Source of the DNA: Streptomyces sp. NBC_01314
GTDB taxonomy: Bacteria > Actinomycetota > Actinomycetes > Streptomycetales > Streptomycetaceae
Reading direction: 5' to 3'
DNA length: 64,000 nucleotides
NCBI RefSeq assembly: GCF_041435215.1
Contig: NZ_CP108394.1
Location: 7,564,001-7,628,000 of the forward strand
The position numbers were made by a program, and so were the translations under genes. Below are positions 1-64,000 of the stretch, piece after piece (within the stretch, counting starts at the first letter, position 1; each line of letters begins with the position of its first letter). A model generated the notes under the pieces. That model saw nothing but the letters and a program-made list of their open reading frames with translations, ran no database searches and was not told the DNA's origin.

Positions 1-299
1 GGCTTGCCCTTCGGGCCCGTGGCCGGGCAACGGCGGCTGTCGTCGTCGATGTTGGGCAGCATCAGCGCGCCCCGGGCCACGGTCCAGCCGTTCTCGCCGG
101 CCGTGTCCGTCGTGCCCGTGATGTCGACCTGTCCGTCCCGGTTCGTGTCCACCCGCAGATCGGTCGGGGGCGGCCCGGCGGCGAACGCGACGGGGGCGGC
201 GAGGGAGGGGGCCGCGAGCAGGGTGCCGGACACGGCGAGCACGGCTATCGCTCGCCGTGCGGGGCGGGTTCGGGAGGGTCTGGCTGAACGCGGGGGCAC
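1..299 (-). CDS. Secreted protein-arginine deiminase-like protein, N-terminal part only
   Basis: Only the first 99 codons lie in the window; the gene runs off the left edge. The GTG start at 299 has an AAGGGA ribosome site 7 bases before it. Residues 1-41 form a Sec signal peptide: Arg-rich N-region, hydrophobic core and an A-x-A type end. The mature start carries a DLRVDTNRDGQVD stretch followed by LMLPNIDDD, a beginning I associate with Streptomyces secreted proteins of the protein-arginine deiminase (PAD) family, which convert peptidyl-arginine to citrulline using calcium. The acidic DTNRDGQVD loop looks like a calcium site. The catalytic domain is outside the window, so the family call rests on the N-terminus alone. 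Confidence 0.6.
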   Translation of the reverse strand, partial: MPPRSARPSRTRPARRAIAVLAVSGTLLAAPSLAAPVAFAAGPPPTDLRVDTNRDGQVDITGTTDTAGENGWTVARGALMLPNIDDDSRRCPATGPKGK

Positions 300-403
300 G
301 GGTGTCCCTTCAGTGGTGAGGGTGGTCAGCACTGAAGACGGGTGACGGGGAGGAATCGTTGCCTGTGAAGTTGCTGTGGTTCGGCCCGGTGTCCGCGATC
401 TGC

Positions 404-440
404 GGGGCGGAATCGCCCCCGCGCAGTTCCCCGCGCCCCT
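404..440. repeat. Copy of a dispersed Streptomyces intergenic repeat (GCGCAGTTCCCCGCGCCCC)
   Basis: The 19-base core GCGCAGTTCCCCGCGCCCC lies just downstream of the GH1 gene terminator. Related copies sit at 3441-3481, 22921-22982, 31806-31885 (opposite strand) and 54777-54815, always between genes. Confidence 0.7.
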
Positions 441-469
441 GAAGAGCACGGGCTGCGCCCGTGCTCTTC
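441..469 (-). terminator. Rho-independent-type hairpin behind the GH1 gene
   Basis: A perfect 13-bp stem (GAAGAGCACGGGC and its complement) with a 3-base loop at 454-456 lies 35 bases past the stop codon of the beta-glucosidase. There is no T-run, as is usual for Streptomyces terminators. Confidence 0.75.
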
Positions 470-503
470 GGCCCGCCGGACCCGCACCCGACGACCGGCT
501 CGG

Positions 504-1829
504 TCACTTCCCGTTCTGCGCCCGCAGTACCTCCTGGTACCAGCCGTACGACGCCTTCGGGGTCCGCTTCAGCGTTTCGAAGTCCACGTGGACCAGGCCG
601 AACCGCCGCGCGTACCCCTCCGCCCACTCGAAGTTGTCCAGCAGGGACCACACGAAGTAGCCACGCACGTCGACGCCTGCCTCGGCGGCCTTGTGCAGGG
701 CACGGACGTGGCCGTCGAGGTAGGCGATGCGCTGCTGGTCGTCGACGCCCTCGTAGGAGCAGCCGTTCTCGGTGATGACGACGGGGGGCAGACGGTCGCC
801 GTAGCGGTCGCGGAAGGTGGTGAGGAGTTCGGTCAGGCCCTCGGGGACGACCGGCCAGCCGAAGTCGGTGGTCGGGACGTTCTCGATCTGCTTGACGGTG
901 AAGGGGAGTTCGGCCGGGATCGTGACGCCGCCGAACTCGATGTCCGCGCCCTCGGGGGCGGCCACCCGGGTCGGCGCGTAGTAGTTGACGCCGTACCAGT
1001 CGAGCGGCTCCGAGATGATCTTCAGGTCGGAACCGATGTCGGTTCCCGGCATCAACTCGCCGATGCCCTCCGGGTACTCGCCGAGCAGGACCGGCTCCGC
1101 GAACAGGCGGTTCAGGAGGAGGTCGTAGAAGCCGGCCGCCTCGACGTCCGCCTGCTCCTGCGACGCGGCCCACGTGGGGCCGTGCGAGTTGGCGATGCCG
1201 ACATCGGTGACTCCGGCCGCGCGCAGGGCCCGTACGGCCAGGCCGTGGCCCAGCAGCTGGTGGTGGGCGGCCGGGAGCGCGTCGAACATCAGCTGCTTGC
1301 CCGGCGCGTGGGTGCCGAGGGCGTGGCCCAGCAGGGTGTGTTCGGCGGGTTCGTTGATGGTGATCCACTTGGTGACGCGGTCGCCGAGGCGGGCGGCCAC
1401 GACGGCGACGTACTCGGCGAACCGCTCGGCGGTGTCCCGGTTCAGCCAGCCGCCCGCTTCCTCCAGCGACGACGGCAGATCCCAGTGGAAGAGAGTCGGG
1501 ACGGGGCGTACGCCCGCGCCCGCCAGCTCGTCCACCAGGCGGTCGTAGAAGTCGAGCCCGCCGGGGGTGTTCACCCGGGGCCAGGAGATCGAGAAGCGGT
1601 ACGCTCCCACGCCCAGGTCGCGCAGGAGGGCCACGTCCTCGGGGTAGCGGTGGAAGTGGTCGCAGGCCACCGCCGCCGTCGAGCCGTCCTTGATGTGCCC
1701 CGTCCCGGCGGTGAAGGCGTCCCACACGGACGGCTCGCGCTCGCCCGCGGCCCCCTCGATCTGATGCGCGGAGGTCGAGACGCCCCACAGGAAGTCTGCC
1801 GGGAACTGGGGTATCGGGTTCGTCGCCAT
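504..1829 (-). CDS. Beta-glucosidase, glycoside hydrolase family 1
   Basis: Cytosolic GH1 retaining glycosidase of 441 residues, the usual family length, releasing glucose (or a related sugar) from the non-reducing end of beta-glucosides such as cellobiose. The N-terminal signature FLWGVSTSAHQIEG is intact. The acid/base Glu is residue 160 in TINEP and the nucleophile Glu is residue 354 in ITENG. I chose the ATG at 1829; an in-frame TTG at 1865 adds 12 residues that do not look like the family. A TTGACT at 1860-1865 upstream could be a -35 box. There is no signal peptide, so the substrate must be imported. It lies 88 bp behind the emfourin gene on the same strand and is closed by the hairpin at 441-469. 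Confidence 0.93.
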   Translation of the reverse strand: MATNPIPQFPADFLWGVSTSAHQIEGAAGEREPSVWDAFTAGTGHIKDGSTAAVACDHFHRYPEDVALLRDLGVGAYRFSISWPRVNTPGGLDFYDRLVDELAGAGVRPVPTLFHWDLPSSLEEAGGWLNRDTAERFAEYVAVVAARLGDRVTKWITINEPAEHTLLGHALGTHAPGKQLMFDALPAAHHQLLGHGLAVRALRAAGVTDVGIANSHGPTWAASQEQADVEAAGFYDLLLNRLFAEPVLLGEYPEGIGELMPGTDIGSDLKIISEPLDWYGVNYYAPTRVAAPEGADIEFGGVTIPAELPFTVKQIENVPTTDFGWPVVPEGLTELLTTFRDRYGDRLPPVVITENGCSYEGVDDQQRIAYLDGHVRALHKAAEAGVDVRGYFVWSLLDNFEWAEGYARRFGLVHVDFETLKRTPKASYGWYQEVLRAQNGK

Positions 1830-1917
1830 GGGCGGATCATCCGTAGCACCGGGAACGGAAGTCAACGTCCGAGGGTGAAGTGCCCGTTACGCGCCCTCCA
1901 CGCGGCTGAAGGGGCCC

Positions 1918-2184
1918 TCACGCCCCCTCCTTGAGCACCCTTCTGATCAGTTCCCGCTGCTCCTCCGCCAGCCGGGGATCCGTGCAGTACGCCGTCCTCC
2001 CGTCCACCGTGATCTCGTACGAGAAACCGTCCGGCACGCCCGGCGGCGGTGAGCCCCGGCCGGCGCCGAGCGCGCGCTCGGCCAGGGTGTGCCATTCCAG
2101 GGCATCGGGCCGCCCGGCGGTGTCCACCACCGCGTGCCGCTCGATGCCCGCGAAACCGCCCGTGCGCCGCACTTCGATACGCAT
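1918..2184 (-). CDS. Emfourin-type protealysin inhibitor
   Basis: 88-residue cytosolic protein beginning MRIEVRRTGGFAGIERH, with a conserved DGFSYEITVDG centre and a C-terminal helix ELIRRVLKEG. This matches the emfourin family, small proteins that block protealysin-like M4 metalloproteases. In protealysin operons the inhibitor gene sits next to the protease gene, and here it lies 59 bp downstream of an M4 protease of exactly that subtype on the same strand. The pairing strongly supports the call. Its likely job is to keep the protease silent inside the cell. Confidence 0.85.
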   Translation of the reverse strand: MRIEVRRTGGFAGIERHAVVDTAGRPDALEWHTLAERALGAGRGSPPPGVPDGFSYEITVDGRTAYCTDPRLAEEQRELIRRVLKEGA

Positions 2185-2243
2185 GGGTCATGTCTAGTAC
2201 GGATCGGGCCCGAACCACAGCACCGCGATGGCCGGTCCCGCCG

Positions 2244-3323
2244 CTACAGCGTCCGTACGCCGACCTGTTCCCAGGCCTTCAGCACCGCCGTCAGCTCGTC
2301 GCCCTGGCCGTAGCGGTCCTTCGCGGCCTTCACCGTGAGCGTGGCGAAGTCGACGAAGAGGGCCTGCTTGCTCAGCTCGCCGCCGGTGAGGACGTCGTAC
2401 CAGATCCGGCCGGCCCGTTCCCAGGCATAACCGCCGAGGGCCGTGGCCGCGAGGTAGAACGCGTGGTTGGGGATGCCGGAGTTGATGTGGACGCCGCCGT
2501 TGTCGCGGCCGGTGCGGACGTAGCCGTCCATGGTCGCCGGCTGCGGGTCCTTGCCGAGGACGTCGTCGTCGTACGCCGTGCCCGGGGCCTTCATCGAGCG
2601 CAGGGCGGTGCCCGTGACACGCGGGGCGAGCAGGCCCGCGCCGATCAGCCAGTCCGCCTCGGCGGCGGTCTGGCCCAGCGTGTACTGCTTGATGAGGGCG
2701 CCGAAGACGTCCGACATCGACTCGTTGAGCGCGCCCGGCTGGCCGAAGTACGTCAGGTTCGCCGTGTACTGGGTGACGCCGTGGCTCAGCTCGTGGCCGA
2801 TGACGTCGATCGGGATGGTGAAGTCGAGGAAGATCTCGCCGTCGCCGTCGCCGAACACCATCTGCTCGCCGTTCCAGAAGGCGTTGTTGTAGTCGCGGTC
2901 GTAGTGCACGGTCGCGTCCAGCGGCAGCCCGTTGCCGTCGATCGAGTCGCGCTCGAAGGACTTCCAGAACAACTCGTAGGTGGCACCCAGGCCCGCGTAC
3001 GCGCGGTTGACCGTGGCGTCCTTGCCGGGCTCGTCGCCCTCGCCGCGTACCTTCCTGCCGGGCAGGTCCGTGCCGTGGCGGGCGTCGTGAACCGTGCGGT
3101 GCGGTGTGCCCGTCTCGGCCCCGGCGGGCGTGGTGATGGTCGGGGCGCCGATGACCGTGGTCAGGCGGCGGTGGGTGCGCTCGAAGGCGTCGCGCTCCAG
3201 GGTCTTGCGCGCGGCGTTCGCGAGCGAGGGGTCCTCGGCGCGGGAGAGCTTGTCGAGGACGTGGGGTGGTACGACGGTGCAGAAGACGGGCTCGTGGCCC
3301 CCGTTGGTCGTCATGGCTCGCAC
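2244..3323 (-). CDS. Protealysin-like M4 (thermolysin family) metalloprotease
   Basis: 359-residue zinc protease. The first 60 residues are the short protealysin-type propeptide (CTVVPPHVLDKL) with no signal peptide, so the enzyme is probably cytosolic or released without Sec. The catalytic motif HELSH is at residues 177-181 and the third zinc ligand, Glu201, is in GALNESMSD; a DNGGVHINSGIPNHAFYLAA-type C-terminal segment supplies the transition-state His. The GTG at 3323 is chosen because GGAG lies 7 bases upstream; an ATG at 3314 is possible but has poorer spacing. The downstream emfourin gene supplies the matching inhibitor, so this is a two-gene protease-inhibitor module. Confidence 0.93.
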   Translation of the reverse strand: MRAMTTNGGHEPVFCTVVPPHVLDKLSRAEDPSLANAARKTLERDAFERTHRRLTTVIGAPTITTPAGAETGTPHRTVHDARHGTDLPGRKVRGEGDEPGKDATVNRAYAGLGATYELFWKSFERDSIDGNGLPLDATVHYDRDYNNAFWNGEQMVFGDGDGEIFLDFTIPIDVIGHELSHGVTQYTANLTYFGQPGALNESMSDVFGALIKQYTLGQTAAEADWLIGAGLLAPRVTGTALRSMKAPGTAYDDDVLGKDPQPATMDGYVRTGRDNGGVHINSGIPNHAFYLAATALGGYAWERAGRIWYDVLTGGELSKQALFVDFATLTVKAAKDRYGQGDELTAVLKAWEQVGVRTL

Positions 3324-3440
3324 GATTGCACTCCGTTAAGGGTGTGTCACTAGAGGCAACCATGATTGGTGAAATGTCGCCGTATGGGTTGCGTTTCGTC
3401 ATCGCCGTGTTACTGAGAGTTGGCGGCGGGCTTTCCGTTC

Positions 3441-3481
3441 GTGGGGCTTCTCGCGCAGTTCCTCGCGCCCCTGGCGGGGCG
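3441..3481. repeat. Copy of the dispersed GCGCAGTTCC-type intergenic repeat
   Basis: Contains GCGCAGTTCCTCGCGCCCCT preceded by GTGGGGCTTCTC, between the divergent M4 protease gene and the leuA leader. See also 404-440 and 22921-22982. Confidence 0.65.
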
Positions 3482-3593
3482 CTCCGTGCACCCGGTGTGG
3501 TCTTGCGCACCTTTTGTCCCCTATTTCACCCCGGTCCCGCATACTGATACAGCCCCCCGCGCCGAGTAGGACTCGGCTACGCTGCTCAGCATC

Positions 3594-3622
3594 ATGCGTT
3601 TCGGGCTGCTTCTCCTTAGCTG

Positions 3623-3641
<19 letters not shown>
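3594..3641 (+). CDS. leuL: leuA leader peptide (attenuator sensor)
   Basis: A 15-residue ORF reading MRFGLLLLSCRGEGL with four consecutive Leu codons, ending at TAG (3639-3641), 78 bases before leuA. Such Leu-rich leader peptides precede leuA in Streptomyces and let ribosome stalling at scarce Leu-tRNA change folding of the mRNA. Here the stop codon lies inside the left part of the attenuator structure described next, as expected for the mechanism. Confidence 0.88.
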
Positions 3642-5453
<1,812 letters not shown>

Positions 5454-5476
5454 CCAGCCTGACCGGCGGTTTGAAA

Positions 5477-5507
5477 GCCCCGTTCGCCGAATTCCGGCGG
5501 GCGGGGC
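5477..5507 (+). terminator. leuA terminator hairpin
   Basis: A 13-bp stem (5477-5489 with 5495-5507, two G-U pairs) with loop AATTC, 24 bases behind the leuA stop, followed by CGTCGTTTACC. Confidence 0.75.
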
Positions 5508-5671
5508 CCGTCGTTTACCGGCCAAACCCTGTGCGGGTCGCGGGTAGGCCTCGTCCGGAGTACTGACTGCGCCTCACCAATGTGGCTAACATCACGAAAG
5601 CGCGGCGATGTTGCCGAGGGGCACCTCCCGCGCCCATGGGGCCGTGTGTGGGGGAGTTACGGAGGTGCGAC

Positions 5672-6403
5672 GTGCTGCCAGGACGGGACCCGATCGGTGA
5701 TGCCGCCGCGCTCGCCCGCGTCGGGTGCACCAGCCGTGCCACCGGCCTGTCACGGGTGATGGGCACCCGGATCGCGTGGACGGGCGTCGGTGACGGCGAG
5801 TTCTTCTGTCCGGGCTGCGGAGGCGACCGCAACTACCAACGCCTCACCGGCCGCCGCCGCTTCACCTTCCTCGGCGTCCCCGTCCTGCCACGTGGCGAGA
5901 CGGGCCCCGTGGTGGAGTGCGCGGCCTGCCGCCACCACTACGCCACGGACGTCCTCGACCACCCGACCACCGTCCGCTTCTCCGCGATGCTCCGTGACGC
6001 CGTCCACACGGTGGCCCTGGCCGTCCTCGCGGCCGGCGGCACGTGCTCCCGAACGTCGCTGACCGTCGCCGCCTCCGCGGTCCGCCGCGCCGGGTTCGAC
6101 GACTGCACCGAGGACCAACTCGGCGCCCTGGTCGAGGCCCTGGCCGCCGACACGGGCCGCGTCTTCGGCGAACCCTGCGGCCCCGGCCTCGCCATAGAGC
6201 TTCACGAGGCCCTGGACCCCCTGGCACCTCACCTCGCCCCGACCGGCCGCGAGGCGATCCTCCTCCAGGGCGCCCGGATCGCCCTGGCGGACGGCCCGTA
6301 CACCACGGCGGAGCGGGACGCGCTGGCCACGGTCGGCGCGGCCCTGACGATCTGCTCGGACGACGTGACCCGACTGCTGGCGACGGCGCGGACGCCGTCG
6401 TAG
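5672..6403 (+). CDS. TerB-like protein with N-terminal zinc ribbon
   Basis: 243 residues. The N-terminus has FFCPGCGGDRNYQ and, about 40 residues on, VECAACRHHY: two CxxC pairs that look like a zinc ribbon. The rest is alpha-helical and resembles the TerB fold, including a C-terminal ARIALADGPYTTAERDALATVG helix pair typical of TerB. TerB proteins are linked to tellurite resistance and stress signalling but the biochemical role is unknown. The GTG at 5672 is chosen because GGAGG sits 6 bases before it; an upstream in-frame ATG (5582) has no ribosome site. It appears monocistronic. Confidence 0.75.
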   Translation: MLPGRDPIGDAAALARVGCTSRATGLSRVMGTRIAWTGVGDGEFFCPGCGGDRNYQRLTGRRRFTFLGVPVLPRGETGPVVECAACRHHYATDVLDHPTTVRFSAMLRDAVHTVALAVLAAGGTCSRTSLTVAASAVRRAGFDDCTEDQLGALVEALAADTGRVFGEPCGPGLAIELHEALDPLAPHLAPTGREAILLQGARIALADGPYTTAERDALATVGAALTICSDDVTRLLATARTPS

Positions 6404-6504
6404 ACCGTCCCTGCGGTGGCCGGTGCCGAAGCGGATGTCGAACCCGGCCCCGGCCCGTGCCACGGCCTCGAAGCAGCCGTCGCCGCCGAGCGGAAAGCGG
6501 CCCG

Positions 6505-6640
6505 ATGACCGACCGCACCATCCGCGTACTCCCGGCCGACGACCAGACCCTCGCCGACGCCGCTTGCGCCATGCTCGTGGAGCCGGCGCGCACCGCGCGG
6601 GGCCGACCTGATCGTCATGGACCTGCGGATGCCCGACCTG
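6505..6640 (+). pseudogene. Remnant of a NarL/LuxR-type response regulator receiver domain
   Basis: An ATG at 6505 opens MTDRTIRVLPADDQTLAD, a receiver-domain start with the acidic pair, and runs into AMLVEPARTARG. The following bases read ADLIVMDLRMPD, the phospho-Asp motif, but in the +1 frame and about 20 residues too early. The receiver has thus suffered an internal deletion with a frameshift, and the rest of the gene is gone. The ATG overlaps an upstream TGA (ATGA), the usual histidine-kinase/regulator junction, so a kinase tail may precede it, but I cannot recognise one. A deletion scar, not a working gene. Confidence 0.65.
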
Positions 6641-6677
6641 CGGTTTCCACTCGGCGTCGAACGCCGAGCTTCCCGCC

Positions 6678-7613
6678 CTACAACAGCCCCGCCGCCGCCA
6701 GGTACTTCCCGACCCGCTCGACCTCCGCCTCCGACAGCGGTACCTGGGGTTCCGCCGTGGCCGGGCAGGTGATGACGCCGCGCAGGTGGAGGGCCGCCTT
6801 GAAGGCGCCGAGGGCGGAGGAGCCGGTGCCCATGCGGGTGGGGTCGCCGACGCCGACCATGCCGAAGAGAGCGCACAGGCGTTCCTGTTCGGCGCGGGCC
6901 CGCTCCCGGTCGCCGGCGCGGCAGAGCCGGTCCAGGCGTACGTACCCGGCGGGGTCGACGTTCGCCAGCCCCGGCACCGCACCGTCCGCGCCCAGGGCGA
7001 GGGCGGAGTCGACGACGAGTTCGGAACCGGTGAGGGCGCTGAAGCCGGTGAGGGCGGTGTCGGCGCGGGCGCCGGTGACGACCGCGCGGAAGGCGGCCAG
7101 GTCGCCGCTGGAGTCCTTCAGGCCGGCGATGACCCCGTCCGCCGCCAGTTCCAGGACCAGGTCGGCGGGCAGCTTGGAGTGGACGGCGGCCGGGATGTCG
7201 TAGGCGAAGACCGGGACGGGCGAGCCGGCGGCGAGCAGCCGGTAGTGGCGGGAGATCTCCGCCGGGTGGGTGCGGGTGTAGAAGGGGGCGGTCGCCACGA
7301 CGGCCTCGGCTCCGGCGGCGGTCACGGCGCGGACGTGGTCCAGTACGCGGGGCGTCGTCATGTCGATCGCCCCGGCGAGCACGGGCAGTTGGCCGCCGAC
7401 ATGCCCGACCACCGTCTCCACGACCCGCCGCCGCTGCGCGTCCGTCAGGAACGCCGCCTCCGACGACGAACCGAGCACGAACAGCGCGTCCACACCGCCC
7501 GCCACGAGATGGTCGACCAGCCGGACGAGCGAGGGGACATCCACCTCGCGGTCCGGTGTCAGGGGCGTGCAGACGGGCGGGATGACACCGGTCAGCGGGG
7601 CGGGGACGGACAT
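6678..7613 (-). CDS. DapA/NAL-family aldolase (dihydrodipicolinate synthase-like)
   Basis: 311 residues, the family length. TIM-barrel class I aldolase/dehydratase: the Schiff-base Lys is in GLKDSSGD, the catalytic Tyr in VPVFAYDIPAA, and the GSSSEAAFLT loop stands where DapA has GTTGE, so the carboxylate pocket differs from true DapA. Substrate is therefore not necessarily aspartate semialdehyde; relatives act on N-acetylneuraminate, keto-deoxy sugar acids or hydroxyproline products. The ATG at 7613 has GGGAG upstream. It starts 27 bp behind the broken peptide-transporter remnant on the same strand, so it was probably the last gene of that operon; its supply route may be lost. Confidence 0.85.
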   Translation of the reverse strand: MSVPAPLTGVIPPVCTPLTPDREVDVPSLVRLVDHLVAGGVDALFVLGSSSEAAFLTDAQRRRVVETVVGHVGGQLPVLAGAIDMTTPRVLDHVRAVTAAGAEAVVATAPFYTRTHPAEISRHYRLLAAGSPVPVFAYDIPAAVHSKLPADLVLELAADGVIAGLKDSSGDLAAFRAVVTGARADTALTGFSALTGSELVVDSALALGADGAVPGLANVDPAGYVRLDRLCRAGDRERARAEQERLCALFGMVGVGDPTRMGTGSSALGAFKAALHLRGVITCPATAEPQVPLSEAEVERVGKYLAAAGLL

Positions 7614-7640
7614 CGTGGCTCCCTGGTGCTAGGCATCGCG

Positions 7641-7888
7641 TCAGGCATCGCGTACGGAATCCGACGCGGGCGCGGTCACCGCCTGGGCGACCAGGTCACG
7701 TGTCGACTCCGTCTCCTGCACAGGATGGTGGCAGCGGAAGCGGTGTCCCGGGCCGACGCGGCCGTGAAGTCGGGCATGATCTCCGCGCAGTCGTCGTCCG
7801 CCTTCCAGCAGCGCGTACGGAACGGGCAGCCGCTCGGCGGCCGGGTGGCCGACGGGAGACCTCCACGAGCGCGCTCACCGGGCCGCAA
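7641..7888 (-). pseudogene. C-terminal remnant of an oligopeptide/dipeptide ABC transporter ATPase
   Basis: Reads GLPSATRPPSGCPFRTRCWK then DDDCAEIMPDF in one frame and, after a frameshift, GPGHRFRCHHPVQETES then RDLVAQAV and a TGA at 7641-7643. This is the conserved C-terminal cysteine-rich segment of Opp/Dpp ATPases (CPFRTRC ... C ... HRFRCHHP). The ATP-binding part is absent; the fragment is joined directly to the start of a substrate-binding protein gene. Confidence 0.75.
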
Positions 7889-8113
7889 GGCCGATGCGGT
7901 CCGGGTCGGGTCCCAGCTGCCGTCGTTGCCGTAGCCGGTGACGGCGGTCAGGGTGCTGTTCTTCCCGCCCTCTGCGCCACCGGTGTCGTTGGTGGACTCC
8001 GGCCCGGCCGAACAGGCGGCCGGCGAAGGGGAGACGGCCGCGCCCAGCGCGCCGGAGTACCGCGAAAGAGACCGGCGGGTCGGCGCCGGGGCGTCAGGGG
8101 TCACGTCGCGCAC
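7889..8113 (-). pseudogene. N-terminal remnant of a peptide ABC transporter substrate-binding lipoprotein
   Basis: The GTG at 8113 has GGAGG 4-5 bases upstream. The product starts with a TRRSLSRYSGALGAA signal peptide, a lipobox-like AACSAG and a mature start TLTAVTGYGNDGSWDPT-x-TASA typical of DppA/OppA proteins. Then the sequence jumps to the end of an ATPase gene (7888). One deletion has thus removed the rest of the binding protein, both permeases and most of the ATPases. The ribosome site and promoter side are intact, so a fusion peptide might still be made. Confidence 0.75.
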
Positions 8114-8375
8114 GGTGCCTCCAGGGAGGGAGATGCGACGTCCTACGTCCTGTAGGGAGCAGCGTGACCTCAGGAGCACCGGTGAGGGCGGTCAAGTGAG
8201 CGCACACGAATGGCGTATGTGCCAAAGGTGCGACCAACGGCGGAACAAAGCCGATAGAAACAAGGACAGTTGAGGGCACCGTTGGAAAGAATGGCCCGGG
8301 GACGGCACGGAGCGTCGACCTGGCCTCCTCCCCCTGGTCGGTTCACGTGGTTTCTGTGTGGAGGTGGAACGTCGG

Positions 8376-8828
8376 ATGTCCGGCGAGCGTAGGGAAGCGA
8401 TCGAGTCCTGGGACCCGGCCGACCCCGGTGTACTGCGGCTGCCCTCCGGGCGGCTGGTACGCGGCCGGGGGCTCCGCCACCCGCTCCCGGACGGCACTGT
8501 CCCCACGTACGCCGTGTATCTCCTCGGCAAGGAGCCGCCCGAGGTCCCCTGGGCGTCCCGCTGGCTGCGGTGGCCCGACTTCCGGCTGCCCGGTGACCGG
8601 GCGGAGGCGGCGGAGGTGCTGCGGGACGCCTGGGACCGGGCGGCCGTCGACCGGGTCGAGCTCGCGTGCGGCGGCGGCCGGGGCCGTACGGGTACCGCGC
8701 TGGCCTGTCTGGCGGTGCTGGACGGTGTACCGCCGGAGGAGGCCGTGGCGTACGTACGCCGGCACTACGACCGGCACGCGGTGGAGACCCCCTGGCAGCG
8801 GCGGTACGTACGACGGTTCGGGGCCTGA
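8376..8828 (+). CDS. Protein-tyrosine/dual-specificity phosphatase
   Basis: 150 residues. The active-site loop is C98-GGGRG-R104-TG, a CX5R-T/S signature, and the probable general acid is Asp68 in RWPDF, 30 residues before the Cys, as in the cysteine-based phosphatase family. Compact, cytosolic, no extra domains; the substrate is unknown. The ATG at 8376 is preferred because GGAGGTGG lies 8 bases upstream; in-frame GTGs at 8358 and 8364 overlap that ribosome site. It faces the methyltransferase gene tail to tail, 21 bp apart. Confidence 0.85.
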   Translation: MSGERREAIESWDPADPGVLRLPSGRLVRGRGLRHPLPDGTVPTYAVYLLGKEPPEVPWASRWLRWPDFRLPGDRAEAAEVLRDAWDRAAVDRVELACGGGRGRTGTALACLAVLDGVPPEEAVAYVRRHYDRHAVETPWQRRYVRRFGA

Positions 8829-8849
8829 CCGACGGGAGACGCGTCGGGG

Positions 8850-9422
8850 CTACGGCCGACGGGCGCGGAAGCGGAGGCTGCCGCCCCGCTCATGCACGGC
8901 CACGGCGACGTCGGTGAAGCCCGCCCTCGTCAGGCGTGCGGGCAGGGTCGCCGGGTCCACGACGTTCATGGTGTCGCGGAGGTGGACGAGCCGGAAGCGA
9001 AGGCTCGACCGGCTGTCGCTGCCGGCGAAGGTGCCGCCGGGGCGCAGCACCCGGAACGCCTCCGCGAAGATCCGGTCCTGCTGCTCGGCGGTCGGCACAT
9101 GGTGGAGCATGGTGAAGCAGACGACCGAGTCGAACGACGTGTCCGGCAGCGGCATGGCCGCCCCGTCCGCGTGCACGATCCGGGCGCGCTCGCCCCAGGC
9201 GACGTCCAGCAGCCGGGCGGTCTCGGCGTCGACCTCGACGGCGGTCAGGTGCGGCACCTGTTCGACGAGGACCCGCAGGTTGGCGCCGTAACCGGGCCCG
9301 ATCTCCAGGACGTCCGTGCCCAGGTCGACCCCGTCGAGCGCCCAGGGCAGCAGCAGCTCCCGCGTCTTGAGCGCCCACTTCTCGGAACTGCAGATCCTCT
9401 GGTGCATCTGATTCATCGGCAT
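8850..9422 (-). CDS. Class I SAM-dependent methyltransferase
   Basis: 190 residues, single Rossmann domain. Motif I is VLEIGPGYGAN near residues 38-48, the acidic end of strand 2 is VEVDAET, HADGAAMPLP follows, and FTMLHHVP and LRPGGTF complete the pattern of the Methyltransf_11 group. No substrate-binding extension is visible, so the acceptor is unknown. It starts at an ATG 7 bases after a TAGCGT -10-like box with no ribosome site, suggesting a leaderless mRNA. Divergent from the AraC-type regulator, with which it shares a 56-bp promoter region and which may control it. Confidence 0.85.
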   Translation of the reverse strand: MPMNQMHQRICSSEKWALKTRELLLPWALDGVDLGTDVLEIGPGYGANLRVLVEQVPHLTAVEVDAETARLLDVAWGERARIVHADGAAMPLPDTSFDSVVCFTMLHHVPTAEQQDRIFAEAFRVLRPGGTFAGSDSRSSLRFRLVHLRDTMNVVDPATLPARLTRAGFTDVAVAVHERGGSLRFRARRP

Positions 9423-9478
9423 ACCGCCGACGCTAGGCCCGCCCCCGCGCTGTCCACCACGGGCTAGGCTGCCGTCCC
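9423..9478. promoter_or_regulatory. Divergent promoter region with two leaderless-type -10 boxes
   Basis: On the plus strand TAGGCT (9465-9470) lies 8 bases before the AraC-type ATG; on the minus strand TAGCGT ends 7 bases before the methyltransferase ATG. Neither gene has a ribosome site. GCTAGGC occurs twice, next to each start, as a direct repeat that could serve the regulator. Confidence 0.5.
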
Positions 9479-10327
9479 ATGTCGCCAGACGGACAGCGGG
9501 GCGCGGGGGCCGGTGAACAGGAGGCCCACGAGGTGTGGTGGGACACCGGGCCGGTCGTCGAACGCACCCCGCCCGCCATGCTGCGCGGGCCGCACCCCAC
9601 CGCGATCTTCATCGGGCACTTCGCCATGCCGCGCGGCACCGCCTTCTCCCGGCACTGGCACGCGGTCCACCAACTCGCCTGGTCCGCCAAGGGGTTGCTG
9701 CGGGTCACCACCCGGCGGGGCTCCTGGCTCCTGCCGCCCACCCTCGCCCTGTGGATCCCCGCGCGCGTCCCCCACACCACCGAGTCGGCCGGCGACACGG
9801 TGATGCGCAGCCCGTACGTGGACCCCGCGAGCTGCCCCGGCATCGACTGGCGGGAGCCGACCGTGGTGGCGGTGGGCCCGCTGCTCCAGGCGCTCATCGA
9901 ACACCTCCTCCGCACGGACCTGCCCGCCGAGGCCCGCGCCCGCGCGGAGGCCGTCCTCCTCGACGTCCTGCACCCCGTCCCCGTCACCAGCGTCTCCGCC
10001 CCCGAGCCCCGCGACCCCAGGGCCCGCGAGGTCGCCCGCGCCCTCACCGCGAACCCGGCCGACCCCCGCCCCCTCGCCGCCTGGGGCACCCGGGCCGGCG
10101 CCAGCGGCCGCACCCTGGCCCGGCTCTTCGTCACCGAGACGGGCCTCGCCTTCGGCCAGTGGCGCGAGCAGGCCCGGATGCGCGCCGCGATGCCGCTGCT
10201 CGCCGAGGGCCTCCCCATCGAGTCCGTCGCCCACCGCGTCGGCTACGCCTCGGCCAGCTCCTTCGTCGCGGCGTTCCACCGGATCGTCGGGGTGACACCG
10301 CGCCAGTACTTCCCCGTGCGCCGCTGA
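9479..10327 (+). CDS. AraC-family transcriptional regulator
   Basis: 282 residues. The N-terminal half is a cupin-like sensor (HFAMPRGTAFSRHWHAVHQL, then a LALWIPARVPHTTE ligand-pocket strand); the C-terminal third has the double helix-turn-helix, with SGRTLARLFVTETG in the first and ESVAHRVGYASASSFVAAFHRIVGVTP in the second. This cupin-AraC type often controls a divergent gene, here the methyltransferase. The ATG at 9479 appears leaderless. Confidence 0.9.
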   Translation: MSPDGQRGAGAGEQEAHEVWWDTGPVVERTPPAMLRGPHPTAIFIGHFAMPRGTAFSRHWHAVHQLAWSAKGLLRVTTRRGSWLLPPTLALWIPARVPHTTESAGDTVMRSPYVDPASCPGIDWREPTVVAVGPLLQALIEHLLRTDLPAEARARAEAVLLDVLHPVPVTSVSAPEPRDPRAREVARALTANPADPRPLAAWGTRAGASGRTLARLFVTETGLAFGQWREQARMRAAMPLLAEGLPIESVAHRVGYASASSFVAAFHRIVGVTPRQYFPVRR

Positions 10328-10421
10328 GTGGCCGTGGCCACCGGTCCGGGCGGCGCGGCCGGAGATCAGGGCGACCCGCTCGCCCGGCCCATGGCACCCT
10401 GACCGTCTCGGCGGGACCGGT

Positions 10422-11078
10422 CTAGGAACCGGTACTCGCGGGCCCGTACAGCGCGTTCGGCGCGCCCGTCATCAGCGCCCAGTACCTGTCCCCGTACGAC
10501 CAGTGCCACCACTCGGTGGGGTAGTTGACCAGCCCGGCCGTGGTGAGGGCCGCGCTCAGGATGCGGCGGTTGCGGCGGGCGGCGTCGGAGATGTTCGGCG
10601 CGTCGGTGTAGCAGGCGTCGTCGCTCTCCTCGGGGCTGGCGTCGAGACGGGTGCCCATGTCGAGCTCCTCCCCGGCGGCGGTGCACAGGGTCAGGTCGAC
10701 CGCGGCGCCCGCGACATGCGGCCCGATCTCCGGCGGGGAGAGGGAACGGCTGGCCTGGACGTGGAGGTGCTCCTCCGACCAGTCGGGGTTGGCGAGGCGC
10801 AGTTCGGCGGCGTACCTCTCGAAGTACTCGATCTGCAGGGCGAGCGGCCGGTACCCCTCGGTGACCAGCAGCCGCAGCCCGTCCGGAAGCAGCCGGGCGG
10901 CGCGGGCGAGGCGCCAGACGACGCCCTCGCGCAGGTGCGCGTACGAGCCCTCGGGGTCGGCCTGGCGGGAGTCGACCACGACGAAGGGCAGCTCCCGCAG
11001 GTCGACGAGGGGCTCACCGCACTCCTGGACCGGGACACCGGCGACCTCGGGGTCGCTCATGAGGATGATCGAAGGCAT
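10422..11078 (-). CDS. M15-family D-Ala-D-Ala dipeptidase-like enzyme (VanX type)
   Basis: 218 residues. VanX/DdpX-type zinc dipeptidase: zinc ligands lie in GPHVAGAAVDL (H and D) and the catalytic Glu plus last His in PTEWWHWSYGDRYWA; the VTEGYRPLALQIEYF segment supplies the substrate Arg. It would hydrolyse D-Ala-D-Ala or a related dipeptide; no signal peptide, so cytosolic. The ATG at 11078 has GGGGGA 6 bases before it; an internal ATG at 11060 is less likely. There is no vanH or vanA partner nearby, so peptidoglycan recycling or control is more likely than glycopeptide resistance. The heptad array at 11361-11389 lies in its long upstream region. Confidence 0.87.
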   Translation of the reverse strand: MPSIILMSDPEVAGVPVQECGEPLVDLRELPFVVVDSRQADPEGSYAHLREGVVWRLARAARLLPDGLRLLVTEGYRPLALQIEYFERYAAELRLANPDWSEEHLHVQASRSLSPPEIGPHVAGAAVDLTLCTAAGEELDMGTRLDASPEESDDACYTDAPNISDAARRNRRILSAALTTAGLVNYPTEWWHWSYGDRYWALMTGAPNALYGPASTGS

Positions 11079-11127
11079 GCGTCGTCCCCCACCGGGCGGG
11101 AGGTGTGCGGCGGGGTGCGTGGCAGCA

Positions 11128-11168
11128 CCCCGGGGAGGGACCTGATCCCCTGATGTCCCTCCCCGGGG
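11128..11168 (-). terminator. Strong 14-bp palindromic hairpin upstream of the dipeptidase gene
   Basis: CCCCGGGGAGGGAC (11128-11141) pairs perfectly with GTCCCTCCCCGGGG (11155-11168); loop of 13 bases. It lies 340 bp behind the SARP gene and 50 bp before the dipeptidase start, so it may end SARP transcription or act as an attenuator in the dipeptidase leader. The rest of 11079-11507 holds no gene that I can support. Confidence 0.6.
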
Positions 11169-11360
11169 GCTTCCCCCCTTGAGTGGTGGTCTGCGGCCTG
11201 GAGCCGGGCGTTCCCCCCGCCCGTCCTGCGGTTCCGAACCCACTGTTGTCACGTTCCCACCGGTCCGTCCCCTGTGCGCTCCGGTGGGCGGACCGGCCGG
11301 GCGGTGGTCGCCCGGCCGATCTGTCGCTCCCCCGAGAACACCGAGAATGGCGCACTCCGC

Positions 11361-11389
11361 TGCAAGTTCTCTGCAAGTCCGCCGCAAGC
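11361..11389 (-). promoter_or_regulatory. Three heptad direct repeats at 11-bp spacing (SARP-type operator)
   Basis: TGCAAGT at 11361 and 11372 and CGCAAGC at 11383 repeat with exact 11-bp period. On the minus strand they read ACTTGCA-type heptads followed 11 bases later by a CATTCT -10-like box pointing towards the dipeptidase gene. Direct heptads with 11-bp spacing just upstream of a -10 box are the known architecture of SARP operators, and a SARP gene ends 119 bp away. Confidence 0.55.
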
Positions 11390-11507
11390 GGGTTTCAGCC
11401 TGCCCGACGGTCCGGAACGAGCCGGTCACTCCGTGTCCCCGACGAGGCCGGGGACCTCTCCTCAGGCAAGGCCCGCCGGGTCGAGACCGGCCCCCGGATC
11501 ACGCGGG

Positions 11508-14500
11508 TCACCCCGATCGCACCCACGGCCACGGCTCGTGCCGTTCGCGGGCCTCGCAGACGTCGAACACGGCCATGGCCTCGGCCCGCAGCGCGTCGGC
11601 ACCGGCCCGATCGCCGAGCACGGCCCGTACGACGGACAGGTTGCGCAGGGCGCGGGCCCGGGGCAGGGGCAGGGCGAGGACGCCCCAGAGGGCGGCGGAC
11701 GCGGTCAGCAGCGCCTCCGCGTCCGTCAGCCGCCCGTCGGCCAGCGCGCACTCGCCGAGCGTCCGCAGCGTCAGGGCCTCGCCGAAACGGTCCTCGTGGA
11801 CCCGGCAGACCTCCAGGATCTCGTGCAGCTCCGCCTCCGCCTCCCGGGTGTGCCCCAGCCGCAGCCGGGCCTTGGCCCGGGCCCGCAGCGCGTACGCCGC
11901 CATGTGCGGGTCGCCGATCGCGCGCAGGATCTCCAGCGCCTGCTCGGCCACGCGCGCGGCCTCCTCGTACGCGCCGAGCGAGCGGTGCACCAGGCTGAGC
12001 GTGCGCAGCGCCAGGGCCTCACCGCGCCGGCTGCCGAGCCGCCGGTACGCCCGCAGCGACTCGTCGAGCAGCGGGAACGCGCCCTCCTGGTCGCCGAGTT
12101 CGAGGCGTACGGAACCGCCGTACCGGCAGGCGACGCCGACCCCGGTGTCGTCGCCGACCCGCCGGAAGCCGTCGGCGGCGTCGGTCAGGGCACGTTCCGC
12201 GTCGCGCAGTTCGCCGACCTCACGGCAGGCGCTGCCGAGGCCGGCGAGGGCGGCGGACCGGCCGCGTACGTCACCGAGTTCCGTACAGATGCGCTCCGCC
12301 GTGCGGAAGTACTCCTGGGACTCGGCGATGCGGTCCTGCTCGTAGCGGAGTTGCCCCAGGCCGATGATCAGCAGGGCCTCACCCGAGCGGTCCTCGGCGC
12401 GGCGGGCTGCCGCGAGGGCGGCGTCGTGGCTGCGCCACCAGGCGTCGAAGCGGTTCTTGATGGCGAACGAGGAGGAGCACAGGGCCGCCGCGGCTTCGCA
12501 GGCGAGGCTGTGCAGGCCCATGGCCGCCGCCCGCTCCACCGCGTTGGTGAGGGCGTCGGCCTCCGCGTCGAACCAGGCGAAGGGGTCCGCGAGGGCACGG
12601 CGGGTGGTTCGTTCGCCCACCGGGGCGGGGGTGTCGGCCGGTTGGCGGTTGCCGGTCGTGTGTGGTTGCTCACGCCCGCGGGGTGGAGCCGCAGGTGCGG
12701 CGGTCCCGCGCCGCTTGAGACTGAACCCCTGTCTCAGGATCACCGCCCCCGAGGGAGATTCCTCCGTCACCCTGTCCATCAGCCACAGACCGGCTGACAA
12801 CGCCCGGCCGACCGCCGCCGTGCGGTCACCGACCGGGTCCTCGGTCTCCGCGCGCTCGACGGCGTAGACGCGGACCAGGTCGTGCAGGCGGTAGCGGGGC
12901 TGGCCGACCTGGTCGGTGCCGGGGCAGTTGATCAGCTGGGCGTCCAGGAGCCGTTCGAGGATCTCCTCGGCCTCGTCCTCCGGCATACCGGAGAGCGCGG
13001 CCACCGCCCACACGGCGAGGTCCGCCGAGCCCAGTGTGGCGATCCTGCGCAGCACCCGGCGGGCGCATCCGTCCAGGGCCTGGTAGCTGAGGCCGAGGCC
13101 GGCCCTTACCTCCAGGTCACCCACGGACAGCTCGTCGAGGCGGCGGTGTTCGTCGGCGAGGCGCTCGGCGAGCACGCTGGGCGTCCAGTGCCGCCGGGTC
13201 GCCAGGCGGGCGCCCGCGATCCGCAGCGCCAGCGGCAGCCCGCCGCACAGCTCCACGATCCGCCGGGCGGCGGCCTGTTCGAGCGGGTCGTCCGGGGTGC
13301 GTGCCGGGCCCGTGACCCTGGTGAGCAGTTCGAGGCCGCGTGCGTCGTCCAGGACGTCCAGGTCGGTGCGCCGGGCCCCGACGAGCCCGCCGAGCCGGGC
13401 CCGTGAGGTCACCAGGACCCCGCAGGTGGCGCTGCCCGGCAGCAGTGGCCGTACCTGGGCCTCGCCGTTCGCGTCGTCCAGGACCAGCAGGATCCGCCGT
13501 CCGGCGACGAGGCTGCGGAACAGGTCGCCGCGTTCGGCCGTGTCCTCGGGCGGGTCCGCGCCGAGCGCCCGCAGCAGCCGGCCCAGCACCTCGGCGGGCG
13601 GTACGGGCTCGCTGAAGCCGTGCAGTTCGGCGTACAGCTGCCCGTCGGGATAGTCGCCGGCGACCCGGTGCGCGGCCTGCACGGCGAGCGCCGACTTGCC
13701 CACCCCGGCTGCCCCCGACACCACGACGACGGGCATCGCCTCCCGCTCGCCGGTCAACCCCTCGACGACCCCCGCCAGTTCCTCCTCCCGCCCGGTGAAG
13801 TCCCCGATGGCGGGCGGGAGAAGGGACACCCGCCGGGGTACGGAGGCCTGCTGCGGGGCGGCGGTGGCCGTCGTGGCGGCGAGCAGGGCCGGGTCGGCCC
13901 GCAGGATCGCCTCGTACAGCCGGTTCAGCTCCGGGCCCGGGTCGAGCCCCAGCTCCTCGGCGAGCACGGCCCGCCCCTCCGCGTACACGGCCAGCGCGTC
14001 GGCCTGCCGGCCCAGCCGGTACAGGCCCAGCATCAGCTGCCCGCGCGGCCGCTCCCGGGTCGGACGGGTCTCGACCAGTGCGGTCAGCTCGGTGACCAGC
14101 TCCGCCTCGTGCCCGCCGGCCTCCAGCTCGGCGGCGATGCGTTCCTCCAGGGCCGCCTGCCGGGCCTCCTCCAGCCACCCGGCCTCACCCCGCAGCGCTT
14201 CCCCGACGCCGCCGAGCGCGGGTCCGTGCCACAGCTCCAGCGCCTCCCGCAGCAGCCGGGCGGCCTCCGTGTGGTTCCCGTCGACGGCGGCCCGCCGCCC
14301 GTCCGCCGTGCGCGCCTCGAACTCCGCCAGATCGACCCGCCCGACCCCGGGCCGCATCACGTATCCCGGCGGCCGGGTCTCGATCGCCTCCGCCGCCTCG
14401 GCGGGCAGGGCCCGCCGCAGTGCCGACACATACGTCTGCACCAGCGCCCGCGCGGTGTCGGGGGGCTCCTCCCCCCAGATCACGTCCACCAGCGCGTCCG

Positions 14501-14630
14501 CGGGCACCACCTGCCCGGCCCGCAGCAGCAGCGCGGCCAGCAGCGCACGCGGTTTCGGCCCGCCCAGCCGCAGGGGTCTGTCACCGTGCCACGCCTCTAC
14601 CGGGCCGAGCAGTCGGAATTCCAGCTCCAC
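11508..14630 (-). CDS. AfsR-like SARP transcriptional regulator with NB-ARC and TPR domains
   Basis: 1040 residues, about the size of AfsR. Residues 1-95 are an OmpR-type winged helix (LRLGGPKPRALLAALLLRAG), about 95-245 the bacterial transcriptional activation domain, 270-560 an NB-ARC ATPase with P-loop GAAGVGKSALA, Walker B ILLVLDDAN and GLPLALRIAG, and 700-1040 tetratricopeptide repeats. SARPs bind direct heptad repeats and activate antibiotic or global genes; the AfsR form integrates ATP hydrolysis and protein contacts. No biosynthetic cluster adjoins it, so it may be a global regulator. Candidate operator: 11361-11389. A Gln/Arg-rich low-complexity link near residues 630-660 splits the ATPase from the TPR part. 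Confidence 0.93.
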   Translation of the reverse strand: MELEFRLLGPVEAWHGDRPLRLGGPKPRALLAALLLRAGQVVPADALVDVIWGEEPPDTARALVQTYVSALRRALPAEAAEAIETRPPGYVMRPGVGRVDLAEFEARTADGRRAAVDGNHTEAARLLREALELWHGPALGGVGEALRGEAGWLEEARQAALEERIAAELEAGGHEAELVTELTALVETRPTRERPRGQLMLGLYRLGRQADALAVYAEGRAVLAEELGLDPGPELNRLYEAILRADPALLAATTATAAPQQASVPRRVSLLPPAIGDFTGREEELAGVVEGLTGEREAMPVVVVSGAAGVGKSALAVQAAHRVAGDYPDGQLYAELHGFSEPVPPAEVLGRLLRALGADPPEDTAERGDLFRSLVAGRRILLVLDDANGEAQVRPLLPGSATCGVLVTSRARLGGLVGARRTDLDVLDDARGLELLTRVTGPARTPDDPLEQAAARRIVELCGGLPLALRIAGARLATRRHWTPSVLAERLADEHRRLDELSVGDLEVRAGLGLSYQALDGCARRVLRRIATLGSADLAVWAVAALSGMPEDEAEEILERLLDAQLINCPGTDQVGQPRYRLHDLVRVYAVERAETEDPVGDRTAAVGRALSAGLWLMDRVTEESPSGAVILRQGFSLKRRGTAAPAAPPRGREQPHTTGNRQPADTPAPVGERTTRRALADPFAWFDAEADALTNAVERAAAMGLHSLACEAAAALCSSSFAIKNRFDAWWRSHDAALAAARRAEDRSGEALLIIGLGQLRYEQDRIAESQEYFRTAERICTELGDVRGRSAALAGLGSACREVGELRDAERALTDAADGFRRVGDDTGVGVACRYGGSVRLELGDQEGAFPLLDESLRAYRRLGSRRGEALALRTLSLVHRSLGAYEEAARVAEQALEILRAIGDPHMAAYALRARAKARLRLGHTREAEAELHEILEVCRVHEDRFGEALTLRTLGECALADGRLTDAEALLTASAALWGVLALPLPRARALRNLSVVRAVLGDRAGADALRAEAMAVFDVCEARERHEPWPWVRSG

Positions 14631-15051
14631 GGGTCCCCATCTTCCGTGCCGTCGGACCGCCGGGACAGCGGTTGCTCACGCAACGTTCGACGCTCATCCA
14701 CGCCGAGTGGTTTCCCAGGACGCGTGGTGCGTCGGCGACTTGTCGAAAACGGGGGAACCAAAGGGAATCTTAGGTGGACAACGCGGAGATTCCCCACGTA
14801 AGTGAGGACCACCTGTGGTGATGCGGTGCGGGAGAGGTGGGGCCTGCGGGGGTGCGGGACGGACCGTCCGGAAGGCCGGCCGCCCCCGACGGCGAGGCCC
14901 TCCACCCCGGTCCCCGGCGAAAGCGCGGCATGTGTGTCCGTGCATTCCAGGTTCGTCGGTCAGGGCCCAACGCTTTTGCGCCGCCCGGAAGTTGTACAGG
15001 ACAGACTCCTGCCGAGTTTAGGCACGGCGGGTCACCAGAAAGATGCGAAGA
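14631..15051. other. Intergenic region between the SARP gene and the small-gene pair
   Basis: About 420 bp without a supportable gene. It must hold the SARP promoter (minus) and the promoter of the small genes (plus). The GC content drops near 15030-15060 (AGAAAGATGCGAAGAGTGAAATTCG). I see no clear operator. Confidence 0.4.
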
Positions 15052-15228
15052 GTGAAATTCGATGGTGTGGGGGAGCACCGTGAAGGCAGTGCGGGAAGGG
15101 CCTGGGGGACGACACTCGGCGGGCGCGTCGAAGAGGCGGAGGATTTGGTGGAGGAATTGCGGCGGACAGTCGGAAAGGCAGGAATTGTTCTGCCTGTACC
15201 GGCCATTTCGGCGGCGACCCTGCGGTGA
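15052..15228 (+). CDS. Small uncharacterised protein, coupled to the next gene
   Basis: 58 residues from GTG 15052 (an ATG at 15043 is possible but sits right against GAAAG). Reads MKFDGVGEHREGSAGRAWG then a helix RVEEAEDLVEELRRTVG. I recognise the type as a small Streptomyces protein but know no function. Its stop overlaps the next start as GTGA (15225-15228), so the two are translated together. The same two-gene arrangement recurs at 42451-43148. Confidence 0.55.
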   Translation: MKFDGVGEHREGSAGRAWGTTLGGRVEEAEDLVEELRRTVGKAGIVLPVPAISAATLR

Positions 15229-15455
15229 GCGGTCACGGGAAGAAGCCGACGATCGGCACCTACGCGGTCGACACCCGCACCGGGAAGGTCGGCCGGGTCA
15301 TGGGCCACGAGGGGCCGTACGTACAGCTGCGGCCGGTCGGCGGAGGGAGAGAATGGGACTGCGCCCCCGAGGCCGTACGGGCCGCCACGACCATAGAACG
15401 GCTGCGCGCGGCGACCGCGTACGAGAACGCCCGCAGCCGGGGCGAGGTCCCTTGA
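15225..15455 (+). CDS. Small conserved protein of the GRVMG...LRPxGGGREW family
   Basis: 76 residues. The core VDTRTGKVGRVMGHEGPYV, then QLRPVGGGREWDCAPEAV, is shared with the 42699-43148 protein (TNADKLGRVMGFVGLYV, QLRPLGGGREWDARPEHL) and with the broken gene at 43692. Pattern: a short beta-rich domain with Gly turns and a Trp, ending in ANARSR-type helix (ENARSRGEV here, EANARSRTK there). No catalytic residues stand out. Starts by coupling to the preceding ORF. No function is known to me; context elsewhere in the window ties the family to a GntR regulator. Confidence 0.7.
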   Translation: MSGHGKKPTIGTYAVDTRTGKVGRVMGHEGPYVQLRPVGGGREWDCAPEAVRAATTIERLRAATAYENARSRGEVP

Positions 15456-15484
15456 AGGGGTGGCCGTAGGCGAGAATGGGCGGC

Positions 15485-15616
15485 ATGAGCCTGTTCCGTG
15501 ACGACGGAGTCGTCCTGCGCACCCAGAAGCCGGGTGACGCGGATCGGATCATGCTGTGCTCTCCCGGCGGGCGACCCCCGCACCCCCGGCGGCAACCCCG
15601 TGGGGGCGTGCGATGA
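15485..15616 (+). CDS. Duplicated recO 5' end encoding a 43-residue RecO-start mimic
   Basis: The ATG at 15485 opens [20 protein letters not shown], nearly identical to the start of RecO ([20 protein letters not shown]) encoded 128 bp further on. The DNA matches over about 67 bases, after which the frame runs through unrelated Pro/Arg-rich codons and stops at TGA 15614-15616, overlapping recO's ATG as ATGA. It is either a dead tandem duplication or a small leader ORF that feeds ribosomes to recO. A GGGCGGC run precedes the ATG but no good ribosome site. Confidence 0.6.
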   Translation: MSLFRDDGVVLRTQKPGDADRIMLCSPGGRPPHPRRQPRGGVR

Positions 15617-16362
15617 GTCTCTTCCGTGACGACGGTGTGGTCCTGCGCACCCAGAAGCTGGGTGAGGCGGATCGCATCATCACGCTGCTCACTCGCGGTC
15701 ATGGGCGGGTGCGGGCGGTGGCTCGGGGGGTGCGGCGGACGAAGTCGAAGTTCGGGGCGCGGCTCGAACCCTTCTCGCATGTGGACGTGCAGTTCTTCGC
15801 GCGGGGCAGCGAGTTGATCGGTCGCGGGCTGCCCCTGTGCACCCAGAGCGAGACCATCGCTCCGTACGGCGGCGGCATCGTGAGCGACTACGCCCGCTAC
15901 ACCGCCGGGACGGCCATGCTGGAGACGGCCGAGCGGTTCACGGACCACGAGGGCGAGCCCGCCGTGCAGCAGTACCTGCTGCTCGTCGGCGGGCTGCGCA
16001 CCCTCGCCCGCGGCGAACACGCGCCGCACCTCGTCCTCGACGCCTTCCTGCTGCGCTCGCTCGCCGTCAACGGCTACGCCCCCAGCTTCAGCGACTGCGC
16101 CAAGTGCGGAATGCCCGGCCCGAACCGGTTCTTCTCCGTCGGCGCCGGAGGGTCCGTCTGCGTGGACTGCCGGGTGCCCGGCAGCGTCGTACCCTCGCCC
16201 CAGACGCTGGAGCTGCTCGCCGCGCTCCTTACGGGAGACTGGGAGACCGCGGACGCGAGCGAGCCGCGGCACGTCCGGGAGGGCAGCGGGCTGGTGTCCG
16301 CCTATCTGCACTGGCATCTGGAGCGCGGCCTGCGCTCACTCCGGTACGTGGAAAAGTCGTAA
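15613..16362 (+). CDS. recO: DNA repair protein RecO
   Basis: 249 residues. RecO binds single-stranded DNA and, with RecR, loads RecA on gaps in the RecF pathway. The N-terminal OB fold ([31 protein letters not shown]) and the zinc finger CAKCGMPG ... CVDC (about residues 155-180) are intact. The ATG at 15613 overlaps the stop of the 43-residue duplicate; no clear ribosome site of its own is seen, so translation may depend on coupling. uppS follows after a repeat-filled gap, the order seen throughout Streptomyces. Confidence 0.95.
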
Positions 16363-16492
16363 GCGGCACAGATCGTCAAGCCGGCACAGATCGTCAAACA
16401 GCACAGATCGTCAAGCGGCACCGAGTCGTCAAGCAGTACAAAGTCGTCAAGAAGCCAGAGTCGTCGAGCAGCAGAGTCGTCAGCACCGCAGA
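16357..16492 (+). repeat. Array of about eight 15-18-bp units starting at the recO stop codon
   Basis: Units begin TCGTCAAG and end GCACAGA or similar; the first one, TCGTAAGCGGCACAGA, contains the recO stop codon. The last unit runs into the ribosome site (GAGGAGACGAGAAG) of uppS. Period varies between 15 and 18, so it does not keep a frame. Confidence 0.8.
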
Positions 16493-16507
16493 GGAGACGA
16501 GAAGCAC

Positions 16508-17344
16508 ATGGTGGTACGCGGGTTCCTGGGGCGTCAGCGCCGCGAGCACAAGGCACCGACGCCGCACCCGTCCGGCGCCCGCGCGCCCAAGCTCCCCGGC
16601 GAGCTGGTCCCCAAGCATGTGGCGATCGTCATGGACGGCAACGGCCGCTGGGCCAAGGAGCGCGGGCTGCCGCGCACCGAGGGCCACAAGGTCGGCGCCG
16701 AGCGCGTGCTCGATGTCCTTCAGGGCTCGGTCGAGATCGGCGTGCGCAACATCTCCCTCTACGCCTTCTCCACCGAGAACTGGAAGCGCTCGCCCGACGA
16801 GGTCCGCTTCCTCATGAACTTCAACCGCGACTTCATCCGCAAGACCCGTGACCAGCTCGACGAGCTCGGTATCCGGGTCCGCTGGGTGGGCCGGATGCCC
16901 AAGCTGTGGAAGTCGGTCGCCAAGGAGCTCCAGGTCGCCCAGGAGCAGACCAAGGACAACAAACTGCTGACGCTGTACTTCTGCATGAACTACGGCGGCC
17001 GCGCCGAGATCGCCGACGCGGCCCAGGCCCTCGCCGAAGACATCCGCGCGGGCCGCCTCGACCCCTCCAAGGTCACCGAGAAGACCTTCGCGAAGTACCT
17101 CTACTACCCGGACATGCCGGACGTCGACCTCTTCCTGCGCCCCAGTGGCGAGCAGCGCACCTCCAACTACCTGCTCTGGCAGAGCGCCTACGCCGAGATG
17201 GTCTTCCAGGACGTGCTGTGGCCCGACTTCGACCGTCGTGACCTGTGGCGCGCCTGCCTGGAGTTCGCCTCCCGCGACCGCCGCTTCGGCGGCGCCATCC
17301 CGAACGAGGAACTGCTCGCCATGGAGGGCCGGACGGAGGACTGA
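16508..17344 (+). CDS. uppS: Isoprenyl transferase (cis-prenyltransferase)
   Basis: 278 residues. Adds isopentenyl units in cis to a short allylic diphosphate to make the C50-C55 lipid carrier for peptidoglycan and other wall polymers. The catalytic Asp43 is in [19 protein letters not shown] and the C-terminal [18 protein letters not shown] with the E...F/W segment are conserved. About 30 residues of basic N-terminus precede the fold, normal for actinobacteria. ATG at 16508, ribosome site GAGG/GGAGAC at the end of the repeat array. Downstream gene overlaps its ribosome site with this stop. Confidence 0.95.
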
Positions 17345-17347
17345 CCG

Positions 17348-17872
17348 TTGGCGGAGGCCGGTGGGAACAACGTGGAACTGGTGTACCGGGCGGCGGTCGG
17401 GGACTTCCGCGAGGCGGTCCGCGCGTCCACGCGGGCCTCGGCCGCCGGCCGGTGGGGGCGCGGGCTGCTGCTGTTCTCCGCCGGGGCGGGCGCGCTCGTC
17501 ACGGTCCTGGCGCTGGCGTCGGGCGGTACGCCTGACGCCCAGGTCCTCGTGATGCCGGTGGCGGCGGTCGTCGGGCTCGTCCTGCTGCCCGGGCTCCAGG
17601 CCCGCCTCCTCCACCGGCGGGCGGCGGCCCGGGGGCTGCACCGCACCGTGCTGGACCTGTGGGGCGTGACCGTCGAGCACGACCACGGCACCGAACACCC
17701 GGCCCGCTGGTCACAGGTGTCCCGGTACGCGGAGACCCCGCACACCTTCGTCCTCTTCAGCGGCGCCCACGCGCCCCGCCTCACCGTGCTGCCGAAGCGC
17801 GGCCTGCCGAACCCCGCCGACGCCGACCGGCTCCGTGCCGTCCTCGACCGCGAGGGCCTGACCCGGCTGTAG
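17348..17872 (+). CDS. YcxB-like membrane protein
   Basis: 174 residues from a TTG at 17348 chosen because GGAGGA (17335-17340) ends 7 bases before it, overlapping the end of uppS; a GTG at 17372 lacks such a site. Two adjoining hydrophobic segments around residues 36-76 form a membrane hairpin; the C-terminal domain (VTVEHDHGTEHPARWSQVSRYAETPHTF...LPKRGL) resembles the YcxB-like domain, function unknown. Coupled to uppS, so co-expressed. Confidence 0.75.
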   Translation: MAEAGGNNVELVYRAAVGDFREAVRASTRASAAGRWGRGLLLFSAGAGALVTVLALASGGTPDAQVLVMPVAAVVGLVLLPGLQARLLHRRAAARGLHRTVLDLWGVTVEHDHGTEHPARWSQVSRYAETPHTFVLFSGAHAPRLTVLPKRGLPNPADADRLRAVLDREGLTRL

Positions 17873-18083
17873 TGCGGTGCGAAGGCCCCACGCCCGGTCG
17901 ACCGCCCCGACCAGGGCCTGGCCCGGCCGGCTGCCGCCGGATGTCGAAGCACAGCTCCTTCTGCGAACCGGACGAGCTGGAGCGCTGCTCCGGCCGCAAG
18001 CCGCAGCCGTAGTCAGCTGTAGCCGTTGCCGCGAGCCGCGAGCCGCGAGCCGGGCCGGAGGCTGGGCTCGACGGCGGTCCGGC
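17873..18083. other. Intergenic region with a GCCGCGAG microrepeat
   Basis: Between the convergent YcxB-like gene and zur. Holds three copies of GCCGCGAG (about 18029-18053). A 23-codon open frame at 17941-18012 has no ribosome site. Confidence 0.5.
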
Positions 18084-18497
18084 CTACGCGGTCTTCTCCG
18101 CGCACTCCGCGCAGGTGCCGAAGATCTCCACCGTGTGGGCGACGTTCACGAAGCCGTGTTCCGAGGCGATCGCGTCGGCCCACGTCTCGACCGCCGGGCC
18201 CTCCACCTCCACGGCCTTGCCGCAGACACGGCAGACGAGGTGGTGGTGGTGCTCGCCGGAGGAGCAGCGGCGGTACACGGACTCGCCGTCGGAGGTGCGC
18301 AGGACGTCGACCTCGCCCGCGTCGGCGAGGGACTGCAACGTGCGGTACACGGTGGTGAGCCCGACCGAGTCGCCCTTGTGCTTGAGCATGTCGTGGAGTT
18401 CCTGCGCGCTGCGGAACTCGTCGACCTCGTCGAGTGCCGCGGCCACAGCCGTCCGCTGCCGGGTGGAACGACCTCGTACGGGTCCAGCGGTCGTCAC
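18084..18497 (-). CDS. zur: Zinc uptake regulator, Fur family
   Basis: 137 residues. Winged helix in the first 80 residues, then the Fur-family metal sites: GEHHHHLVCRVCGK, EVEG, and C-terminal FGTCAECAEK giving two CxxC pairs for the structural zinc. With zinc it represses zinc uptake genes. The GTG at 18497 has GGAGG 5 bases upstream; a longer frame from 18533 is not supported. It is the last gene of znuACB-zur, so it represses its own operon via the Zur box at 21316-21330. Confidence 0.93.
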   Translation of the reverse strand: MTTAGPVRGRSTRQRTAVAAALDEVDEFRSAQELHDMLKHKGDSVGLTTVYRTLQSLADAGEVDVLRTSDGESVYRRCSSGEHHHHLVCRVCGKAVEVEGPAVETWADAIASEHGFVNVAHTVEIFGTCAECAEKTA

Positions 18498-18577
18498 CGT
18501 TGCCTCCTCGCGTAGCGGTCTTGCGGGGGCCATTGTGCCAGCCCGCGCGGGCCCGCCGGGTTGCGGCCGGACGCCGG

Positions 18578-19522
18578 TCAGCCCGCGGACCCCTCGGCGG
18601 AGCCCCGGCTGGCCGGAACCGTGTCCCTGACCACCCCCGCCCCCGCGCCCTCACCGGCCTTCGGGATCACACACTCCGACGGGTCGCCGGCGGCCGCCTC
18701 CAGGGCCTTCGCGCGCCGCCTGGCCAGCGGTGTCGCCAGCGCGGTGAGCACCATGAACACGGCGATGGCGAGCAGCACGATCGTCGCGCCGGGCGGCACG
18801 TCCCGGTAGTACGAGGTGACCGCGCCGCCGATCGTCACGGACACCCCGATGGCCACGGCGATCGCGAAGGTGGCCGCGAAACTGCGGGTGAGCTGCTGTG
18901 CGGCGGCGACGGGGACGACCATCAGCGCGGACACCAGGAGCAGGCCGACCACGCGCATGGCGACCGTGACGGTCACCGCCGCCGTGACCGCCGTCAGCAG
19001 GTTCAGCGCGCGCACGGGCAGGCCGGTGACCCGGGCGAACTCCTCGTCCTGGCTGACCGCGAACAGCTGTCGTCGCAGGGCCAGCGTCATCACGATCACG
19101 AACGCCGCCAGGACGCAGATCGCGGTGATGTCCTCCTGTGACACGGTCGACAGCGAGCCGAAGAGGAACGACATCAGGTTGGCGTTGGTGCCGCCCGGCG
19201 CGAGGTTGATGAGCATCACACCGCCCGCCATGCCGCCGTAGAAGAGCATGGCGAGCGCGATGTCGCCGCGCGTCTTGCCGTACCAGCGGATCAGCTCCAT
19301 CAGCACCGAGCCCAGCACGGCCACCAGTGTCGCCATCCAGACCGGGGACCACGACAGCATGAAGCCGAGGCCCACGCCCGTCATCGCGACATGGCCGATG
19401 CCGTCGCCCATGAGGGCCTGGCGGCGCTGGACGAGATAGATGCCGATCGCGGGGGCGGTGATGCCGACGAGGACGGCGGCGAGCAGGGCCCGCTGCATGA
19501 AGGCGTAGTTGAGGATGTCCAT
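18578..19522 (-). CDS. znuB: Zinc ABC transporter permease ZnuB
   Basis: 314 residues, eight or so membrane helices, ABC-3 family. The start MDILNYAFMQRALLAAVLVGITAPAIGIYLVQRRQALMGDGIGH is characteristic. The C-terminal about 40 residues are cytosolic and Glu/Ala rich. It follows znuC by 13 bp. Confidence 0.93.
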   Translation of the reverse strand: MDILNYAFMQRALLAAVLVGITAPAIGIYLVQRRQALMGDGIGHVAMTGVGLGFMLSWSPVWMATLVAVLGSVLMELIRWYGKTRGDIALAMLFYGGMAGGVMLINLAPGGTNANLMSFLFGSLSTVSQEDITAICVLAAFVIVMTLALRRQLFAVSQDEEFARVTGLPVRALNLLTAVTAAVTVTVAMRVVGLLLVSALMVVPVAAAQQLTRSFAATFAIAVAIGVSVTIGGAVTSYYRDVPPGATIVLLAIAVFMVLTALATPLARRRAKALEAAAGDPSECVIPKAGEGAGAGVVRDTVPASRGSAEGSAG

Positions 19523-19535
19523 CGCGATCGCCTTC

Positions 19536-20303
19536 TCAGCTCAGCAGGCCCGTACGGACGGGCCCGGTGCCCGGTGCCGCGTGCGGGTGTACGTGGTCGT
19601 GGCCGGGCAGCGCGTGCTGGCCGACCGCCTTCGGGGGCGGGCCGTCGTGGGTGACGCAGCCGTCGCGGAGCACCACCGCGCGGTCGATCAGCGGCTCCAG
19701 CGGGCCCAGTTCGTGGAGGACCAGCAGCACCGTGGTGCCCTTGGCGACCTGCTCGCGCAGCGTCGCGGCCAGCACCTCCTGGCTGGCCAGGTCGACGCCC
19801 GCCATCGGCTCGTCCATGATCAGCAGCTCGGGTTCGGAGGCGAGGGCGCGGGCGATGAGGACGCGCTGGTGCTGGCCGCCGGAGAGGGCGTTCACCGAGT
19901 CCTTGGCGCGGTCCGCCATGCCGACCATGTCCAGGGCCCGCCGGATCGCCTCGTGGTCGGCTCCGCGCAGGATGCCGAAGCGGGCGCGGGAGAGCCGGCC
20001 CGAGGCCACGATCTCCGTCACCGTCGCCGGGACACCGCCGGCCGCCGTCGTGCGCTGCGGCACGTACCCGAGGCGCCGCCAGTCGCGGAAGCGGCGGCGC
20101 GGGACGCCGAACAGCTCTATCTCGCCGTCACTCAGAGGCACCTGTCCGATCACCGTGCGTACGGCGGTGGACTTGCCGGAGCCGTTGGCGCCGAGCAGCG
20201 CGACGACCTCACCGCGGTGAACGGTGAGGTCGATGCCGCGCAGGACGGTGCGCGAGCCCAGTTCGGCGCGGACGCCGCGCAACGAGATGACGGGCTCGGT
20301 CAT
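19536..20303 (-). CDS. znuC: Zinc ABC transporter ATPase ZnuC
   Basis: 255 residues. Walker A GANGSGKST, signature LSGGQHQRVLIARAL, Walker B LLIMDEP and switch His in LLVLHEL are all present. Energises zinc import with ZnuB. A His-rich tail (HGPP, HALPGHDHVHPHAAPG) could bind zinc. Starts 29 bp behind znuA. Confidence 0.93.
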   Translation of the reverse strand: MTEPVISLRGVRAELGSRTVLRGIDLTVHRGEVVALLGANGSGKSTAVRTVIGQVPLSDGEIELFGVPRRRFRDWRRLGYVPQRTTAAGGVPATVTEIVASGRLSRARFGILRGADHEAIRRALDMVGMADRAKDSVNALSGGQHQRVLIARALASEPELLIMDEPMAGVDLASQEVLAATLREQVAKGTTVLLVLHELGPLEPLIDRAVVLRDGCVTHDGPPPKAVGQHALPGHDHVHPHAAPGTGPVRTGLLS

Positions 20304-20331
20304 GCCTGCTGCCTCCGGATGATCAACAAGG

Positions 20332-21294
20332 TCACTTGGCTCCCAGGGCCGTTTCGAGGGCCTTGAGGTTGGCTTCCTGCACCGAGAAGTAGTCCTTGCC
20401 GCGCGACTTCTCGGTGATGCCCTCGATCGGGTCGAGGACGTCCGTCCTGAGGTTCGCGTCGGCGGCGATGGTCTTCGCGGTCTTGTCGCTGACGAGTGTC
20501 TCGTAGAACACGGTGGTCACGCCGTCGGCCTTCGCCATCTTCTCAAGTGCCTTGACCCGCGCGGCACTCGGCTCGGACTCGGGGTCGAGGCCGGAGATGG
20601 CCTCCTCGGTGAGGCCGTAGCGCTCGGCGAGGTAGCCGAAGGCGGCGTGGGTGGTGATGAAGACCTTGGTGTCGGTGTTCTTCAGACCGTTCTCGAACTG
20701 GTCGTCGAGCGCGCCCAGCTTCTCGACCAGGGCCTCGGTGTTGGTCTTGTAGGTGTCCGCGTGGTCCGGGTCGGCCTTCTCGAAGGCGGCGCCGACGCCC
20801 TTGGCGACCTCGGCGTACTTCACCGGGTCGAGCCAGACGTGGGGGTCCTTGCCGGCCAGTTCCTCGTTCTCGTGCTCGTCGTGCTCGTCCGAGTGGCCGC
20901 CGACCTCGTTGCCGTGGTGCTCCATGGTGGTCAGCGTGGCGGCGTCGATCTTCGTCTTGAGCTCGGACTGCGAGACCGCGTCGTCGACGGAGGGCTGCAG
21001 GCCCTTGAGGTAGAGCACGGCGTCCGACTCCTGGAGCGCGGCCGTCTGCTTGGCGCTGATCTCCAGGTCGTGCGGCTCCTGGCCGGGTTCGGTCAGACTG
21101 GTGACGTTCACGTACTTCCCGCCGATCTGCTCGGCGAGGAAGGCCATCGGATAGAACGACGCGACAACGTCGAACTTGTCCGTGTTGCCGGCGGCGGCAC
21201 TGTCGGTGGAGCAGGCCGAGAGCGTGGTGAGGCTCAGGGCGGCGGCCGCGGTCGCCGCCGCGGGTATCAGGAGTCGTCGTCGTACTGCGTTCAT
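20332..21294 (-). CDS. znuA: Zinc-binding lipoprotein ZnuA
   Basis: 320 residues if started at ATG 21294. Signal peptide with lipobox TLSACS; cluster A-I metal-binding fold with metal His in EPHDLE, a His/Asp-rich loop (HHGNEVGGHSDEHDEHENEE) typical of high-affinity zinc proteins, DPHVWLDP and TTHAAFGYLAERYG. Captures Zn for ZnuBC. In-frame ATGs at 21309 and 21303 would add 5 and 3 residues; TTGACA (21326-21331) and GAAAAT (21302-21307) 18 bp apart would place the transcription start at about 21294, so a leaderless start there is my preference. Repressed by Zur. Confidence 0.92.
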   Translation of the reverse strand: MNAVRRRLLIPAAATAAAALSLTTLSACSTDSAAAGNTDKFDVVASFYPMAFLAEQIGGKYVNVTSLTEPGQEPHDLEISAKQTAALQESDAVLYLKGLQPSVDDAVSQSELKTKIDAATLTTMEHHGNEVGGHSDEHDEHENEELAGKDPHVWLDPVKYAEVAKGVGAAFEKADPDHADTYKTNTEALVEKLGALDDQFENGLKNTDTKVFITTHAAFGYLAERYGLTEEAISGLDPESEPSAARVKALEKMAKADGVTTVFYETLVSDKTAKTIAADANLRTDVLDPIEGITEKSRGKDYFSVQEANLKALETALGAK

Positions 21295-21315
21295 GACAGT
21301 CATTTTCATCTTATC

Positions 21316-21330
21316 TGGAAACGATTGTCA
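21316..21330 (-). promoter_or_regulatory. Zur box in the znuACB-zur promoter
   Basis: On the minus strand TGACAATCGTTTCCA, 12 of 15 matches to the Streptomyces Zur consensus TGAAAATCATTTTCA. It overlaps the -35 box TTGACA, so bound Zur would block polymerase. Confidence 0.8.
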
Positions 21331-21510
21331 ACAAGCCTGGTGGTAAGCCCTTGGTAAGGCCTTTGTCCGGCTCTCGCCGCCTCGTTCTCCGAACCGATTT
21401 GATCGGAGGGCAGGCCCCGCCGGTAACCTGAGGCATTCGCTCTGAAGCGCGTTCGCTTCCCTCCAGGAGCGCATCGCTTCGTCGCCCGTCGTCGTAATGA
21501 AGAGAGCACC

Positions 21511-22893
21511 GTGGCCGCCGACAAGATCGACACCATCGTCAGCCTGAGCAAGCGCCGTGGCTTCGTATTCCCGTGCAGCGAGATCTATGGCGGCCAGCGT
21601 GCCGCCTGGGACTACGGACCGCTGGGTGTCGAGCTCAAGGAGAACATCAAGCGTCAGTGGTGGCGCTACATGGTGACGTCTCGCGAGGACGTGGTCGGCA
21701 TCGACTCGTCCGTCATCCTGGCCCCCGAGGTCTGGGTCGCCTCCGGCCACGTCGCCACCTTCTCCGACCCGCTCACCGAGTGCACCTCCTGCCACAAGCG
21801 GTTCCGCGCGGACCACCTGGAAGAGGCGTACGAGGCGAAGAAGGGCCGCCTGCCGGAGAACGGCCTCGCGGACGTCAACTGCCCCAACTGCGGCACCAAG
21901 GGCCAGTTCACCGAGCCCAAGCAGTTCTCGGGTCTGCTCTCCACCCACCTCGGCCCCACCCAGGACACCGGCTCCGTCGCCTACCTGCGTCCCGAGACCG
22001 CCCAGGGCATCTTCACCAACTTCGCCCAGGTGCAGACCACTTCGCGCCGCAAGCCCCCGTTCGGCATCGCCCAGATGGGCAAGTCCTTCCGCAACGAGAT
22101 CACGCCCGGCAACTTCATCTTCCGCACCCGCGAGTTCGAGCAGATGGAGATGGAGTTCTTCGTCAAGCCGGGCGAGGACGAGAAGTGGCAGGAGTACTGG
22201 ATGCAGGAGCGGTGGAACTGGTACACCGGCCTGGGCATGCGCGAGGAGAACATGCGCTGGTACGACCACCCGGCCGAGAAGCTCTCCCACTACTCCAAGC
22301 GCACCGCCGACATCGAGTACCGCTTCCAGTTCGGCGGCAACGAGTGGGGTGAGCTGGAGGGCGTCGCCAACCGCACCGACTACGACCTCAACGCCCACTC
22401 CAAGGCCTCCGGCCAGGACCTGTCGTACTACGACCAGGAGTCGAGCGAGCGGTACACGCCGTTCGTCATCGAGCCGGCGGCCGGTGTCGGCCGCACGATG
22501 CTGGCGTTCCTGCTCGACGCGTACACCGAGGACGAGGCGCCCAACGCCAAGGGCAAGCTGGAGAAGCGCACGGTGCTGCGGCTGGACCACCGCATCGCGC
22601 CGGTGAAGGTGGCGGTGCTTCCGCTGTCCCGCAACGCCGAGCTGTCCCCGAAGGCGAAGGGGCTCGCGGCGGCGCTGCGGCAGAACTGGAACATCGACTT
22701 CGACGACGCGGGTGCGATCGGGCGCCGGTACCGTCGCCAGGACGAGATCGGTACGCCGTACTGCGTGACGGTCGACTTCGACACGCTGGACGACAATGCG
22801 GTGACCGTGCGCGAGCGGGACTCGATGAAGCAGGAGCGGGTGTCTCTCGACCAGATCGAGGGGTACCTCGCGGGTCGGCTCGTCGGCGCCTGA
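21511..22893 (+). CDS. glyS: Glycyl-tRNA synthetase, dimeric type
   Basis: 460 residues, the alpha2 class II enzyme of actinobacteria. The catalytic core has the FPCSEIYGG start, motif 2 [25 protein letters not shown] and motif 3 [13 protein letters not shown]; zinc-like CxxC pairs occur in [10 protein letters not shown] and NCPNCGTKG; the anticodon-binding domain is at the C-terminus. GTG at 21511 with GAGAG just upstream. A possible promoter is TAACCT at 21423-21428. Divergent from znuA. Confidence 0.96.
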
Positions 22894-22920
22894 GGGGTCG
22901 CCTCGCTCGGGTGATTGAGC

Positions 22921-22982
22921 GGCTGCGGGTTCGTCGTGGCCGGTCGCGCAGTTCCCCGCGCCCCTTACGGGGCCGGGGAACT
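22921..22982. repeat. Dispersed intergenic repeat copy forming a terminator-like hairpin behind glyS
   Basis: GGCTGCGGGTTCGTCGTGGC followed by GCGCAGTTCCCCGCGCCCC and TTACGGGG; GTTCCCCGC..GGGGAAC arms can fold. The element lies between glyS and the convergent nuclease gene and probably ends transcription. The same sequence, with another centre, is at 31806-31885 on the other strand. A short GGGTCGTAC repeat (three units) follows at 22990-23020. Confidence 0.7.
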
Positions 22983-23016
22983 CGGCGTTTACGGGTCGTA
23001 CGGGTCGTACGGGTCC

Positions 23017-24132
23017 TTACAGATCCAGGTCGGCGAAGAGGGCCGCGTGGTCCGAGGCCTGGTCGGCCTTCGACGTGACGGTGGCGAAGGACGGGAAGGT
23101 CCTCGGAGCCCAGATTCCCCTCCGCTCCACGCCCACGTTCGTCACCAGCTCCCACAACTCCGGGCTGAACATGAGGTAGTCGAGCTTCTGCTCGTCGCGC
23201 TTGCCGGTGCCATGGGTGCCCGGAGGGTTGGCGCCGTAGCTCTCGTGGGTCATGGCCTCGCGGAGGCCGGCGTCGAGGAGGAGCTTGATGGGGGGACTGG
23301 CGAGGAAGTCGTTGAGGTCGCCGGCCACCACGACCCGCGCGGAACGGTCCAGGGCGGCCTCGTAGATCTCCTTGACGCGCTTGGCCTGGGCCTTGCGGCG
23401 CTTGTCGTTCTCGGCGGCGCGGCCGAAGCCCTTGCTCTTGAAGTGGTTGCCGAGGATCCACAGGGGGTCGCCGTCGACCTCCACCTCGAACTCGGGGCAG
23501 TCCCGGCTGAACACCGGGTTGCCGTTCGCGCCGGAATCGAAGATGTGTGACCGCACGGACGTGATCGGGAACCGGCTGAGGATGCCGACATCGATGCCAC
23601 GGCTGTCGTTGCCGTCGACGAGCATGTTGAACGGGTACGGGGCGTGTCCCACCACGCCGCCCAGCACCTGGGTGTTGAAGCGGTCCAGGGTGAGCCGGTC
23701 CTCGACCTCGACCGTGAGCAGGATGTCCGCGTTCACCTCGGCTATCACCCGGGCGGTGTTCTCCACCGCGTCCCAGCCGATGTCGCCCCGCACCATCTCG
23801 GCCCAACCGGACCACTTCGGCCGCCCCTTGGCGACGATCTTGACGACGGGTCCTCCCGTCGGGGACACCGTGTAGAGCTTGGCGCCGCCGCGGGGCTGGT
23901 TGACGAAGAACGGCCGCCGGCTGCCCGCCTCCGAGTCGTGCGCGTCGTGCTTCACGATCAGCTCGGCGATCCGCTCCTTGTCCGCCTCCTGGTAGATCTC
24001 CTTGTCGAGGAGACCGACCAGCTCGTTGAAGTCGTCCAGGATCTCCTTGCGCAACTCGCCATCGGCGAGGCCGAACACCGTCGGCCGACGGAAGAGGTTC
24101 TCGGCGTTGAAGGTGGCGATACGGATGGTCAT
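23017..24132 (-). CDS. Endonuclease/exonuclease/phosphatase family hydrolase
   Basis: 371 residues. EEP fold: starts IRIATFNAENLF (Asn/Glu metal ligands), has DILLTVEVEDR, GNHFKSKG, VVVAGDLNDF and the final SDHAALFADL His. This family cleaves phosphodiester or phosphomonoester bonds in DNA, RNA, lipids or inositol phosphates; nothing here tells which. No signal peptide, so cytosolic. ATG at 24132 with GGAGG upstream. Divergent from the DUF4394 gene. Confidence 0.87.
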   Translation of the reverse strand: MTIRIATFNAENLFRRPTVFGLADGELRKEILDDFNELVGLLDKEIYQEADKERIAELIVKHDAHDSEAGSRRPFFVNQPRGGAKLYTVSPTGGPVVKIVAKGRPKWSGWAEMVRGDIGWDAVENTARVIAEVNADILLTVEVEDRLTLDRFNTQVLGGVVGHAPYPFNMLVDGNDSRGIDVGILSRFPITSVRSHIFDSGANGNPVFSRDCPEFEVEVDGDPLWILGNHFKSKGFGRAAENDKRRKAQAKRVKEIYEAALDRSARVVVAGDLNDFLASPPIKLLLDAGLREAMTHESYGANPPGTHGTGKRDEQKLDYLMFSPELWELVTNVGVERRGIWAPRTFPSFATVTSKADQASDHAALFADLDL

Positions 24133-24354
24133 GCGCCCTCCTGGAGGCCACGGCGGGCCGGTGACAGGCTGACAGGCTGACAGACACCTCGAATTGTCCG
24201 AGTGCGGATGAAAGGTGTCCAATGGAACGCCAGGGAAAGTTCCGTAGTTCCCGGAAAAATCTCGTACGACCCACCAATCCGGATCTGTCCCGGTTCCGAA
24301 GGGGAGGGCATACGGCCCGCGAGGGGCGGGCCGCGCATCTTCACGGGGGCGTAC

Positions 24355-25329
24355 ATGCGCAAGCAAGCGATCATCGGCGTACTCACCATGGCGGTGGCGA
24401 TCGGGACCGTAGGGGCGGTCGGGGCGGGGGCGCTGGGCGGATCGTCCGCGTCGTCCGGGTCCGGGTCCGGGTCCGGGTCCGGAGCATCGGAGGACGGCTC
24501 CTCCGGCATCGGGGGCGGCATCGAGTCCAAGGGCGGTGGCCTGGGTGGCGCGGCGAAGGTGCCCGGCGGGCTGAAGGCCGTCGGGCTCACCGTCGACCAG
24601 CGGCTGGTGGTCTTCCGCGTCGACAGGCCGGGCGCCGCCGTCCCGCTCGGCAAGGTCGGCGGCCTCAAGGGCGACACGAAGCTCGTCGGCATCGACTACC
24701 GCGTCCAGAACGGCAAGCTGTACGGCGTCGGCGACAGGGGCGGCGTCTACACGATCCGCGAGGTGGGTGCCAAGGCCACCAAGGTCTCCCAGCTCACGGT
24801 CGCCCTCCGGGGCGCGGCGTACGGCGTCGACTTCAACCCCGCCGCCAACCGCCTCCGCGTGATCAGCGACACCGGCCAGAACCTCCGCCACAACCTCGAC
24901 GACCCCCAGGGCGCCCCGGCCGCCGGCACCACGGCCGTCGACGGCACCCTCACCGACCCGCCGGTCCCGCCCGCCACGGCCGGGGCCACCGCTCAGGGGG
25001 TGACCGGGGCGGCGTACACGAACAACGACCTCGACACCGCCACCGCGACCACCCTGTTCGACCTCGGCGCCGCGCAGGACCAGGTCACCGTCCAGTCGCC
25101 GGCGAACGCGGGCAGCCTCGCCCCCACCGGCAAGCTCGGCGTCGACGCCCCGCCGGACTCCGGGTTCGACATCTACAGCTCGGTGAGGAGTGGTGTGAAC
25201 GCCGGGTACGCGGTGACGGGGGCGCGGATGTTCGGCGTCAACCTCCTGACGGGCAAGGCGAGTTCGACGGGGAGCTTCCCCAAGGGGCGGCAGGTGGTGG
25301 ACCTGGCGATCCCGCTGCGGCAGGGCTGA
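24355..25329 (+). CDS. Secreted DUF4394 (beta-propeller-like) protein
   Basis: 324 residues. Signal peptide in residues 1-25 (IIGVLTMAVAIGTVGAVGAGALG), then a Ser-Gly repeat (about 40-50) encoded by a repeated TCCGGG hexamer, then the DUF4394 domain: LVGIDYRVQNGKLYGVGDRGGVYTI and VDFNPAANRLRVISDTGQNLR are its hallmark strands. The fold is probably a propeller; function unknown. ATG at 24355 with GGGGG 6 bases before it; longer in-frame starts lack support. Confidence 0.85.
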   Translation: MRKQAIIGVLTMAVAIGTVGAVGAGALGGSSASSGSGSGSGSGASEDGSSGIGGGIESKGGGLGGAAKVPGGLKAVGLTVDQRLVVFRVDRPGAAVPLGKVGGLKGDTKLVGIDYRVQNGKLYGVGDRGGVYTIREVGAKATKVSQLTVALRGAAYGVDFNPAANRLRVISDTGQNLRHNLDDPQGAPAAGTTAVDGTLTDPPVPPATAGATAQGVTGAAYTNNDLDTATATTLFDLGAAQDQVTVQSPANAGSLAPTGKLGVDAPPDSGFDIYSSVRSGVNAGYAVTGARMFGVNLLTGKASSTGSFPKGRQVVDLAIPLRQG

Positions 25330-25414
25330 CCCACGGGAGGCCGGCGGTCGCGTACACCGTGACCGAGGCGGACCGGCCCGGTGCGCCGCGGTCGGTCCGA
25401 CGCGGGCCGTCCGC

Positions 25415-25873
25415 CTATGCCACGCAGAACTCGTTGCCCTCCGGGTCCCGCATCACCCACCAATGCCCTGCCGGGCCCCTGTCGAACTCCTCGACGCGGG
25501 TGGCGCCCAGGGTTTCCAGGCGGATGACGAGGGGGCCCAGGCCGTCCGGGCCGGAGTGGACGTCGATATGGAGACGGTTCTTGACCGTCTTGGCCTCGGG
25601 GACGTCCTGGAAGAGGAGACGGCGGCCCTTGCCGATGCCGGTGAAGGGGTCGTACGGGTCGTCGGGGTGGCGGACGGCGGCGTAGCCGCGGAAGACGTGG
25701 TGGCCGTTGTGCTCGGTGACGGCGGCCTCGGGGAGGTCGCCCGTGGTGAGGAGGTGGGTGATCAGTGTGCTCGGGTCCTCCACCTCGTAGCCCAGCGCCG
25801 CGGCCCAGAAATCGGCCAGGGGCTGGGCGTCCCGCGTGTCGACGACCAGTTTCCAGTTCAGTGCGGCAGTCAT
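25415..25873 (-). CDS. VOC (glyoxalase/bleomycin-resistance) superfamily protein
   Basis: 152 residues, two beta-alpha-beta-beta-beta modules: LNWKLVVDTRDAQPLADFWAAALGYEV and NRLHIDVHS...HWWVMRDPEGNEFCV. His and Glu metal candidates are H-I-D-V-H and the last GNEF. Ligand or reaction unknown. Its ATG (25873) lies in the inverted repeat shared with the divergent CGNR gene and there is no ribosome site, so the mRNA seems leaderless. Confidence 0.85.
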   Translation of the reverse strand: MTAALNWKLVVDTRDAQPLADFWAAALGYEVEDPSTLITHLLTTGDLPEAAVTEHNGHHVFRGYAAVRHPDDPYDPFTGIGKGRRLLFQDVPEAKTVKNRLHIDVHSGPDGLGPLVIRLETLGATRVEEFDRGPAGHWWVMRDPEGNEFCVA

Positions 25874-25897
25874 GTAACCGGTTATATTGGTTACATG
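25871..25897. promoter_or_regulatory. 27-bp inverted repeat holding both start codons of a divergent pair
   Basis: CATGTAACC (25871-25879) and GGTTACATG (25889-25897) are perfect 9-bp inverted arms, and each includes the ATG of one gene. The 21 bases between the two ATGs are the whole intergenic region. TATATT (25884-25889) is a -10 box for the plus gene, 5 bases before its ATG; a TATAAC lies on the minus strand. TAACCGGTTA (25875-25884) is itself a perfect palindrome. One bound protein would cover both promoters and both starts. Confidence 0.75.
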
Positions 25898-26569
25898 GCT
25901 TTGTCGTCCAGGGCATCAGCTTCGAAGGGGGCGTCGGGAGTGTCGGGCATCCGGCTGCGGTCCTACTCCGGGAACGTCTTCCGGTTCGATCCGGGCGCTC
26001 TCTGCCTGGAGCTGCTCGTCACCGGCGGTCCCGGCGCCCTGACCCGCTACGAGGTGCTGCACACCCCCGATGACCTGGTCGAATGGGCCGATCAGTCCCG
26101 GCTCGCCCCCACGCCCCTCGCCCTCCACGTCACGGCGGACGACGTGACGTACGCCCGGCGGCTGCGCGACGCGCTGACCCGTACGGTCGTCACCCGCGTG
26201 GTCGGCGGCGCCGGCCTCCCCGAGCTGGGCATATCCCCGGCGGACACCGCCGACCTCGCTCTCGTCAACGAAGCCGCCGCCCGCCCGCCGCTCGCCCCCG
26301 CCATCGGCGCGGACGGCGCCCGGAGCTGGGCCGCCGGTACGGCGACCGGCGCGCAGCTCCTCTCCACGGTCGCCCGGGATGCCGTCGACCTCCTCACCGG
26401 GCCGTACGCCGAACGCGTCCGCATGTGCGCCGGCGACCGTTGCTATCTCCTCTACGTCGACACCTCACGCCCCGGCCGCCGCCGCTGGTGCTCGATGGAG
26501 CACTGCGGCAACCGCCACAAGGTCCGCGCCCACCGTGTGCGCCGCTCCGGGGCGGGACCGGTCGAGTAG
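25895..26569 (+). CDS. CGNR zinc-finger (ABATE-domain) regulator
   Basis: 224 residues. N-terminal ABATE-type stress-sensing domain; C-terminal CGNR zinc finger RVRMCAGDRCYLLYVDTSRP...RRWCSMEHCGNRHKVRAHR (C-x4-C, C-x4-CGNR), thought to bind DNA. Leaderless start at ATG 25895. Likely binds the inverted repeat at 25871-25897 and so controls itself and the VOC gene. The stop codon starts a tandem repeat. Confidence 0.88.
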   Translation: MALSSRASASKGASGVSGIRLRSYSGNVFRFDPGALCLELLVTGGPGALTRYEVLHTPDDLVEWADQSRLAPTPLALHVTADDVTYARRLRDALTRTVVTRVVGGAGLPELGISPADTADLALVNEAAARPPLAPAIGADGARSWAAGTATGAQLLSTVARDAVDLLTGPYAERVRMCAGDRCYLLYVDTSRPGRRRWCSMEHCGNRHKVRAHRVRRSGAGPVE

Positions 26570-26640
26570 CGGCCCGGTCGAGCAGCAGTCCACGAGCAGG
26601 TCCACGAGCAGGTCCACGAGCAAGTCCACGAGCAAGTCCA
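26567..26640 (+). repeat. 12-bp tandem repeat behind the CGNR gene
   Basis: Four units CACGAGCARGTC at 26591-26638, preceded by degenerate GTCGAGTAG and GTCGAGCAGCAG that include the CGNR stop codon. The array ends in the GGAG ribosome site of the SRPBCC gene. Confidence 0.85.
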
Positions 26641-26658
26641 GGAGAAAGGGTGATCCTC

Positions 26659-27063
26659 ATGACCGCGCGATCCACCGGACTCACCAGGGACGCCGGATGG
26701 GAAGTCGGCGTCTCCCGTACTCTGCCCCAGTCACCCGCCGCCGTATGGGAGTTCATCAGCGGACCGGGCGGGCTGGCGCTGTGGCTCGGACCCGGGGCGC
26801 GGCTCACTCCCGAGCGCGGTGCCGGGTACGAGACCGACGCGGGCGCCACGGGCGAGGTGCGCGGCTACCGGCCCGGTGACCGTATCCGCGTCACCTACGG
26901 CGACACGACCGTCCAGGTCGCCGTCTCGGCGGCCGGTGGCGGCCGGGCCGTCCTCGTCTTCCACCAGGAACGCATGGCGAGCACCGAGGAACGTGAGCGT
27001 CAACGGGCGCACTGGCGACGGGTGATGGACCAGGTCGCCGAGGCGCTGGACCAACTGGACTGA
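26659..27063 (+). CDS. SRPBCC (START/AHSA1-like) protein
   Basis: 134 residues. Helix-grip fold of the AHA1/CalC type: VSRTLPQSPAAVWEFISGPGGLALWLGPG at the start, TGEVRGYRPGDRIRVTY in the middle and the long C-terminal helix RERQRAHWRRVMDQVAEALDQL. Hydrophobic ligand carrier of unknown role. A GTG at 26650 with GGAG 5 bases upstream would add three residues and is a real alternative. It may share a transcript with the CGNR gene. Confidence 0.82.
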   Translation: MTARSTGLTRDAGWEVGVSRTLPQSPAAVWEFISGPGGLALWLGPGARLTPERGAGYETDAGATGEVRGYRPGDRIRVTYGDTTVQVAVSAAGGGRAVLVFHQERMASTEERERQRAHWRRVMDQVAEALDQLD

Positions 27064-27073
27064 AGGCCGGCGG

Positions 27074-27283
27074 CTATGACGAGACCCTCGGGTCCACCGT
27101 CGCCTGGTGGGCCTCGGCGAGGTGTTCCTCGGCCTTCAGCCACGGCAGGAACTGCGCGCCCTTGCGCCAGCCGCACGTGTCGCATCTGATCGTGCGCTGC
27201 ATTCCCGAGCGCTGTACCCGCACGGTGTGCTCCCGCCCGTGCTGGTCCCAGCGGCTCACCTTGCTCGTGTTGCTCTGCTGCAT
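27074..27283 (-). CDS. Small zinc-finger-like protein
   Basis: 69 residues. RCDTCGWRKGAQFLPWLKAEEHLAEAHQ gives C-x2-C-x17-H-x4-H spacing, like a C2H2 finger. Start ATG 27283 has GGAGG 5 bases before it. I know of similar small Streptomyces proteins but no function. Convergent with the SRPBCC gene, 10 bp apart. Confidence 0.7.
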   Translation of the reverse strand: MQQSNTSKVSRWDQHGREHTVRVQRSGMQRTIRCDTCGWRKGAQFLPWLKAEEHLAEAHQATVDPRVSS

Positions 27284-27660
27284 GACGCCTCCAGTCGACA
27301 CCCTCACGGTTCCGCGTCCGTGAGGAGTGTGCGGCAAGACCAACATCAACAGGGCGGAACACACGACGAATTCACCGAGCGGTGCCGCGCGCCGCGGGCC
27401 CCCTGTGGGCGGGTTGCCCCCGCGTGGCACTCAACTGCGGTCGGTGGCACGGAAGTTCTGCCGCGCCAGTCGCCGAATCCGCTCCACCGTAGTCCTGCTG
27501 CATGGGCTGCTGCATGGGCTGCTGCATGGACCGGCCCATGCAGGCGCTCGATGGACCGTTCCATATGCGGTGACCCCTGTGCATACCCTTGACACCTGCG
27601 TGAACGGACTTCATCGTGGACTACAGGTGATTGGATCGGTCCAAAGAAGGGTTAGTTGTG
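27284..27660. other. Intergenic region with a 12-bp repeat, a hairpin and a candidate promoter
   Basis: Three perfect CTGCTGCATGGR units lie at 27495-27530; the last folds with CCATGCAG (27533-27541) into an 8-bp hairpin. TTGACA at 27589-27594 may be the -35 box of the oxidoreductase gene. I see no gene here. Confidence 0.55.
27631..27644 (+). promoter_or_regulatory. Candidate operator TTGGATCGGTCCAA
   Basis: Inverted repeat with 5-bp arms TTGGA/TCCAA just before the ribosome site GAAGGG of the oxidoreductase gene and downstream of its probable -35 box: a good place for a repressor. The cognate protein is unknown. Confidence 0.45.
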
Positions 27661-28812
27661 GTGAGTGCGCTCGGTGTCGCGGTCGTGGGGTTCGGCTGGA
27701 TGGGGCGGGTGCATACCCAGGCCTACGCGCGGGTCCCGCATCACTTTCCGCAGCTGCCTCTGCGGCCCGAGCTGGTCACCGTCGTCGAGGAGGTGCCCGG
27801 ACGGGCGGAGGAGGCGGCCCGGCAGTTCGGGTTCGCCTCGACGGCTCGGGACTGGCGCGAGGTGGCGGCCGATCCCCGGATCCAGGCGGTCAGCATCACC
27901 GCGCCGAACTTCCTGCACCGGGAGATCGGCGTCGCCATGGCCGAGGCAGGCAAGCACATCTGGATCGAGAAGCCGGTCGGGCTCACCGCCGCCGACGCCC
28001 GCGCCGTAGCCGACGCGGCCGCCCGGGCAGGCATCCAGGGCACCGTCGGCTTCAACTACCGCAACGCGCCCGCTGTCACCGCCGCCCGCGAGCTGATCGC
28101 CGCCGGCGAGATCGGCACGGTCACGCACGTCCGCATCCGTCTCTTCAGCGACTACGCCGCCCACCCCGAGTCCGCCCTGACCTGGCGGTACGAGCGGGAG
28201 CGCGGCGGCAGCGGTGTCCTCGGCGACCTCGCCTCGCACGGCGTGGACCTGGCCCGCTACCTGCTCGGCGACCTCGCCTCCCTCACTGCCGACACCGCGA
28301 TCTTCGTCCCCGAGCGGGCCCGGCCCACCGGCGCCACCGCCGGCCACACCCGCGCCTCGGGCGGCGAACTGGGACCCGTGGAGAACGAGGACTACGTCAA
28401 CTGCCTGCTCCGCTTCGCGTCCGGCGCCCGGGGTGTCCTGGAGGCCTGCCGGGTCTCCGTCGGCGAGCAGAACAACTACGGCTTCGAGATCCACGGCACC
28501 GAGGGCGCCCTCTTCTGGGACTTCCGCCGCATGGGTGAACTGGGCGTCAGCAAGGGTGACGCCTACCAGGACCAGTCCGTCCACACCCTCTACGTCGGCC
28601 CCGGCCACGGCGCGTACGCCGCCTTCCAGCCGGGCTCCGCCAACGCCATGGGCTACGACGACCTCAAGGTCGTGGAGGCGTACAACTTCCTGAGCTCCAT
28701 CGCCGAGGGCACCCCGCACGGCGCCACCCTCGACGACGCCGTACACAGCGCCACCGCGCTGGACGCGATGATCCGCTCGGCCGAATCCGGATCGTGGGTG
28801 AACCTGGCATGA
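27661..28812 (+). CDS. Gfo/Idh/MocA-family oxidoreductase
   Basis: 383 residues. NAD(P)-binding GFGWMGRVHTQAY at the N-terminus, the signature EKPVG near residue 103 (Lys as catalytic base partner), and LASHGVDLARYLLGD for the His/Asp of the sugar site. Such enzymes oxidise sugars or inositols at a ring hydroxyl. Start: GTG 27661, with another GTG at 27658; ribosome site GAAGGG. No transporter or kinase adjoins it, so the substrate is open. Confidence 0.9.
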   Translation: MSALGVAVVGFGWMGRVHTQAYARVPHHFPQLPLRPELVTVVEEVPGRAEEAARQFGFASTARDWREVAADPRIQAVSITAPNFLHREIGVAMAEAGKHIWIEKPVGLTAADARAVADAAARAGIQGTVGFNYRNAPAVTAARELIAAGEIGTVTHVRIRLFSDYAAHPESALTWRYERERGGSGVLGDLASHGVDLARYLLGDLASLTADTAIFVPERARPTGATAGHTRASGGELGPVENEDYVNCLLRFASGARGVLEACRVSVGEQNNYGFEIHGTEGALFWDFRRMGELGVSKGDAYQDQSVHTLYVGPGHGAYAAFQPGSANAMGYDDLKVVEAYNFLSSIAEGTPHGATLDDAVHSATALDAMIRSAESGSWVNLA

Positions 28813-28910
28813 CGGCGGTTGCGGGTCAGGACGGCGCCGGCCGAACGCGTGCCGGTACTCGGTGACGAAGACCGAGTGAACACGCGGGCTGTGGACGACA
28901 TGGCGACCGG

Positions 28911-30365
28911 TTACGACCCGACGCCCGCCGCGTCCCGTACCTCCGCCGCGTCCAGTCGCTTCGCCGTCCGGTCGGCGGTGCCCCGGGCCCACGTCCCGGT
29001 GGTCAGCGCTCCCAGCACCAGGACGGCGAAGCCGCACACCGTGACGATCCACCAGGCGGGCCGGGCCGCCGACACGAACGAGTCGGCGTACGAGGACGAG
29101 CCGATGCCCGCCGCCAGGACCGCGCCGATCACCGCGACGCCCAGCGTCTGGCCGATCTGGCGGCTGGTGGAGGCGACCGCGGCGGCGACGCCGGCCTGGG
29201 CGCGCGGCATCCCGGACACGGCCGTGTTGGTGATGGGCGCGTTGACGAAGCCGAAGCCGAGGCCGAAGAGGATGTAGCCGATGACGAGGGTGACGTTCGC
29301 CGTCTCGGCCTCGAACGCGGCGAAGAGCACCCCGCTCGCGGTCATCGCCACCCCGGCGACCAGCAGCGGCAGACGCGGCCCCCGGCTGCCGACCAGCCGT
29401 CCGGCGACCGGCGCGCAGACGAAGCACAGGAACGCCATGGGGAGCATCCACAGACCGGCGTGCAGTGCGTCGAGGCCGCGCACGTTCTGCAGGTACAGCG
29501 TCGAAAGGAACAGGAAACCGCCGAGCGCGGCGAACGCGCTGACCGCTGTCACCGTCGCCCCGCTGAACGGTGCCGAGCGGAAGAAGCGCAGGTCGATGAG
29601 GGGTTCCTCGCGGCGGGGCTCGTACCGCAGGAGGGCGAGCAGCGCGGCGAGGGCGACACCGCCGAGGGCGAGGGTCTCGGCGACCGGCGCGGTCGGCGCC
29701 TCGATGATCGCGTACGTGAGGGAGCCGAGCAGCGCGATGACGAGGAGCTGTCCGACGGGGTCGGGGCGGCGGGCCTTGGGGGCGCGGGACTCGGGGACGT
29801 ACCGCCAGGTCAGCAGGAGCGCGACCAGACCGACCGGCAGGTTGATCCAGAAGATCGAGCGCCAGCCGACGGAGTCCACGAGGACGCCGCCGATGATCGG
29901 CCCCGCGGCCATCGAGATGCCCACGACCCCGCCCCAGACGCCGATCGCGCGGGCCCGCTCGCGCGGGTCCGTGAACGTGTTGGTGATGATCGACATGGCG
30001 ACCGGGTTGAGCATCGAGCCGCCGACCGCCTGCACCATACGGAAGGCGACCAGCGATTCGAGGTTCGGGGCGAGGGAACACAGCACCGAGCCGGCCGTGA
30101 AGACGACCAGGCCCGCCATGAACACCCGCCTGCGGCCGATCCGGTCCGCGGTGGAACCGGCCAGCATCAGCAGGGCAGCCAGGACCAGGGTGTAGGCGTC
30201 GATCGTCCACTGCAGGCCCGCGAGGCTCGCGTTCAGGTCGCGTTGCATCGAGGGCAGGGCGACGTTCAGGACGGTGTTGTCCAGGCTCACGATCAGGAGG
30301 CTGGTGCAGCAGATCGCGAGCACGAGCAGACGGCGGCGGCTGCTGAGCTCAGGCATGCGCATCAT
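28911..30365 (-). CDS. MFS drug efflux transporter, DHA2 (14-helix) type
   Basis: 484 residues with about 14 membrane helices. Motif C-like GPIIGGVLVD, motif A GSTADRIGRRRVF and the N-terminal SLDNTVLNVALPSMQRDL (motif D1) place it in the EmrB/QacA group of proton-driven drug exporters. The first of three possible ATGs (30365, 30362, 30356) cannot be fixed; no ribosome site is clear. Divergent from dusB; a palindrome at 30382-30396 could be its operator. Confidence 0.9.
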   Translation of the reverse strand: MMRMPELSSRRRLLVLAICCTSLLIVSLDNTVLNVALPSMQRDLNASLAGLQWTIDAYTLVLAALLMLAGSTADRIGRRRVFMAGLVVFTAGSVLCSLAPNLESLVAFRMVQAVGGSMLNPVAMSIITNTFTDPRERARAIGVWGGVVGISMAAGPIIGGVLVDSVGWRSIFWINLPVGLVALLLTWRYVPESRAPKARRPDPVGQLLVIALLGSLTYAIIEAPTAPVAETLALGGVALAALLALLRYEPRREEPLIDLRFFRSAPFSGATVTAVSAFAALGGFLFLSTLYLQNVRGLDALHAGLWMLPMAFLCFVCAPVAGRLVGSRGPRLPLLVAGVAMTASGVLFAAFEAETANVTLVIGYILFGLGFGFVNAPITNTAVSGMPRAQAGVAAAVASTSRQIGQTLGVAVIGAVLAAGIGSSSYADSFVSAARPAWWIVTVCGFAVLVLGALTTGTWARGTADRTAKRLDAAEVRDAAGVGS

Positions 30366-30381
30366 CGTACGCCCAACTCGA

Positions 30382-30396
30382 TAGTGCGCCTAACTA
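30382..30396. promoter_or_regulatory. Candidate operator TAGTGCGCCTAACTA between the MFS gene and dusB
   Basis: Interrupted palindrome with TAGT/ACTA arms, 17 bases upstream of the MFS start. Similar sites serve TetR or MarR repressors of efflux pumps, but no such repressor gene is adjacent. Confidence 0.4.
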
Positions 30397-30438
30397 ATGA
30401 ATGGCGGGGCGCTCGTCCGTATGCGTGACAATGGGGAG

Positions 30439-31593
30439 ATGTCCACGCCCTCGAACGCGCCCGCCTCGCCACTCCGGATCGGTCCGCACACCGTCACCCC
30501 GCCCGTGGTCCTGGCCCCCATGGCCGGGATCACGAACGCGCCCTTCCGCACCCTGTGCAGGGAGTTCAGCGGAGGCAAGGGGCTGTTCGTCAGCGAGATG
30601 ATCACCACGCGGGCCCTGGTCGAGCGCAACGAGAAGACCATGCAGCTGATCCACTTCGACGCGACCGAGAAGCCGCGCTCGATCCAGCTGTACGGCGTGG
30701 ACCCGGCGACCGTCGGCAAGGCCGTCCGCATGATCGCGGAGGAGGGCCTCGCCGACCACATCGACCTCAACTTCGGCTGCCCCGTCCCCAAGGTGACCCG
30801 CAAGGGCGGCGGTTCGGCCCTCCCGTACAAGCGGCACCTGCTGCGCGCGATCCTCCGTGAGGCCGTGAGCGGCGCGGGCGACCTTCCGGTCACCATGAAG
30901 ATGCGCAAGGGCATCGACGACGACCACATCACCTACCTCGACGCCGGCCGCATCGCCGTCGAGGAGGGCGTCACGGCGATCGCCCTGCACGGCCGCACGG
31001 CCGCCCAGCACTACGGCGGCACGGCCGACTGGGACGCCATCGCCCGCCTCAAGGAACACGTCCCCGAGATCCCGGTCCTCGGCAACGGCGACATCTGGTC
31101 CGCCCAGGACGCCCTGCGGATGGTCCGCGAGACGGGCTGCGACGGGGTGGTCGTGGGACGCGGCTGCCTGGGGCGGCCGTGGCTGTTCTCGGATCTGGTG
31201 GCGGCCTTCGAGGGCCGGGCGGAAGACATCGCGGCACCCACCCTCCGCGAGGTCGCCGACATCATGGTCCGGCACGCCACCCTGCTCGGCGAGTGGATCG
31301 GCGACGAGTCCAAGGGCGTCGTCGACTTCCGCAAGCACGTGGCCTGGTACCTCAAGGGCTTCGCGGTCGGCTCCGAGATGCGCAAGCGCCTCGCCATCAC
31401 CTCCTCCCTCGTCGAACTCCGCTCCGGCCTCGACGAGTTGGACCTCGACCAGCCCTGGCCCACCGGCGCGGACGGCCCGCGCGGCCGTACCTCCGGCAAC
31501 AACCGCGTCGTCCTGCCGGACGGCTGGCTCAAGGACCCGTACGACTGCGCGGGCGTGGGCGAGGAAGCCGAACTCGACACGTCCGGGGGGTAG
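30439..31593 (+). CDS. dusB: tRNA-dihydrouridine synthase
   Basis: 384 residues. FMN-dependent reductase of specific uridines in tRNA. FMN barrel start VVLAPMAGITNAPFRTLCREF, catalytic Cys in LNFGCPVPKVTRKGGG, ALHGRTAAQHYGG and the GNGDIWSAQDA phosphate site are intact; C-terminal helical tRNA-binding part follows. ATG 30439 lies 6 bases after GACAAT, a possible leaderless promoter; an in-frame ATG at 30421 is the alternative. Confidence 0.94.
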   Translation: MSTPSNAPASPLRIGPHTVTPPVVLAPMAGITNAPFRTLCREFSGGKGLFVSEMITTRALVERNEKTMQLIHFDATEKPRSIQLYGVDPATVGKAVRMIAEEGLADHIDLNFGCPVPKVTRKGGGSALPYKRHLLRAILREAVSGAGDLPVTMKMRKGIDDDHITYLDAGRIAVEEGVTAIALHGRTAAQHYGGTADWDAIARLKEHVPEIPVLGNGDIWSAQDALRMVRETGCDGVVVGRGCLGRPWLFSDLVAAFEGRAEDIAAPTLREVADIMVRHATLLGEWIGDESKGVVDFRKHVAWYLKGFAVGSEMRKRLAITSSLVELRSGLDELDLDQPWPTGADGPRGRTSGNNRVVLPDGWLKDPYDCAGVGEEAELDTSGG

Positions 31594-31938
31594 CCGGCTC
31601 CGAGCGGCAGGAGGAGGCGCTCTGGCGCGGCCGGGCCCACGCCCTGTGCCGCGCCGGTTCCGGCGACCCGCCCGGCGCGGTCCCCGCCCTCCGGCAGGAT
31701 CCGCAGTCACGGGGACACCTGGACCACCCACCGCCCCCCGACGACGGCATGGGCATGGCCGGAGGTGGAGGCGAGGCGGACGACGGGGAGGCTGCCGGCG
31801 GAGCTGAGGGCCCCGTAAGGGGCGCGGGGCTGTATCGACATGCGGCTCCGCCGCGTGGGCGCGACCAGCCACGAGGAACCCGCAGCCCGCCAACCACCCA
31901 CGCCCCAACGGCGAACACCGGCTCACCCGGCGGAGCGA
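31594..31938. other. Gene-free stretch with a possible relic and a dispersed repeat
   Basis: The first 150 bp read ALWRGRAHALCRAG in one frame, reminiscent of a TPR-type regulator, but no start or continuation exists. From 31806 the dispersed repeat begins. Confidence 0.4.
31806..31885 (-). repeat. Dispersed intergenic repeat, inverted copy with an alternative centre
   Basis: On the minus strand it begins GGCTGCGGGTTCCTCGTGGC as at 22921, then GCGCCCACGCGGCGGAGCCG, and ends CCGCGCCCCTTACGGGGC as at 22960. It differs from that copy only by the inserted GCCCACGCGGCGG-containing centre, also seen at 54790-54815. Confidence 0.7.
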
Positions 31939-33879
31939 CTACGCACCACCCACCGCGGTCAGCAACGCCAACGGAGCCGCCGCGGACCGCGACTCCCGCA
32001 CACACGCGTGCGGATACGGCACCGGCTCCGGATGCGTATCCCTCCCGTACCCGGCCAGCACCTCCGGCAGCCGATGCCCCGCCGCCGTCGCCGCGTCGAC
32101 CATGCCGGAGGCCACCGTCCGCGCCTCGTCGTGCAGCCCGTACCGCGCGAGCCCCAGCGTGATCAGCGCGTTGTCGTGCGGCCAGACCGACCCCCGGTGG
32201 TACGACAGCGGGTGGTACGCGGGCTGCCCGGCGGCCAGCGTCCGCACCCCCCACCCGGAGAAGAAGTCGGGCTCCAGGAGCCGTCGGCCCACCAGCTTCC
32301 CGTACTCCTTGTCCAGCAGCCCCGACCACAGCAGATGCCCCGCGTCCGAGGCGAGCGCGTCGACCTGCCTGCCCTCGCCGTCCAACGCCAGTGCCGGGAA
32401 GTCGTGCCGCGGCATCCAGAAGTCCCGCTGGAAACGGTCGCGGAGGTCGCCCGCGGCCTGCTCCAGGAGCGCCGCGTACACCTCGTCCTCCCAGACCGTG
32501 CGGGCCAGCACGGCGGTGCGGCGCAGCGCGTCGTACGCGTAGCCCTGCGCGCCCGCCGCCATCACCGGTCCGGCGGCGGGCCGGCTGCCGTCGGCGGAGC
32601 AGATCGAGCCGGGGGAGTCCTTCCAGTTCTGGTTGGCGAGGCCGCCCTGGTCGGCGCGGTAGACCAGGTAGCCGCGCGAGGTGAGGCCGCCGTGGTCGAG
32701 CATCCAGCCGACCGCGGCCCGCGCGTGGGGTTCGAGACGGCGGGCCAGCGTGACGTCCCCGGTCTGCTCCAGGTACGCGCCGAGCAGGACGAGGAACAGC
32801 GGGGTCGCGTCCACCGACCCGTAGTAACGCCCGTACGGCACCTGCCCGAAGTGCGCCAGCTCGCCGTGGCGCACCTCGTGCACGATCTTGCCGGGCTGGG
32901 CCACCGAGTCGACTCCGACCTCGGTCGCCTGCGCCGCGGCGAGCGCGAGCAGCGTGGCGGCGGCCGGCTCCGGCCGGTAGGGGAGGGTGAAGAGGGAGGT
33001 CAGCAGGGCGTCACGGCCGAGGAGGGTGAGGAACCAGGGCGCTCCGGCGGCTGGTACGCGCAGGGTCTCGCCCTGCGGGCCGGTCGCCGGTACCTGGAGC
33101 GTGGCGAGATCGGCGAGGCCGCGTGCGCACGCGGCGGCCAGCTCCGGCCAGCTGGTGGGGAAGGCCACGCCCTCCATGAACTCGCCCTCCACCGTGAGAA
33201 GTTGGTCCTGCACGGCGGACGGTGAGCGCGGTACCCGCAGGGCCCGCCGGTCGCCGTGCGGCCGCGCCATCACCCGGCAGGTCAGCTCCACCGAGCCGTG
33301 CGGTGCGACATCGAGGGCCCAGACGAGGCGCCGTGCCCCCGTCCCGGTCTCCTCGACACTGTCCGGCGCGGGATCGGCCGTCACCGTCGTACAGGACCGC
33401 CACTCGCCGCGCCGATAGCTGAACTCCACACCGTCGTCGAGGACTTCGCGCTTCCTGACGACACCGCTCTTGGCGTAGGTACGGAAGTCGGAGCGCAGCT
33501 CGAACTGGTCGGTGAAGTCGGCGTCCGCAGTGATCGCGATCCGGACGGTCGTCGCCACCGGGCGGTTGCTCGTGACGCGCAGCGTCTCCACGAACGCGCT
33601 GTCGGAGACGGCCTGTTCACGGAAGAGCGTGTACGCGGGCGGTTCCCGGCGGCCGCCCCGGGGGACGAGCACACAGCGCGCGGTGTCACCGCCGGCGACC
33701 GGTGTGAGCGTCTCGGGGACAGCGCCGTCGACGGTCAGCTGCCACCGGCTCAGATGCCGGGCGTCCCTCACGAACAGCCCGTCCGGAGCGCTGCCGCCCC
33801 GCACCCCGCTGATGTCGCCGCCGTCGCCCACGGCGGCGAACGTCCCGCCGCGCACGAGCAGGTGATGCCGGTCCGTCAT
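31939..33879 (-). CDS. Glycogen-debranching-type glycosidase (amylo-alpha-1,6-glucosidase family)
   Basis: 646 residues. N-terminal glycogen-debranching beta domain (about 1-210; starts with LVRGGTFAAVGDGGDI and GLFVRDARHLSRW), then an (alpha/alpha)6 toroid with PWFLTLLGRDALLTSLF, GKIVHEVRHGELAHFG and SVWPHDNALITLGLARYG, where the conserved acidic residues lie. Probably hydrolyses an alpha-linked oligosaccharide or glycan. No signal peptide. The ATG at 33879 overlaps the stop of the upstream GH63-like gene (ATGA), so the two are made together, and a ROK regulator is divergent. Confidence 0.85.
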   Translation of the reverse strand: MTDRHHLLVRGGTFAAVGDGGDISGVRGGSAPDGLFVRDARHLSRWQLTVDGAVPETLTPVAGGDTARCVLVPRGGRREPPAYTLFREQAVSDSAFVETLRVTSNRPVATTVRIAITADADFTDQFELRSDFRTYAKSGVVRKREVLDDGVEFSYRRGEWRSCTTVTADPAPDSVEETGTGARRLVWALDVAPHGSVELTCRVMARPHGDRRALRVPRSPSAVQDQLLTVEGEFMEGVAFPTSWPELAAACARGLADLATLQVPATGPQGETLRVPAAGAPWFLTLLGRDALLTSLFTLPYRPEPAAATLLALAAAQATEVGVDSVAQPGKIVHEVRHGELAHFGQVPYGRYYGSVDATPLFLVLLGAYLEQTGDVTLARRLEPHARAAVGWMLDHGGLTSRGYLVYRADQGGLANQNWKDSPGSICSADGSRPAAGPVMAAGAQGYAYDALRRTAVLARTVWEDEVYAALLEQAAGDLRDRFQRDFWMPRHDFPALALDGEGRQVDALASDAGHLLWSGLLDKEYGKLVGRRLLEPDFFSGWGVRTLAAGQPAYHPLSYHRGSVWPHDNALITLGLARYGLHDEARTVASGMVDAATAAGHRLPEVLAGYGRDTHPEPVPYPHACVRESRSAAAPLALLTAVGGA

Positions 33880-35471
33880 TCCCGGTCCCCTCCCTGGTCA
33901 CACATGCCGAACACGACCTCGTTGTCGTGGTGTCGTCCGTCGTGCGGTCCGTGGTGCCGCTCAGGGCCGCCGTGGTGCCGCTCAAGGTCATCGTGGTGCC
34001 GCTCGGGGCCCGCGTGGTGCTGCCCGTCCCCCTGGCCGCCCCCCTGCCCCTGCCCGTGGTCGTGTCCCTGGCCGTGGTCGTCCTGGTGCAGCAGGTCGAG
34101 GGCGAGCGCGGCGGTCCAGCCGAAGCCGAGCGCTCCACAGGCCTCGCCGGTGTACGGGTCCACGTACTCCGCGAACCCGGACGCCCCCGCGGTCTCCAGC
34201 AGCGCCGCCCGCAGCGCGTCGGCCCGCCCCAGCTCCCCGTGCAGCCTGAGTCCCCGCTCCAGCATCCAGTTCGTGTTGAACCACGCGGGCCCACGCCAGT
34301 ACCGGTGCGGATCGAACGCCTCGCCGGTCAGGTCGTACGACGGGACGAGCCGGGTGGTGTCGCCGAGCCCGAAGTGCGGGCCGTGGACCGTCCGGACGAG
34401 GGCGTCCGTGATGTCGCGGGGGAGGCCGGGGAGCAGGAGGGGCAGGAGACCGGAGACGCCCCGCTCGGGGACGAGGGCGTCCGTGGTGACGTCCCGGCAG
34501 AAGAACATCCCCTCCGCCGGGTCCCACAACCGCTCCACCAGCGCCGCCGTCAGGCGTTCCGCGCGTGCGCGGCGGGCCGTCCCCGGTGCGCCCAGTTCCT
34601 TCGCGATACGGGCGAGGGCGTGCTCGGAGGCGATGAGGAGGGCGTTGAAGGCCGGGTCCTCGACGGCGAACTCGCCCTGCCCGTCGGCATACCCGGCGTC
34701 CCGGTAGTCCGCCGCCAGCCGCACGTACCGCCCGTAGTCCAGATCCGTCGGTCTGTCCTCGGCCGCGCCGTGGGCGAGGTCGGCGCGACGGAAGGAGCGG
34801 GCCGGGGCCGGGGTGATCCGGGCCAGGGGCGCGTCCCAGGCGGGGCTGTTGTCCATGCCCTGCTCCCAGGGGTGGACGACGGACGCCAGCCCGCCCCCAC
34901 CCAGGTCGCGGCGGTGCAGCAGATAGCGGTGCCAGGCCGCCAGCCGCGGATACACCCGGGACAGGAAGCCGCGCGCCCGGGACAGTCCGGGGTCCGCCCG
35001 GTGCACCAGCCACGCCGCCAGCGCGTGCACCGGCGGCTGCACGATGCCCGAGGTCTGCGTGACGGGCGGGGCGCCCGCGGAGCGCCCCGCGGTGGAGGAG
35101 CGCCAGAAGTCGGGGCTCGGGAAGTACGCGTCGAGCGGCACGGAGGGGTTGAAGACGATGTGCGGGATGCGTCCGTCGCCCCACTGCGCGGCGAGCAGGG
35201 TCTCCAGCTCGGTCTGCGCCCGCAGCGGCGACAGATGGCGCAGCCCGATCGCGATGAACGCCGAGTCCCACGACCACTGGTGGGGATACAGCTTGCGCGA
35301 CGGGACCGTGGACCGGCCCGTCCAGTTGTCGGCCAGCACCGCCGCCGCCGCGCGGTGCAGCGAACCGGCCGACGCGGTCGCCGTCGACGACGCGGCTGGA
35401 TCGTATACATCTCCGCCCACGAGGGCGCCCGTGCCCGGTCGACGGGCGGTGAGCTGGGTTGTGCGGTCCAC
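33876..35471 (-). CDS. GH63/MGH1-like glycosidase with a His-rich C-terminal tail
   Basis: 531 residues. The (alpha/alpha)6 barrel shows PSRKLYPHQWSWDSAFIAIGL near residue 60, HPWEQGMDNSPAWD and RYWRGPAWFNTNWML, the marks of GH63-like mannosylglycerate or alpha-glucoside hydrolases. After about residue 465 the protein turns into a low-complexity tail (HHDDLERHHGGPERHH) encoded by a 12-18-bp repeat. The start is GTG 35471 with GGAG 8 bases before it. Cytosolic; works with the next gene, to which it is coupled. The sugar substrate is unknown. Confidence 0.85.
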   Translation of the reverse strand: MDRTTQLTARRPGTGALVGGDVYDPAASSTATASAGSLHRAAAAVLADNWTGRSTVPSRKLYPHQWSWDSAFIAIGLRHLSPLRAQTELETLLAAQWGDGRIPHIVFNPSVPLDAYFPSPDFWRSSTAGRSAGAPPVTQTSGIVQPPVHALAAWLVHRADPGLSRARGFLSRVYPRLAAWHRYLLHRRDLGGGGLASVVHPWEQGMDNSPAWDAPLARITPAPARSFRRADLAHGAAEDRPTDLDYGRYVRLAADYRDAGYADGQGEFAVEDPAFNALLIASEHALARIAKELGAPGTARRARAERLTAALVERLWDPAEGMFFCRDVTTDALVPERGVSGLLPLLLPGLPRDITDALVRTVHGPHFGLGDTTRLVPSYDLTGEAFDPHRYWRGPAWFNTNWMLERGLRLHGELGRADALRAALLETAGASGFAEYVDPYTGEACGALGFGWTAALALDLLHQDDHGQGHDHGQGQGGGQGDGQHHAGPERHHDDLERHHGGPERHHGPHDGRHHDNEVVFGMCDQGGDRE

Positions 35472-35546
35472 GCAGGGCTCCCTGAGGACAAGGTGCCGAC
35501 CGGTTCGGCAGTGGCTACCGTAGGGTTACGTCTACTTAACACGCAA

Positions 35547-35569
35547 AACTCAATATGTAATGCAGAGTT
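35547..35569. promoter_or_regulatory. Candidate ROK operator in the divergent promoter region
   Basis: AACTC...GAGTT inverted arms 13 bases apart in an AT-rich patch between the glycosidase operon and the ROK gene. AT-rich inverted repeats are usual ROK sites. The regulator next door is the natural candidate. Confidence 0.45.
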
Positions 35570-35638
35570 GGTGAACGCAAGAGGGTGCGCGGGAGTGAAT
35601 CTCGGAAGGGCCGCGACAATGGCGGCATCGAGGTCGAC

Positions 35639-36859
35639 ATGAGCGGAAGGGCCGTGAAGGTGGGCAGTCATGCCGGTGCCGGAGATCTGCTGGAGCTGGT
35701 CCGCAGCGGCCGGGCCACCACCCGTGGCGCGCTCCAGCAGGCCACCGGCCTGTCCCGGGCGACCGTGGGCCAGCGGTTGGACCGTCTCTTCCGCGCGGGC
35801 TGGCTCCGCGAGGGCGCCGGCGGCCCCGTCGACTCCCCGCTCGGGGGCCGTCCCTCCATCACCCTGGAGTTCGACGACGCGCACGCGCTCGTCCTCGCCG
35901 CCGACCTCGACACCCGCCACGCCCGCGCCGCCGTCCTCTCCCTCACCGGCGAGATTCAGGCCGAACACACCGGCACCCTGCTCATCGAAGAGGGCCCCGA
36001 CGCCGTACTGGACGAACTCGGGCGCTGGTTCGCCGCGTTGCTGGAGAAGGCGGGCAGCCCGGCGGACGCGGTCTGCGGCATCGGCCTCGCCGTGCCCGGC
36101 CCGGTGGACTCCGACACCGGCCGTGTCGTCCAGCCGCCGATCATGCCCGGCTGGGACGGCTACGACATAAGAGGCCGCCTGGCCCGCGCCTTCACCGAAC
36201 ACGCGTCCGGGCCGGCCGGCATCCCGGTCCTCGTCGACAACGACGCCAACCTCATGGCGTACGGCGAACAGCGCACCGGATACGCCGACTGCTCGGCGTT
36301 CGCGCTGGTCAAGGTGTCCACGGGCATCGGCGCGGGAGTGGTGGTCGGGGGCTCGATATACCGGGGCATCGACGGCGGCGCCGGCGACATCGGCCACATC
36401 CGGGTTCCGCAGGGCGCGGACGCGCTGTGCAAGTGCGGCTCGTACGGCTGTCTGGCGGCGGTCGCGAGCGGCGGCGCCGTGGCGCGCCGGCTGGCGGAGA
36501 CGGGGGTGCGGGCGGCCTCGGGATCGGATGTGCGGGACCTGCTGAGCGCCGGGCACCCCGGGGCGACGGCGCTCGCGCGGGAGGCGGGCCGGGTCGTCGG
36601 GGACGTCCTGGCGACGGTCGTGACCCTGCTGAACCCCGGCGTTCTGATGATCGCCGGGGATCTGGCCGGAACCCCCTTCCTCACGGGCGTACGCGAACTG
36701 CTCTACCAGCGGGCCCTGTCCCGCTCCACGGCCCACCTGGCCGTCGTGACCCCCGGGCTGGGGGAACGGGCGGGCCTGGTCGGGGCGGGTGCGCTGGTCG
36801 TCGAGTACCTGTACGCGCCGGAGCGGGCCGAGGAGCGGTTGGCGGCGCTGGGGGTGTGA
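35639..36859 (+). CDS. ROK-family transcriptional regulator
   Basis: 406 residues. Winged helix at about 15-75 (TTRGALQQATGLSRATVGQRLDRL), then the ROK sugar-kinase fold with DNDANLMAYGE and a zinc motif ALCKCGSYGCLAA in which the usual Glu after GC-x is Ala. The N-terminal DNA-binding domain says repressor rather than kinase. It should bind a sugar product of the divergent glycosidases and control them. ATG 35639 with GAGG 5 bases upstream. A tandem repeat starts at its stop codon. Confidence 0.9.
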   Translation: MSGRAVKVGSHAGAGDLLELVRSGRATTRGALQQATGLSRATVGQRLDRLFRAGWLREGAGGPVDSPLGGRPSITLEFDDAHALVLAADLDTRHARAAVLSLTGEIQAEHTGTLLIEEGPDAVLDELGRWFAALLEKAGSPADAVCGIGLAVPGPVDSDTGRVVQPPIMPGWDGYDIRGRLARAFTEHASGPAGIPVLVDNDANLMAYGEQRTGYADCSAFALVKVSTGIGAGVVVGGSIYRGIDGGAGDIGHIRVPQGADALCKCGSYGCLAAVASGGAVARRLAETGVRAASGSDVRDLLSAGHPGATALAREAGRVVGDVLATVVTLLNPGVLMIAGDLAGTPFLTGVRELLYQRALSRSTAHLAVVTPGLGERAGLVGAGALVVEYLYAPERAEERLAALGV

Positions 36860-37043
36860 GCCGGGCTACCGGGTCCTCCCGGTCCGGATGGCCGACGGCC
36901 GATCCCTCCCGGCCCGTGTGGCGGGCTACCGGGTCCTCCCGGCCCGTGTGGCGGGCTACCGGGTCCTCCCGACCCGTGTGACGGGCTACCGATCCCCTCG
37001 ACCCGGACGGGCTACCGCCCCCTCTCCACCCGTATGACGGGCG
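36855..37043 (+). repeat. Array of about six 27-30-bp units starting at the ROK stop codon
   Basis: Units read TGTGGCGGGCTACCGGGTCC followed by TCCCGGCCCG; the first contains the stop TGA (36857-36859). Units drift towards the right end. The rest of the gap to 37133 holds no gene. Confidence 0.85.
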
Positions 37044-37133
37044 TGTTTCCGTCCCGAGGACCGGTCCGCATGGTGAAATCCGGTCCTCTGAAACTGCGTG
37101 ATTCTCGCCACCTCTGATAAGGGTTGCGCTCAG

Positions 37134-37280
37134 ATGAGCGAATCGCGAGCGGTTCCGGACTTCAAGGAGTGGCACTCGGTGCCACCCTTTGATCGTTCAT
37201 CGGGCGAACTCAGTTGTGTCGATTGCCGCTCACCTGAGCGGTATGGTGGGCTGATGGGGATGGGTTGGTTCAAGAAGTGA
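37134..37280 (+). CDS. Possible small protein with one CxxC
   Basis: 48 residues from ATG 37134 (AAGGG 9-10 bases upstream): DFKEWHSVPPFDRSSGELSC then VDCRSPERYGG and a basic end. A single CVDC pair. Base composition is lower in GC than the neighbours. I do not recognise it; it could be a real small gene or chance. Confidence 0.35.
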   Translation: MSESRAVPDFKEWHSVPPFDRSSGELSCVDCRSPERYGGLMGMGWFKK

Positions 37281-37442
37281 ACACGTCCCGGCGCTGTTCC
37301 TTGCCAAGCCTTGACTTTCGATCTCCTGGCGGACGGGTGGTTACAGGCGCATGACGCGCAAGTGGACGTACCCAGGTGCCTTCGATCTGGGTATGTTCCT
37401 CGCCGTCAGGGCAGTCACCGCGTCCTCAAGGAGTTGGGACCT

Positions 37443-40190
37443 GTGTCGGAAAACAAAGATCCCCACGTAGGCCACGTAGCTCAGAGCGTTGAGGGCGTGA
37501 AGTTTGTTTATGACTTCACCGAAGGCAACAAGGACCTCAAGGACCTCCTCGGCGGCAAGGGCGCGAACCTCGCCGAGATGACCAACCTCGGTCTCCCCGT
37601 GCCACCCGGCTTCACCATCACCACCGAGGCCTGCAAGGTCTACCTCGACAGCGGCGACGAGCCCGCGGCACTCCGTGACGAGGTCAGCGCCCATCTCACG
37701 GCCCTCGAAGAGAAGATGGGCAAGAAGCTCGGCCAGGCCGACGACCCGCTCCTCGTCTCGGTCCGCTCCGGCGCGAAGTTCTCGATGCCCGGAATGATGG
37801 ACACGGTCCTCAACATCGGCCTCTCCGACAAGTCGGTCCAGGGCCTCGCCAAGCAGGCCGGCGACGACCGCTTCGCCTGGGACTCCTACCGCCGGCTCAT
37901 CCAGATGTTCGGCAAGACGGTCCTCGGCGTCGACGGCGAGCTCTTCGAAGAGGCGCTGGAGGCGGCGAAGACGGCCAAGAAGGTCGTCGTCGACACCGAG
38001 CTGGAGGCCGCCGACCTCAAGAAGCTCGTCACCAAGTTCAAGAAGATCGTCAAGACCGAGGCCGGCCGGGACTTCCCGCAGGACCCGCGCGAGCAGATGG
38101 ACCTCGCCATCCACGCGGTCTTCGACTCCTGGAACACCGACCGCGCCAAGCTCTACCGCCGCCAGGAGCGCATCCCCGGCGACCTCGGCACGGCGGTCAA
38201 CGTCTGTTCGATGGTCTTCGGCAACCTGGGCCCCGACTCGGGCACGGGCGTCGCCTTCACCCGCGACCCCGCCTCCGGCCACCAGGGCGTGTACGGCGAC
38301 TACCTCCAGAACGCCCAGGGCGAGGACGTGGTGGCGGGCATCCGCAACACCGTCCCCCTGGCCGAACTGGAGTCGATCGACAAGAAGTCGTACGACCAGC
38401 TGATGCAGATCATGGAGACCCTGGAGAACCACTACAAGGATCTCTGCGACATCGAGTTCACCATCGAGCGCGGCCAGCTGTGGATGCTCCAGACCCGCGT
38501 CGGCAAGCGCACGGCGGGCGCGGCCTTCCGCATCGCCACGCAACTCGTGGACCAGGGCCTGATCGACGAGGCGGAAGCCCTCCAGCGGGTGACGGGCGCC
38601 CAGCTCGCGCAGCTCATGTTCCCCCGCTTCGACGAGGAGGCGAAGGTCGCCCCGGTCGGCCGCGGCATCGCCGCCTCCCCGGGTGCGGCGGTCGGCAAGG
38701 CGGTCTTCGACTCGTACACGGCCGTGAAGTGGTCGCGTTCGGGCGAGAAGGTCATCCTGGTCCGCCGCGAGACGAACCCCGACGACCTCGACGGCATGAT
38801 CGCGGCCGAGGGCATCCTCACCTCACGCGGCGGCAAGACGTCCCACGCGGCCGTGGTCGCGCGCGGCATGGGCAAGACGTGCGTGTGCGGCGCGGAGGAA
38901 CTGGAAGTCGACACCAAGCGCCGCCGTATGACGGTGCCGGGCGGCCATGTGGTGGAGGAGGGTGACCTCATCTCCATCGACGGTTCGTCGGGCAAGGTCT
39001 ACCTGGGCGAGGTCCCGGTGGTCCCGTCCCCCGTCGTGGAGTACTTCGAGGGCCGGATGCACGCCGGCGCCAACGACGCCGACGAACTGGTCGAGGCGGT
39101 CCACCGCATCATGGCCTTCGCGGACCGCAAGCGCCGCCTCCGAGTCCGGGCCAACGCCGACAACGCCGAGGACGCGCTGCGCGCCCGCCGCTTCGGCGCC
39201 CAGGGCATCGGCCTGTGCCGTACGGAACACATGTTCCTCGGCGACCGCCGTGAACTGGTCGAGCGCCTCATCCTGGCGGACACGGAGACCGTGCGCGAGG
39301 AGTCCCTGAAGGCGCTGCTCCCGCTCCAGAAGCAGGACTTCATCGAACTCTTCTCGGCGATGGACGGCCTCCCGGTGACGGTCCGTCTCCTCGACCCGCC
39401 GCTGCACGAGTTCCTCCCGGACATCACGGAACTCTCGGTCCGCGTGGCCCTGGCGGAGTCCCGCCAGGAACCCCACGAGAACGAGCTCCGCCTGCTGCAG
39501 GCCGTCCATCGCCTGCACGAGCAGAACCCGATGCTGGGCCTGCGGGGTGTACGTCTGGGCCTGGTCATCCCCGGCCTGTTCACGATGCAGGTACGGGCGA
39601 TCGCGGAGGCGGCGGCCGAGCGCAAGAACGCGAAGGGCGACCCGCGCGCCGAGATCATGATCCCGCTCGTCGGCACCGTCCAGGAGCTGGAGATCGTCCG
39701 CGAGGAGGCGGACGCGGTGATCGCGGAGGTCGAGGCGGCGACGGGGGTGGCGCTGAAGCTGTCGATCGGCACGATGATCGAACTCCCGCGAGCGGCCCTG
39801 ACGGCCGGCCAGATCGCGGAGGCGGCGGAGTTCTTCAGCTTCGGCACGAACGACCTGACCCAGACGGTGTGGGGCTTCAGCCGCGACGACGTCGAGGCCT
39901 CCTTCTTCACGGCCTACCTGGAGAAGGGCATCTTCGGAGTCTCCCCCTTCGAAACGATCGACAGGGACGGCGTGGGTTCGCTGGTCAAGCTGGCGGCGGA
40001 GGCCGGCCGGGCCACCCGCCCCGACCTCAAGCTCGGCGTCTGCGGCGAACACGGCGGCGACCCGGAGTCCGTCCACTTCTTCCACGAGGTGGGCCTCGAC
40101 TACGTTTCCTGCTCCCCGTTCCGCATCCCGGTCGCCCGCCTGGAGGCGGGCCGCGCGGCCTCCCAGTCGACGGGCAGCGACCACCGCTAG
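37443..40190 (+). CDS. ppdK: Pyruvate, phosphate dikinase
   Basis: 915 residues. Converts pyruvate + ATP + phosphate to phosphoenolpyruvate + AMP + diphosphate. N-terminal ATP-grasp domain (DLLGGKGANLAEMTNLGLPVPPG), the phospho-His in GGKTSHAAVVARGMG, and the C-terminal PEP barrel with the catalytic Cys in GVCGEHGGDP. Start GTG 37443 with AAGGAG 9 bases before; an insertion of about 16 residues (DPHVGHVAQSVEGVKF) follows MSENK, ahead of the usual VYDFTEGNKDL. An in-frame GTG at 37497 would skip it but lacks a spaced ribosome site. Terminated by the hairpin at 40302. Confidence 0.95.
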   Translation: MSENKDPHVGHVAQSVEGVKFVYDFTEGNKDLKDLLGGKGANLAEMTNLGLPVPPGFTITTEACKVYLDSGDEPAALRDEVSAHLTALEEKMGKKLGQADDPLLVSVRSGAKFSMPGMMDTVLNIGLSDKSVQGLAKQAGDDRFAWDSYRRLIQMFGKTVLGVDGELFEEALEAAKTAKKVVVDTELEAADLKKLVTKFKKIVKTEAGRDFPQDPREQMDLAIHAVFDSWNTDRAKLYRRQERIPGDLGTAVNVCSMVFGNLGPDSGTGVAFTRDPASGHQGVYGDYLQNAQGEDVVAGIRNTVPLAELESIDKKSYDQLMQIMETLENHYKDLCDIEFTIERGQLWMLQTRVGKRTAGAAFRIATQLVDQGLIDEAEALQRVTGAQLAQLMFPRFDEEAKVAPVGRGIAASPGAAVGKAVFDSYTAVKWSRSGEKVILVRRETNPDDLDGMIAAEGILTSRGGKTSHAAVVARGMGKTCVCGAEELEVDTKRRRMTVPGGHVVEEGDLISIDGSSGKVYLGEVPVVPSPVVEYFEGRMHAGANDADELVEAVHRIMAFADRKRRLRVRANADNAEDALRARRFGAQGIGLCRTEHMFLGDRRELVERLILADTETVREESLKALLPLQKQDFIELFSAMDGLPVTVRLLDPPLHEFLPDITELSVRVALAESRQEPHENELRLLQAVHRLHEQNPMLGLRGVRLGLVIPGLFTMQVRAIAEAAAERKNAKGDPRAEIMIPLVGTVQELEIVREEADAVIAEVEAATGVALKLSIGTMIELPRAALTAGQIAEAAEFFSFGTNDLTQTVWGFSRDDVEASFFTAYLEKGIFGVSPFETIDRDGVGSLVKLAAEAGRATRPDLKLGVCGEHGGDPESVHFFHEVGLDYVSCSPFRIPVARLEAGRAASQSTGSDHR

Positions 40191-40301
40191 ACCACCACCG
40201 GGTCACCGCGGGCATCACCCCGCGACCCCGAACCCCGGAACCACCGCTCGTCCCCGACCGACCCTCACCGATGGGCGGCGGTTCCGGACCACGAAGAGAG
40301 G

Positions 40302-40327
40302 GCGGCACCCCGTGCGGGGGGTGCCGC
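40302..40327. terminator. Terminator behind ppdK
   Basis: GCGGCACCCC (40302-40311) pairs with GGGGTGCCGC (40318-40327); followed by TTTCTCG. Convergent with the secreted-protein gene, so it may serve both strands. The remaining 40328-40563 shows no gene. Confidence 0.8.
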
Positions 40328-40563
40328 TTTCTCGCTTGTGTAGTTCGTGGCGACCGAGCGACGGTCTCACCATGGCGGTGAGCTCACTGCTCCAGCTCTG
40401 TCCCTACGCAACAGCCTGAGCACGCCGAGCGGTATCGGTGCGGCGACGCGCGGAGACTTGAACGCCTTGAAAGTTCGTGAAGGCCTGGGAAGTCGAGAGC
40501 ACGGCGAAGCGTGAACCGCACGTGGCACGCGGCCGTCTGCGGGAAGAGCCGAGGGGGGAGGGC

Positions 40564-40983
40564 TCAGTCGCGGCTGTACGAGAACTCCTGGACCGGCGAG
40601 CAGTTGTCCGGGCGCGCGGAGCCACGGTCGCGGCACACCCGGATCGCCGCGTCGTCCGTGTAGCGCCGGGCACCGCTCCAGTCCGAGTGACGCATCCACA
40701 CCGACCCGCGCTGCTTGCCGTAGTACCGCGCCCAGCCGTGCCTTTCCACACTGACCTGCACGTAGACGGTGTGTCCGTCGTTCGGATATGTGTCCGTCAG
40801 CCGGCCGGACCACTCGAAGGAACCGTGATCCGTGCCAGGGGGATTGAACGTGTAGGCCCCCTCCGTGAACTCGGCGCCTCCTGAGCGAAGCACCGGAATC
40901 CCGCCCTGTTGTCCCACCGGCGCAGCACCCGTGCCCGTGAGCATCAGCCCGGCCGCCAGCAATCCGACCGATTTCCTCTTCAC
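40564..40983 (-). CDS. Secreted protein of unknown function
   Basis: 139 residues from GTG 40983 (GGGAG 5 bases before). Signal peptide VKRKSVGLLAAGLMLTGTGAAP; the mature part is beta-rich and Trp/Tyr-rich (VYVQVSVERHGWARYYG) with two Cys (RVCRDRG, NCSP) that may form a disulfide. Longer in-frame starts are not supported. Not recognised. Confidence 0.6.
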   Translation of the reverse strand: MKRKSVGLLAAGLMLTGTGAAPVGQQGGIPVLRSGGAEFTEGAYTFNPPGTDHGSFEWSGRLTDTYPNDGHTVYVQVSVERHGWARYYGKQRGSVWMRHSDWSGARRYTDDAAIRVCRDRGSARPDNCSPVQEFSYSRD

Positions 40984-41099
40984 ACGCGACTCCCTCAGTA
41001 ACGGTAGCTTCAACAACTGCCGGACATCACGGAACGTAACGACCCGCGCGCTTGTAGCGCCATGCCTCATGCTTTGACAACCTCGCTACGGTGAACCGC

Positions 41100-41516
41100 A
41101 TGAAGCTCGCGCCTCGTGCAGCCCGGGAACGTTTGGTCAGGTCCCGCGTCGCCAGACTGGCGACAGCCGACACCGAGGGAGTTCCTCATGCGGTTCCCAT
41201 CACCTTCGTCGCCGAAGATGAGGTCTTGTACTTCGCCGTCGACCACAAGCCGAAGGACACGTGGGATCTGAGACGGCTGCGCAACATCAGGGAGAATCCT
41301 CCCGTGACGGTCCTGGTCGACTACTACAACGAAGACTGGTCCGCTCTCTGGTGGGCCCGCGCCGACGGCCATGGAGAAGTACTGGAGAGCGGGCAGGAGC
41401 GGGACCGCGCGGTGGGGCTGCTGTGCGACAAGTACAACCAGTACAGGGACTCTCCGCCCAGGGGCCCTGTCGTTGCCATTCGGGTCGAACAATGGAGCGG
41501 TTGGGCCTTCACATAG
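41100..41516 (+). CDS. PPOX-class F420-dependent oxidoreductase-like protein
   Basis: 138 residues, split-barrel flavin/F420 fold: RVARLATADTEGVPHAVPITF and the RRLRNIRENPPVTVLVDYYNEDWS segment match the small family I know as TIGR03668. Binds F420 or FMN; substrate unknown. The ATG at 41100 lies 7 bases after TACGGT, a leaderless arrangement; a GTG at 41091 overlaps that box. Confidence 0.8.
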   Translation: MKLAPRAARERLVRSRVARLATADTEGVPHAVPITFVAEDEVLYFAVDHKPKDTWDLRRLRNIRENPPVTVLVDYYNEDWSALWWARADGHGEVLESGQERDRAVGLLCDKYNQYRDSPPRGPVVAIRVEQWSGWAFT

Positions 41517-41550
41517 CCTTGGCGGGAGAGCCGAACCCGAGGTGACGTAC

Positions 41551-42321
41551 ATGCCGGACCAGGAGTTGCACCCGTACCGCCGGATCGCCGACGATCTGAG
41601 GAACGCGATCGTGAAGGGGAAGCTGGCCCCCGGCGAGAAGCTGAAGTCGGAGAACGAGCTCAAGGACCAGTACGGAACGACTCGCGTCACTGTGCGTAAG
41701 GCGCTGTCTCTGCTCAAGGCAGACGGCCTGCTCATCAGCGAACAGGGCAGGGGCGTGTTCGTGCGCCAACAGCCCAGAGTTCGGCTCCAGACCACGGGCG
41801 CCAATTTCCGCGAGCGGCGTGCCACCGGCGCAAGTAACTTCACCGCCGAGGCTGCGGCACAGGGGTTGCAGGCCAGGCAGCAGATCCTCTCGGTGGAGCG
41901 AGTGCCCGCTCCGGCCGAGATCGCCGAACGTCTCAGCCTGCCGACCGGCACTTCGGTGATCATCCGTCGACGGGCGTTCTTCGTCGACGACGAGCCCATG
42001 CAACTGGCCGACGGCTACTACCTGGAAGAACTCTTCGCCGGTACTCGGGTTGAAGAGTCCCGTCGGATCGCCGGTGGCGTCAGCGCCCTGATCGAGGATC
42101 CCGCCGGCCCCGTGAGGCAGCGGATCGTCCGCTTCGTCGAGGACCTGGAAATCCGTATGCCGACCCCGTCGGAGGTCGGCGCACTGCGCATTCCGCCTGG
42201 CGTTCCACTGGCCCGGGTGCTGCGCAGCACCCAGGTGGAGGACGGGCGCGTGGTCGAGGTACTGGATTCACGCGTGCCCTGCGATCGCCATCTCTTCCAG
42301 TACGTCATCGATATCCCCTGA
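41551..42321 (+). CDS. GntR-family regulator, HutC/UTRA type
   Basis: 256 residues. Winged helix at about 5-75 (YRRIADDLRNAIVKGKLAPGEKLKSENELKDQYG ... TVRKALSLLKADGLL), then a UTRA ligand-binding domain. GAGGTGA lies 5 bases before ATG 41551. Two matching inverted operators are 38 and 75 bp behind its stop, ahead of a chain of small genes, so it most likely controls those. Confidence 0.88.
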   Translation: MPDQELHPYRRIADDLRNAIVKGKLAPGEKLKSENELKDQYGTTRVTVRKALSLLKADGLLISEQGRGVFVRQQPRVRLQTTGANFRERRATGASNFTAEAAAQGLQARQQILSVERVPAPAEIAERLSLPTGTSVIIRRRAFFVDDEPMQLADGYYLEELFAGTRVEESRRIAGGVSALIEDPAGPVRQRIVRFVEDLEIRMPTPSEVGALRIPPGVPLARVLRSTQVEDGRVVEVLDSRVPCDRHLFQYVIDIP

Positions 42322-42358
42322 CCGAAGCCCCGCCCACAATGTGGATCAACTTCGATTC

Positions 42359-42411
42359 ACTTGTATATCCAAGTGCCCGTCGCTGGGCTGACGTGACTTG
42401 GCTATACAAGC
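42359..42411. promoter_or_regulatory. Pair of GntR-type operators
   Basis: ACTTGTATATCCAAGT (42359-42374) and ACTTGGCTATACAAGC (42396-42411). Each has ACTTG/CAAGT arms and the second is the first in reverse orientation with 13 of 16 bases kept; centres are 37 bp apart. The site lies between the GntR gene and the small genes and includes a TATACA -10-like box. Confidence 0.65.
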
Positions 42412-42450
42412 TGCTGTGCCCAAGGTGCGGCCTACCGCGAAGGAGTCGAG

Positions 42451-42702
42451 ATGCGCCTCGTATCACTGGCCTTCGAACGGCTGAGAGAAGAGCTGGTCAG
42501 GACGCGCGGGTCTGAAGAGTCGGCGTTCACCATCGAAGCTCTGGCAACGGACAGGGTTCGATCGGTGGGATATCCGTCGCCGAGCGAGCGGTCATACGTC
42601 CTGGCGCGGGCCGGGTCGTGCAGCGCACCGAGTCTGTGGCCGCCTCTGCCGCTCGCGTCGAAAGTACGGCAACCGGCCTTGGTCAGGCCGATGCAACCAT
42701 GA
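42451..42702 (+). CDS. Small protein upstream of the GRVMG-family gene
   Basis: 83 residues. ATG 42451 has AAGGAG 6 bases before. Starts MRLVSLAFERLREELVRTRG, a helix related in pattern to MHCAARAFERARVLLLGART at 43163. The C-terminus is Pro/Leu rich. Its stop overlaps the next ATG (ATGA, 42699-42702). Probably controlled by the operators at 42359-42411. Function unknown. Confidence 0.55.
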   Translation: MRLVSLAFERLREELVRTRGSEESAFTIEALATDRVRSVGYPSPSERSYVLARAGSCSAPSLWPPLPLASKVRQPALVRPMQP

Positions 42703-43148
42703 ATGAAGGACCGCGCCTCGATGACATCGTGACGGACACCAATGCCGACAAGCTCGGCAGAGTCATGGGGTTTGTCGGCCTATACGTCCAACTGAGGCCG
42801 CTCGGCGGTGGCAGGGAGTGGGACGCGCGACCGGAACATCTCAAGCCTGCCCGCTGCTCGGAAGCGCTGAAGGCAAGCGTCGCCGAGGCCAATGCACGAT
42901 CCAGGACCAAGGCTGCCATGGTGGCCAACGCAGAGCTTCCCGATGCCAAGGAGTCGCGTACGCCCGTGGACACGCATTCGGCGGAATGCGCGCTCGCCCT
43001 ACGGCCTGGATACGAGGACCTGCACAGGACGTGCCGTCAGACGCATGACGCGCTGCTTCCGGGTACCTCCGGCATCGTGTTGGTGCCCCGCTGCGGTTGC
43101 GCTTGTCACATCACTGACGAGAACCCGCCCGGGACCTGGTCGATCTGA
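42699..43148 (+). CDS. GRVMG...LRPxGGGREW family protein with a Cys-rich extension
   Basis: 149 residues. Residues 1-70 match the 76-residue protein at 15225 (see there). The extra C-terminal 75 residues carry HSAECALALRPGYEDLHRTC and VPRCGCACHI, with five Cys and several His that could hold a metal. Start ATG 42699 by coupling; a GTG at 42618 in the same frame is possible. Unknown function. Confidence 0.65.
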   Translation: MNEGPRLDDIVTDTNADKLGRVMGFVGLYVQLRPLGGGREWDARPEHLKPARCSEALKASVAEANARSRTKAAMVANAELPDAKESRTPVDTHSAECALALRPGYEDLHRTCRQTHDALLPGTSGIVLVPRCGCACHITDENPPGTWSI

Positions 43149-43162
43149 AGATGGAGTCCGAC

Positions 43163-43276
43163 ATGCACTGCGCAGCACGGGCATTCGAACGGGCGAGAGT
43201 TCTCCTGCTCGGTGCACGAACGACCAGCACACCTGTGGGTACGGCCACTTCGGCATCGGCATCGGCATCGGCATAG
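43163..43276 (+). CDS. Very small protein, possible truncated relative of the 42451 gene
   Basis: 37 residues from ATG 43163 with GGAG 6 bases before. The AFERARVLLLG helix resembles AFERLREELV at 42451; the end is an Ala-Ser run from a GGCATC hexamer repeat, so the original C-terminus may be lost. Confidence 0.4.
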   Translation: MHCAARAFERARVLLLGARTTSTPVGTATSASASASA

Positions 43277-43494
43277 GGAACCGATCCGGGACCGGCGATC
43301 TCCTGTCCGTCGCCTCAGATGTGGGGCGCGATCCTCGCCGCAGCGCGCCGCCGAAGGGCGCCGCATCTGTGGCCGCCCACTTCCCCGCCCGCCGCCGGGG
43401 AGACGGAGTCCTGGGGCCTTGTTCGTACCTACGTCCTGCTGCCCGAGGAACGCCGACAGGCCTTTCCCGTATGGCAGTTCACGGGAGCGGGCCG

Positions 43495-43695
43495 GTGACC
43501 GACGGAGAGGTGGCCGGGGAGGCTGCCGAGCACACCGAGATCCCCATGCTTCGGGCGTACCGGTTGTGGTTCGAGCACGCTCGGAAGTGTGATGGGTGCA
43601 GGCAGGTACAGAGGGCGCAGGACGGGTGCGAGGGTGGACGGGAGCTGTGGGGCTCGTACCGCCTTGCCCGTATCGGGGGTGGATCTGGATCGTGA
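43495..43695 (+). CDS. Small Cys-containing protein
   Basis: 66 residues from GTG 43495 (GGGAG 7 bases before). MLRAYRLWFEHARKCDGCRQ and DGCEGGRELWGSYRLARIG: two helices joined by a CxxC...C loop, a pattern I have seen in small Streptomyces proteins of unknown function. The stop overlaps a GTG as GTGA (43692-43695), linking it to the broken gene that follows. Confidence 0.55.
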   Translation: MTDGEVAGEAAEHTEIPMLRAYRLWFEHARKCDGCRQVQRAQDGCEGGRELWGSYRLARIGGGSGS

Positions 43696-43980
43696 GCCGT
43701 ACGGCACTGGACATCCCGCGGGCACCCTGGTCCTCGACCTCGCGACCGACCGGGTTGGCATCCTGCGGGATGTGCTCGATCTCGGAGATCCGTACGGCAT
43801 CCATCCCAAGAACGCCTCGGACCGGTGGCTTTCCTGGCTCCCGTCGGAGACGGCGTCCAGTGGACGACCGAACCTGAGCAGGTCACCAGGCAACAGGCAA
43901 CAGGCGAACCAGGACTAGACAGGCGCGGCCCGCCAAGAGCGGGCAGCCCGCAGCCTGAACCAACTGCGCCTGAAGCCTGA
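43692..43980 (+). pseudogene. Twice-frameshifted third copy of the GRVMG...GGGREW family
   Basis: Starts MSRTALDIP in the coupled frame; AGTLVLDLATDRVGILRDVL and GDPYGIHPKNASDR follow in a second frame; VAFLAPVGDGVQWTTEPEQV follows in a third, ending at TGA 43978-43980. Two single-base losses, at about 43718 (CCG-GCG) and about 43831 (after GACCG), explain it. The rebuilt protein has the same plan as the copies at 15225 and 42699. Either a recent pseudogene or sequencing errors. Confidence 0.6.
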
Positions 43981-43984
43981 AAGG

Positions 43985-44011
43985 GGGCGGCATCCCGTGC
44001 GGGTGTCGCCC
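43985..44011. terminator. Terminator between convergent genes
   Basis: GGGCGGCATCC (43985-43995) pairs with GGGTGTCGCCC (44001-44011) over 11 bp with two G-U pairs. It resembles the ppdK terminator and ends both the small-gene chain and the acyltransferase gene. Confidence 0.75.
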
Positions 44012-44021
44012 CTCGTGCCGT

Positions 44022-45500
44022 TCAGCTCCTGACGGTCGTCGCCCCCCGGGGCGGCCGTGGGATGGACACCGGCTTCGCGCTTCGTTCGCCCGCGATCTCC
44101 AGCAGGACCCGTACGAGTTCGTCGTGGAGGGCGTCACTGATCTCATGTGCTTGGGGGGTGTCGACGTGCAGCATGTTGACGTGGAGGCCGGTGGCGGTGC
44201 GGTGGAACCAGTGGCTGATGCCGTTGCCGCGGGTGGCCCAGACGTGCAACGTCGTGTTCCAGAGCGGATGTTGGAGGCCTCCGGGGGTCCTCCGGAAGTC
44301 GATGTAGGAGAAGAAGTTCACCGGGAACGGCCAGTGGTGCAGGGAGAAGGTCTCCGGGGCGAGCAACTCCCACGCCCGTACGAAGGGGATGTCAGCGTGC
44401 CGCTGCAACGCGCCGTACGCCGTGCGGGCCCGCGCGATCGTGGTCGCGTGGTCCGTACCGCCTTCGCCCACCTGGAACTCGATCGGCATCGTGTTCACGA
44501 ACCAGCCGATGGAGTGCTGCCACGGGTTCGGGGCTCCTTCGGAGTTCCCTCCGCCCCCGTCCGTCCGCTCGCTGATGGGTAGCAGACCCCGGTAGACCCC
44601 CGGCCCCCCGAAACGGTGCTGGGCCGTCGCCGCCGCTGCCAGTACGGCCGTGAAGACGCTGCCTCCCGATGCGCGGGCGCCCGCCGCGAGGGCGTCTGTC
44701 CGGGGGGCGTCCAGGAGGGGGAGGGCCCGGTTCACCAGGGGGTACAGGTGGCCGTCCGGTACACCCAGGCCGAAGGGGAACCTGGGGAAGAAGCCGCCGT
44801 TGCCGCGGATGAAGTCCTTCCAGTAGGTCAGACGCTCGTCGTCGGGGCGGAGGGAGGCATAACGGCGGCGTTGGTCGTCGCCGAAGGTCAAGTAGCTTCC
44901 TGCGCGGGGCAGTTGCGGGGTGCGCTGGGCGGTGAGGGCGGCGTACGCGGTCTGGAGTTCGTTGACGACGACGGGCATGGACAGGCCGTCGCACACGATG
45001 TGGTCGAAACAGAGGTAGACCGTCGCGCTCGTGTCCCGGACCACCGCGCCCATGAGGAACAGCGGCCAGGACAGCGTGTCGATGCTCTTGAACGTCTTGT
45101 CGAGGTGGGTGCGCAGGTCGTCTTCGGTGTGGAAGTGACCGGCCTCCTCCGCCTCCAGGGTGATGGATTCGGGCGCCGGCGCCGTGCAGTTCAGGTCGCC
45201 GGCCAGGCGCTGGAACTCACTGCGGAGCACCTCGTGGCGCCGCACGAGAAGAAGGAGCGCCGATTCGAGGGACCCGATGTCCAGTGGGCCCGCGATCTCG
45301 AAGGTCACCGCGACCGAGCTGGCGATTCCGTCGCTCGTACTCCGGGTCGCTTCGGACGAGGAGTGGTGCTTGTCCTGATTGAACGAGGCCGATGTGAAAG
45401 TGGGATTCTGCCCGTCATGGGGGGAGTGCTTCGTGCGCAGGGACCAGGAGATCACGGTGCCGGGCGCGATGGTGGCGTCGGAGAAGGGGATTTGCAGCAC
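44022..45500 (-). CDS. Condensation-domain acyltransferase (PapA/NRPS C-domain type)
   Basis: 492 residues, a stand-alone condensation domain. The active site reads CFDHIVCDGLS, an (H/D)HxxxDG motif with the second His and the Asp kept. A GWFVNTMPIEF segment (latch) and WFHRTATGLHV near the end fit the fold. Without carrier proteins nearby, it most likely acylates a hydroxyl or amine of a small molecule, as PapA enzymes acylate sugars in mycobacterial glycolipids. GTG 45500; ribosome site weak. It lies 55 bp behind the glycosyltransferase gene on the same strand. Confidence 0.85.
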   Translation of the reverse strand: MLQIPFSDATIAPGTVISWSLRTKHSPHDGQNPTFTSASFNQDKHHSSSEATRSTSDGIASSVAVTFEIAGPLDIGSLESALLLLVRRHEVLRSEFQRLAGDLNCTAPAPESITLEAEEAGHFHTEDDLRTHLDKTFKSIDTLSWPLFLMGAVVRDTSATVYLCFDHIVCDGLSMPVVVNELQTAYAALTAQRTPQLPRAGSYLTFGDDQRRRYASLRPDDERLTYWKDFIRGNGGFFPRFPFGLGVPDGHLYPLVNRALPLLDAPRTDALAAGARASGGSVFTAVLAAAATAQHRFGGPGVYRGLLPISERTDGGGGNSEGAPNPWQHSIGWFVNTMPIEFQVGEGGTDHATTIARARTAYGALQRHADIPFVRAWELLAPETFSLHHWPFPVNFFSYIDFRRTPGGLQHPLWNTTLHVWATRGNGISHWFHRTATGLHVNMLHVDTPQAHEISDALHDELVRVLLEIAGERSAKPVSIPRPPRGATTVRS

Positions 45501-45555
45501 TCGGGGGCTTTCTGTTCGTGACTTGTGGGGGGAAGTCGAGGGGGAGGGGGAGGGA

Positions 45556-46869
45556 TTAGGTGAGGTGAGCCAAGAGGGAATTCACCGCTGTGTTGACGCC
45601 GTCCTCGGCCTGGACGAGAGGCGCGATTTCGCCCGCCCGGTGTCGCAGGTGTCGGTCCGTCGCCGCCGTACTGATCGCTTCCGCGAGTCGGTGTGCGGTG
45701 AGGGTGCGGGCGGTGAGGGGAGCGGGGGCCACACCCAGGGCTCGCATGCGGGCGGACCAGTGGGTCTGGTCGCCCATGTGGGGGCAGAGGACCTGCGGGC
45801 GGCCCGCGGCGAGGGCGGCGCCGACGGTGCCGGGGCCGCCGTGGTGGACGACAGCGGCCGTACGGGGGAAGAGCCAGTCGTGCGGGGCCTGTTCGATCAT
45901 CAGGATGTTCGGTGACAGGGGGCCGGATTCGCTTGCAGCCGTGCCGATGCCGCCCCAGCCGGTCGCGACCACGGCCCGTACGCCGGTGAGACGGATCGCC
46001 TCGGTGACCAGCGCGTTGTTCCGGCGTGCCCGGGTGCCGGTCATGCTGCCGAAGCCGATGTAGACGGGGGGCGGCCCCTCGTCCAGGAAGCGGGTCAGCT
46101 CGCGGGGCGGCGTCCAGTCGGGACGGGCGGGCAGATACCAGAAACCCGTGGTGCGCACGGCGTCGCCCCACGCCGGGTCGATCGGTGTGATGTGTCGGCT
46201 GAACGACTGCAGGACCGGGCGCCGTCTGCCCTCGGGGTCCCGCAGCCAGCGCCGCGCACTGTGGCGACGGGGGGCAAGACCCAGTTCGGTCGTCCGCCAG
46301 CGCTCCACTTCGCGGGACCGCTGGGCTGCCGTGACCAGGGCGTATGTGCTCCGGTTGAGGAAGCGCGGCACCGGGGGGAGCGGCATCAGCTGGCAGGGGA
46401 AGGTGCCGGTGGGGACCCAGCCGGGTTGCAGCGCCACGACGACGGCGGGTACGTCCAGCATGTCGGCCACATGCTGGGCGGGGAACGCCGCCGAGTGCAC
46501 CACCGCCGCCAGGTCACCGTGGTCGTGGGCGATGGCCGCCACGTCCCGCAACGGGGCGATGAGCAGTTGTTTGAGGCGGGCGACGGTCCGTGCGGCCGCG
46601 ACTTTGCCGCGCACGCCCAGGAGGCCGTTGTCGATGATCCGGGTCGGCCCGTCGTCGATCGCGGCGAATTCGACGCCATGTGCGGCCGCGTCGGCCGCAT
46701 AGGAGGAAGGGGCGGCCAATAACGGGTGATGGCCGTGCCGACGCAGCGCCACGGCCAATGCGAGAAAGGGTTGTACGTCCCCGCGAGTACCGCATGCCGC
46801 CAGGAGAACCTTGCGCGAACGAGCGCCGACTGCGAGGCCCTCCGGCCCCAATTCGTTGGGCATGACCAC
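45556..46869 (-). CDS. GT1-family (macrolide/UGT-like) glycosyltransferase
   Basis: 437 residues, GT-B fold. N-terminal domain starts VLLAACGTRGDVQPFLALA with the GT28/GT1 pattern; the donor-binding end has YIGFGSMTGT and VVHHGGPGTVGAALAAGRPQ then LCPHMGDQTHW. Transfers a nucleotide sugar to a lipophilic acceptor, as in sterol, rhamnolipid-like or polyketide glycosylation. GTG 46869 follows TAGGTT by 6 bases (leaderless type); an ATG at 46863 is the alternative. Together with the acyltransferase it suggests an acylated glycoside product. Confidence 0.88.
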   Translation of the reverse strand: MVMPNELGPEGLAVGARSRKVLLAACGTRGDVQPFLALAVALRRHGHHPLLAAPSSYAADAAAHGVEFAAIDDGPTRIIDNGLLGVRGKVAAARTVARLKQLLIAPLRDVAAIAHDHGDLAAVVHSAAFPAQHVADMLDVPAVVVALQPGWVPTGTFPCQLMPLPPVPRFLNRSTYALVTAAQRSREVERWRTTELGLAPRRHSARRWLRDPEGRRRPVLQSFSRHITPIDPAWGDAVRTTGFWYLPARPDWTPPRELTRFLDEGPPPVYIGFGSMTGTRARRNNALVTEAIRLTGVRAVVATGWGGIGTAASESGPLSPNILMIEQAPHDWLFPRTAAVVHHGGPGTVGAALAAGRPQVLCPHMGDQTHWSARMRALGVAPAPLTARTLTAHRLAEAISTAATDRHLRHRAGEIAPLVQAEDGVNTAVNSLLAHLT

Positions 46870-47030
46870 GCGCTGAACCTAGCAGAAGGAAATTCGAACG
46901 AGTCAGGGATGGTAATGAGTTCGAGAATTTCCGCAGCCTGCTGTGGGTCCACTGCGGTTCACTTGGGCCCGCCGCGGCCTGTTGTGGTCTTCTGTTATTT
47001 TCCTTTTATGGGTTCAGGCGTGAGATGTGT
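46870..47030. promoter_or_regulatory. Promoter region of the glycosyltransferase-acyltransferase pair
   Basis: On the minus strand TAGGTT lies 6 bases before GTG 46869. The region is AT-richer than its surroundings (TTTCGAATTTCC, ATTACCATCC). No operator was recognised. Confidence 0.4.
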
Positions 47031-48191
47031 TCAGGTGCGGAACGGGCCCGTCACCTCGTAGGTGATACCGCCCGACGAACTGCCGCTCGTGCCGCGTTGG
47101 CTGGAGAAGTAGAGGCGGCGGCCGTCGGGGGAGAAGGCGGGGCCGGTGATCTCGGAGGCGGACTGGCCGTCGACGCGGAGGAAGGGGGCGATGGTGTCGT
47201 TCGGGGTGATGAGGCAGATCTCCATGGTGCCGCCGTCCTCGGCGACGTAGAGGTCGCCCGAGGAGGTGCCGGTGATGTTGTCGACGCCGGTGAGGGGAGC
47301 CGTGCCGGAGGTGACCAGTGAGTCGTCGTACGCCAACTCGTAGGTGCCGGCGGCGAGGTTGAGCTGCCAGACGCGGTTGTCGCCCTTGGTGGTGAACCAG
47401 ACCGTGTCGTCGGCGTAGTGACAGCCCTCGCCCCCGTTGAAGGACTTCGAGCCCGAGACCTGGGTGCGGGTGGTCGTGGGGGAGCCGTCCGGATCGGGGA
47501 CGTTCGCCCAGGTGTAGGAGCCGGAGGTGGCGGTGCCGGCGATCATGACCTGGAGGGTGCCGGAGGACAGGTCGCCCCAGGTCGTGGGGGTGAAGCGGTA
47601 GAAGCGGCCGTTCGTCTCGTCCTCCGTCAGATAGATCACCCGGCGGACCGGGTCGGCCGCTGCCGCCTCGTGCTTGAAGCGGCCCATCGCGTCCCGGCGG
47701 ACCGCGGCGTTCACGCCCCACGGATCGGTCTCGTAGACGTAACCGCGGTCGACCTCCTCGCAGGACAGCCAGGTGTTCCACGGGGTTCTGCCGCCGGCGC
47801 AGTTCTGGCGGGTGCCGGACAGGACGCGGTACGCGGACGTGACCGCGCCCGTCGACGAGAACCGCACCGCGCTCGCGCCGCCGGACGGGTTGATCTCCGA
47901 GTTGGAGACGTAGATCCAGCCGGTGCCGTCCGCGTAACAGGCGCCGCCGTCGGGGGCGTTGTGCCAGGTGTACGACGTCCCCGGAACCGTCAGGCCGGAG
48001 CGGGCGATCACCCGGCTGGTGAAGCCGCCCGGGAGCCTGATGCCGTTGGCGTCCGCCGAACCGAGCGCCCCGTACGGGCCCGTGCCCGGCTGAGCGGGCG
48101 CGGCGTACGCGGCGCCGCGCCACAGGGTCCCGCCGAAGGCGGCCGATGTGCCGCCGAGTACGGCCGCGCGCAGGAGAGTACGACGTTCCAC
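47031..48191 (-). CDS. PhoX-family secreted phosphatase-like protein
   Basis: 386 residues. Starts MERRTLLRAAVLGGTSAAFGG, a twin-arginine (RR) signal with an AYA-A cleavage zone. The rest is a PhoX/DUF839 beta-propeller: YTWHNAPDGGACY, TPWNTWLSCEEV and GEGCHYADDTVWFTTKGDN supply the calcium/iron site residues. PhoX enzymes are monomeric calcium-iron phosphatases exported folded by Tat, usually under phosphate control, but I found no convincing PHO box. GTG 48191 with GGAG 5 bases before. Confidence 0.85.
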   Translation of the reverse strand: MERRTLLRAAVLGGTSAAFGGTLWRGAAYAAPAQPGTGPYGALGSADANGIRLPGGFTSRVIARSGLTVPGTSYTWHNAPDGGACYADGTGWIYVSNSEINPSGGASAVRFSSTGAVTSAYRVLSGTRQNCAGGRTPWNTWLSCEEVDRGYVYETDPWGVNAAVRRDAMGRFKHEAAAADPVRRVIYLTEDETNGRFYRFTPTTWGDLSSGTLQVMIAGTATSGSYTWANVPDPDGSPTTTRTQVSGSKSFNGGEGCHYADDTVWFTTKGDNRVWQLNLAAGTYELAYDDSLVTSGTAPLTGVDNITGTSSGDLYVAEDGGTMEICLITPNDTIAPFLRVDGQSASEITGPAFSPDGRRLYFSSQRGTSGSSSGGITYEVTGPFRT

Positions 48192-48456
48192 TGTCGCTCC
48201 AAGGGGTGCCTTGACCGGCCCGCCTGCCGGTCGGCGGCGGGGTCGCGCGGTGAGGGAACTTACGGGAGCGTGATTGACAGGGCATGGACAACTCGTGACT
48301 CTACGGCGGCGTTCACCGGTGGTACAGGTGGTATTGGGACGAGGCGCCCCGAAAGAGGCGCCTCGAAAGGGGCGCGGGGCACCGCGTGATCGGCCACGTA
48401 CTACCCGCGCTCGCCGTACAAGCCGTCACCTCCGCGCTCCTGGGCGGGCGACCCAC
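48192..48456. other. Intergenic region between PhoX and the two-component operon
   Basis: Contains one GTTCACC on the plus strand (48311-48317) and a TTGACA on the same strand near 48274, the PhoX promoter on the minus strand and the hairpin at 48341. No gene seen. Confidence 0.4.
48341..48364 (-). terminator. Hairpin behind the histidine kinase gene
   Basis: GAGGCGCC (48341-48348) pairs perfectly with GGCGCCTC (48357-48364); 93 bases behind the kinase stop. Confidence 0.6.
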
Positions 48457-50121
48457 TCAGGCAGGCAGCGGCGGAGCCTCACGGCGGCGTTGCCCCGGCC
48501 GCCCCCCGAACCCATGCCCGTGACCGTGCCCGTGCCCGTGGGAATGGCCCGGCGGCTCCGCCGACGGAAGGCGGACGACGGCGTCCAAGCCGCCCGTGGC
48601 CGCCTCGCGCAGAGCCACATCGCCACCGCTGGCGTGCGCGAGACGCTGGACGAGGGAGAGACCGAGACCGGTACCGCCCTTGGGGGCGCCGGGGGCGCGC
48701 CAGAAGCGGTCGAACGCGCGGGCGCGCTGGTCGGGCGTCATACCGGGGCCCTCATCGGTGACGTGGAGGTCGACCCAGCTGGGCCGGGCGTCGCGCAGCG
48801 CCCGGCGGACGGGGGCGAGCAGCCGTAGCTCCATGGTGACCGTGCTGCGGGCGGGGGAGGCGCGCAGCGCGTTGGAGAGGAGGTTGTCGAGGATCTGCTC
48901 CACGGCTCCGGGGACGGCCGTCACCGGGCCGACCACGCCGGCGAAGAGGACCAGCGAGACCCCTTCGCGTTCGAACAGCGGCCCCCATGTGCGGTGCCGT
49001 TCCGCGCAGATCGCGGCCAGGTCGACCTGGGCCGGGATGGCCGCCGCCTCCTCCAGACGGGCCATCGCCAGCAACCCCTCGACCATCCGGGCCAGCCGGT
49101 CCGTCTCGGTGACGGCGGCGTCGAGGCTCGGCAGCGCGTGCCGGGCGATGTCCGGCTCCAGGTTCTCCAGCCGTAGCCGCAGTGCCGCCAACGGGGTCTT
49201 CAGCTGATGCGAGGCCTCACCGGCGAAGGCCCGCTGGGAGGCCAGCAGGTGTTCGAGGCGGGCGGCGGTCGTGTTGAAGGCCGCCGCGAGACTCCGTACC
49301 TCCGGCGGGCCCGAGGTGACCACCACGCTGCTGGCCGCACCGCCCTCGGCCAGCCGGTGCGTGGCCTCCTCCAACTGCCGGATGGGGCGCCCCGTCCAGC
49401 GTGCGAACGCGAACGCCACCGCGGCCACCCCGGTGAGCACCGCGAGTCCGGCCAGCGCCAGCAGCAGCCAGACCGCGAACACCCGGGCGTGCACCATGGT
49501 CGTCGGGAGGGTGACGCGTACGGCGCCCTGTGTCGTCACTGCGCCCGAGCCGGAACCCGCCCCCGTCCCTATCGCCGTCCCTGTCCCTGTCCCTGTCCCC
49601 GTCCCCGTGGCTGTGGCTGTGGTCGACCCGGCCGCCGTGATCGAGCCCGTGTTCGTGACGGAGCCCGTGCCCCGGCTCGCGTCGGCGCCCGTGTCCGCCG
49701 CCGCGTGGCCGACCGGAGCGGCCACGGACAGGTAGTGGACGCCGCCGGTCGTCGTCGTGCGTACGTCCGTGGTGGCGCGGCCCCGGAGCGCGGCGGAGAT
49801 CTCGGGTTGGGAGGAGAGGGTCTGTTCCTCGTCGTCGGCCAGGGAGTGCGAGGAGGCGAGCAGCTTCCCGTCCGCGTCGACGATGACGACCTTGCCGCCG
49901 ATGCGCTCGGCGCAGTGCCTGGCCCGTTCGACGAGTTCGTCCTGGCGGCCGGCGGCCAGGGACAGCGCGGCGTACGCGGCCACCGACTCGGCCTCGTCGT
50001 TGGCCGAGTTGACGATCCGCTCGCGTTCGGCCCGCGAGTAGACGAAGCCCAGCGGGATCTCCAGGCCGAGCAGGACCAGGGCGGCGAGGCTGAGGTAACT
50101 CAGCAGCAGACGCCGGGTCAT
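48457..50121 (-). CDS. Sensor histidine kinase with Thr-Gly and His-Gly repeats
   Basis: 554 residues. Membrane helix at about 5-28, extracytoplasmic sensor 29-260, second helix at about 270-295 (VFAVWLLLALAGLAVLTGVAAVAFAFA), HAMP, HisKA with the phospho-His in GEASHQLKTPLAAL, and a kinase domain with DNLLSNALRAS (N box), DEGPGM (G1) and GGTGLGLSL (G2). The sensor includes a Thr/Gly stretch (TATATGTGTGTGTGT), and the C-terminus is HSHGHGHGHGHG. Start ATG 50121 overlaps the regulator's stop (ATGA). Signal unknown. Confidence 0.92.
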   Translation of the reverse strand: MTRRLLLSYLSLAALVLLGLEIPLGFVYSRAERERIVNSANDEAESVAAYAALSLAAGRQDELVERARHCAERIGGKVVIVDADGKLLASSHSLADDEEQTLSSQPEISAALRGRATTDVRTTTTGGVHYLSVAAPVGHAAADTGADASRGTGSVTNTGSITAAGSTTATATGTGTGTGTGTAIGTGAGSGSGAVTTQGAVRVTLPTTMVHARVFAVWLLLALAGLAVLTGVAAVAFAFARWTGRPIRQLEEATHRLAEGGAASSVVVTSGPPEVRSLAAAFNTTAARLEHLLASQRAFAGEASHQLKTPLAALRLRLENLEPDIARHALPSLDAAVTETDRLARMVEGLLAMARLEEAAAIPAQVDLAAICAERHRTWGPLFEREGVSLVLFAGVVGPVTAVPGAVEQILDNLLSNALRASPARSTVTMELRLLAPVRRALRDARPSWVDLHVTDEGPGMTPDQRARAFDRFWRAPGAPKGGTGLGLSLVQRLAHASGGDVALREAATGGLDAVVRLPSAEPPGHSHGHGHGHGHGFGGRPGQRRREAPPLPA

Positions 50122-51815
50122 GACGCCCTGGTCTCGGGTGTGCGATGCCTCCCGGATCCCGTGCCACGCCCACGGCCGTGCCCCTGCCCCTGCCCGCGAC
50201 TCCGGGGCTGGCCCTGGCCGGGTCCCGGCGCCTGCCCGGGGGTGCGTACGGCCAGCCGGAAGCCGACACCGCGCAGGGTCTGGATCCACGCCGGATCACC
50301 CAACTTGCGGCGCAGAGTGGCGACATGGACGTCCAACGTCTTGGTCGGGCCCTGGTAGTGGTCGTCCCAGACGCGGTTGAGGATCTGCTGCCGGGAGTAG
50401 ACGGCGCCGGGATCCTCGGTGAGCAGCGCCAGCAGTTCGAACTCCTTCGGCGTCAGCGCGACCGGCACCTCGCCCACCCACACCTGCCGGGTCCGCCGGT
50501 CCACGACCAACGGCCCGGGCGGCGGCGGAGCCGAACCGTCGTCGTCGGCTGCGGCCGGACCGGAGGGGGCGCGCGAGTCCGGCGGGACCTGCTCGTACAT
50601 GGGGGGCTCGTAGAGAGGCGGTTCGTAGGCAGGCGGTTCGTAGACGGGCGGCTCATAGACCGGGCTGCCGTACGCCGGGCTCCCGAAGGCGGGGGTGCCG
50701 TGCGGCGGGGTTCCGTAAGTGGGCGTGCCGTGCGGCGGGGTTCCGTACATCGGCGAGCCGTGTGGGGGAGTGCCCTGCGCGGCGGTGCCGCCGAACACGG
50801 GGTTTTCGAACGCAGGGTTGCCGGGGAAGGGCGGGGTTCCGTGCGAGGGGGTGCCTTCGAAGGGCGTTCCCTCCATTGGTGTTCCCTGCGCGAGGGTTCC
50901 CTGCGGCTGTGCCCCATGGGCCGGGACCTCACGGCCCGACGCGCCACGGCCCGACGCGCCACGAGGCGCTGTCCCGCGCGTCGGTGCGCCCTGTGCCGGC
51001 GTCTCGTACGCGGCCGACCAGTCGTACTCCGACCCGTCGGCCCCTACGCCGAAACCGGCCCTACGGCGGCCCGTGTCCCCATCGCCGAAACCGGTCCCAG
51101 GGCCCGCGTCCCCGTGGCCGGTGCGACCCGACCCCTCGGCACCGACGCGGCTTGAGCCCTCGGCCCCGAGGTCGTTCCCCGCCCCGAGATCGTCCCCTGC
51201 CCCGAAGTCGCTCCCAGCCCCGAAACCAACCCCGGACCGTCCTCCGGCACCGACACCGACACCCGCACCGACCCCGGTAGCCGACTCCCGCTGAGCCGCC
51301 AACTCACGTGCGGACAGCCCTCGTTGGTCATAGACCTCACTCCCGCCCCCGGCCCCGATCCCAGCCCCGACCCCGACGTCGGCCCCAGCCCCTCTCCCCA
51401 CCCCTGCCTCAGCCACCACAACCCCGGTGACCACGCCGGGCACAGCCCCGCCTCCGGGTCGCTGATGGCGTCGTGACACCGCTCGTATGCGGGCGACCAG
51501 TTCTCGGATGCTGAATGGTTTCGCCAGGTAGTCGTCGGCGCCGAGCTCCAGGCCCAGCACGCGGTCGGCCTCCTCGCCGCGCGCGCTGAGGATGATGATG
51601 GGGACATCGGAGGTCCGGCGGATGCCGCGGCAGACGTCGATGCCGTCCATGTCGGGCAGGCCGAGGTCCAGCAGCACCACATCGCCGTGCGGACCTCTCA
51701 ACCCGTCCGCGCCGGTGGCCACGTGGTGGACCGTCAGGCCGAAGTGCCGCAGCCCGTCGGCGAGCGGTTCGGCGATCGTCTCGTCGTCCTCGATGAGCAG
51801 CACTCGTACGCCCAT
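50118..51815 (-). CDS. OmpR-family response regulator with a disordered linker of about 300 residues
   Basis: 565 residues where the family normally has about 230. Receiver at 1-117: acidic D10/D11, phospho-Asp D50 in LLDLGLPDMDG, S77, K99 in DDYLAKPF. Winged helix at about 430-525: VALTPKEFELLALLTEDPGAVYSRQQILNRVW...TLDVHVATLRRKLG. Between them lie about 300 residues of Gly/Ala/Val then Gly-Thr-Pro repeats (GTPPHGTP) and Tyr-Glu-Pro-Pro repeats (YEPPVYEPP). A GQGQGHGRGRG tail follows the DNA-binding domain. Both functional domains look intact, so this is probably a working regulator. ATG 51815; ribosome site weak. Confidence 0.92.
   Translation of the reverse strand: MGVRVLLIEDDETIAEPLADGLRHFGLTVHHVATGADGLRGPHGDVVLLDLGLPDMDGIDVCRGIRRTSDVPIIILSARGEEADRVLGLELGADDYLAKPFSIRELVARIRAVSRRHQRPGGGAVPGVVTGVVVAEAGVGRGAGADVGVGAGIGAGGGSEVYDQRGLSARELAAQRESATGVGAGVGVGAGGRSGVGFGAGSDFGAGDDLGAGNDLGAEGSSRVGAEGSGRTGHGDAGPGTGFGDGDTGRRRAGFGVGADGSEYDWSAAYETPAQGAPTRGTAPRGASGRGASGREVPAHGAQPQGTLAQGTPMEGTPFEGTPSHGTPPFPGNPAFENPVFGGTAAQGTPPHGSPMYGTPPHGTPTYGTPPHGTPAFGSPAYGSPVYEPPVYEPPAYEPPLYEPPMYEQVPPDSRAPSGPAAADDDGSAPPPPGPLVVDRRTRQVWVGEVPVALTPKEFELLALLTEDPGAVYSRQQILNRVWDDHYQGPTKTLDVHVATLRRKLGDPAWIQTLRGVGFRLAVRTPGQAPGPGQGQPRSRGQGQGHGRGRGTGSGRHRTPETRAS
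50535..51464 (-). repeat. Repeat-rich linker-coding DNA of the response regulator
   Basis: Multiples of 3 throughout: degenerate GGTACCCC/GGGACTCC-type units coding for GTPxxGTP, and YEPP units of 15 bp near 50590-50660. The frame is kept over more than 900 bp, arguing for selection on the protein. Confidence 0.75.
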
Positions 51816-52089
51816 GGCCGCCTGTCTCTCCAGAAAGTCGGGACAACACGGGGACCGTGTTGTGGGGCGCCACGCTACAAGAGACCGAACAAGAACGTGC
51901 AGGGAATCCGGGGCACTGTGAAATGACCCTCAGAAACCGCTTGTATTCGGTCGCCCGACCTGCGGCGAAGGCGGGTGTGGCCGAAATCTGTGGAAAACCT
52001 GGCGGCGCTTTAGTGTTCCCTTAACCTTCCTCTGGTCATCGCCCCCCTACGGTCGTTGGAGCTGGTCGGAACCGCTTCAGGGAGGCAGG
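51816..52089. promoter_or_regulatory. Divergent promoter region between the two-component operon and the carbonic anhydrase operon
   Basis: AT-richer patch at 51930-52030 with AACCGCTTG and TTAGTGTTCCCTTAACCTTCC. The second may be a regulator site. Ribosome site GGGAGGCAGG precedes the carbonic anhydrase ATG. Confidence 0.4.
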
Positions 52090-52731
52090 ATGAAGGCGCT
52101 GTTGGATCGCGCCCGGTCGTTCAGGCGACGGGTCGACTTCGAGAGCGACGAATACCGGAAACTCGCCGTCGGACAATTTCCCGAGGCGCTGTTCATTACC
52201 TGCTCGGACTCGCGGGTGATTCCCGCGCTGATCACCGGTGCGCGGCCCGGCGAGATATTCGAGCTGCGAAATGCGGGCAACATCGTGCCGCCGCACGACG
52301 CGTACGGGACCGCCTCCGGTGAGGCCGCCACCATCGAGTACGCGCTGGAGGTGCTCGGCGTTCAGGAGATCGTGGTGTGTGGCCATTCCCACTGCGGTGC
52401 GATGGGCGCGCTGACCTACGGCGCCGACCTGTCCGGCCTGCCCAGGGTGGACGCCTGGCTCGACTACGCGCGGCCCGCGCTCGAACCGGTGCTCGGCGGG
52501 CGCGGCGGGGACAGCGGTCGGGACGCCACCTCGTCGTCCGAGGACCCCGCCCTGACCGAGGTCGTCCAGCTCAACATCCGCAACCAGCTCGCCGTCCTGC
52601 GTGACTACCCGGTGGCCCGGCAGCAACTCGACGCCGGACGACTCCGGTTGCACGGCTGGTACTACGAGATCGACACCGGCAAGGTCCACGAACTGGACGC
52701 GGACGGGGACTTCCAGGTGCACGACTCATGA
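52090..52731 (+). CDS. Beta-carbonic anhydrase
   Basis: 213 residues. Interconverts CO2 and bicarbonate in the cytosol. Zinc ligands are in ITCSDSRVIP (Cys, with the Asp/Arg dyad) and VCGHSHCGAM (His, Cys). The ATG at 52090 has GGGAGG upstream. The stop overlaps the SulP ATG (ATGA), so the anhydrase and transporter are made together. Confidence 0.95.
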   Translation: MKALLDRARSFRRRVDFESDEYRKLAVGQFPEALFITCSDSRVIPALITGARPGEIFELRNAGNIVPPHDAYGTASGEAATIEYALEVLGVQEIVVCGHSHCGAMGALTYGADLSGLPRVDAWLDYARPALEPVLGGRGGDSGRDATSSSEDPALTEVVQLNIRNQLAVLRDYPVARQQLDAGRLRLHGWYYEIDTGKVHELDADGDFQVHDS

Positions 52732-54716
52732 GTGGCGCACACGGACGACGCCATGCGGCGTCCGCCCGCAGGGCCGTGTCCGCCCACGTCCCCAACGCGC
52801 CCGAGTCCGGCGGAGGTTCACCGAGGCAGAACCCGACCGCGGTCCCATATCCGGACTACCCGACCGAGGCCCCATACCCGGACTACCCGACCGAGGCCCC
52901 CTATCTGGACTACGCGACCGAGGTCCCAGATCCGGACCACCCGACCGACGTCCCGGGCCGGGACCACCCGGCCCGCGGATCGAAGGGGTCCCGCGCGGGA
53001 GCCTCTCGCGGCCGTATCGACTTCGGTACCGAGATCACCGCGTCCCTCGTCGTCTTCCTTGTCGCGCTGCCGCTCTGCATCGGCGTGGCCGTGGCCTCCG
53101 GTGTGCCAGCCGAGCTGGGCATCATCTCCGGGGTGATCGGCGGCCTGGTGGTCGGCGCGGCGCGCGGCAGCACGCTCCAGGTCAGCGGGCCGGCGGCCGG
53201 TCTCGCGGCGCTCGTCGCGGAGACGGTCATGGAGTTCGGCGTCGCGATGCTCGGCGTCATCGTCCTCTTCTCCGGCATCCTCCAGATCGTGCTGGGCCTG
53301 GTGAGACTGGGCCGGATGTTCCAGGCGATCTCCCTGGCCGTCGTCCAGGGCATGCTCGCGGGCATCGGCCTGCCACTGATGTTCAGCCAGCTGTACCCGA
53401 TGTCCGACTCCAAGGCGCCGGGCACCCCCCTGGAGAACATGGCGGGCGTGCCCGGGCTGATCGCCGACACCGCGACCGATCCGCAGGCGCTGATCGCCGC
53501 CGGGCTCGGCGTCGTCACGATCGTGCTGAGCTTCCTGTGGAAGAAGGCACCGGGGCCGGTCAGGAAGGTCCCGGCGGCGCTCGTGGCCGTCGGGATCGGG
53601 ATCGCCGTCGCCTCGTTGCCGGGTGTCGAGGTGAAGACGCTCCAGGTCGGCAATCTGCTGGCCTCCGTGGCCGTACCCGGGCCGGAGCAGCTGTCCGGGC
53701 TGGCCAGTGCCGGGATCATCACGGCGATCCTCACGTTCACCGTGATCGCGTCGGCGGAGAGCCTGTTCACCGCCGCGGCCGTGGACCGGATGCACGACGG
53801 CCCGCGCACCCGCTACAACACCGAACTCATCGCCCAGGGCGCGGGCAACACGATCGCCGGGATCCTCGGCGCGCTGCCCATCACGGCGGTCGTCGCGCGC
53901 AGCTCGGCGAACGTCCAGGCCGGTGCCAGGACCCGCCTCTCCCGCACGCTGCACGGCCTCTGGCTGCTCGCCTTCGCGCTGCTGCTGCCGCAGGTGCTGG
54001 CGCTGATCCCGATCTCGGTGCTCGCGGGTGTCCTCGTACACAGCGGGTGGAAGCTGTTCGCGCCGGACGAGTTCCCGAAGATGTGGCGGCAGGACCGGGG
54101 CGAGTTCGCGGTGATGACACTGACGACGCTGGTCATCACGGCGACCGCGCTGCTCGAAGGGGTGCTGTTCGGGCTGGCCGCGGGTGTGGTGCTGGCCGCG
54201 CTGCGCATGTCGCAGACCGTCATCCGGCAGCACATCGAGGACGACACGGCGAAGGTCGTCATGGCGGGCAACGCGACGTTCCTGCGGCTGCCGAAGCTGA
54301 TCGACGCGCTGGAGAGCGCGGCCGCCTCCGGCAAGCCGCGCATCCGGCTCGACCTGCTCGGGGTGACCCATCTCGACCACGCGTGCCGCAGCCAGGTCGA
54401 GGAGTTCGTGGCGCAGCGCCGGGGGGCCGGGCTGCGGGTGGAGCTGCTGATGCCGGACCTCACGGACACGGGCACGCGGATGCCTGCGACGGCTGTGCCG
54501 GTGCCCGTACCGTCGCCGGATGCGCAGGTGGACCCGGCGGAGGTGTGGGACTACGCGACGGTCGGTACGGCGGCGGTGGGGGGTATGGGACAGAGGCCGT
54601 CCGGGCCTGGGCCCGGGCCCACGGCCGAGTGGTTCTATCTCGACACCCGCCCGATGCCGGATACGGCGGAGTCCCGGCCGCCGCTGCTGCGCCGAGGGCG
54701 CGACTGGGCGGAGTAG
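52728..54716 (+). CDS. SulP-family anion transporter with STAS domain and repeat-bearing N-terminus
   Basis: 662 residues. Residues 35-80 are a 9-residue repeat (PYPDYPTEA), then a membrane part from about 97 to 490 with a SulP start (EITASLVVFLVALPLCIGVA), then a STAS domain (about 505-590: TFLRLPKLIDALESA, RIRLDLLGVTHLDHAC). SulP proteins carry bicarbonate or sulfate. The fusion of expression with a carbonic anhydrase points to bicarbonate. The tail (590-662) is Pro/Gly-rich. Confidence 0.92.
   Translation: MSGAHGRRHAASARRAVSAHVPNAPESGGGSPRQNPTAVPYPDYPTEAPYPDYPTEAPYLDYATEVPDPDHPTDVPGRDHPARGSKGSRAGASRGRIDFGTEITASLVVFLVALPLCIGVAVASGVPAELGIISGVIGGLVVGAARGSTLQVSGPAAGLAALVAETVMEFGVAMLGVIVLFSGILQIVLGLVRLGRMFQAISLAVVQGMLAGIGLPLMFSQLYPMSDSKAPGTPLENMAGVPGLIADTATDPQALIAAGLGVVTIVLSFLWKKAPGPVRKVPAALVAVGIGIAVASLPGVEVKTLQVGNLLASVAVPGPEQLSGLASAGIITAILTFTVIASAESLFTAAAVDRMHDGPRTRYNTELIAQGAGNTIAGILGALPITAVVARSSANVQAGARTRLSRTLHGLWLLAFALLLPQVLALIPISVLAGVLVHSGWKLFAPDEFPKMWRQDRGEFAVMTLTTLVITATALLEGVLFGLAAGVVLAALRMSQTVIRQHIEDDTAKVVMAGNATFLRLPKLIDALESAAASGKPRIRLDLLGVTHLDHACRSQVEEFVAQRRGAGLRVELLMPDLTDTGTRMPATAVPVPVPSPDAQVDPAEVWDYATVGTAAVGGMGQRPSGPGPGPTAEWFYLDTRPMPDTAESRPPLLRRGRDWAE
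52832..52966 (+). repeat. Five 27-bp units encoding the SulP N-terminal repeat
   Basis: Units read CCCGACCGAGGCCCCATACC then CGGACTA, in frame, giving about five PYPDYPTEA copies that drift to PDPDHPTDV. Confidence 0.85.
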
Positions 54717-54727
54717 CCGGCTGGGCT

Positions 54728-54815
54728 CGTGGGCGGGTGCGGGTGCGGGTGCGGGTGCGTGTCCGGGTCCGGGGCCTGTGGGGCTTCTCGCGCGGCTCCG
54801 CCGCGTGGGCGCGAC
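54728..54815. repeat. GGTGC microsatellite and dispersed repeat copy
   Basis: GCGGGT-type units at 54733-54770 are followed by GGGGCTTCTCGCGCGGCTCC and GCCGCGTGGGCGCGACC, sharing the centre of the 31806-31885 element and the lead-in of 3441-3481. Confidence 0.65.
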
Positions 54816-54915
54816 CCGCCGCCCCCCACTCACCCGCACCCGACACACCTCCCGCGACACCCTCAGCCGGTCTACGCTGGAGAACGGCTTGAGAACACCT
54901 CGGGAAGGTGGCGTC

Positions 54916-55848
54916 ATGACCGGCTGGAACGTGAGTGACATCCCTGATCAGCGTGGCCGTGCCGCTGTCGTGACCGGTGCCAACAGTGGCATCGGCTATG
55001 TCGCCGCCCGGGAACTCGCCCGTCGTGGCGCCCATGTCGTCCTCGCCTGTCGGAGTGAGGAGCGGGGTACCGCCGCGCTGGAACGGATGAGTTCCGAAGT
55101 CCCGGACGGGAGCGTCGAGTTGATACGGCTCGACCTCGGGGACCTGGGTTCCGTACGGGACTTCGCGGAGGCGTACGGGCGCGCGAGAGGTCGACTGGAT
55201 CTGCTGGTCAACAACGCGGGCGTGATGGCAGTGGCGCAGAGCCGTACGGCCGACGGCTTCGAGACGCAGTTCGGGACCAACCACCTCGGTCACTTCGCCC
55301 TGACCGGTCTGTTGCTGCCGATGCTCCTGGCCACGCCCGGCGCCCGGGTCGTGACCGTCTCCAGCACCATGCACATGAGGGCGAACATCGACATCGACGA
55401 TCTCAACAGTGAGCGCGGTTACGGACGTTGGATCGCCTACGGCCGCTCCAAGACCGCCAACCTGCTCTTCACCCACGAGCTGGCCCGGCGGCTGGCCGCC
55501 AACGGCTCGGAGATGGTCGCGGCGGCCGCCCACCCCGGCTACGCGGCGACCAATCTCCAGACGGCCGGAGCCACCGCCGAGGGCCGCAAGGGCGTCGAGC
55601 GCTTCATGCGCGTCGGCAACAGCGTCTTCGCCCAGTCCGCCGAAGCGGGCGCCCTGCCCACGCTGTACGCGGCGACCGCCCCCGGCGTACGCCCCGACTC
55701 CTTCATCGGCCCGTCCTTCATGATGTGGCGCGGTGCGCCGGGCCCGTCCAAGCGGGCGCCCTGGGCCCGCAACGACCGTGCGGCCGAACGGCTTTGGGCC
55801 GCCTCCGAGCGGCTCACCGGGGTCACGTACGACGAGCTGAAGGCGTGA
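54916..55848 (+). CDS. Short-chain dehydrogenase/reductase (retinol-dehydrogenase-like)
   Basis: 310 residues. NAD(P) site TGANSGIG at about 20, NNAG at about 97, catalytic Ser in VTVSSTMH and YxxxK as YGRSK. The long form with a C-terminal ALPTLYAATAP segment is common among oxidoreductases of the WWOX/retinol-DH type. Substrate unknown. ATG 54916, ribosome site AAGGTGG. Confidence 0.9.
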   Translation: MTGWNVSDIPDQRGRAAVVTGANSGIGYVAARELARRGAHVVLACRSEERGTAALERMSSEVPDGSVELIRLDLGDLGSVRDFAEAYGRARGRLDLLVNNAGVMAVAQSRTADGFETQFGTNHLGHFALTGLLLPMLLATPGARVVTVSSTMHMRANIDIDDLNSERGYGRWIAYGRSKTANLLFTHELARRLAANGSEMVAAAAHPGYAATNLQTAGATAEGRKGVERFMRVGNSVFAQSAEAGALPTLYAATAPGVRPDSFIGPSFMMWRGAPGPSKRAPWARNDRAAERLWAASERLTGVTYDELKA

Positions 55849-55905
55849 GCCACGGACTGCGGGTGGGAGCCAAGGACTGCGGGTGGGAGCCAAGGACTGC
55901 AGGTG
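55846..55905 (+). repeat. Three 20-bp units starting at the SDR stop codon
   Basis: TGAGCCACGGACTGCGGGTG and two GGAGCCAAGGACTGCRGGTG units. The first contains the stop codon of the SDR gene. The array leads into the terminator at 55903. Confidence 0.85.
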
Positions 55906-55946
55906 TGACGCGCGAACCGTAACTTCGTACGGTTCACGCGTCACAC
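55903..55946. terminator. Bidirectional terminator with a 19-bp stem
   Basis: Left arm 55903-55921 and right arm 55928-55946 pair at 18 of 19 positions with a 6-base loop (ACTTCG). It separates the convergent SDR and nirD genes. Confidence 0.85.
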
Positions 55947-55970
55947 CGGAGTGAAGGGTCAGGCCGACGG

Positions 55971-56321
55971 CTACGCGGCGCGCACCTCGTACGCCGTGAT
56001 CCGTACCGCCTCGTCGTCCAGGCACTGCCCGCTCGCCAGGTCGAAGCGCTGCTTCAGGAGCGGGGAGGCCACGAACGGGCGGCCCTGGTGGGAGCCGGTG
56101 AGGCCGCGGGAGAGGACGGCGGCGCCGCCGAAGGGGTCGCGGTTGTCGATGGCGTACAGCCGGCCCGCGCGGTCGAGGAAGAGCGCGGCCTGGTTGCCGT
56201 CGGGGAGCAGGGCGGCCACGCCGCGGCCCGGGGTCAGCAGGGTCAGGTCGCAGACCGTGAACCAGCCGTCCGCCAGCCGCAGCTGGACCTTCACATCGGT
56301 TTTCTCGGGAGCGAGGGTCAT
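55971..56321 (-). CDS. nirD: Nitrite reductase (NADH) small subunit
   Basis: 116 residues. Rieske-like fold (VCDLTLLTPGRGVAALL, LYAIDNRDPFGGAAVLSRG, GQCLDDEAVRITAYEV) but without the Cys/His iron-sulfur ligands, as usual for NirD. Partner of NirB. Its ATG overlaps the nirB stop (ATGA). Confidence 0.93.
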   Translation of the reverse strand: MTLAPEKTDVKVQLRLADGWFTVCDLTLLTPGRGVAALLPDGNQAALFLDRAGRLYAIDNRDPFGGAAVLSRGLTGSHQGRPFVASPLLKQRFDLASGQCLDDEAVRITAYEVRAA

Positions 56322-58921
56322 CGCTGGGCGCTTCCTTCCAGGACATCGGCGGGCCGCAGGCCGATGGACAGCAGCGGCAGGTCGGGCTTGATCTGGTCGC
56401 GCTCGGGGACGAAGCCGACGACCGGGTCCGGAGTGTCCGGGGCGTTGACGAAGGACACGAACCGGGCGAGCTTCTCGGGGTCGTTGATGGTGGAGGCCCA
56501 CTCGTCGGCGTAGTGGGAGACGTGGTCCGTCATCAGGGACTCCAGCTCCTCGCAGATGCCGAGGGAGTCCTCCACGACCACGTCACGGACGTGGTCCAGG
56601 CCGCCGGGGATCCGCTCCAGCCACGTCGAGGTGCGCTCCAGGCGGTCCGCGGTGCGGATGTAGAACATCAGGAACCGGTCGATCAGCTTGATCAGCTCGG
56701 CGTCGCCGAGGTCCTGGGCCAGGAGGTCCGCGTGGCGGGGGGTGGCGCCGCCGTTACCGCCGACGTACAGGTTCCAGCCGTTGGAGGTGGCGATGATGCC
56801 GAAGTCCTTCGACTGGGCCTCGGCGCACTCGCGGGCGCATCCGGAGACCGCCGACTTGAGCTTGTGGGGCGACCTGAGCCCCCGGTAGCGCAGCTCCAGG
56901 TCGATCGCCATGCGGACCGAGTCCTGGACGCCGTAGCGGCACCAGGTCTGCCCGACGCAGGACTTCACGGTCCGCAGCGACTTGCCGTAGGCGTGGCCGG
57001 ACTCGAAGCCGGCATCCACCAACCGGGACCAGATGATGGGGAGTTGCTCGACCCGCGCACCGAACATGTCGATCCGCTGGCCACCGGTGATCTTCGTGTA
57101 GAGACCGAAGTCGCGGGCGATCTCGCCGATCACGATCAGGCCCTCGGGGGTGATCTCACCGCCGGGGATGCGCGGGACGACGGAGTACGAGCCGTTCTTC
57201 TGGAGGTTGGCCAGGAAGTGGTCGTTGCTGTCCTGCAGGGCCGCCTGCTCGCCCTCCAGGACGTAACCGCTGGCGCCGATGGTCGGGGCGAGGGAGGCGA
57301 TGATCGAGCCGACCGCCGGCTTGCAGACCTCGCAGCCGTCGCCGCCCTTGGCCTCGTCACGGCCGTAACGGTCCAGCAGGGCCTGGTACTTGTTGATGCG
57401 CAGGGCGAAGACGATCTCGTACAGCTCCTCGCGGGTCTGCGAGAAGCAGCCGCACAGGCCCTTGTCGACCTCGACGCCGGACGCCTCCAGCTCGGCCGTG
57501 ACCAGCTGACCGAGGACCTTGACGCAACTGCCGCAGGTCGTACCGGCCTTGGTGCACTTCTTCACCTCGGGCACGGTGGTGCAGTTGTGCTCGGTGACCG
57601 CACCGCGGATCGTGCCCTTGCGGATGTTGTTGCAGGAGCAGATGATCGCGTCGTCGGGCAGCGCGGTCGGGCCGAGCTGGACGGACTCCCCGGCGCCGGC
57701 GGGCAGCACCAGCGACTCGGGCGAGACCGGCGGGACGGACCCGGTGAAGGCCTTCAGCGTGCCGTACGCATCCGCGTCGCCGACCAGGATGCCGCCGAGC
57801 AGTTCGCCGCCGCGGCCGATGACCAGCTTCTTGTAGACGCCCGAGCGGGAGTCGGAGTACACGACGTCCAGGCAGTCGGCGGTCGCGCCGTGCGCGTCAC
57901 CGAAGGAGGCCACGTCGACGCCGAGGAGCTTCAGCTTGGTGGACAGGTCGGCGCCGGTGAAGGCGGCCTCGTCGGCGGCGATGGTCGCGGCGGCCGTCTC
58001 GGCCTGCTCGTAGCCGGGGGCCACCAGGCCGTACACCCGGCCGTCGGAGGCCAGCGCGCACTCACCGATCGCGTACACGTGCGGGTCGTTGACCGTACGG
58101 CACTGGTCGTCGACGCTGATGCCGCCGCGCTCGCCGACCGTCAGACCGCAGTCGCGGGCGAGCTGGTCGCGCGGGCGGACACCGGCGGAGAACACCACCA
58201 GGTCGGTGCTGAGTTCGGAGCCGTCGGAGAGCTTCATGCCGGTGACCGCGCCGTCCTCGCCGACGACGATCTCCTGCGTGCCCACACCGGTGTGGACCGA
58301 CAGGCCCATCTCCTCGATGGTCCGCAGGAGCGCGGCGCCACCGCCGTCGTCCACCTGGACGGGCATCAGACGGGGCGCGAACTCCACGATGTGGGAGGTG
58401 AGTCCGAGGCCCTTCAGCGCACCGGCCGCCTCAAGCCCGAGCAGACCGCCGCCGACCACGGCACCGATCTCGGCCGTCTTCGCGTACTCCTCGATCGCGA
58501 GCAGGTCCTCGATCGTGCGGTAGACGAAGCAGCCCTTGGCGTCCTTGTTCGGGACCGGCGGTACGAAGGGGAACGAGCCGGTGGCGAGGACGAGGATGTC
58601 GTACTCGAAGACCTGCCCGGAGCGGGCCGTGACCTTCTTGGCCTCGCGGTCGATCGTCTCGGCCGGGTCGCCGACGAGCAGCTCGATACCGTGCGTCTCG
58701 ATGAACTCCATGTCGGTCATCGACAGGTCTTCGGGCGTCTTGCCCGCGAAGTACGAGGTGAGCGCCACCCGGTCGTAGGCCGGGCGCGGCTCCTCACACA
58801 GCACGACCACGCGGTGCGTGGCGGTCAGGCCGCGCTCGGCGAGCGCCTCGAGGAAGCGCTGGCCGACCATGCCGTGGCCGACGAGCACGATCGTGGGGGT
58901 GGGCCCCAGGGTGGCGGACAT
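56318..58921 (-). CDS. nirB: Nitrite reductase (NADH) large subunit
   Basis: 867 residues. Reduces nitrite to ammonium in the cytosol with NADH. FAD/NADH domains 1-400 (VGHGMVGQRFLEAL; VVGGGLLGLEAAG), a BFD-like [2Fe-2S] domain with CSCNNIRKG and CTKAGTTCGSC (about 425-480), a ferredoxin-like half-domain, and the siroheme/[4Fe-4S] centre CVGQTWC ... SGCAREC (about 655-700). Starts directly behind the accessory FAD gene and is coupled to nirD. Likely activated by GlnR. Confidence 0.96.
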   Translation of the reverse strand: MSATLGPTPTIVLVGHGMVGQRFLEALAERGLTATHRVVVLCEEPRPAYDRVALTSYFAGKTPEDLSMTDMEFIETHGIELLVGDPAETIDREAKKVTARSGQVFEYDILVLATGSFPFVPPVPNKDAKGCFVYRTIEDLLAIEEYAKTAEIGAVVGGGLLGLEAAGALKGLGLTSHIVEFAPRLMPVQVDDGGGAALLRTIEEMGLSVHTGVGTQEIVVGEDGAVTGMKLSDGSELSTDLVVFSAGVRPRDQLARDCGLTVGERGGISVDDQCRTVNDPHVYAIGECALASDGRVYGLVAPGYEQAETAAATIAADEAAFTGADLSTKLKLLGVDVASFGDAHGATADCLDVVYSDSRSGVYKKLVIGRGGELLGGILVGDADAYGTLKAFTGSVPPVSPESLVLPAGAGESVQLGPTALPDDAIICSCNNIRKGTIRGAVTEHNCTTVPEVKKCTKAGTTCGSCVKVLGQLVTAELEASGVEVDKGLCGCFSQTREELYEIVFALRINKYQALLDRYGRDEAKGGDGCEVCKPAVGSIIASLAPTIGASGYVLEGEQAALQDSNDHFLANLQKNGSYSVVPRIPGGEITPEGLIVIGEIARDFGLYTKITGGQRIDMFGARVEQLPIIWSRLVDAGFESGHAYGKSLRTVKSCVGQTWCRYGVQDSVRMAIDLELRYRGLRSPHKLKSAVSGCARECAEAQSKDFGIIATSNGWNLYVGGNGGATPRHADLLAQDLGDAELIKLIDRFLMFYIRTADRLERTSTWLERIPGGLDHVRDVVVEDSLGICEELESLMTDHVSHYADEWASTINDPEKLARFVSFVNAPDTPDPVVGFVPERDQIKPDLPLLSIGLRPADVLEGSAQR

Positions 58922-60148
58922 TCAGGAGCCTCCATCGTTGGTGAGCAGGTGGAGCAGAGGAGCGCCGTTCGCGGGGAGCGGCTCCGCTCCCTCCCAGGCG
59001 CGGGCGAGCGCGCCCACGGTGCCGAGTTCGCCGACGAGGACCCCGCCGACCAGACGGTCGTCGCGGACCACGACCTTGCGGTAGGTGCCGCGGGTGGCGT
59101 CGGTGAGCTGGATGACGTCGTCACCGGGCAGCGGCTCGGGCTCGCCGAACGCGGCGAGATCGAGGAAGTCCGCTCCGGCGAGCGTCAGTCGGGTCAGGGC
59201 GCGGGTCCCGGTGTAACGGGCGGCCGGGGAATCAGCGTCACCCGCCAGCAACTCGGCCAGCACATCGGCCTGTTCGAGCGCCGGGGTGGCGAGCCCGTAC
59301 ACCGTGCCCTCGAACTGGGCGCAGTCACCGATCGCGTGGATGCGCGGGTCGGAGGTGCGCAGTTCCTCGTCGACGATGACGCCCTTGTGCACGGCGAGTC
59401 CCGCGTCCTGGGCGAGACCCACACGGGGGTGGACCCCGCAGGCGATGACGACCAGGTCCGCGTCGAGCGCGTACCCGTCGGCCATCGACACGGACCGCAC
59501 GGTCCCGCCGAGGCTGCGCACGGCACGTACGCGTGTCTCGGTGTGCACCTCGACGCCGAGGTCGGTGAGGTGTCGGCGGACCAACTTCGATGCGGACGGA
59601 TCGAGTTGACGCTCCATCAGCCGCTCGCCCTGCTGGGCGAGGACGACCTGTGCGCCGCGCAGGGCGAGCGCGCGGGAGGCGGAGACCCCGAGGAGCCCGC
59701 CGCCGATGACGACGGCCCGCGCGCCCGGCCGTACGGCCTTGGAAAGCCCCAGGCAGTCGTCCATGGTCCGGAAGGCGTGCACCCCGTCGGGGAACTCGTG
59801 CCGCTCCGGGTCCCAGAGGCCGCGCAGCGGCGGCAGCACCGGGTTCGAGCCGGTCGCCAGGACCAGCCTGTCGTACGCGATCTCCGTACCGTCCGCGAGA
59901 TGTACGGCTCGCATCTCGCGGTCGATACGGACCACCCGGCCGTGCGTCAGCTCGGCGGGGGCGGGCAACGCGATGACCTCGGGCGCGTACCGCCCGGCCA
60001 GGACCTCGGCGAGCAGCACCCGGTTGTAGGGTGTGTGCTCCTCCTCGCCGACCAGCGTGGCGGGCATGCCGAGCTCTCCGAGCCGCCGGGCGAGACGTAC
60101 ACCCGCGAGGCCGGAGCCGATCACCACCACACGTTCATTCGAGGTCAT
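58922..60148 (-). CDS. FAD-dependent pyridine nucleotide-disulfide oxidoreductase of the nirBD operon
   Basis: 408 residues, similar in plan to the N-terminal half of NirB: VVVIGSGLAGVRLARRL (FAD), VVIGGGLLGVSASRAL (NADH), IHAIGDCAQFEG (FAD C-part). It lacks iron-sulfur and siroheme domains, so it may supply electrons to the reductase. Its stop touches the nirB start with no gap. First gene of the operon, 24 bp from the GlnR box. Confidence 0.9.
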   Translation of the reverse strand: MTSNERVVVIGSGLAGVRLARRLGELGMPATLVGEEEHTPYNRVLLAEVLAGRYAPEVIALPAPAELTHGRVVRIDREMRAVHLADGTEIAYDRLVLATGSNPVLPPLRGLWDPERHEFPDGVHAFRTMDDCLGLSKAVRPGARAVVIGGGLLGVSASRALALRGAQVVLAQQGERLMERQLDPSASKLVRRHLTDLGVEVHTETRVRAVRSLGGTVRSVSMADGYALDADLVVIACGVHPRVGLAQDAGLAVHKGVIVDEELRTSDPRIHAIGDCAQFEGTVYGLATPALEQADVLAELLAGDADSPAARYTGTRALTRLTLAGADFLDLAAFGEPEPLPGDDVIQLTDATRGTYRKVVVRDDRLVGGVLVGELGTVGALARAWEGAEPLPANGAPLLHLLTNDGGS

Positions 60149-60171
60149 GCCCCTGAGCGTGCGGTGCCGGT

Positions 60172-60209
60172 GTTACCCGACCGCATCGCATCTGTTTCCC
60201 ACGAGGAAC
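60172..60209 (-). promoter_or_regulatory. GlnR box upstream of the nitrite operon
   Basis: On the minus strand GTTCC-n6-GAAAC-n6-GATGC-n6-GTAAC: four pentamers at exact 11-bp period, the GlnR pattern gTnAc-n6-GaAAc. Two are perfect (GAAAC, GTAAC), two degenerate. nirBD is an established GlnR target in Streptomyces coelicolor. Confidence 0.75.
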
Positions 60210-60615
60210 GCTGCCCTCCCCGTGGCCCCGAGCGGAGTGTGAGGGGTTTCCTGGAGGCCGGGGCGGGGTGTGAGGACACCCGGAATCCCCGCACTGACCT
60301 GGCGATACGGCGGTCATGCGGGTGTATACGGGAAGGCCGGGGCCGGGTGGGGGGAGGACAGGGCGCGCCGGGTATTGGTGCCGTAGGTCACGTCGCGGGG
60401 CCGCGGATCGCGTCGCGGGGGGCGGGAGGGGCGGGGCGGCGGCGAAACATCACGGGGGCGGGCTGTCGGGGGAGGGGAGCCGACCCGCAGAAGATCCTCA
60501 GGTCGATGGACGGTACCTCTGCCTCTGCCTCTGCCCCTGCCCCTCTCCGTCACCGCCACTGATGGGCGGCGGGTTCGGCCGGGCGTTCTGCCGGCAGTGT
60601 CCGGGCTGTCGGTGA
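60210..60615. other. Intergenic region before the nitrite operon
   Basis: About 400 bp with no supportable gene. It contains a CTGCCTCTGCCCCTG-type microrepeat (about 60517-60545). Confidence 0.45.
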
Positions 60616-61293
60616 TCAGCCGACGCGACTGCCCGTGAGGTGGGCGAATACGACCACGTTCCCCTGATAGCCGGTCGACTTCGCCCACCCTCCGCCGCAG
60701 GTGATGACCCGCAACTCCGGCCCCGGCGCCGCCCCGTACACCTTCTCGTCAGGGAAGTTCCGCGCGGCGTACACCTCCACCGCGTCCACCGTGAACACCG
60801 CGATCCCGCCGTCCCGCCGGTCCATCTCTATGGTGGCGCCCCGCTTCAGCGCGCCGAGGCGGTAGAAGACGGCGGCACCGTCGGCGTTGTCCACATGCCC
60901 GGCGACGATCGAGGTGCCCCGCTCACCCGGGGTGGTGCCGGCCTCGTACCAGCCCGCGAGATCCTCCTTCTCCGCCGGCGGGACGTCGAGGCTGCCGGTG
61001 GGCGTGAGGCCGAGCCCCATGAGCGGCGCGTCCACGCGGATGGAGGGGATACGGATGCGGTCGGGCGGGGAGGGCGGCAGCGCGACGGCCGTCGGCTCGT
61101 CCCTCTCCGACGTGCCCGACGACCCGGACGGGCTCGACGCGCTCGACGTGCCGGACGTACCACTGAGGTGGGCCTGCGCGGCCGACGGCTGCGGCGGCGC
61201 GTGTGACGCGGTGCCGCTGCGCAGCAACCACACGCCGGAACAGAGGGCGACCACGGTGACCCCGGCTATGACGGAGCTGGCGAGCCGACGCAC
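60616..61293 (-). CDS. Class F sortase
   Basis: 225 residues. N-terminal membrane anchor (VIAGVTVVALCSGVWLL), a Ser/Thr-rich linker (40-70), then the sortase barrel with the catalytic His in IVAGHVDN and Cys in LRVITCGGG; the Arg is in the VVFAHLTGSR end or nearby. Class F enzymes are typical of actinobacteria and attach proteins to the wall. GTG 61293 with GGAGG 6 bases before. Downstream of the membrane-tailed protein gene, 182 bp away. Confidence 0.9.
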   Translation of the reverse strand: MRRLASSVIAGVTVVALCSGVWLLRSGTASHAPPQPSAAQAHLSGTSGTSSASSPSGSSGTSERDEPTAVALPPSPPDRIRIPSIRVDAPLMGLGLTPTGSLDVPPAEKEDLAGWYEAGTTPGERGTSIVAGHVDNADGAAVFYRLGALKRGATIEMDRRDGGIAVFTVDAVEVYAARNFPDEKVYGAAPGPELRVITCGGGWAKSTGYQGNVVVFAHLTGSRVG

Positions 61294-61475
61294 AGAAACC
61301 TCCTCGCGGACGGACGTCCACCCCCATGCACGTTCACCCCTCCCCTGCCCCTTCCCCTCCCTCTGTTCCTCCCCTTGTTTTCCTCCCCGTGTTCCTCCCC
61401 TCCGGGCCGAGGGGCGTCGGGCCCGGAGGGGAGGGGGGACGGCGGTACCGGCGGACGGACGGCGGAGGGTGTCCG

Positions 61476-62006
61476 TCAGATCCCGTCGCCTCTCGCCCGG
61501 CGATGCAGGAGCCAGGTACCGCCCGCGGCGGCGACGGCCAGAGCCGCCACGCCGGCCGCGGTCTGCACGGGGTCGGGACCGAGTGCGCCACCGACCCCCG
61601 TCTTCACACTTCCTCTCGGATACGTCGGCTGCGCGGTGCGCGTGCCGGTGAGCGAGACCACGAGGTCGCCGATGACCTGACGGCCACTGTCGGCGCAGGT
61701 CGCGACGATCTCGTACGTCCCCGGCTGTGCGCTCGACGGCACCTCGAACCGCCCGTCGAGCTGCCGCTGCCCGGAGCCGGGAGCCAGCGAGAAGGAGCCG
61801 GCGCCGATCGCGCCGGCGTCCCCCGTCGCCGTACCGTCCGCGCCGCAGGCCGCCGTACGGACGGTGACCTCGTCGCCGGGGACGACACCGGCGGGGGACA
61901 GTTCGAGTCGCCCGGTGTTCTCACCGCCGTACGCGGGTGCGGCGGCGAGGGCCGCGAAGGCGACGGCAAGCGCGGTTGCGGTCAGCGGCCGGGCGGTATG
62001 TCGCAT
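61476..62006 (-). CDS. Secreted protein with C-terminal sorting-like tail, partner of the sortase
   Basis: 176 residues. Signal peptide (1-27, AAPAYG), a beta-sandwich-like domain (LELSPAGVVPGDEVTVRTAACG), then YPRGSVKTGVGGALGPDPVQ, a hydrophobic helix and the basic end HRRARGDGI. That is the order of a wall sorting signal, but there is no LPxTG; the conserved piece is GSVKTGVGG. A probable substrate or partner of the class F sortase. ATG 62006, GGAG 8 bases before. Confidence 0.75.
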   Translation of the reverse strand: MRHTARPLTATALAVAFAALAAAPAYGGENTGRLELSPAGVVPGDEVTVRTAACGADGTATGDAGAIGAGSFSLAPGSGQRQLDGRFEVPSSAQPGTYEIVATCADSGRQVIGDLVVSLTGTRTAQPTYPRGSVKTGVGGALGPDPVQTAAGVAALAVAAAGGTWLLHRRARGDGI

Positions 62007-62325
62007 CGCTAGCTCCTCCGAGAGTCCTCCGTTCCTTTCCGAGGTAAGTGGCACACCGGCCCGAGCGCTTCCTGATGGAGCGTCAGAAATGTGGTGAATG
62101 GATGTCAGGGAGGTGGGGGTGGAGGGGGAGTGGGAGGTGTTTGGGCAGGTCATCGGGGTGGGGCGGGTGCGGTGGAGAAGAGAACGCGACGGAGGGGCGC
62201 CGGGGGTGTGAACGGGTGACTGGGGGTGGTGACGCGTGGGCGCAGACTCCGCGCAGACTCCGCAACGGTGGCTTCCGGAGCGGCGGTCCGGAGCGGTGGT
62301 CCGGGCCGACACCGGTGACGGCTTG
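62007..62325. other. Intergenic region before the SoxR box
   Basis: A G-rich stretch (62100-62225) without a plausible gene; promoters for the two divergent genes must lie at its ends. Confidence 0.4.
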
Positions 62326-62345
62326 ACCTCAAGTCAAGTCGAGGT
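62326..62345 (+). promoter_or_regulatory. SoxR box of the FMN reductase promoter
   Basis: ACCTCAAGTCAAGTCGAGGT, with ACCTC/GAGGT arms, close to the SoxR consensus (RCCTCAAGTT...TGAGG type). TTGACC (62323-62328) overlaps it as the -35 box, as in MerR-family promoters. Confidence 0.75.
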
Positions 62346-62360
62346 ACGAGGGTGGTCGCC

Positions 62361-63131
62361 ATGAAGACCGCTACGGATACTCACGCCGACACGGCAACCG
62401 CCTCCGCCACTGACACGGCACCTGCCTCCGCCTCCGCCACTGACACGGCGCCCTCTTCCGTCGCTGACACAGCGACCGCCCCTGCCACTGACGCTGCCAC
62501 CACTCCCGCCTCGGCCGCCGTCTCCGCCTCTTCCTCCTCGGCTCCCGTCTCCTCCTCCGCCACCCCGGTCCGGGTGACGCTGGTCATCGGCAGCAATCGC
62601 ACCGGCCGCTTCGGCTCGGTGATCGCCGAGTGGTTGCTGAGCCGGGTGCGGGAGCACGACGGCTTCGAGGTCGACGTGGTGGACGTCGCCGAGGCAGACC
62701 TGCCGACGAGCTTCGCGACATCACCCGAGGCCACGGCACGGCTGGCCGAGATCACGCCGAAGCTGGCGGCGGCAGAGGCGTTCATCGTCCTGACCCCCGA
62801 GTACAACCACTCGTACCCGGCGGCCCTCAAGAACCTCATCGACTGGCACTTCCACGAATGGTGCGCCAAGCCCGTCGCCCTCGTCTCCTACGGCGGTATG
62901 TCGGGTGGGCTCCGTGCGGCCGAACACCTCCGGCAGGTCTTCGCCGAACTCCACGCGACCACCGTCCGCGACACGGTCTCCTTCCACAACGCCCACGCCG
63001 CCTTCGACGAGACCGGCCACATCAAGGACCCGTCCGCGCCGAACTCCGCGGCCCGGGTGATGCTGGACCAGCTGTCGTGGTGGGGCCACGCCTTGCGCGA
63101 GGCGAAGGAGAAGCGGCCGTACGGGGAGTGA
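62361..63131 (+). CDS. NADPH-dependent FMN reductase with a low-complexity N-terminus
   Basis: 256 residues. The flavodoxin-like domain starts at about residue 72: VTLVIGSNRTGRFGSVIAEW, LTPEYNHSYPAALKNLIDW and SYGGMSGGLRAAEHLRQV are family marks. Reduces FMN or quinones with NADPH. The first 70 residues are Ala/Thr/Ser/Asp only (TDTAPASASATDTAP), from a repeated GACACGGC-like unit, and precede any normal start. GAGGG lies 8 bases before ATG 62361. A member of this family is an established SoxR target in S. coelicolor, in keeping with the box upstream. Confidence 0.88.
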   Translation: MKTATDTHADTATASATDTAPASASATDTAPSSVADTATAPATDAATTPASAAVSASSSSAPVSSSATPVRVTLVIGSNRTGRFGSVIAEWLLSRVREHDGFEVDVVDVAEADLPTSFATSPEATARLAEITPKLAAAEAFIVLTPEYNHSYPAALKNLIDWHFHEWCAKPVALVSYGGMSGGLRAAEHLRQVFAELHATTVRDTVSFHNAHAAFDETGHIKDPSAPNSAARVMLDQLSWWGHALREAKEKRPYGE

Positions 63132-63156
63132 GGCGTGTGGGTGGGGGCGGACGACT

Positions 63157-64000
63157 TCAGCAACCGCCCCCAGGCCCCACAGGCTCCGGCTCCGGAACCT
63201 CGGGCAACGGCTCCACGGGGGGAGCGGGGGCCTCAGGTTCCGGCTCAACGACGTCCGGCGGAGCGGGGGTCTCAGGTTCCGGCACAACCACCTCCGGCGG
63301 AACAGGCACCTCCTCCACGGGTCCCTCCATAGGCGGCGCCTCCGCCACGGGCTCCTCTACGGGAGGCTCCTCCAGGGGAGCCTCCTCTACGGGGGCCTCC
63401 TCCGCAGGGCTCTCCTCCCCGGGCGTCGGCTCGGTGGAGCCGGGAGCCTCAGGCGCCGGTTCCTCGGTGTGTGGCTCCTCGCCCCCAGGTGTGTCGGACC
63501 CAGGCGCCTCGGACCCGGGCTCATCCACCACCGGGTAACCGGTGCCGGGCTCTTCCGCACCGGGGTCTTCCGCACCAGGTTCTTCAGCGCCCGGCTCCTC
63601 CGCTCCCGGCTCCTCCGCTCCCGGCGTCCGTGGAATCCCCGCATCCGGCGGTTCAGGCGCAGTCCCCTCCGGTTCGCTCCCCGCCTCGCCGGTGCTGCCG
63701 CCCTCACCCCCACCCTCGTCCTCGCCCGCCGGAACCCGAACCGTCGGCTCCTTCACAGCATCGCCGGCATCCCCCGCCCGCACCACGACGCTGTCGCGGT
63801 CACCGAGGCCCGTCGCCGCCGCACCCGGGTCGCCCGCTCCCAACGCACCCACCGGGTGCGAATTCACGGCTTCCGTGACCGCGTCCCGGCGCTCGACGAC
63901 CTCGGGGGAGCGGGCCTCGGGCCGGTGGGGCGCCGGGGCCTGGGCGACCGGTACCCGCCGGGGCGGGACCGCGTCCGAGTCGAGGGGCGCGAAGATGATG
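63157..64000 (-). CDS. C-terminal part of a Glu/Pro-rich repeat protein, incomplete
   Basis: The frame is open from the right edge to the TGA at 63157-63159: 280 codons, beginning IIFAPLDSDAVPPRRVPVAQ. From about codon 95 it is low-complexity acid and proline, with EEPGAEEPGAEEPGAED and EEAPVEEAPLEEPPVEEP, ending GPGGGC. A GTG at 63867 is internal, not the start. The N-terminus lies outside the window, so no function can be given; the tail looks disordered and strongly acidic. Confidence 0.6.
   Translation of the reverse strand, partial: IIFAPLDSDAVPPRRVPVAQAPAPHRPEARSPEVVERRDAVTEAVNSHPVGALGAGDPGAAATGLGDRDSVVVRAGDAGDAVKEPTVRVPAGEDEGGGEGGSTGEAGSEPEGTAPEPPDAGIPRTPGAEEPGAEEPGAEEPGAEDPGAEEPGTGYPVVDEPGSEAPGSDTPGGEEPHTEEPAPEAPGSTEPTPGEESPAEEAPVEEAPLEEPPVEEPVAEAPPMEGPVEEVPVPPEVVVPEPETPAPPDVVEPEPEAPAPPVEPLPEVPEPEPVGPGGGC

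Follow-up and report, generated by a model that had tools for sequence, protein, structure and literature searches.

We propose that a regulator encoded in the 64,000-nucleotide stretch of Streptomyces DNA analysed here (the window) is a normal phospho-dimerising regulator whose interdomain linker has grown by in-frame duplication into a tether that tolerates changes in length and carries weak interaction motifs; we put the probability of this reading at about 0.65. Among bacterial switches, OmpR/PhoB regulators form a very large textbook class; in them, phosphorylation drives dimerisation through the alpha4-beta5-alpha5 face, and the dimers bind direct repeats in tandem. The window gene most likely encodes a functional response regulator of the OmpR/PhoB type, part of a two-component system conserved in Streptomyces. 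Its domains are nearly unchanged across orthologues, and the spacer between them runs from 16 to more than 350 residues; i.e., a textbook-tight regulator tolerates an enormous disordered spacer and may put it to use.

Domains and reading frame of the regulator

The receiver and the winged-helix DNA-binding domain (wHTH) are intact, as the original prediction stated. Pfam matched Response_reg (PF00072) to residues 5–111 (E 1e-22) and Trans_reg_C (PF00486) to residues 451–521 (E 4e-25), and the acidic pocket (D10, D11), phospho-acceptor D50 and K99 of the receiver were invariant among 67 aligned homologues. The residues that we take to form the alpha4-beta5-alpha5 face fall within a largely invariant stretch of the receiver in the same 67-sequence alignment. 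The calculated mass of the full-length protein is 57.5 kDa.

From the receiver end (R116) to the wHTH start (L436), the linker was predicted at about 300 residues; it is long and built of Gly/Ala, GTP and YEPP repeats as described, and its length is corrected to 319. It holds tandem arrays with periods of 12, 15, 18, 30 and 33. The AlphaFold2 model was confident for the two flanking domains, with block mean pLDDT of 69–92 in the receiver and 72–95 in the wHTH (residues 431 to 520). The linker, for which disorder prediction had been proposed as a check, was modelled without structure (block means 30–65, mostly below 50); island 2 contains a short helix (residues 266–270) at low confidence. An Extensin-like domain in the linker was rejected, as its Pfam score was 22.9 bits against a cut-off of 105 and reflected composition only.

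Table 1. Features of the regulator locus in window coordinates.
Feature	Position	Strand	Basis
OmpR/PhoB-type response regulator, 565 aa, ATG start	50118..51815	-	ORF and translation; Pfam; homologues
Receiver domain, aa 1-116, D50 phospho-acceptor, K99	51468..51815	-	Pfam PF00072; invariant residues; pLDDT
Low-complexity linker, 319 aa, predicted disordered, aa 117-435	50511..51467	-	Sequence; pLDDT; dN/dS; tandem arrays
Linker island 1, HQRPGG..GVVTGVVVAEAG, aa 117-139, kept in the window's clade	51399..51467	-	Clade alignment; island dN/dS
Linker island 2, around GSEYDWSAAYETPA, aa 258-277	50985..51044	-	Clade alignment
Linker island 3, YEPPMYEQ..PP..R.PSGP..PPPPGP, aa 398-435	50511..50624	-	Clade alignment
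Winged-helix DNA-binding domain, aa 436-524	50244..50510	-	Pfam PF00486; pLDDT
Arg/Gly-rich tail at the C-terminus, aa 525-565, with the stop codon	50118..50243	-	Sequence; pLDDT
Cognate histidine kinase; HAMP, HisKA, HATPase_c, weak sCache-like sensor	48457..50121	-	Pfam
Low-complexity Gly/Thr insert in kinase sensor region, approximate bounds	49522..49710	-	63 aa by anchors
Carbonic anhydrase (Pro_CA), divergent	52090..52731	+	Pfam PF00484
SulP-family transporter, repeat-rich N-terminus	52728..54716	+	Pfam PF00916
Intergenic element, candidate operator or part of a promoter, AAGGTTAxxxGAACACTAA	52008..52028	-	Conserved upstream of orthologues

The receiver and wHTH were in one frame at all 67 measurable loci (linkers of 16–355 aa), and 15 of 2000 base-shuffled window linkers stayed open. 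The open frame thus exceeds chance, and the 67 loci are much stronger support for it than the shuffling. Tandem arrays were present in each of the 19 linkers of at least 90 aa, where 87 of 89 repeat periods were divisible by three. Across 10 pairs, dN/dS was 0.24–0.65 in the linker compared with 0–0.08 in the domains, values obtained from protein-guided alignments of repeats and hence biased toward low dN; when the linker was read in frames +1 and +2, pN/pS was 1.14–1.97 (five tested pairs). In a codon-blind alignment of the window and L106, third-position differences were 108/246 versus 58 and 59 at the other positions; one of five pairs, L106–L110, showed almost no third- over second-position excess (73 versus 71 of 208). 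Codon-blind gap lengths modulo three were 41/22/15 in the nine most diverged pairs, which is not clean. Coding constraint was present both inside and outside the islands, the low dN/dS of the islands themselves being partly circular because they were chosen by conservation. At the level of sequence, these comparisons establish that the linker is coding throughout and that in-frame tandem duplication has made its length vary enormously. The 67 in-frame loci and the coding-type substitution bear out the earlier claim that the frame is held across more than 900 bp of repeat DNA, and they rule out a frameshift or assembly artefact in the window.

Linker length and gene context among orthologues

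Flanking domains were often more than 85% identical across the orthologue group (67 Streptomyces loci with a findable wHTH) despite the range of linker lengths. The window regulator and that of L106 are identical over 205 columns of receiver plus wHTH and have linkers of 319 and 248 aa, 71 aa apart; among six proteins that share identical domains, linkers span 220–308 aa, a difference of up to 88 aa. L112, with a 16-aa linker, sits inside the supported 10-row clade of the window (100/97), and the "long" state took six gains or losses on the 67-row tree, at least three of them forced by supported branches. The window regulator is no singular oddity: it is the long end of a length-variable group, and its close relatives, which might all have proved short-linkered, are not uniformly so. 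Such large length variation at nearly constant domains argues that neither a fixed receiver–wHTH packing nor a set linker length is needed, and hence that the core function cannot depend on a long linker.

In the same genome, 27 other OmpR-type pairs had linkers of 11–39 aa (median 17); they were hand-paired from 150 of 204 scored candidates, with two wHTH places that had no matching receiver, and numerous receiver places that had no matching wHTH, left unpaired. The long linker is therefore specific to the window regulator among those surveyed, and a genome-wide tendency to long linkers is ruled out. A profile search of genome contigs gave mostly general OmpR relatives, and 5 of 80 loci (L004–L007 and L009) entered from it.

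The orthologue group consists of the regulator and its kinase, usually divergent from a carbonic anhydrase–SulP pair. A kinase match lay downstream of the regulator at every one of the 67 loci; the kinase ATG overlaps the regulator stop (ATGA), and a like overlap was seen at 59 of them. The sCache-like match of the kinase is under the Pfam cut-off. Carbonic anhydrase adjoins 60 of the 67 loci and SulP 57. The core of the intergenic element, AAGG[CT]TA, was found upstream of 53 of 65 orthologues, and the full element in a strict form at 32; at the remaining 12 loci it was not seen. The element is loose at some loci, including L147 (22-aa linker), and alike upstream of L112 and the window. The regulator probably controls the divergent carbonic anhydrase–SulP pair as well as its own operon.

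Readings of the linker

In the reading that we favour, the neighbouring kinase would phosphorylate the receiver, which would dimerise through its own face. Each wHTH would ride on a disordered chain and find its half-site, so that the switch would have no need for receiver–wHTH packing. The linker would serve as a length-tolerant entropic tether, and its short aromatic-acidic motifs, held by weak selection, would probably make low-affinity contacts.

A serious competitor, to which we give somewhat less than even odds, is neutral growth by slippage and unequal exchange in GC-rich repeats, with selection acting on frame, solubility and the absence of stops alone. The tandem arrays in all long linkers and the length differences between identical-domain copies agree with it, as do repeats elsewhere at the locus: a kinase repeat insert was gained in six loci including the window, and the SulP N-terminus is also repetitive (tandem repeats at 52831–52970). 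However, the insert had a dN/dS of 0.35–1.55 (mean 0.90) compared with a linker mean of 0.45 in 10 pairs from the same genomes and by the same method; the linker was the more constrained in nine of these, and the window–L107 pair showed the reverse. Neutral growth also sits poorly with islands such as EYDWSAAYETPA being kept across the window's clade, and with the 27 unexpanded regulators of the same genome. Moreover, [YF][DE] pairs occurred in 45 of 65 linkers compared with 24.4 (maximum 34) expected from 1000 shuffles, and the reversed pair was under chance (14 of 65 versus 24.5). Insert and linker lengths had a rank correlation of 0.62 (62 loci); coupled growth of the two was rejected, as the five linkers of at least 140 aa outside the window's clade accompany an insert of 9 or 15 aa, and a large insert is present in only six rows of the window's ten-row clade.

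Phase-separating proteins of the sticker-and-spacer type are disordered and carry multivalent aromatic or Arg motifs, the number of which matters. We consider it unlikely that the aromatic-acidic linker and the Arg/Gly or aromatic tail similarly cluster or condense phospho-dimers on DNA or recruit a partner. Aromatics make up 5.9–9.2% of the 10 linkers of at least 140 aa, and their number scales with length (r 0.95 across 67 sequences, with phylogenetic non-independence left in); net charge is negative in every one of the 11 longest linkers (−6 to −22). Repeat units differ by clade (GTPMYGTP/YEPP, GESFGG/SFDSTGS, SYDPSG), and the tail, RG-rich in the window regulator, is SYG- or YEPP-rich in some other orthologues. 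These features suit multivalency, but orthologues with linkers of 16–22 aa have near-identical domains and like gene context, some repeat units contain no aromatics (e.g., L118 and L135), and the aromatic units may be founder effects from an ancestral YEPGP-like end. The linker may drive condensation or bind a specific partner. The fuller proposal, that the group repeatedly evolved an acidic aromatic-rich linker and an Arg/Gly- or Tyr-rich tail for tunable multivalent clustering or partner recruitment at promoters after dimerisation, the number of repeats setting the gain and evolving fast, is quite speculative.

It is improbable that the acidic linker acts as an intramolecular brake, keeping the wHTH from DNA by competition until dimerisation of the receivers increases affinity; the net acidity of the longest linkers fits, but charge density is low (−16 over 319 residues in the window) and short-linker orthologues have little charge available. 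Least probable is an effectively split gene, in which receiver and wHTH are freed by proteolysis or internal starts, or living strains carry a broken frame: records close to the window's clade include P0122, with its frame shifted just past the receiver, and the receiver-less P0052 (40 member sequences) and P0106, but linker coding constraint extends beyond the islands, no receiver-only protein of similar member count was among the 120 listed matches of a length-limited search, and intact relatives L110 and L107 have linkers that resemble by eye those of P0052 and P0106. A frameshift, which the original prediction named among its counter-evidence, occurs at none of the 67 loci; the broken frames are in these isolated protein records.

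The group offers a natural series of linkers of 16–355 residues at nearly constant domains and in mostly constant gene context; therefore, whether the linker carries signal or is only a leash is directly testable with natural orthologues. The group is also a bacterial case for disordered regions growing by in-frame repeats under selection.

Comparison with known systems

The window regulator has the receiver, winged helix and family residues of the OmpR/PhoB family (RegX3, MtrA, PrrA, BaeR, KdpE), and its best PDB sequence matches were RegX3 (2oqr), BaeR (4b09), PrrA (1ys6) and MtrA (2gwr). Among the best 60 of 289 matches, PDB OmpR-type chains with a two-stretch match had 220–270 residues, compared with 565 here. 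None of the best 25 of 84 NCBIfam matches reached its cut-off, the top ones being CreB and CseB. Among the papers within reach of our literature search, none listed described a regulator with such a linker, consistent with the earlier claim that none of this kind is known.

Normal linkers are short, as originally stated: two papers quote 5–20 or 5–21 residues for OmpR/PhoB linkers (PMC4773095, PMC8329863), a range that is descriptive and sets no test of homology. The window regulator lies outside it at 319 residues, whereas orthologues with 16–22 are inside or near. Linker length and composition are reported to change the function of OmpR/PhoB regulators (PMC8329863). VanR of Streptomyces coelicolor, of the same family and genus, has a linker of 11 residues that is ordered in crystals (PMC8329863), whereas the window linker is predicted to be disordered. 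Sco5282/Sco5283 of S. coelicolor likewise joins an OmpR-type regulator to a downstream kinase by translational coupling, and this two-component system is described as prevalent in the suborder (PMC6629963); the likeness is one of description, and the main text of that paper does not use the word "linker".

Q-linkers and other prokaryotic low-complexity linkers are, like the window linker, flexible interdomain sequences in bacterial regulators. In DNA-binding proteins, low-complexity regions show enrichment for Lys above all, and also for Gly, Tyr, Phe and Gln (PMC6821194). Compared with such linkers, those of the window's group are far longer, consist of Pro/Ala/Gly, contain aromatic-acidic motifs and hardly any Lys, and are hypervariable in length between near-identical domain pairs.

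Domain architecture and linker of the regulator

The OmpR/PhoB-type regulator was originally predicted to hold an intact receiver and an intact winged helix (wHTH) separated by a disordered linker of about 300 residues. Both domains lay far over the Pfam cut-off (receiver, residues 5–111; Trans_reg_C winged helix, 451–521), and the linker, counted from R116 to L436, was 319 residues long; a 41-residue Arg/Gly-rich tail followed the wHTH. AlphaFold2 (67 sequences; mean pLDDT 60.4, pTM 0.39) modeled both domains confidently; in line with the expected disorder, the linker had pLDDT block means of 30–65 and almost no secondary structure, with two short low-confidence helices at 169–176 and 266–270. 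The regulator stop overlaps the start of the histidine kinase gene (ATGA), whose product contains HAMP, HisKA and HATPase_c domains. On the divergent side lie genes for a carbonic anhydrase and for a SulP transporter. Low-complexity, variable N-termini, as in this transporter, were also present in many of its relatives.

Features of the regulator locus (window positions)
Feature	Position	Strand	Detail
Regulator ORF	51815-50118	-	565 residues
Kinase sensor-region insert	49522-49710	-	Gly/Thr repeats, 63 aa
Intergenic element CTTGTAGCGT	51872-51880		conserved; 43/65 by exact 10-mer
Intergenic element AAGGTTAxxxGAACACTAA	52008-52028		between regulator and carbonic anhydrase; conserved in orthologues
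SulP transporter N-terminus	52831-52970	+	27-base repeats encoding PYPDYPTEA

Linker length among relatives

Searching 392 Streptomyces genomes with the receiver alone (E 1e-52 or better) returned 64 places in 61 genomes; the survey table of 69 rows comprised the 63 non-window places, five loci from a separate search and the window. The wHTH was not found in two rows (L140 and L145), where both contigs end close by. In all 67 remaining rows the linker length in bases was divisible by three and a single ORF spanned both domains, in agreement with the claim that the frame is kept. A kinase match followed the regulator in each of these, and carbonic anhydrase and SulP matches were present in 60/67 and 57/67, respectively, some contigs ending too early; L007 and L009, more distant relatives, carry neither. 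Linkers spanned 16–355 residues (median 61), with 140 or more in 10 of the 67 rows. A long-protein search, which could return only proteins of 310 residues and more, extended the range to 381 (protein record P0096); among shorter proteins, searched separately, 66 relatives whose receivers were 80% identical or more had linkers of 13–49 residues. The trait thus belongs to the family, and its length has run away: some relatives carry long linkers and others short ones.

The domains remained constant while the linker varied. The window regulator and its L106 orthologue are identical in receiver and wHTH, with linkers of 319 vs 248 residues, and the supported ten-row clade (100/97) around them includes L112, with a 16-residue linker. 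In six proteins whose domains are identical, the linkers measured 220, 223, 249, 255, 257 and 308 residues. When linkers of 140 or more residues were labeled long, the tree of all 67 rows required six changes, each either a gain or a loss, three of them forced by supported branches; among 117 proteins, a set biased to long proteins, there were eight, five of them forced.

Separately, a linker motif is common to six orthologues (RGRTEALVERLR in L114, L124, L133, L150 and L151; RERAAALVERLR in L128). C-terminal tails have grown to 77–100 aa in L120, L130, L131, L126 and L158, and contain aromatic repeats (YEPP, SYG or the like) resembling those of the window linker; in L126, both linker and tail are long.

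Reading frame of the linker

Across ten pairs of five relatives, dN/dS was 0.24–0.65 in the linker and 0–0.08 in the domains; the other two linker frames gave pN/pS of 1.14–1.97 (five pairs). Since protein-guided alignment favors low linker dN/dS, codon-blind alignments were added. Changes at third vs other positions numbered 108/246 vs 58 and 59 (window–L106), 96/239 vs 52 and 54 (window–L108), 76/214 vs 52 and 57 (window–L110), 50/234 vs 31 and 25 (L106–L108) and only 73/208 vs 53 and 71 (L106–L110). Gap lengths, tallied over the final portion of the receiver and on to the gene end, left remainders 0/1/2 on division by three of 49/1/1 in the six pairs with identity of at least 76%; in the nine pairs with no more than 74%, whose alignments are unreliable, the counts were 41/22/15. 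These identity groups were made afterwards. Judged from sequence, the linker is thus coding. In linkers of at least 90 residues (n = 19), 87/89 tandem-array periods were divisible by three (commonest: 15, 18 and 30 bases), so the linker lengthens through in-frame tandem duplication.

Three broken protein records near this clade, named S. scabiei, S. caniscabiei and Streptomyces sp. MNU76, count against the favored reading of a full-length regulator. P0122 shifts frame just after the receiver, and P0052 (a 40-member sequence cluster) and P0106 start inside the linker, without a receiver. These breaks are either real or sequencing errors in G-rich repeats. By eye, intact relatives (L110 and L107) have linkers similar to those of P0052 and P0106; no receiver-only protein with a matching member count was among the 120 matches listed in the short-protein search. 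Several other short or odd records end early, some labeled partial by their source.

Neutral growth or function

Neutral growth of the linker is a strong rival to a functional role, and the repeat insert in the kinase of the same operon served as a built-in control. This insert measures 51–92 aa in six loci, including the window, and 7–17 aa in the other 56 of the 62 measured. With dN/dS of 0.35–1.55 (mean 0.90; same ten pairs), it evolves near neutrality; the regulator linker averaged 0.45 and was lower in 9/10 pairs. The clade alignment (25 different sequences) contained conserved islands (HQRPGG..VVAGVVVAEAG; EYDWSAAYETPA; YEPPxYEQxPP to PPPPGP) with dN/dS of 0.14–0.40 vs 0.29–0.89 in the remaining linker, a partly circular comparison because islands were selected by conservation. 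Aromatic residues make up 6.4% of linkers over the group. Over 65 linkers (L007 and L009 left out), [YF][DE] occurred in 45 vs 24.4 (maximum 34) in 1000 shuffles and S[YF] in 37 vs 19.5, whereas the reversed pairs fell under chance (14/65 and 8/65, respectively); all 11 longest linkers are net acidic. These counts describe a pattern rather than independent events, as shared ancestry is uncorrected.

The intergenic element AAGGTTAxxxGAACACTAA could serve as an operator or belong to a promoter. Its core, AAGG[CT]TA, precedes 53/65 orthologues, and a tight form of the whole element precedes 32/65; the element is alike before L112 (16-residue linker) and the window regulator (319 residues) and looser in others; CTTGTAGCGT, where found, lies 52–98 bases ahead of the regulator start. 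If the former is an operator, DNA geometry would not be set by linker length, which favors a loose-chain regulator. By analogy with the family, such a regulator would dimerize via its receivers, and each wHTH would reach a half-site on its loose chain. The aromatic-acidic motifs probably add weak contacts to this tether; condensation by the linker is a possible, hypothetical role.

The original prediction knew of no described regulator of this kind, and our PubMed Central searches, which cover only a minority of the subscription literature, likewise gave no OmpR-type regulator with a comparable linker among the papers listed. Its normal range of 5–20 residues matches the 5–20 or 5–21 quoted in PMC4773095 and PMC8329863, and 27 other receiver–wHTH pairs listed for the same genome, measured between the same anchors, have linkers of 11–39 residues (median 17).
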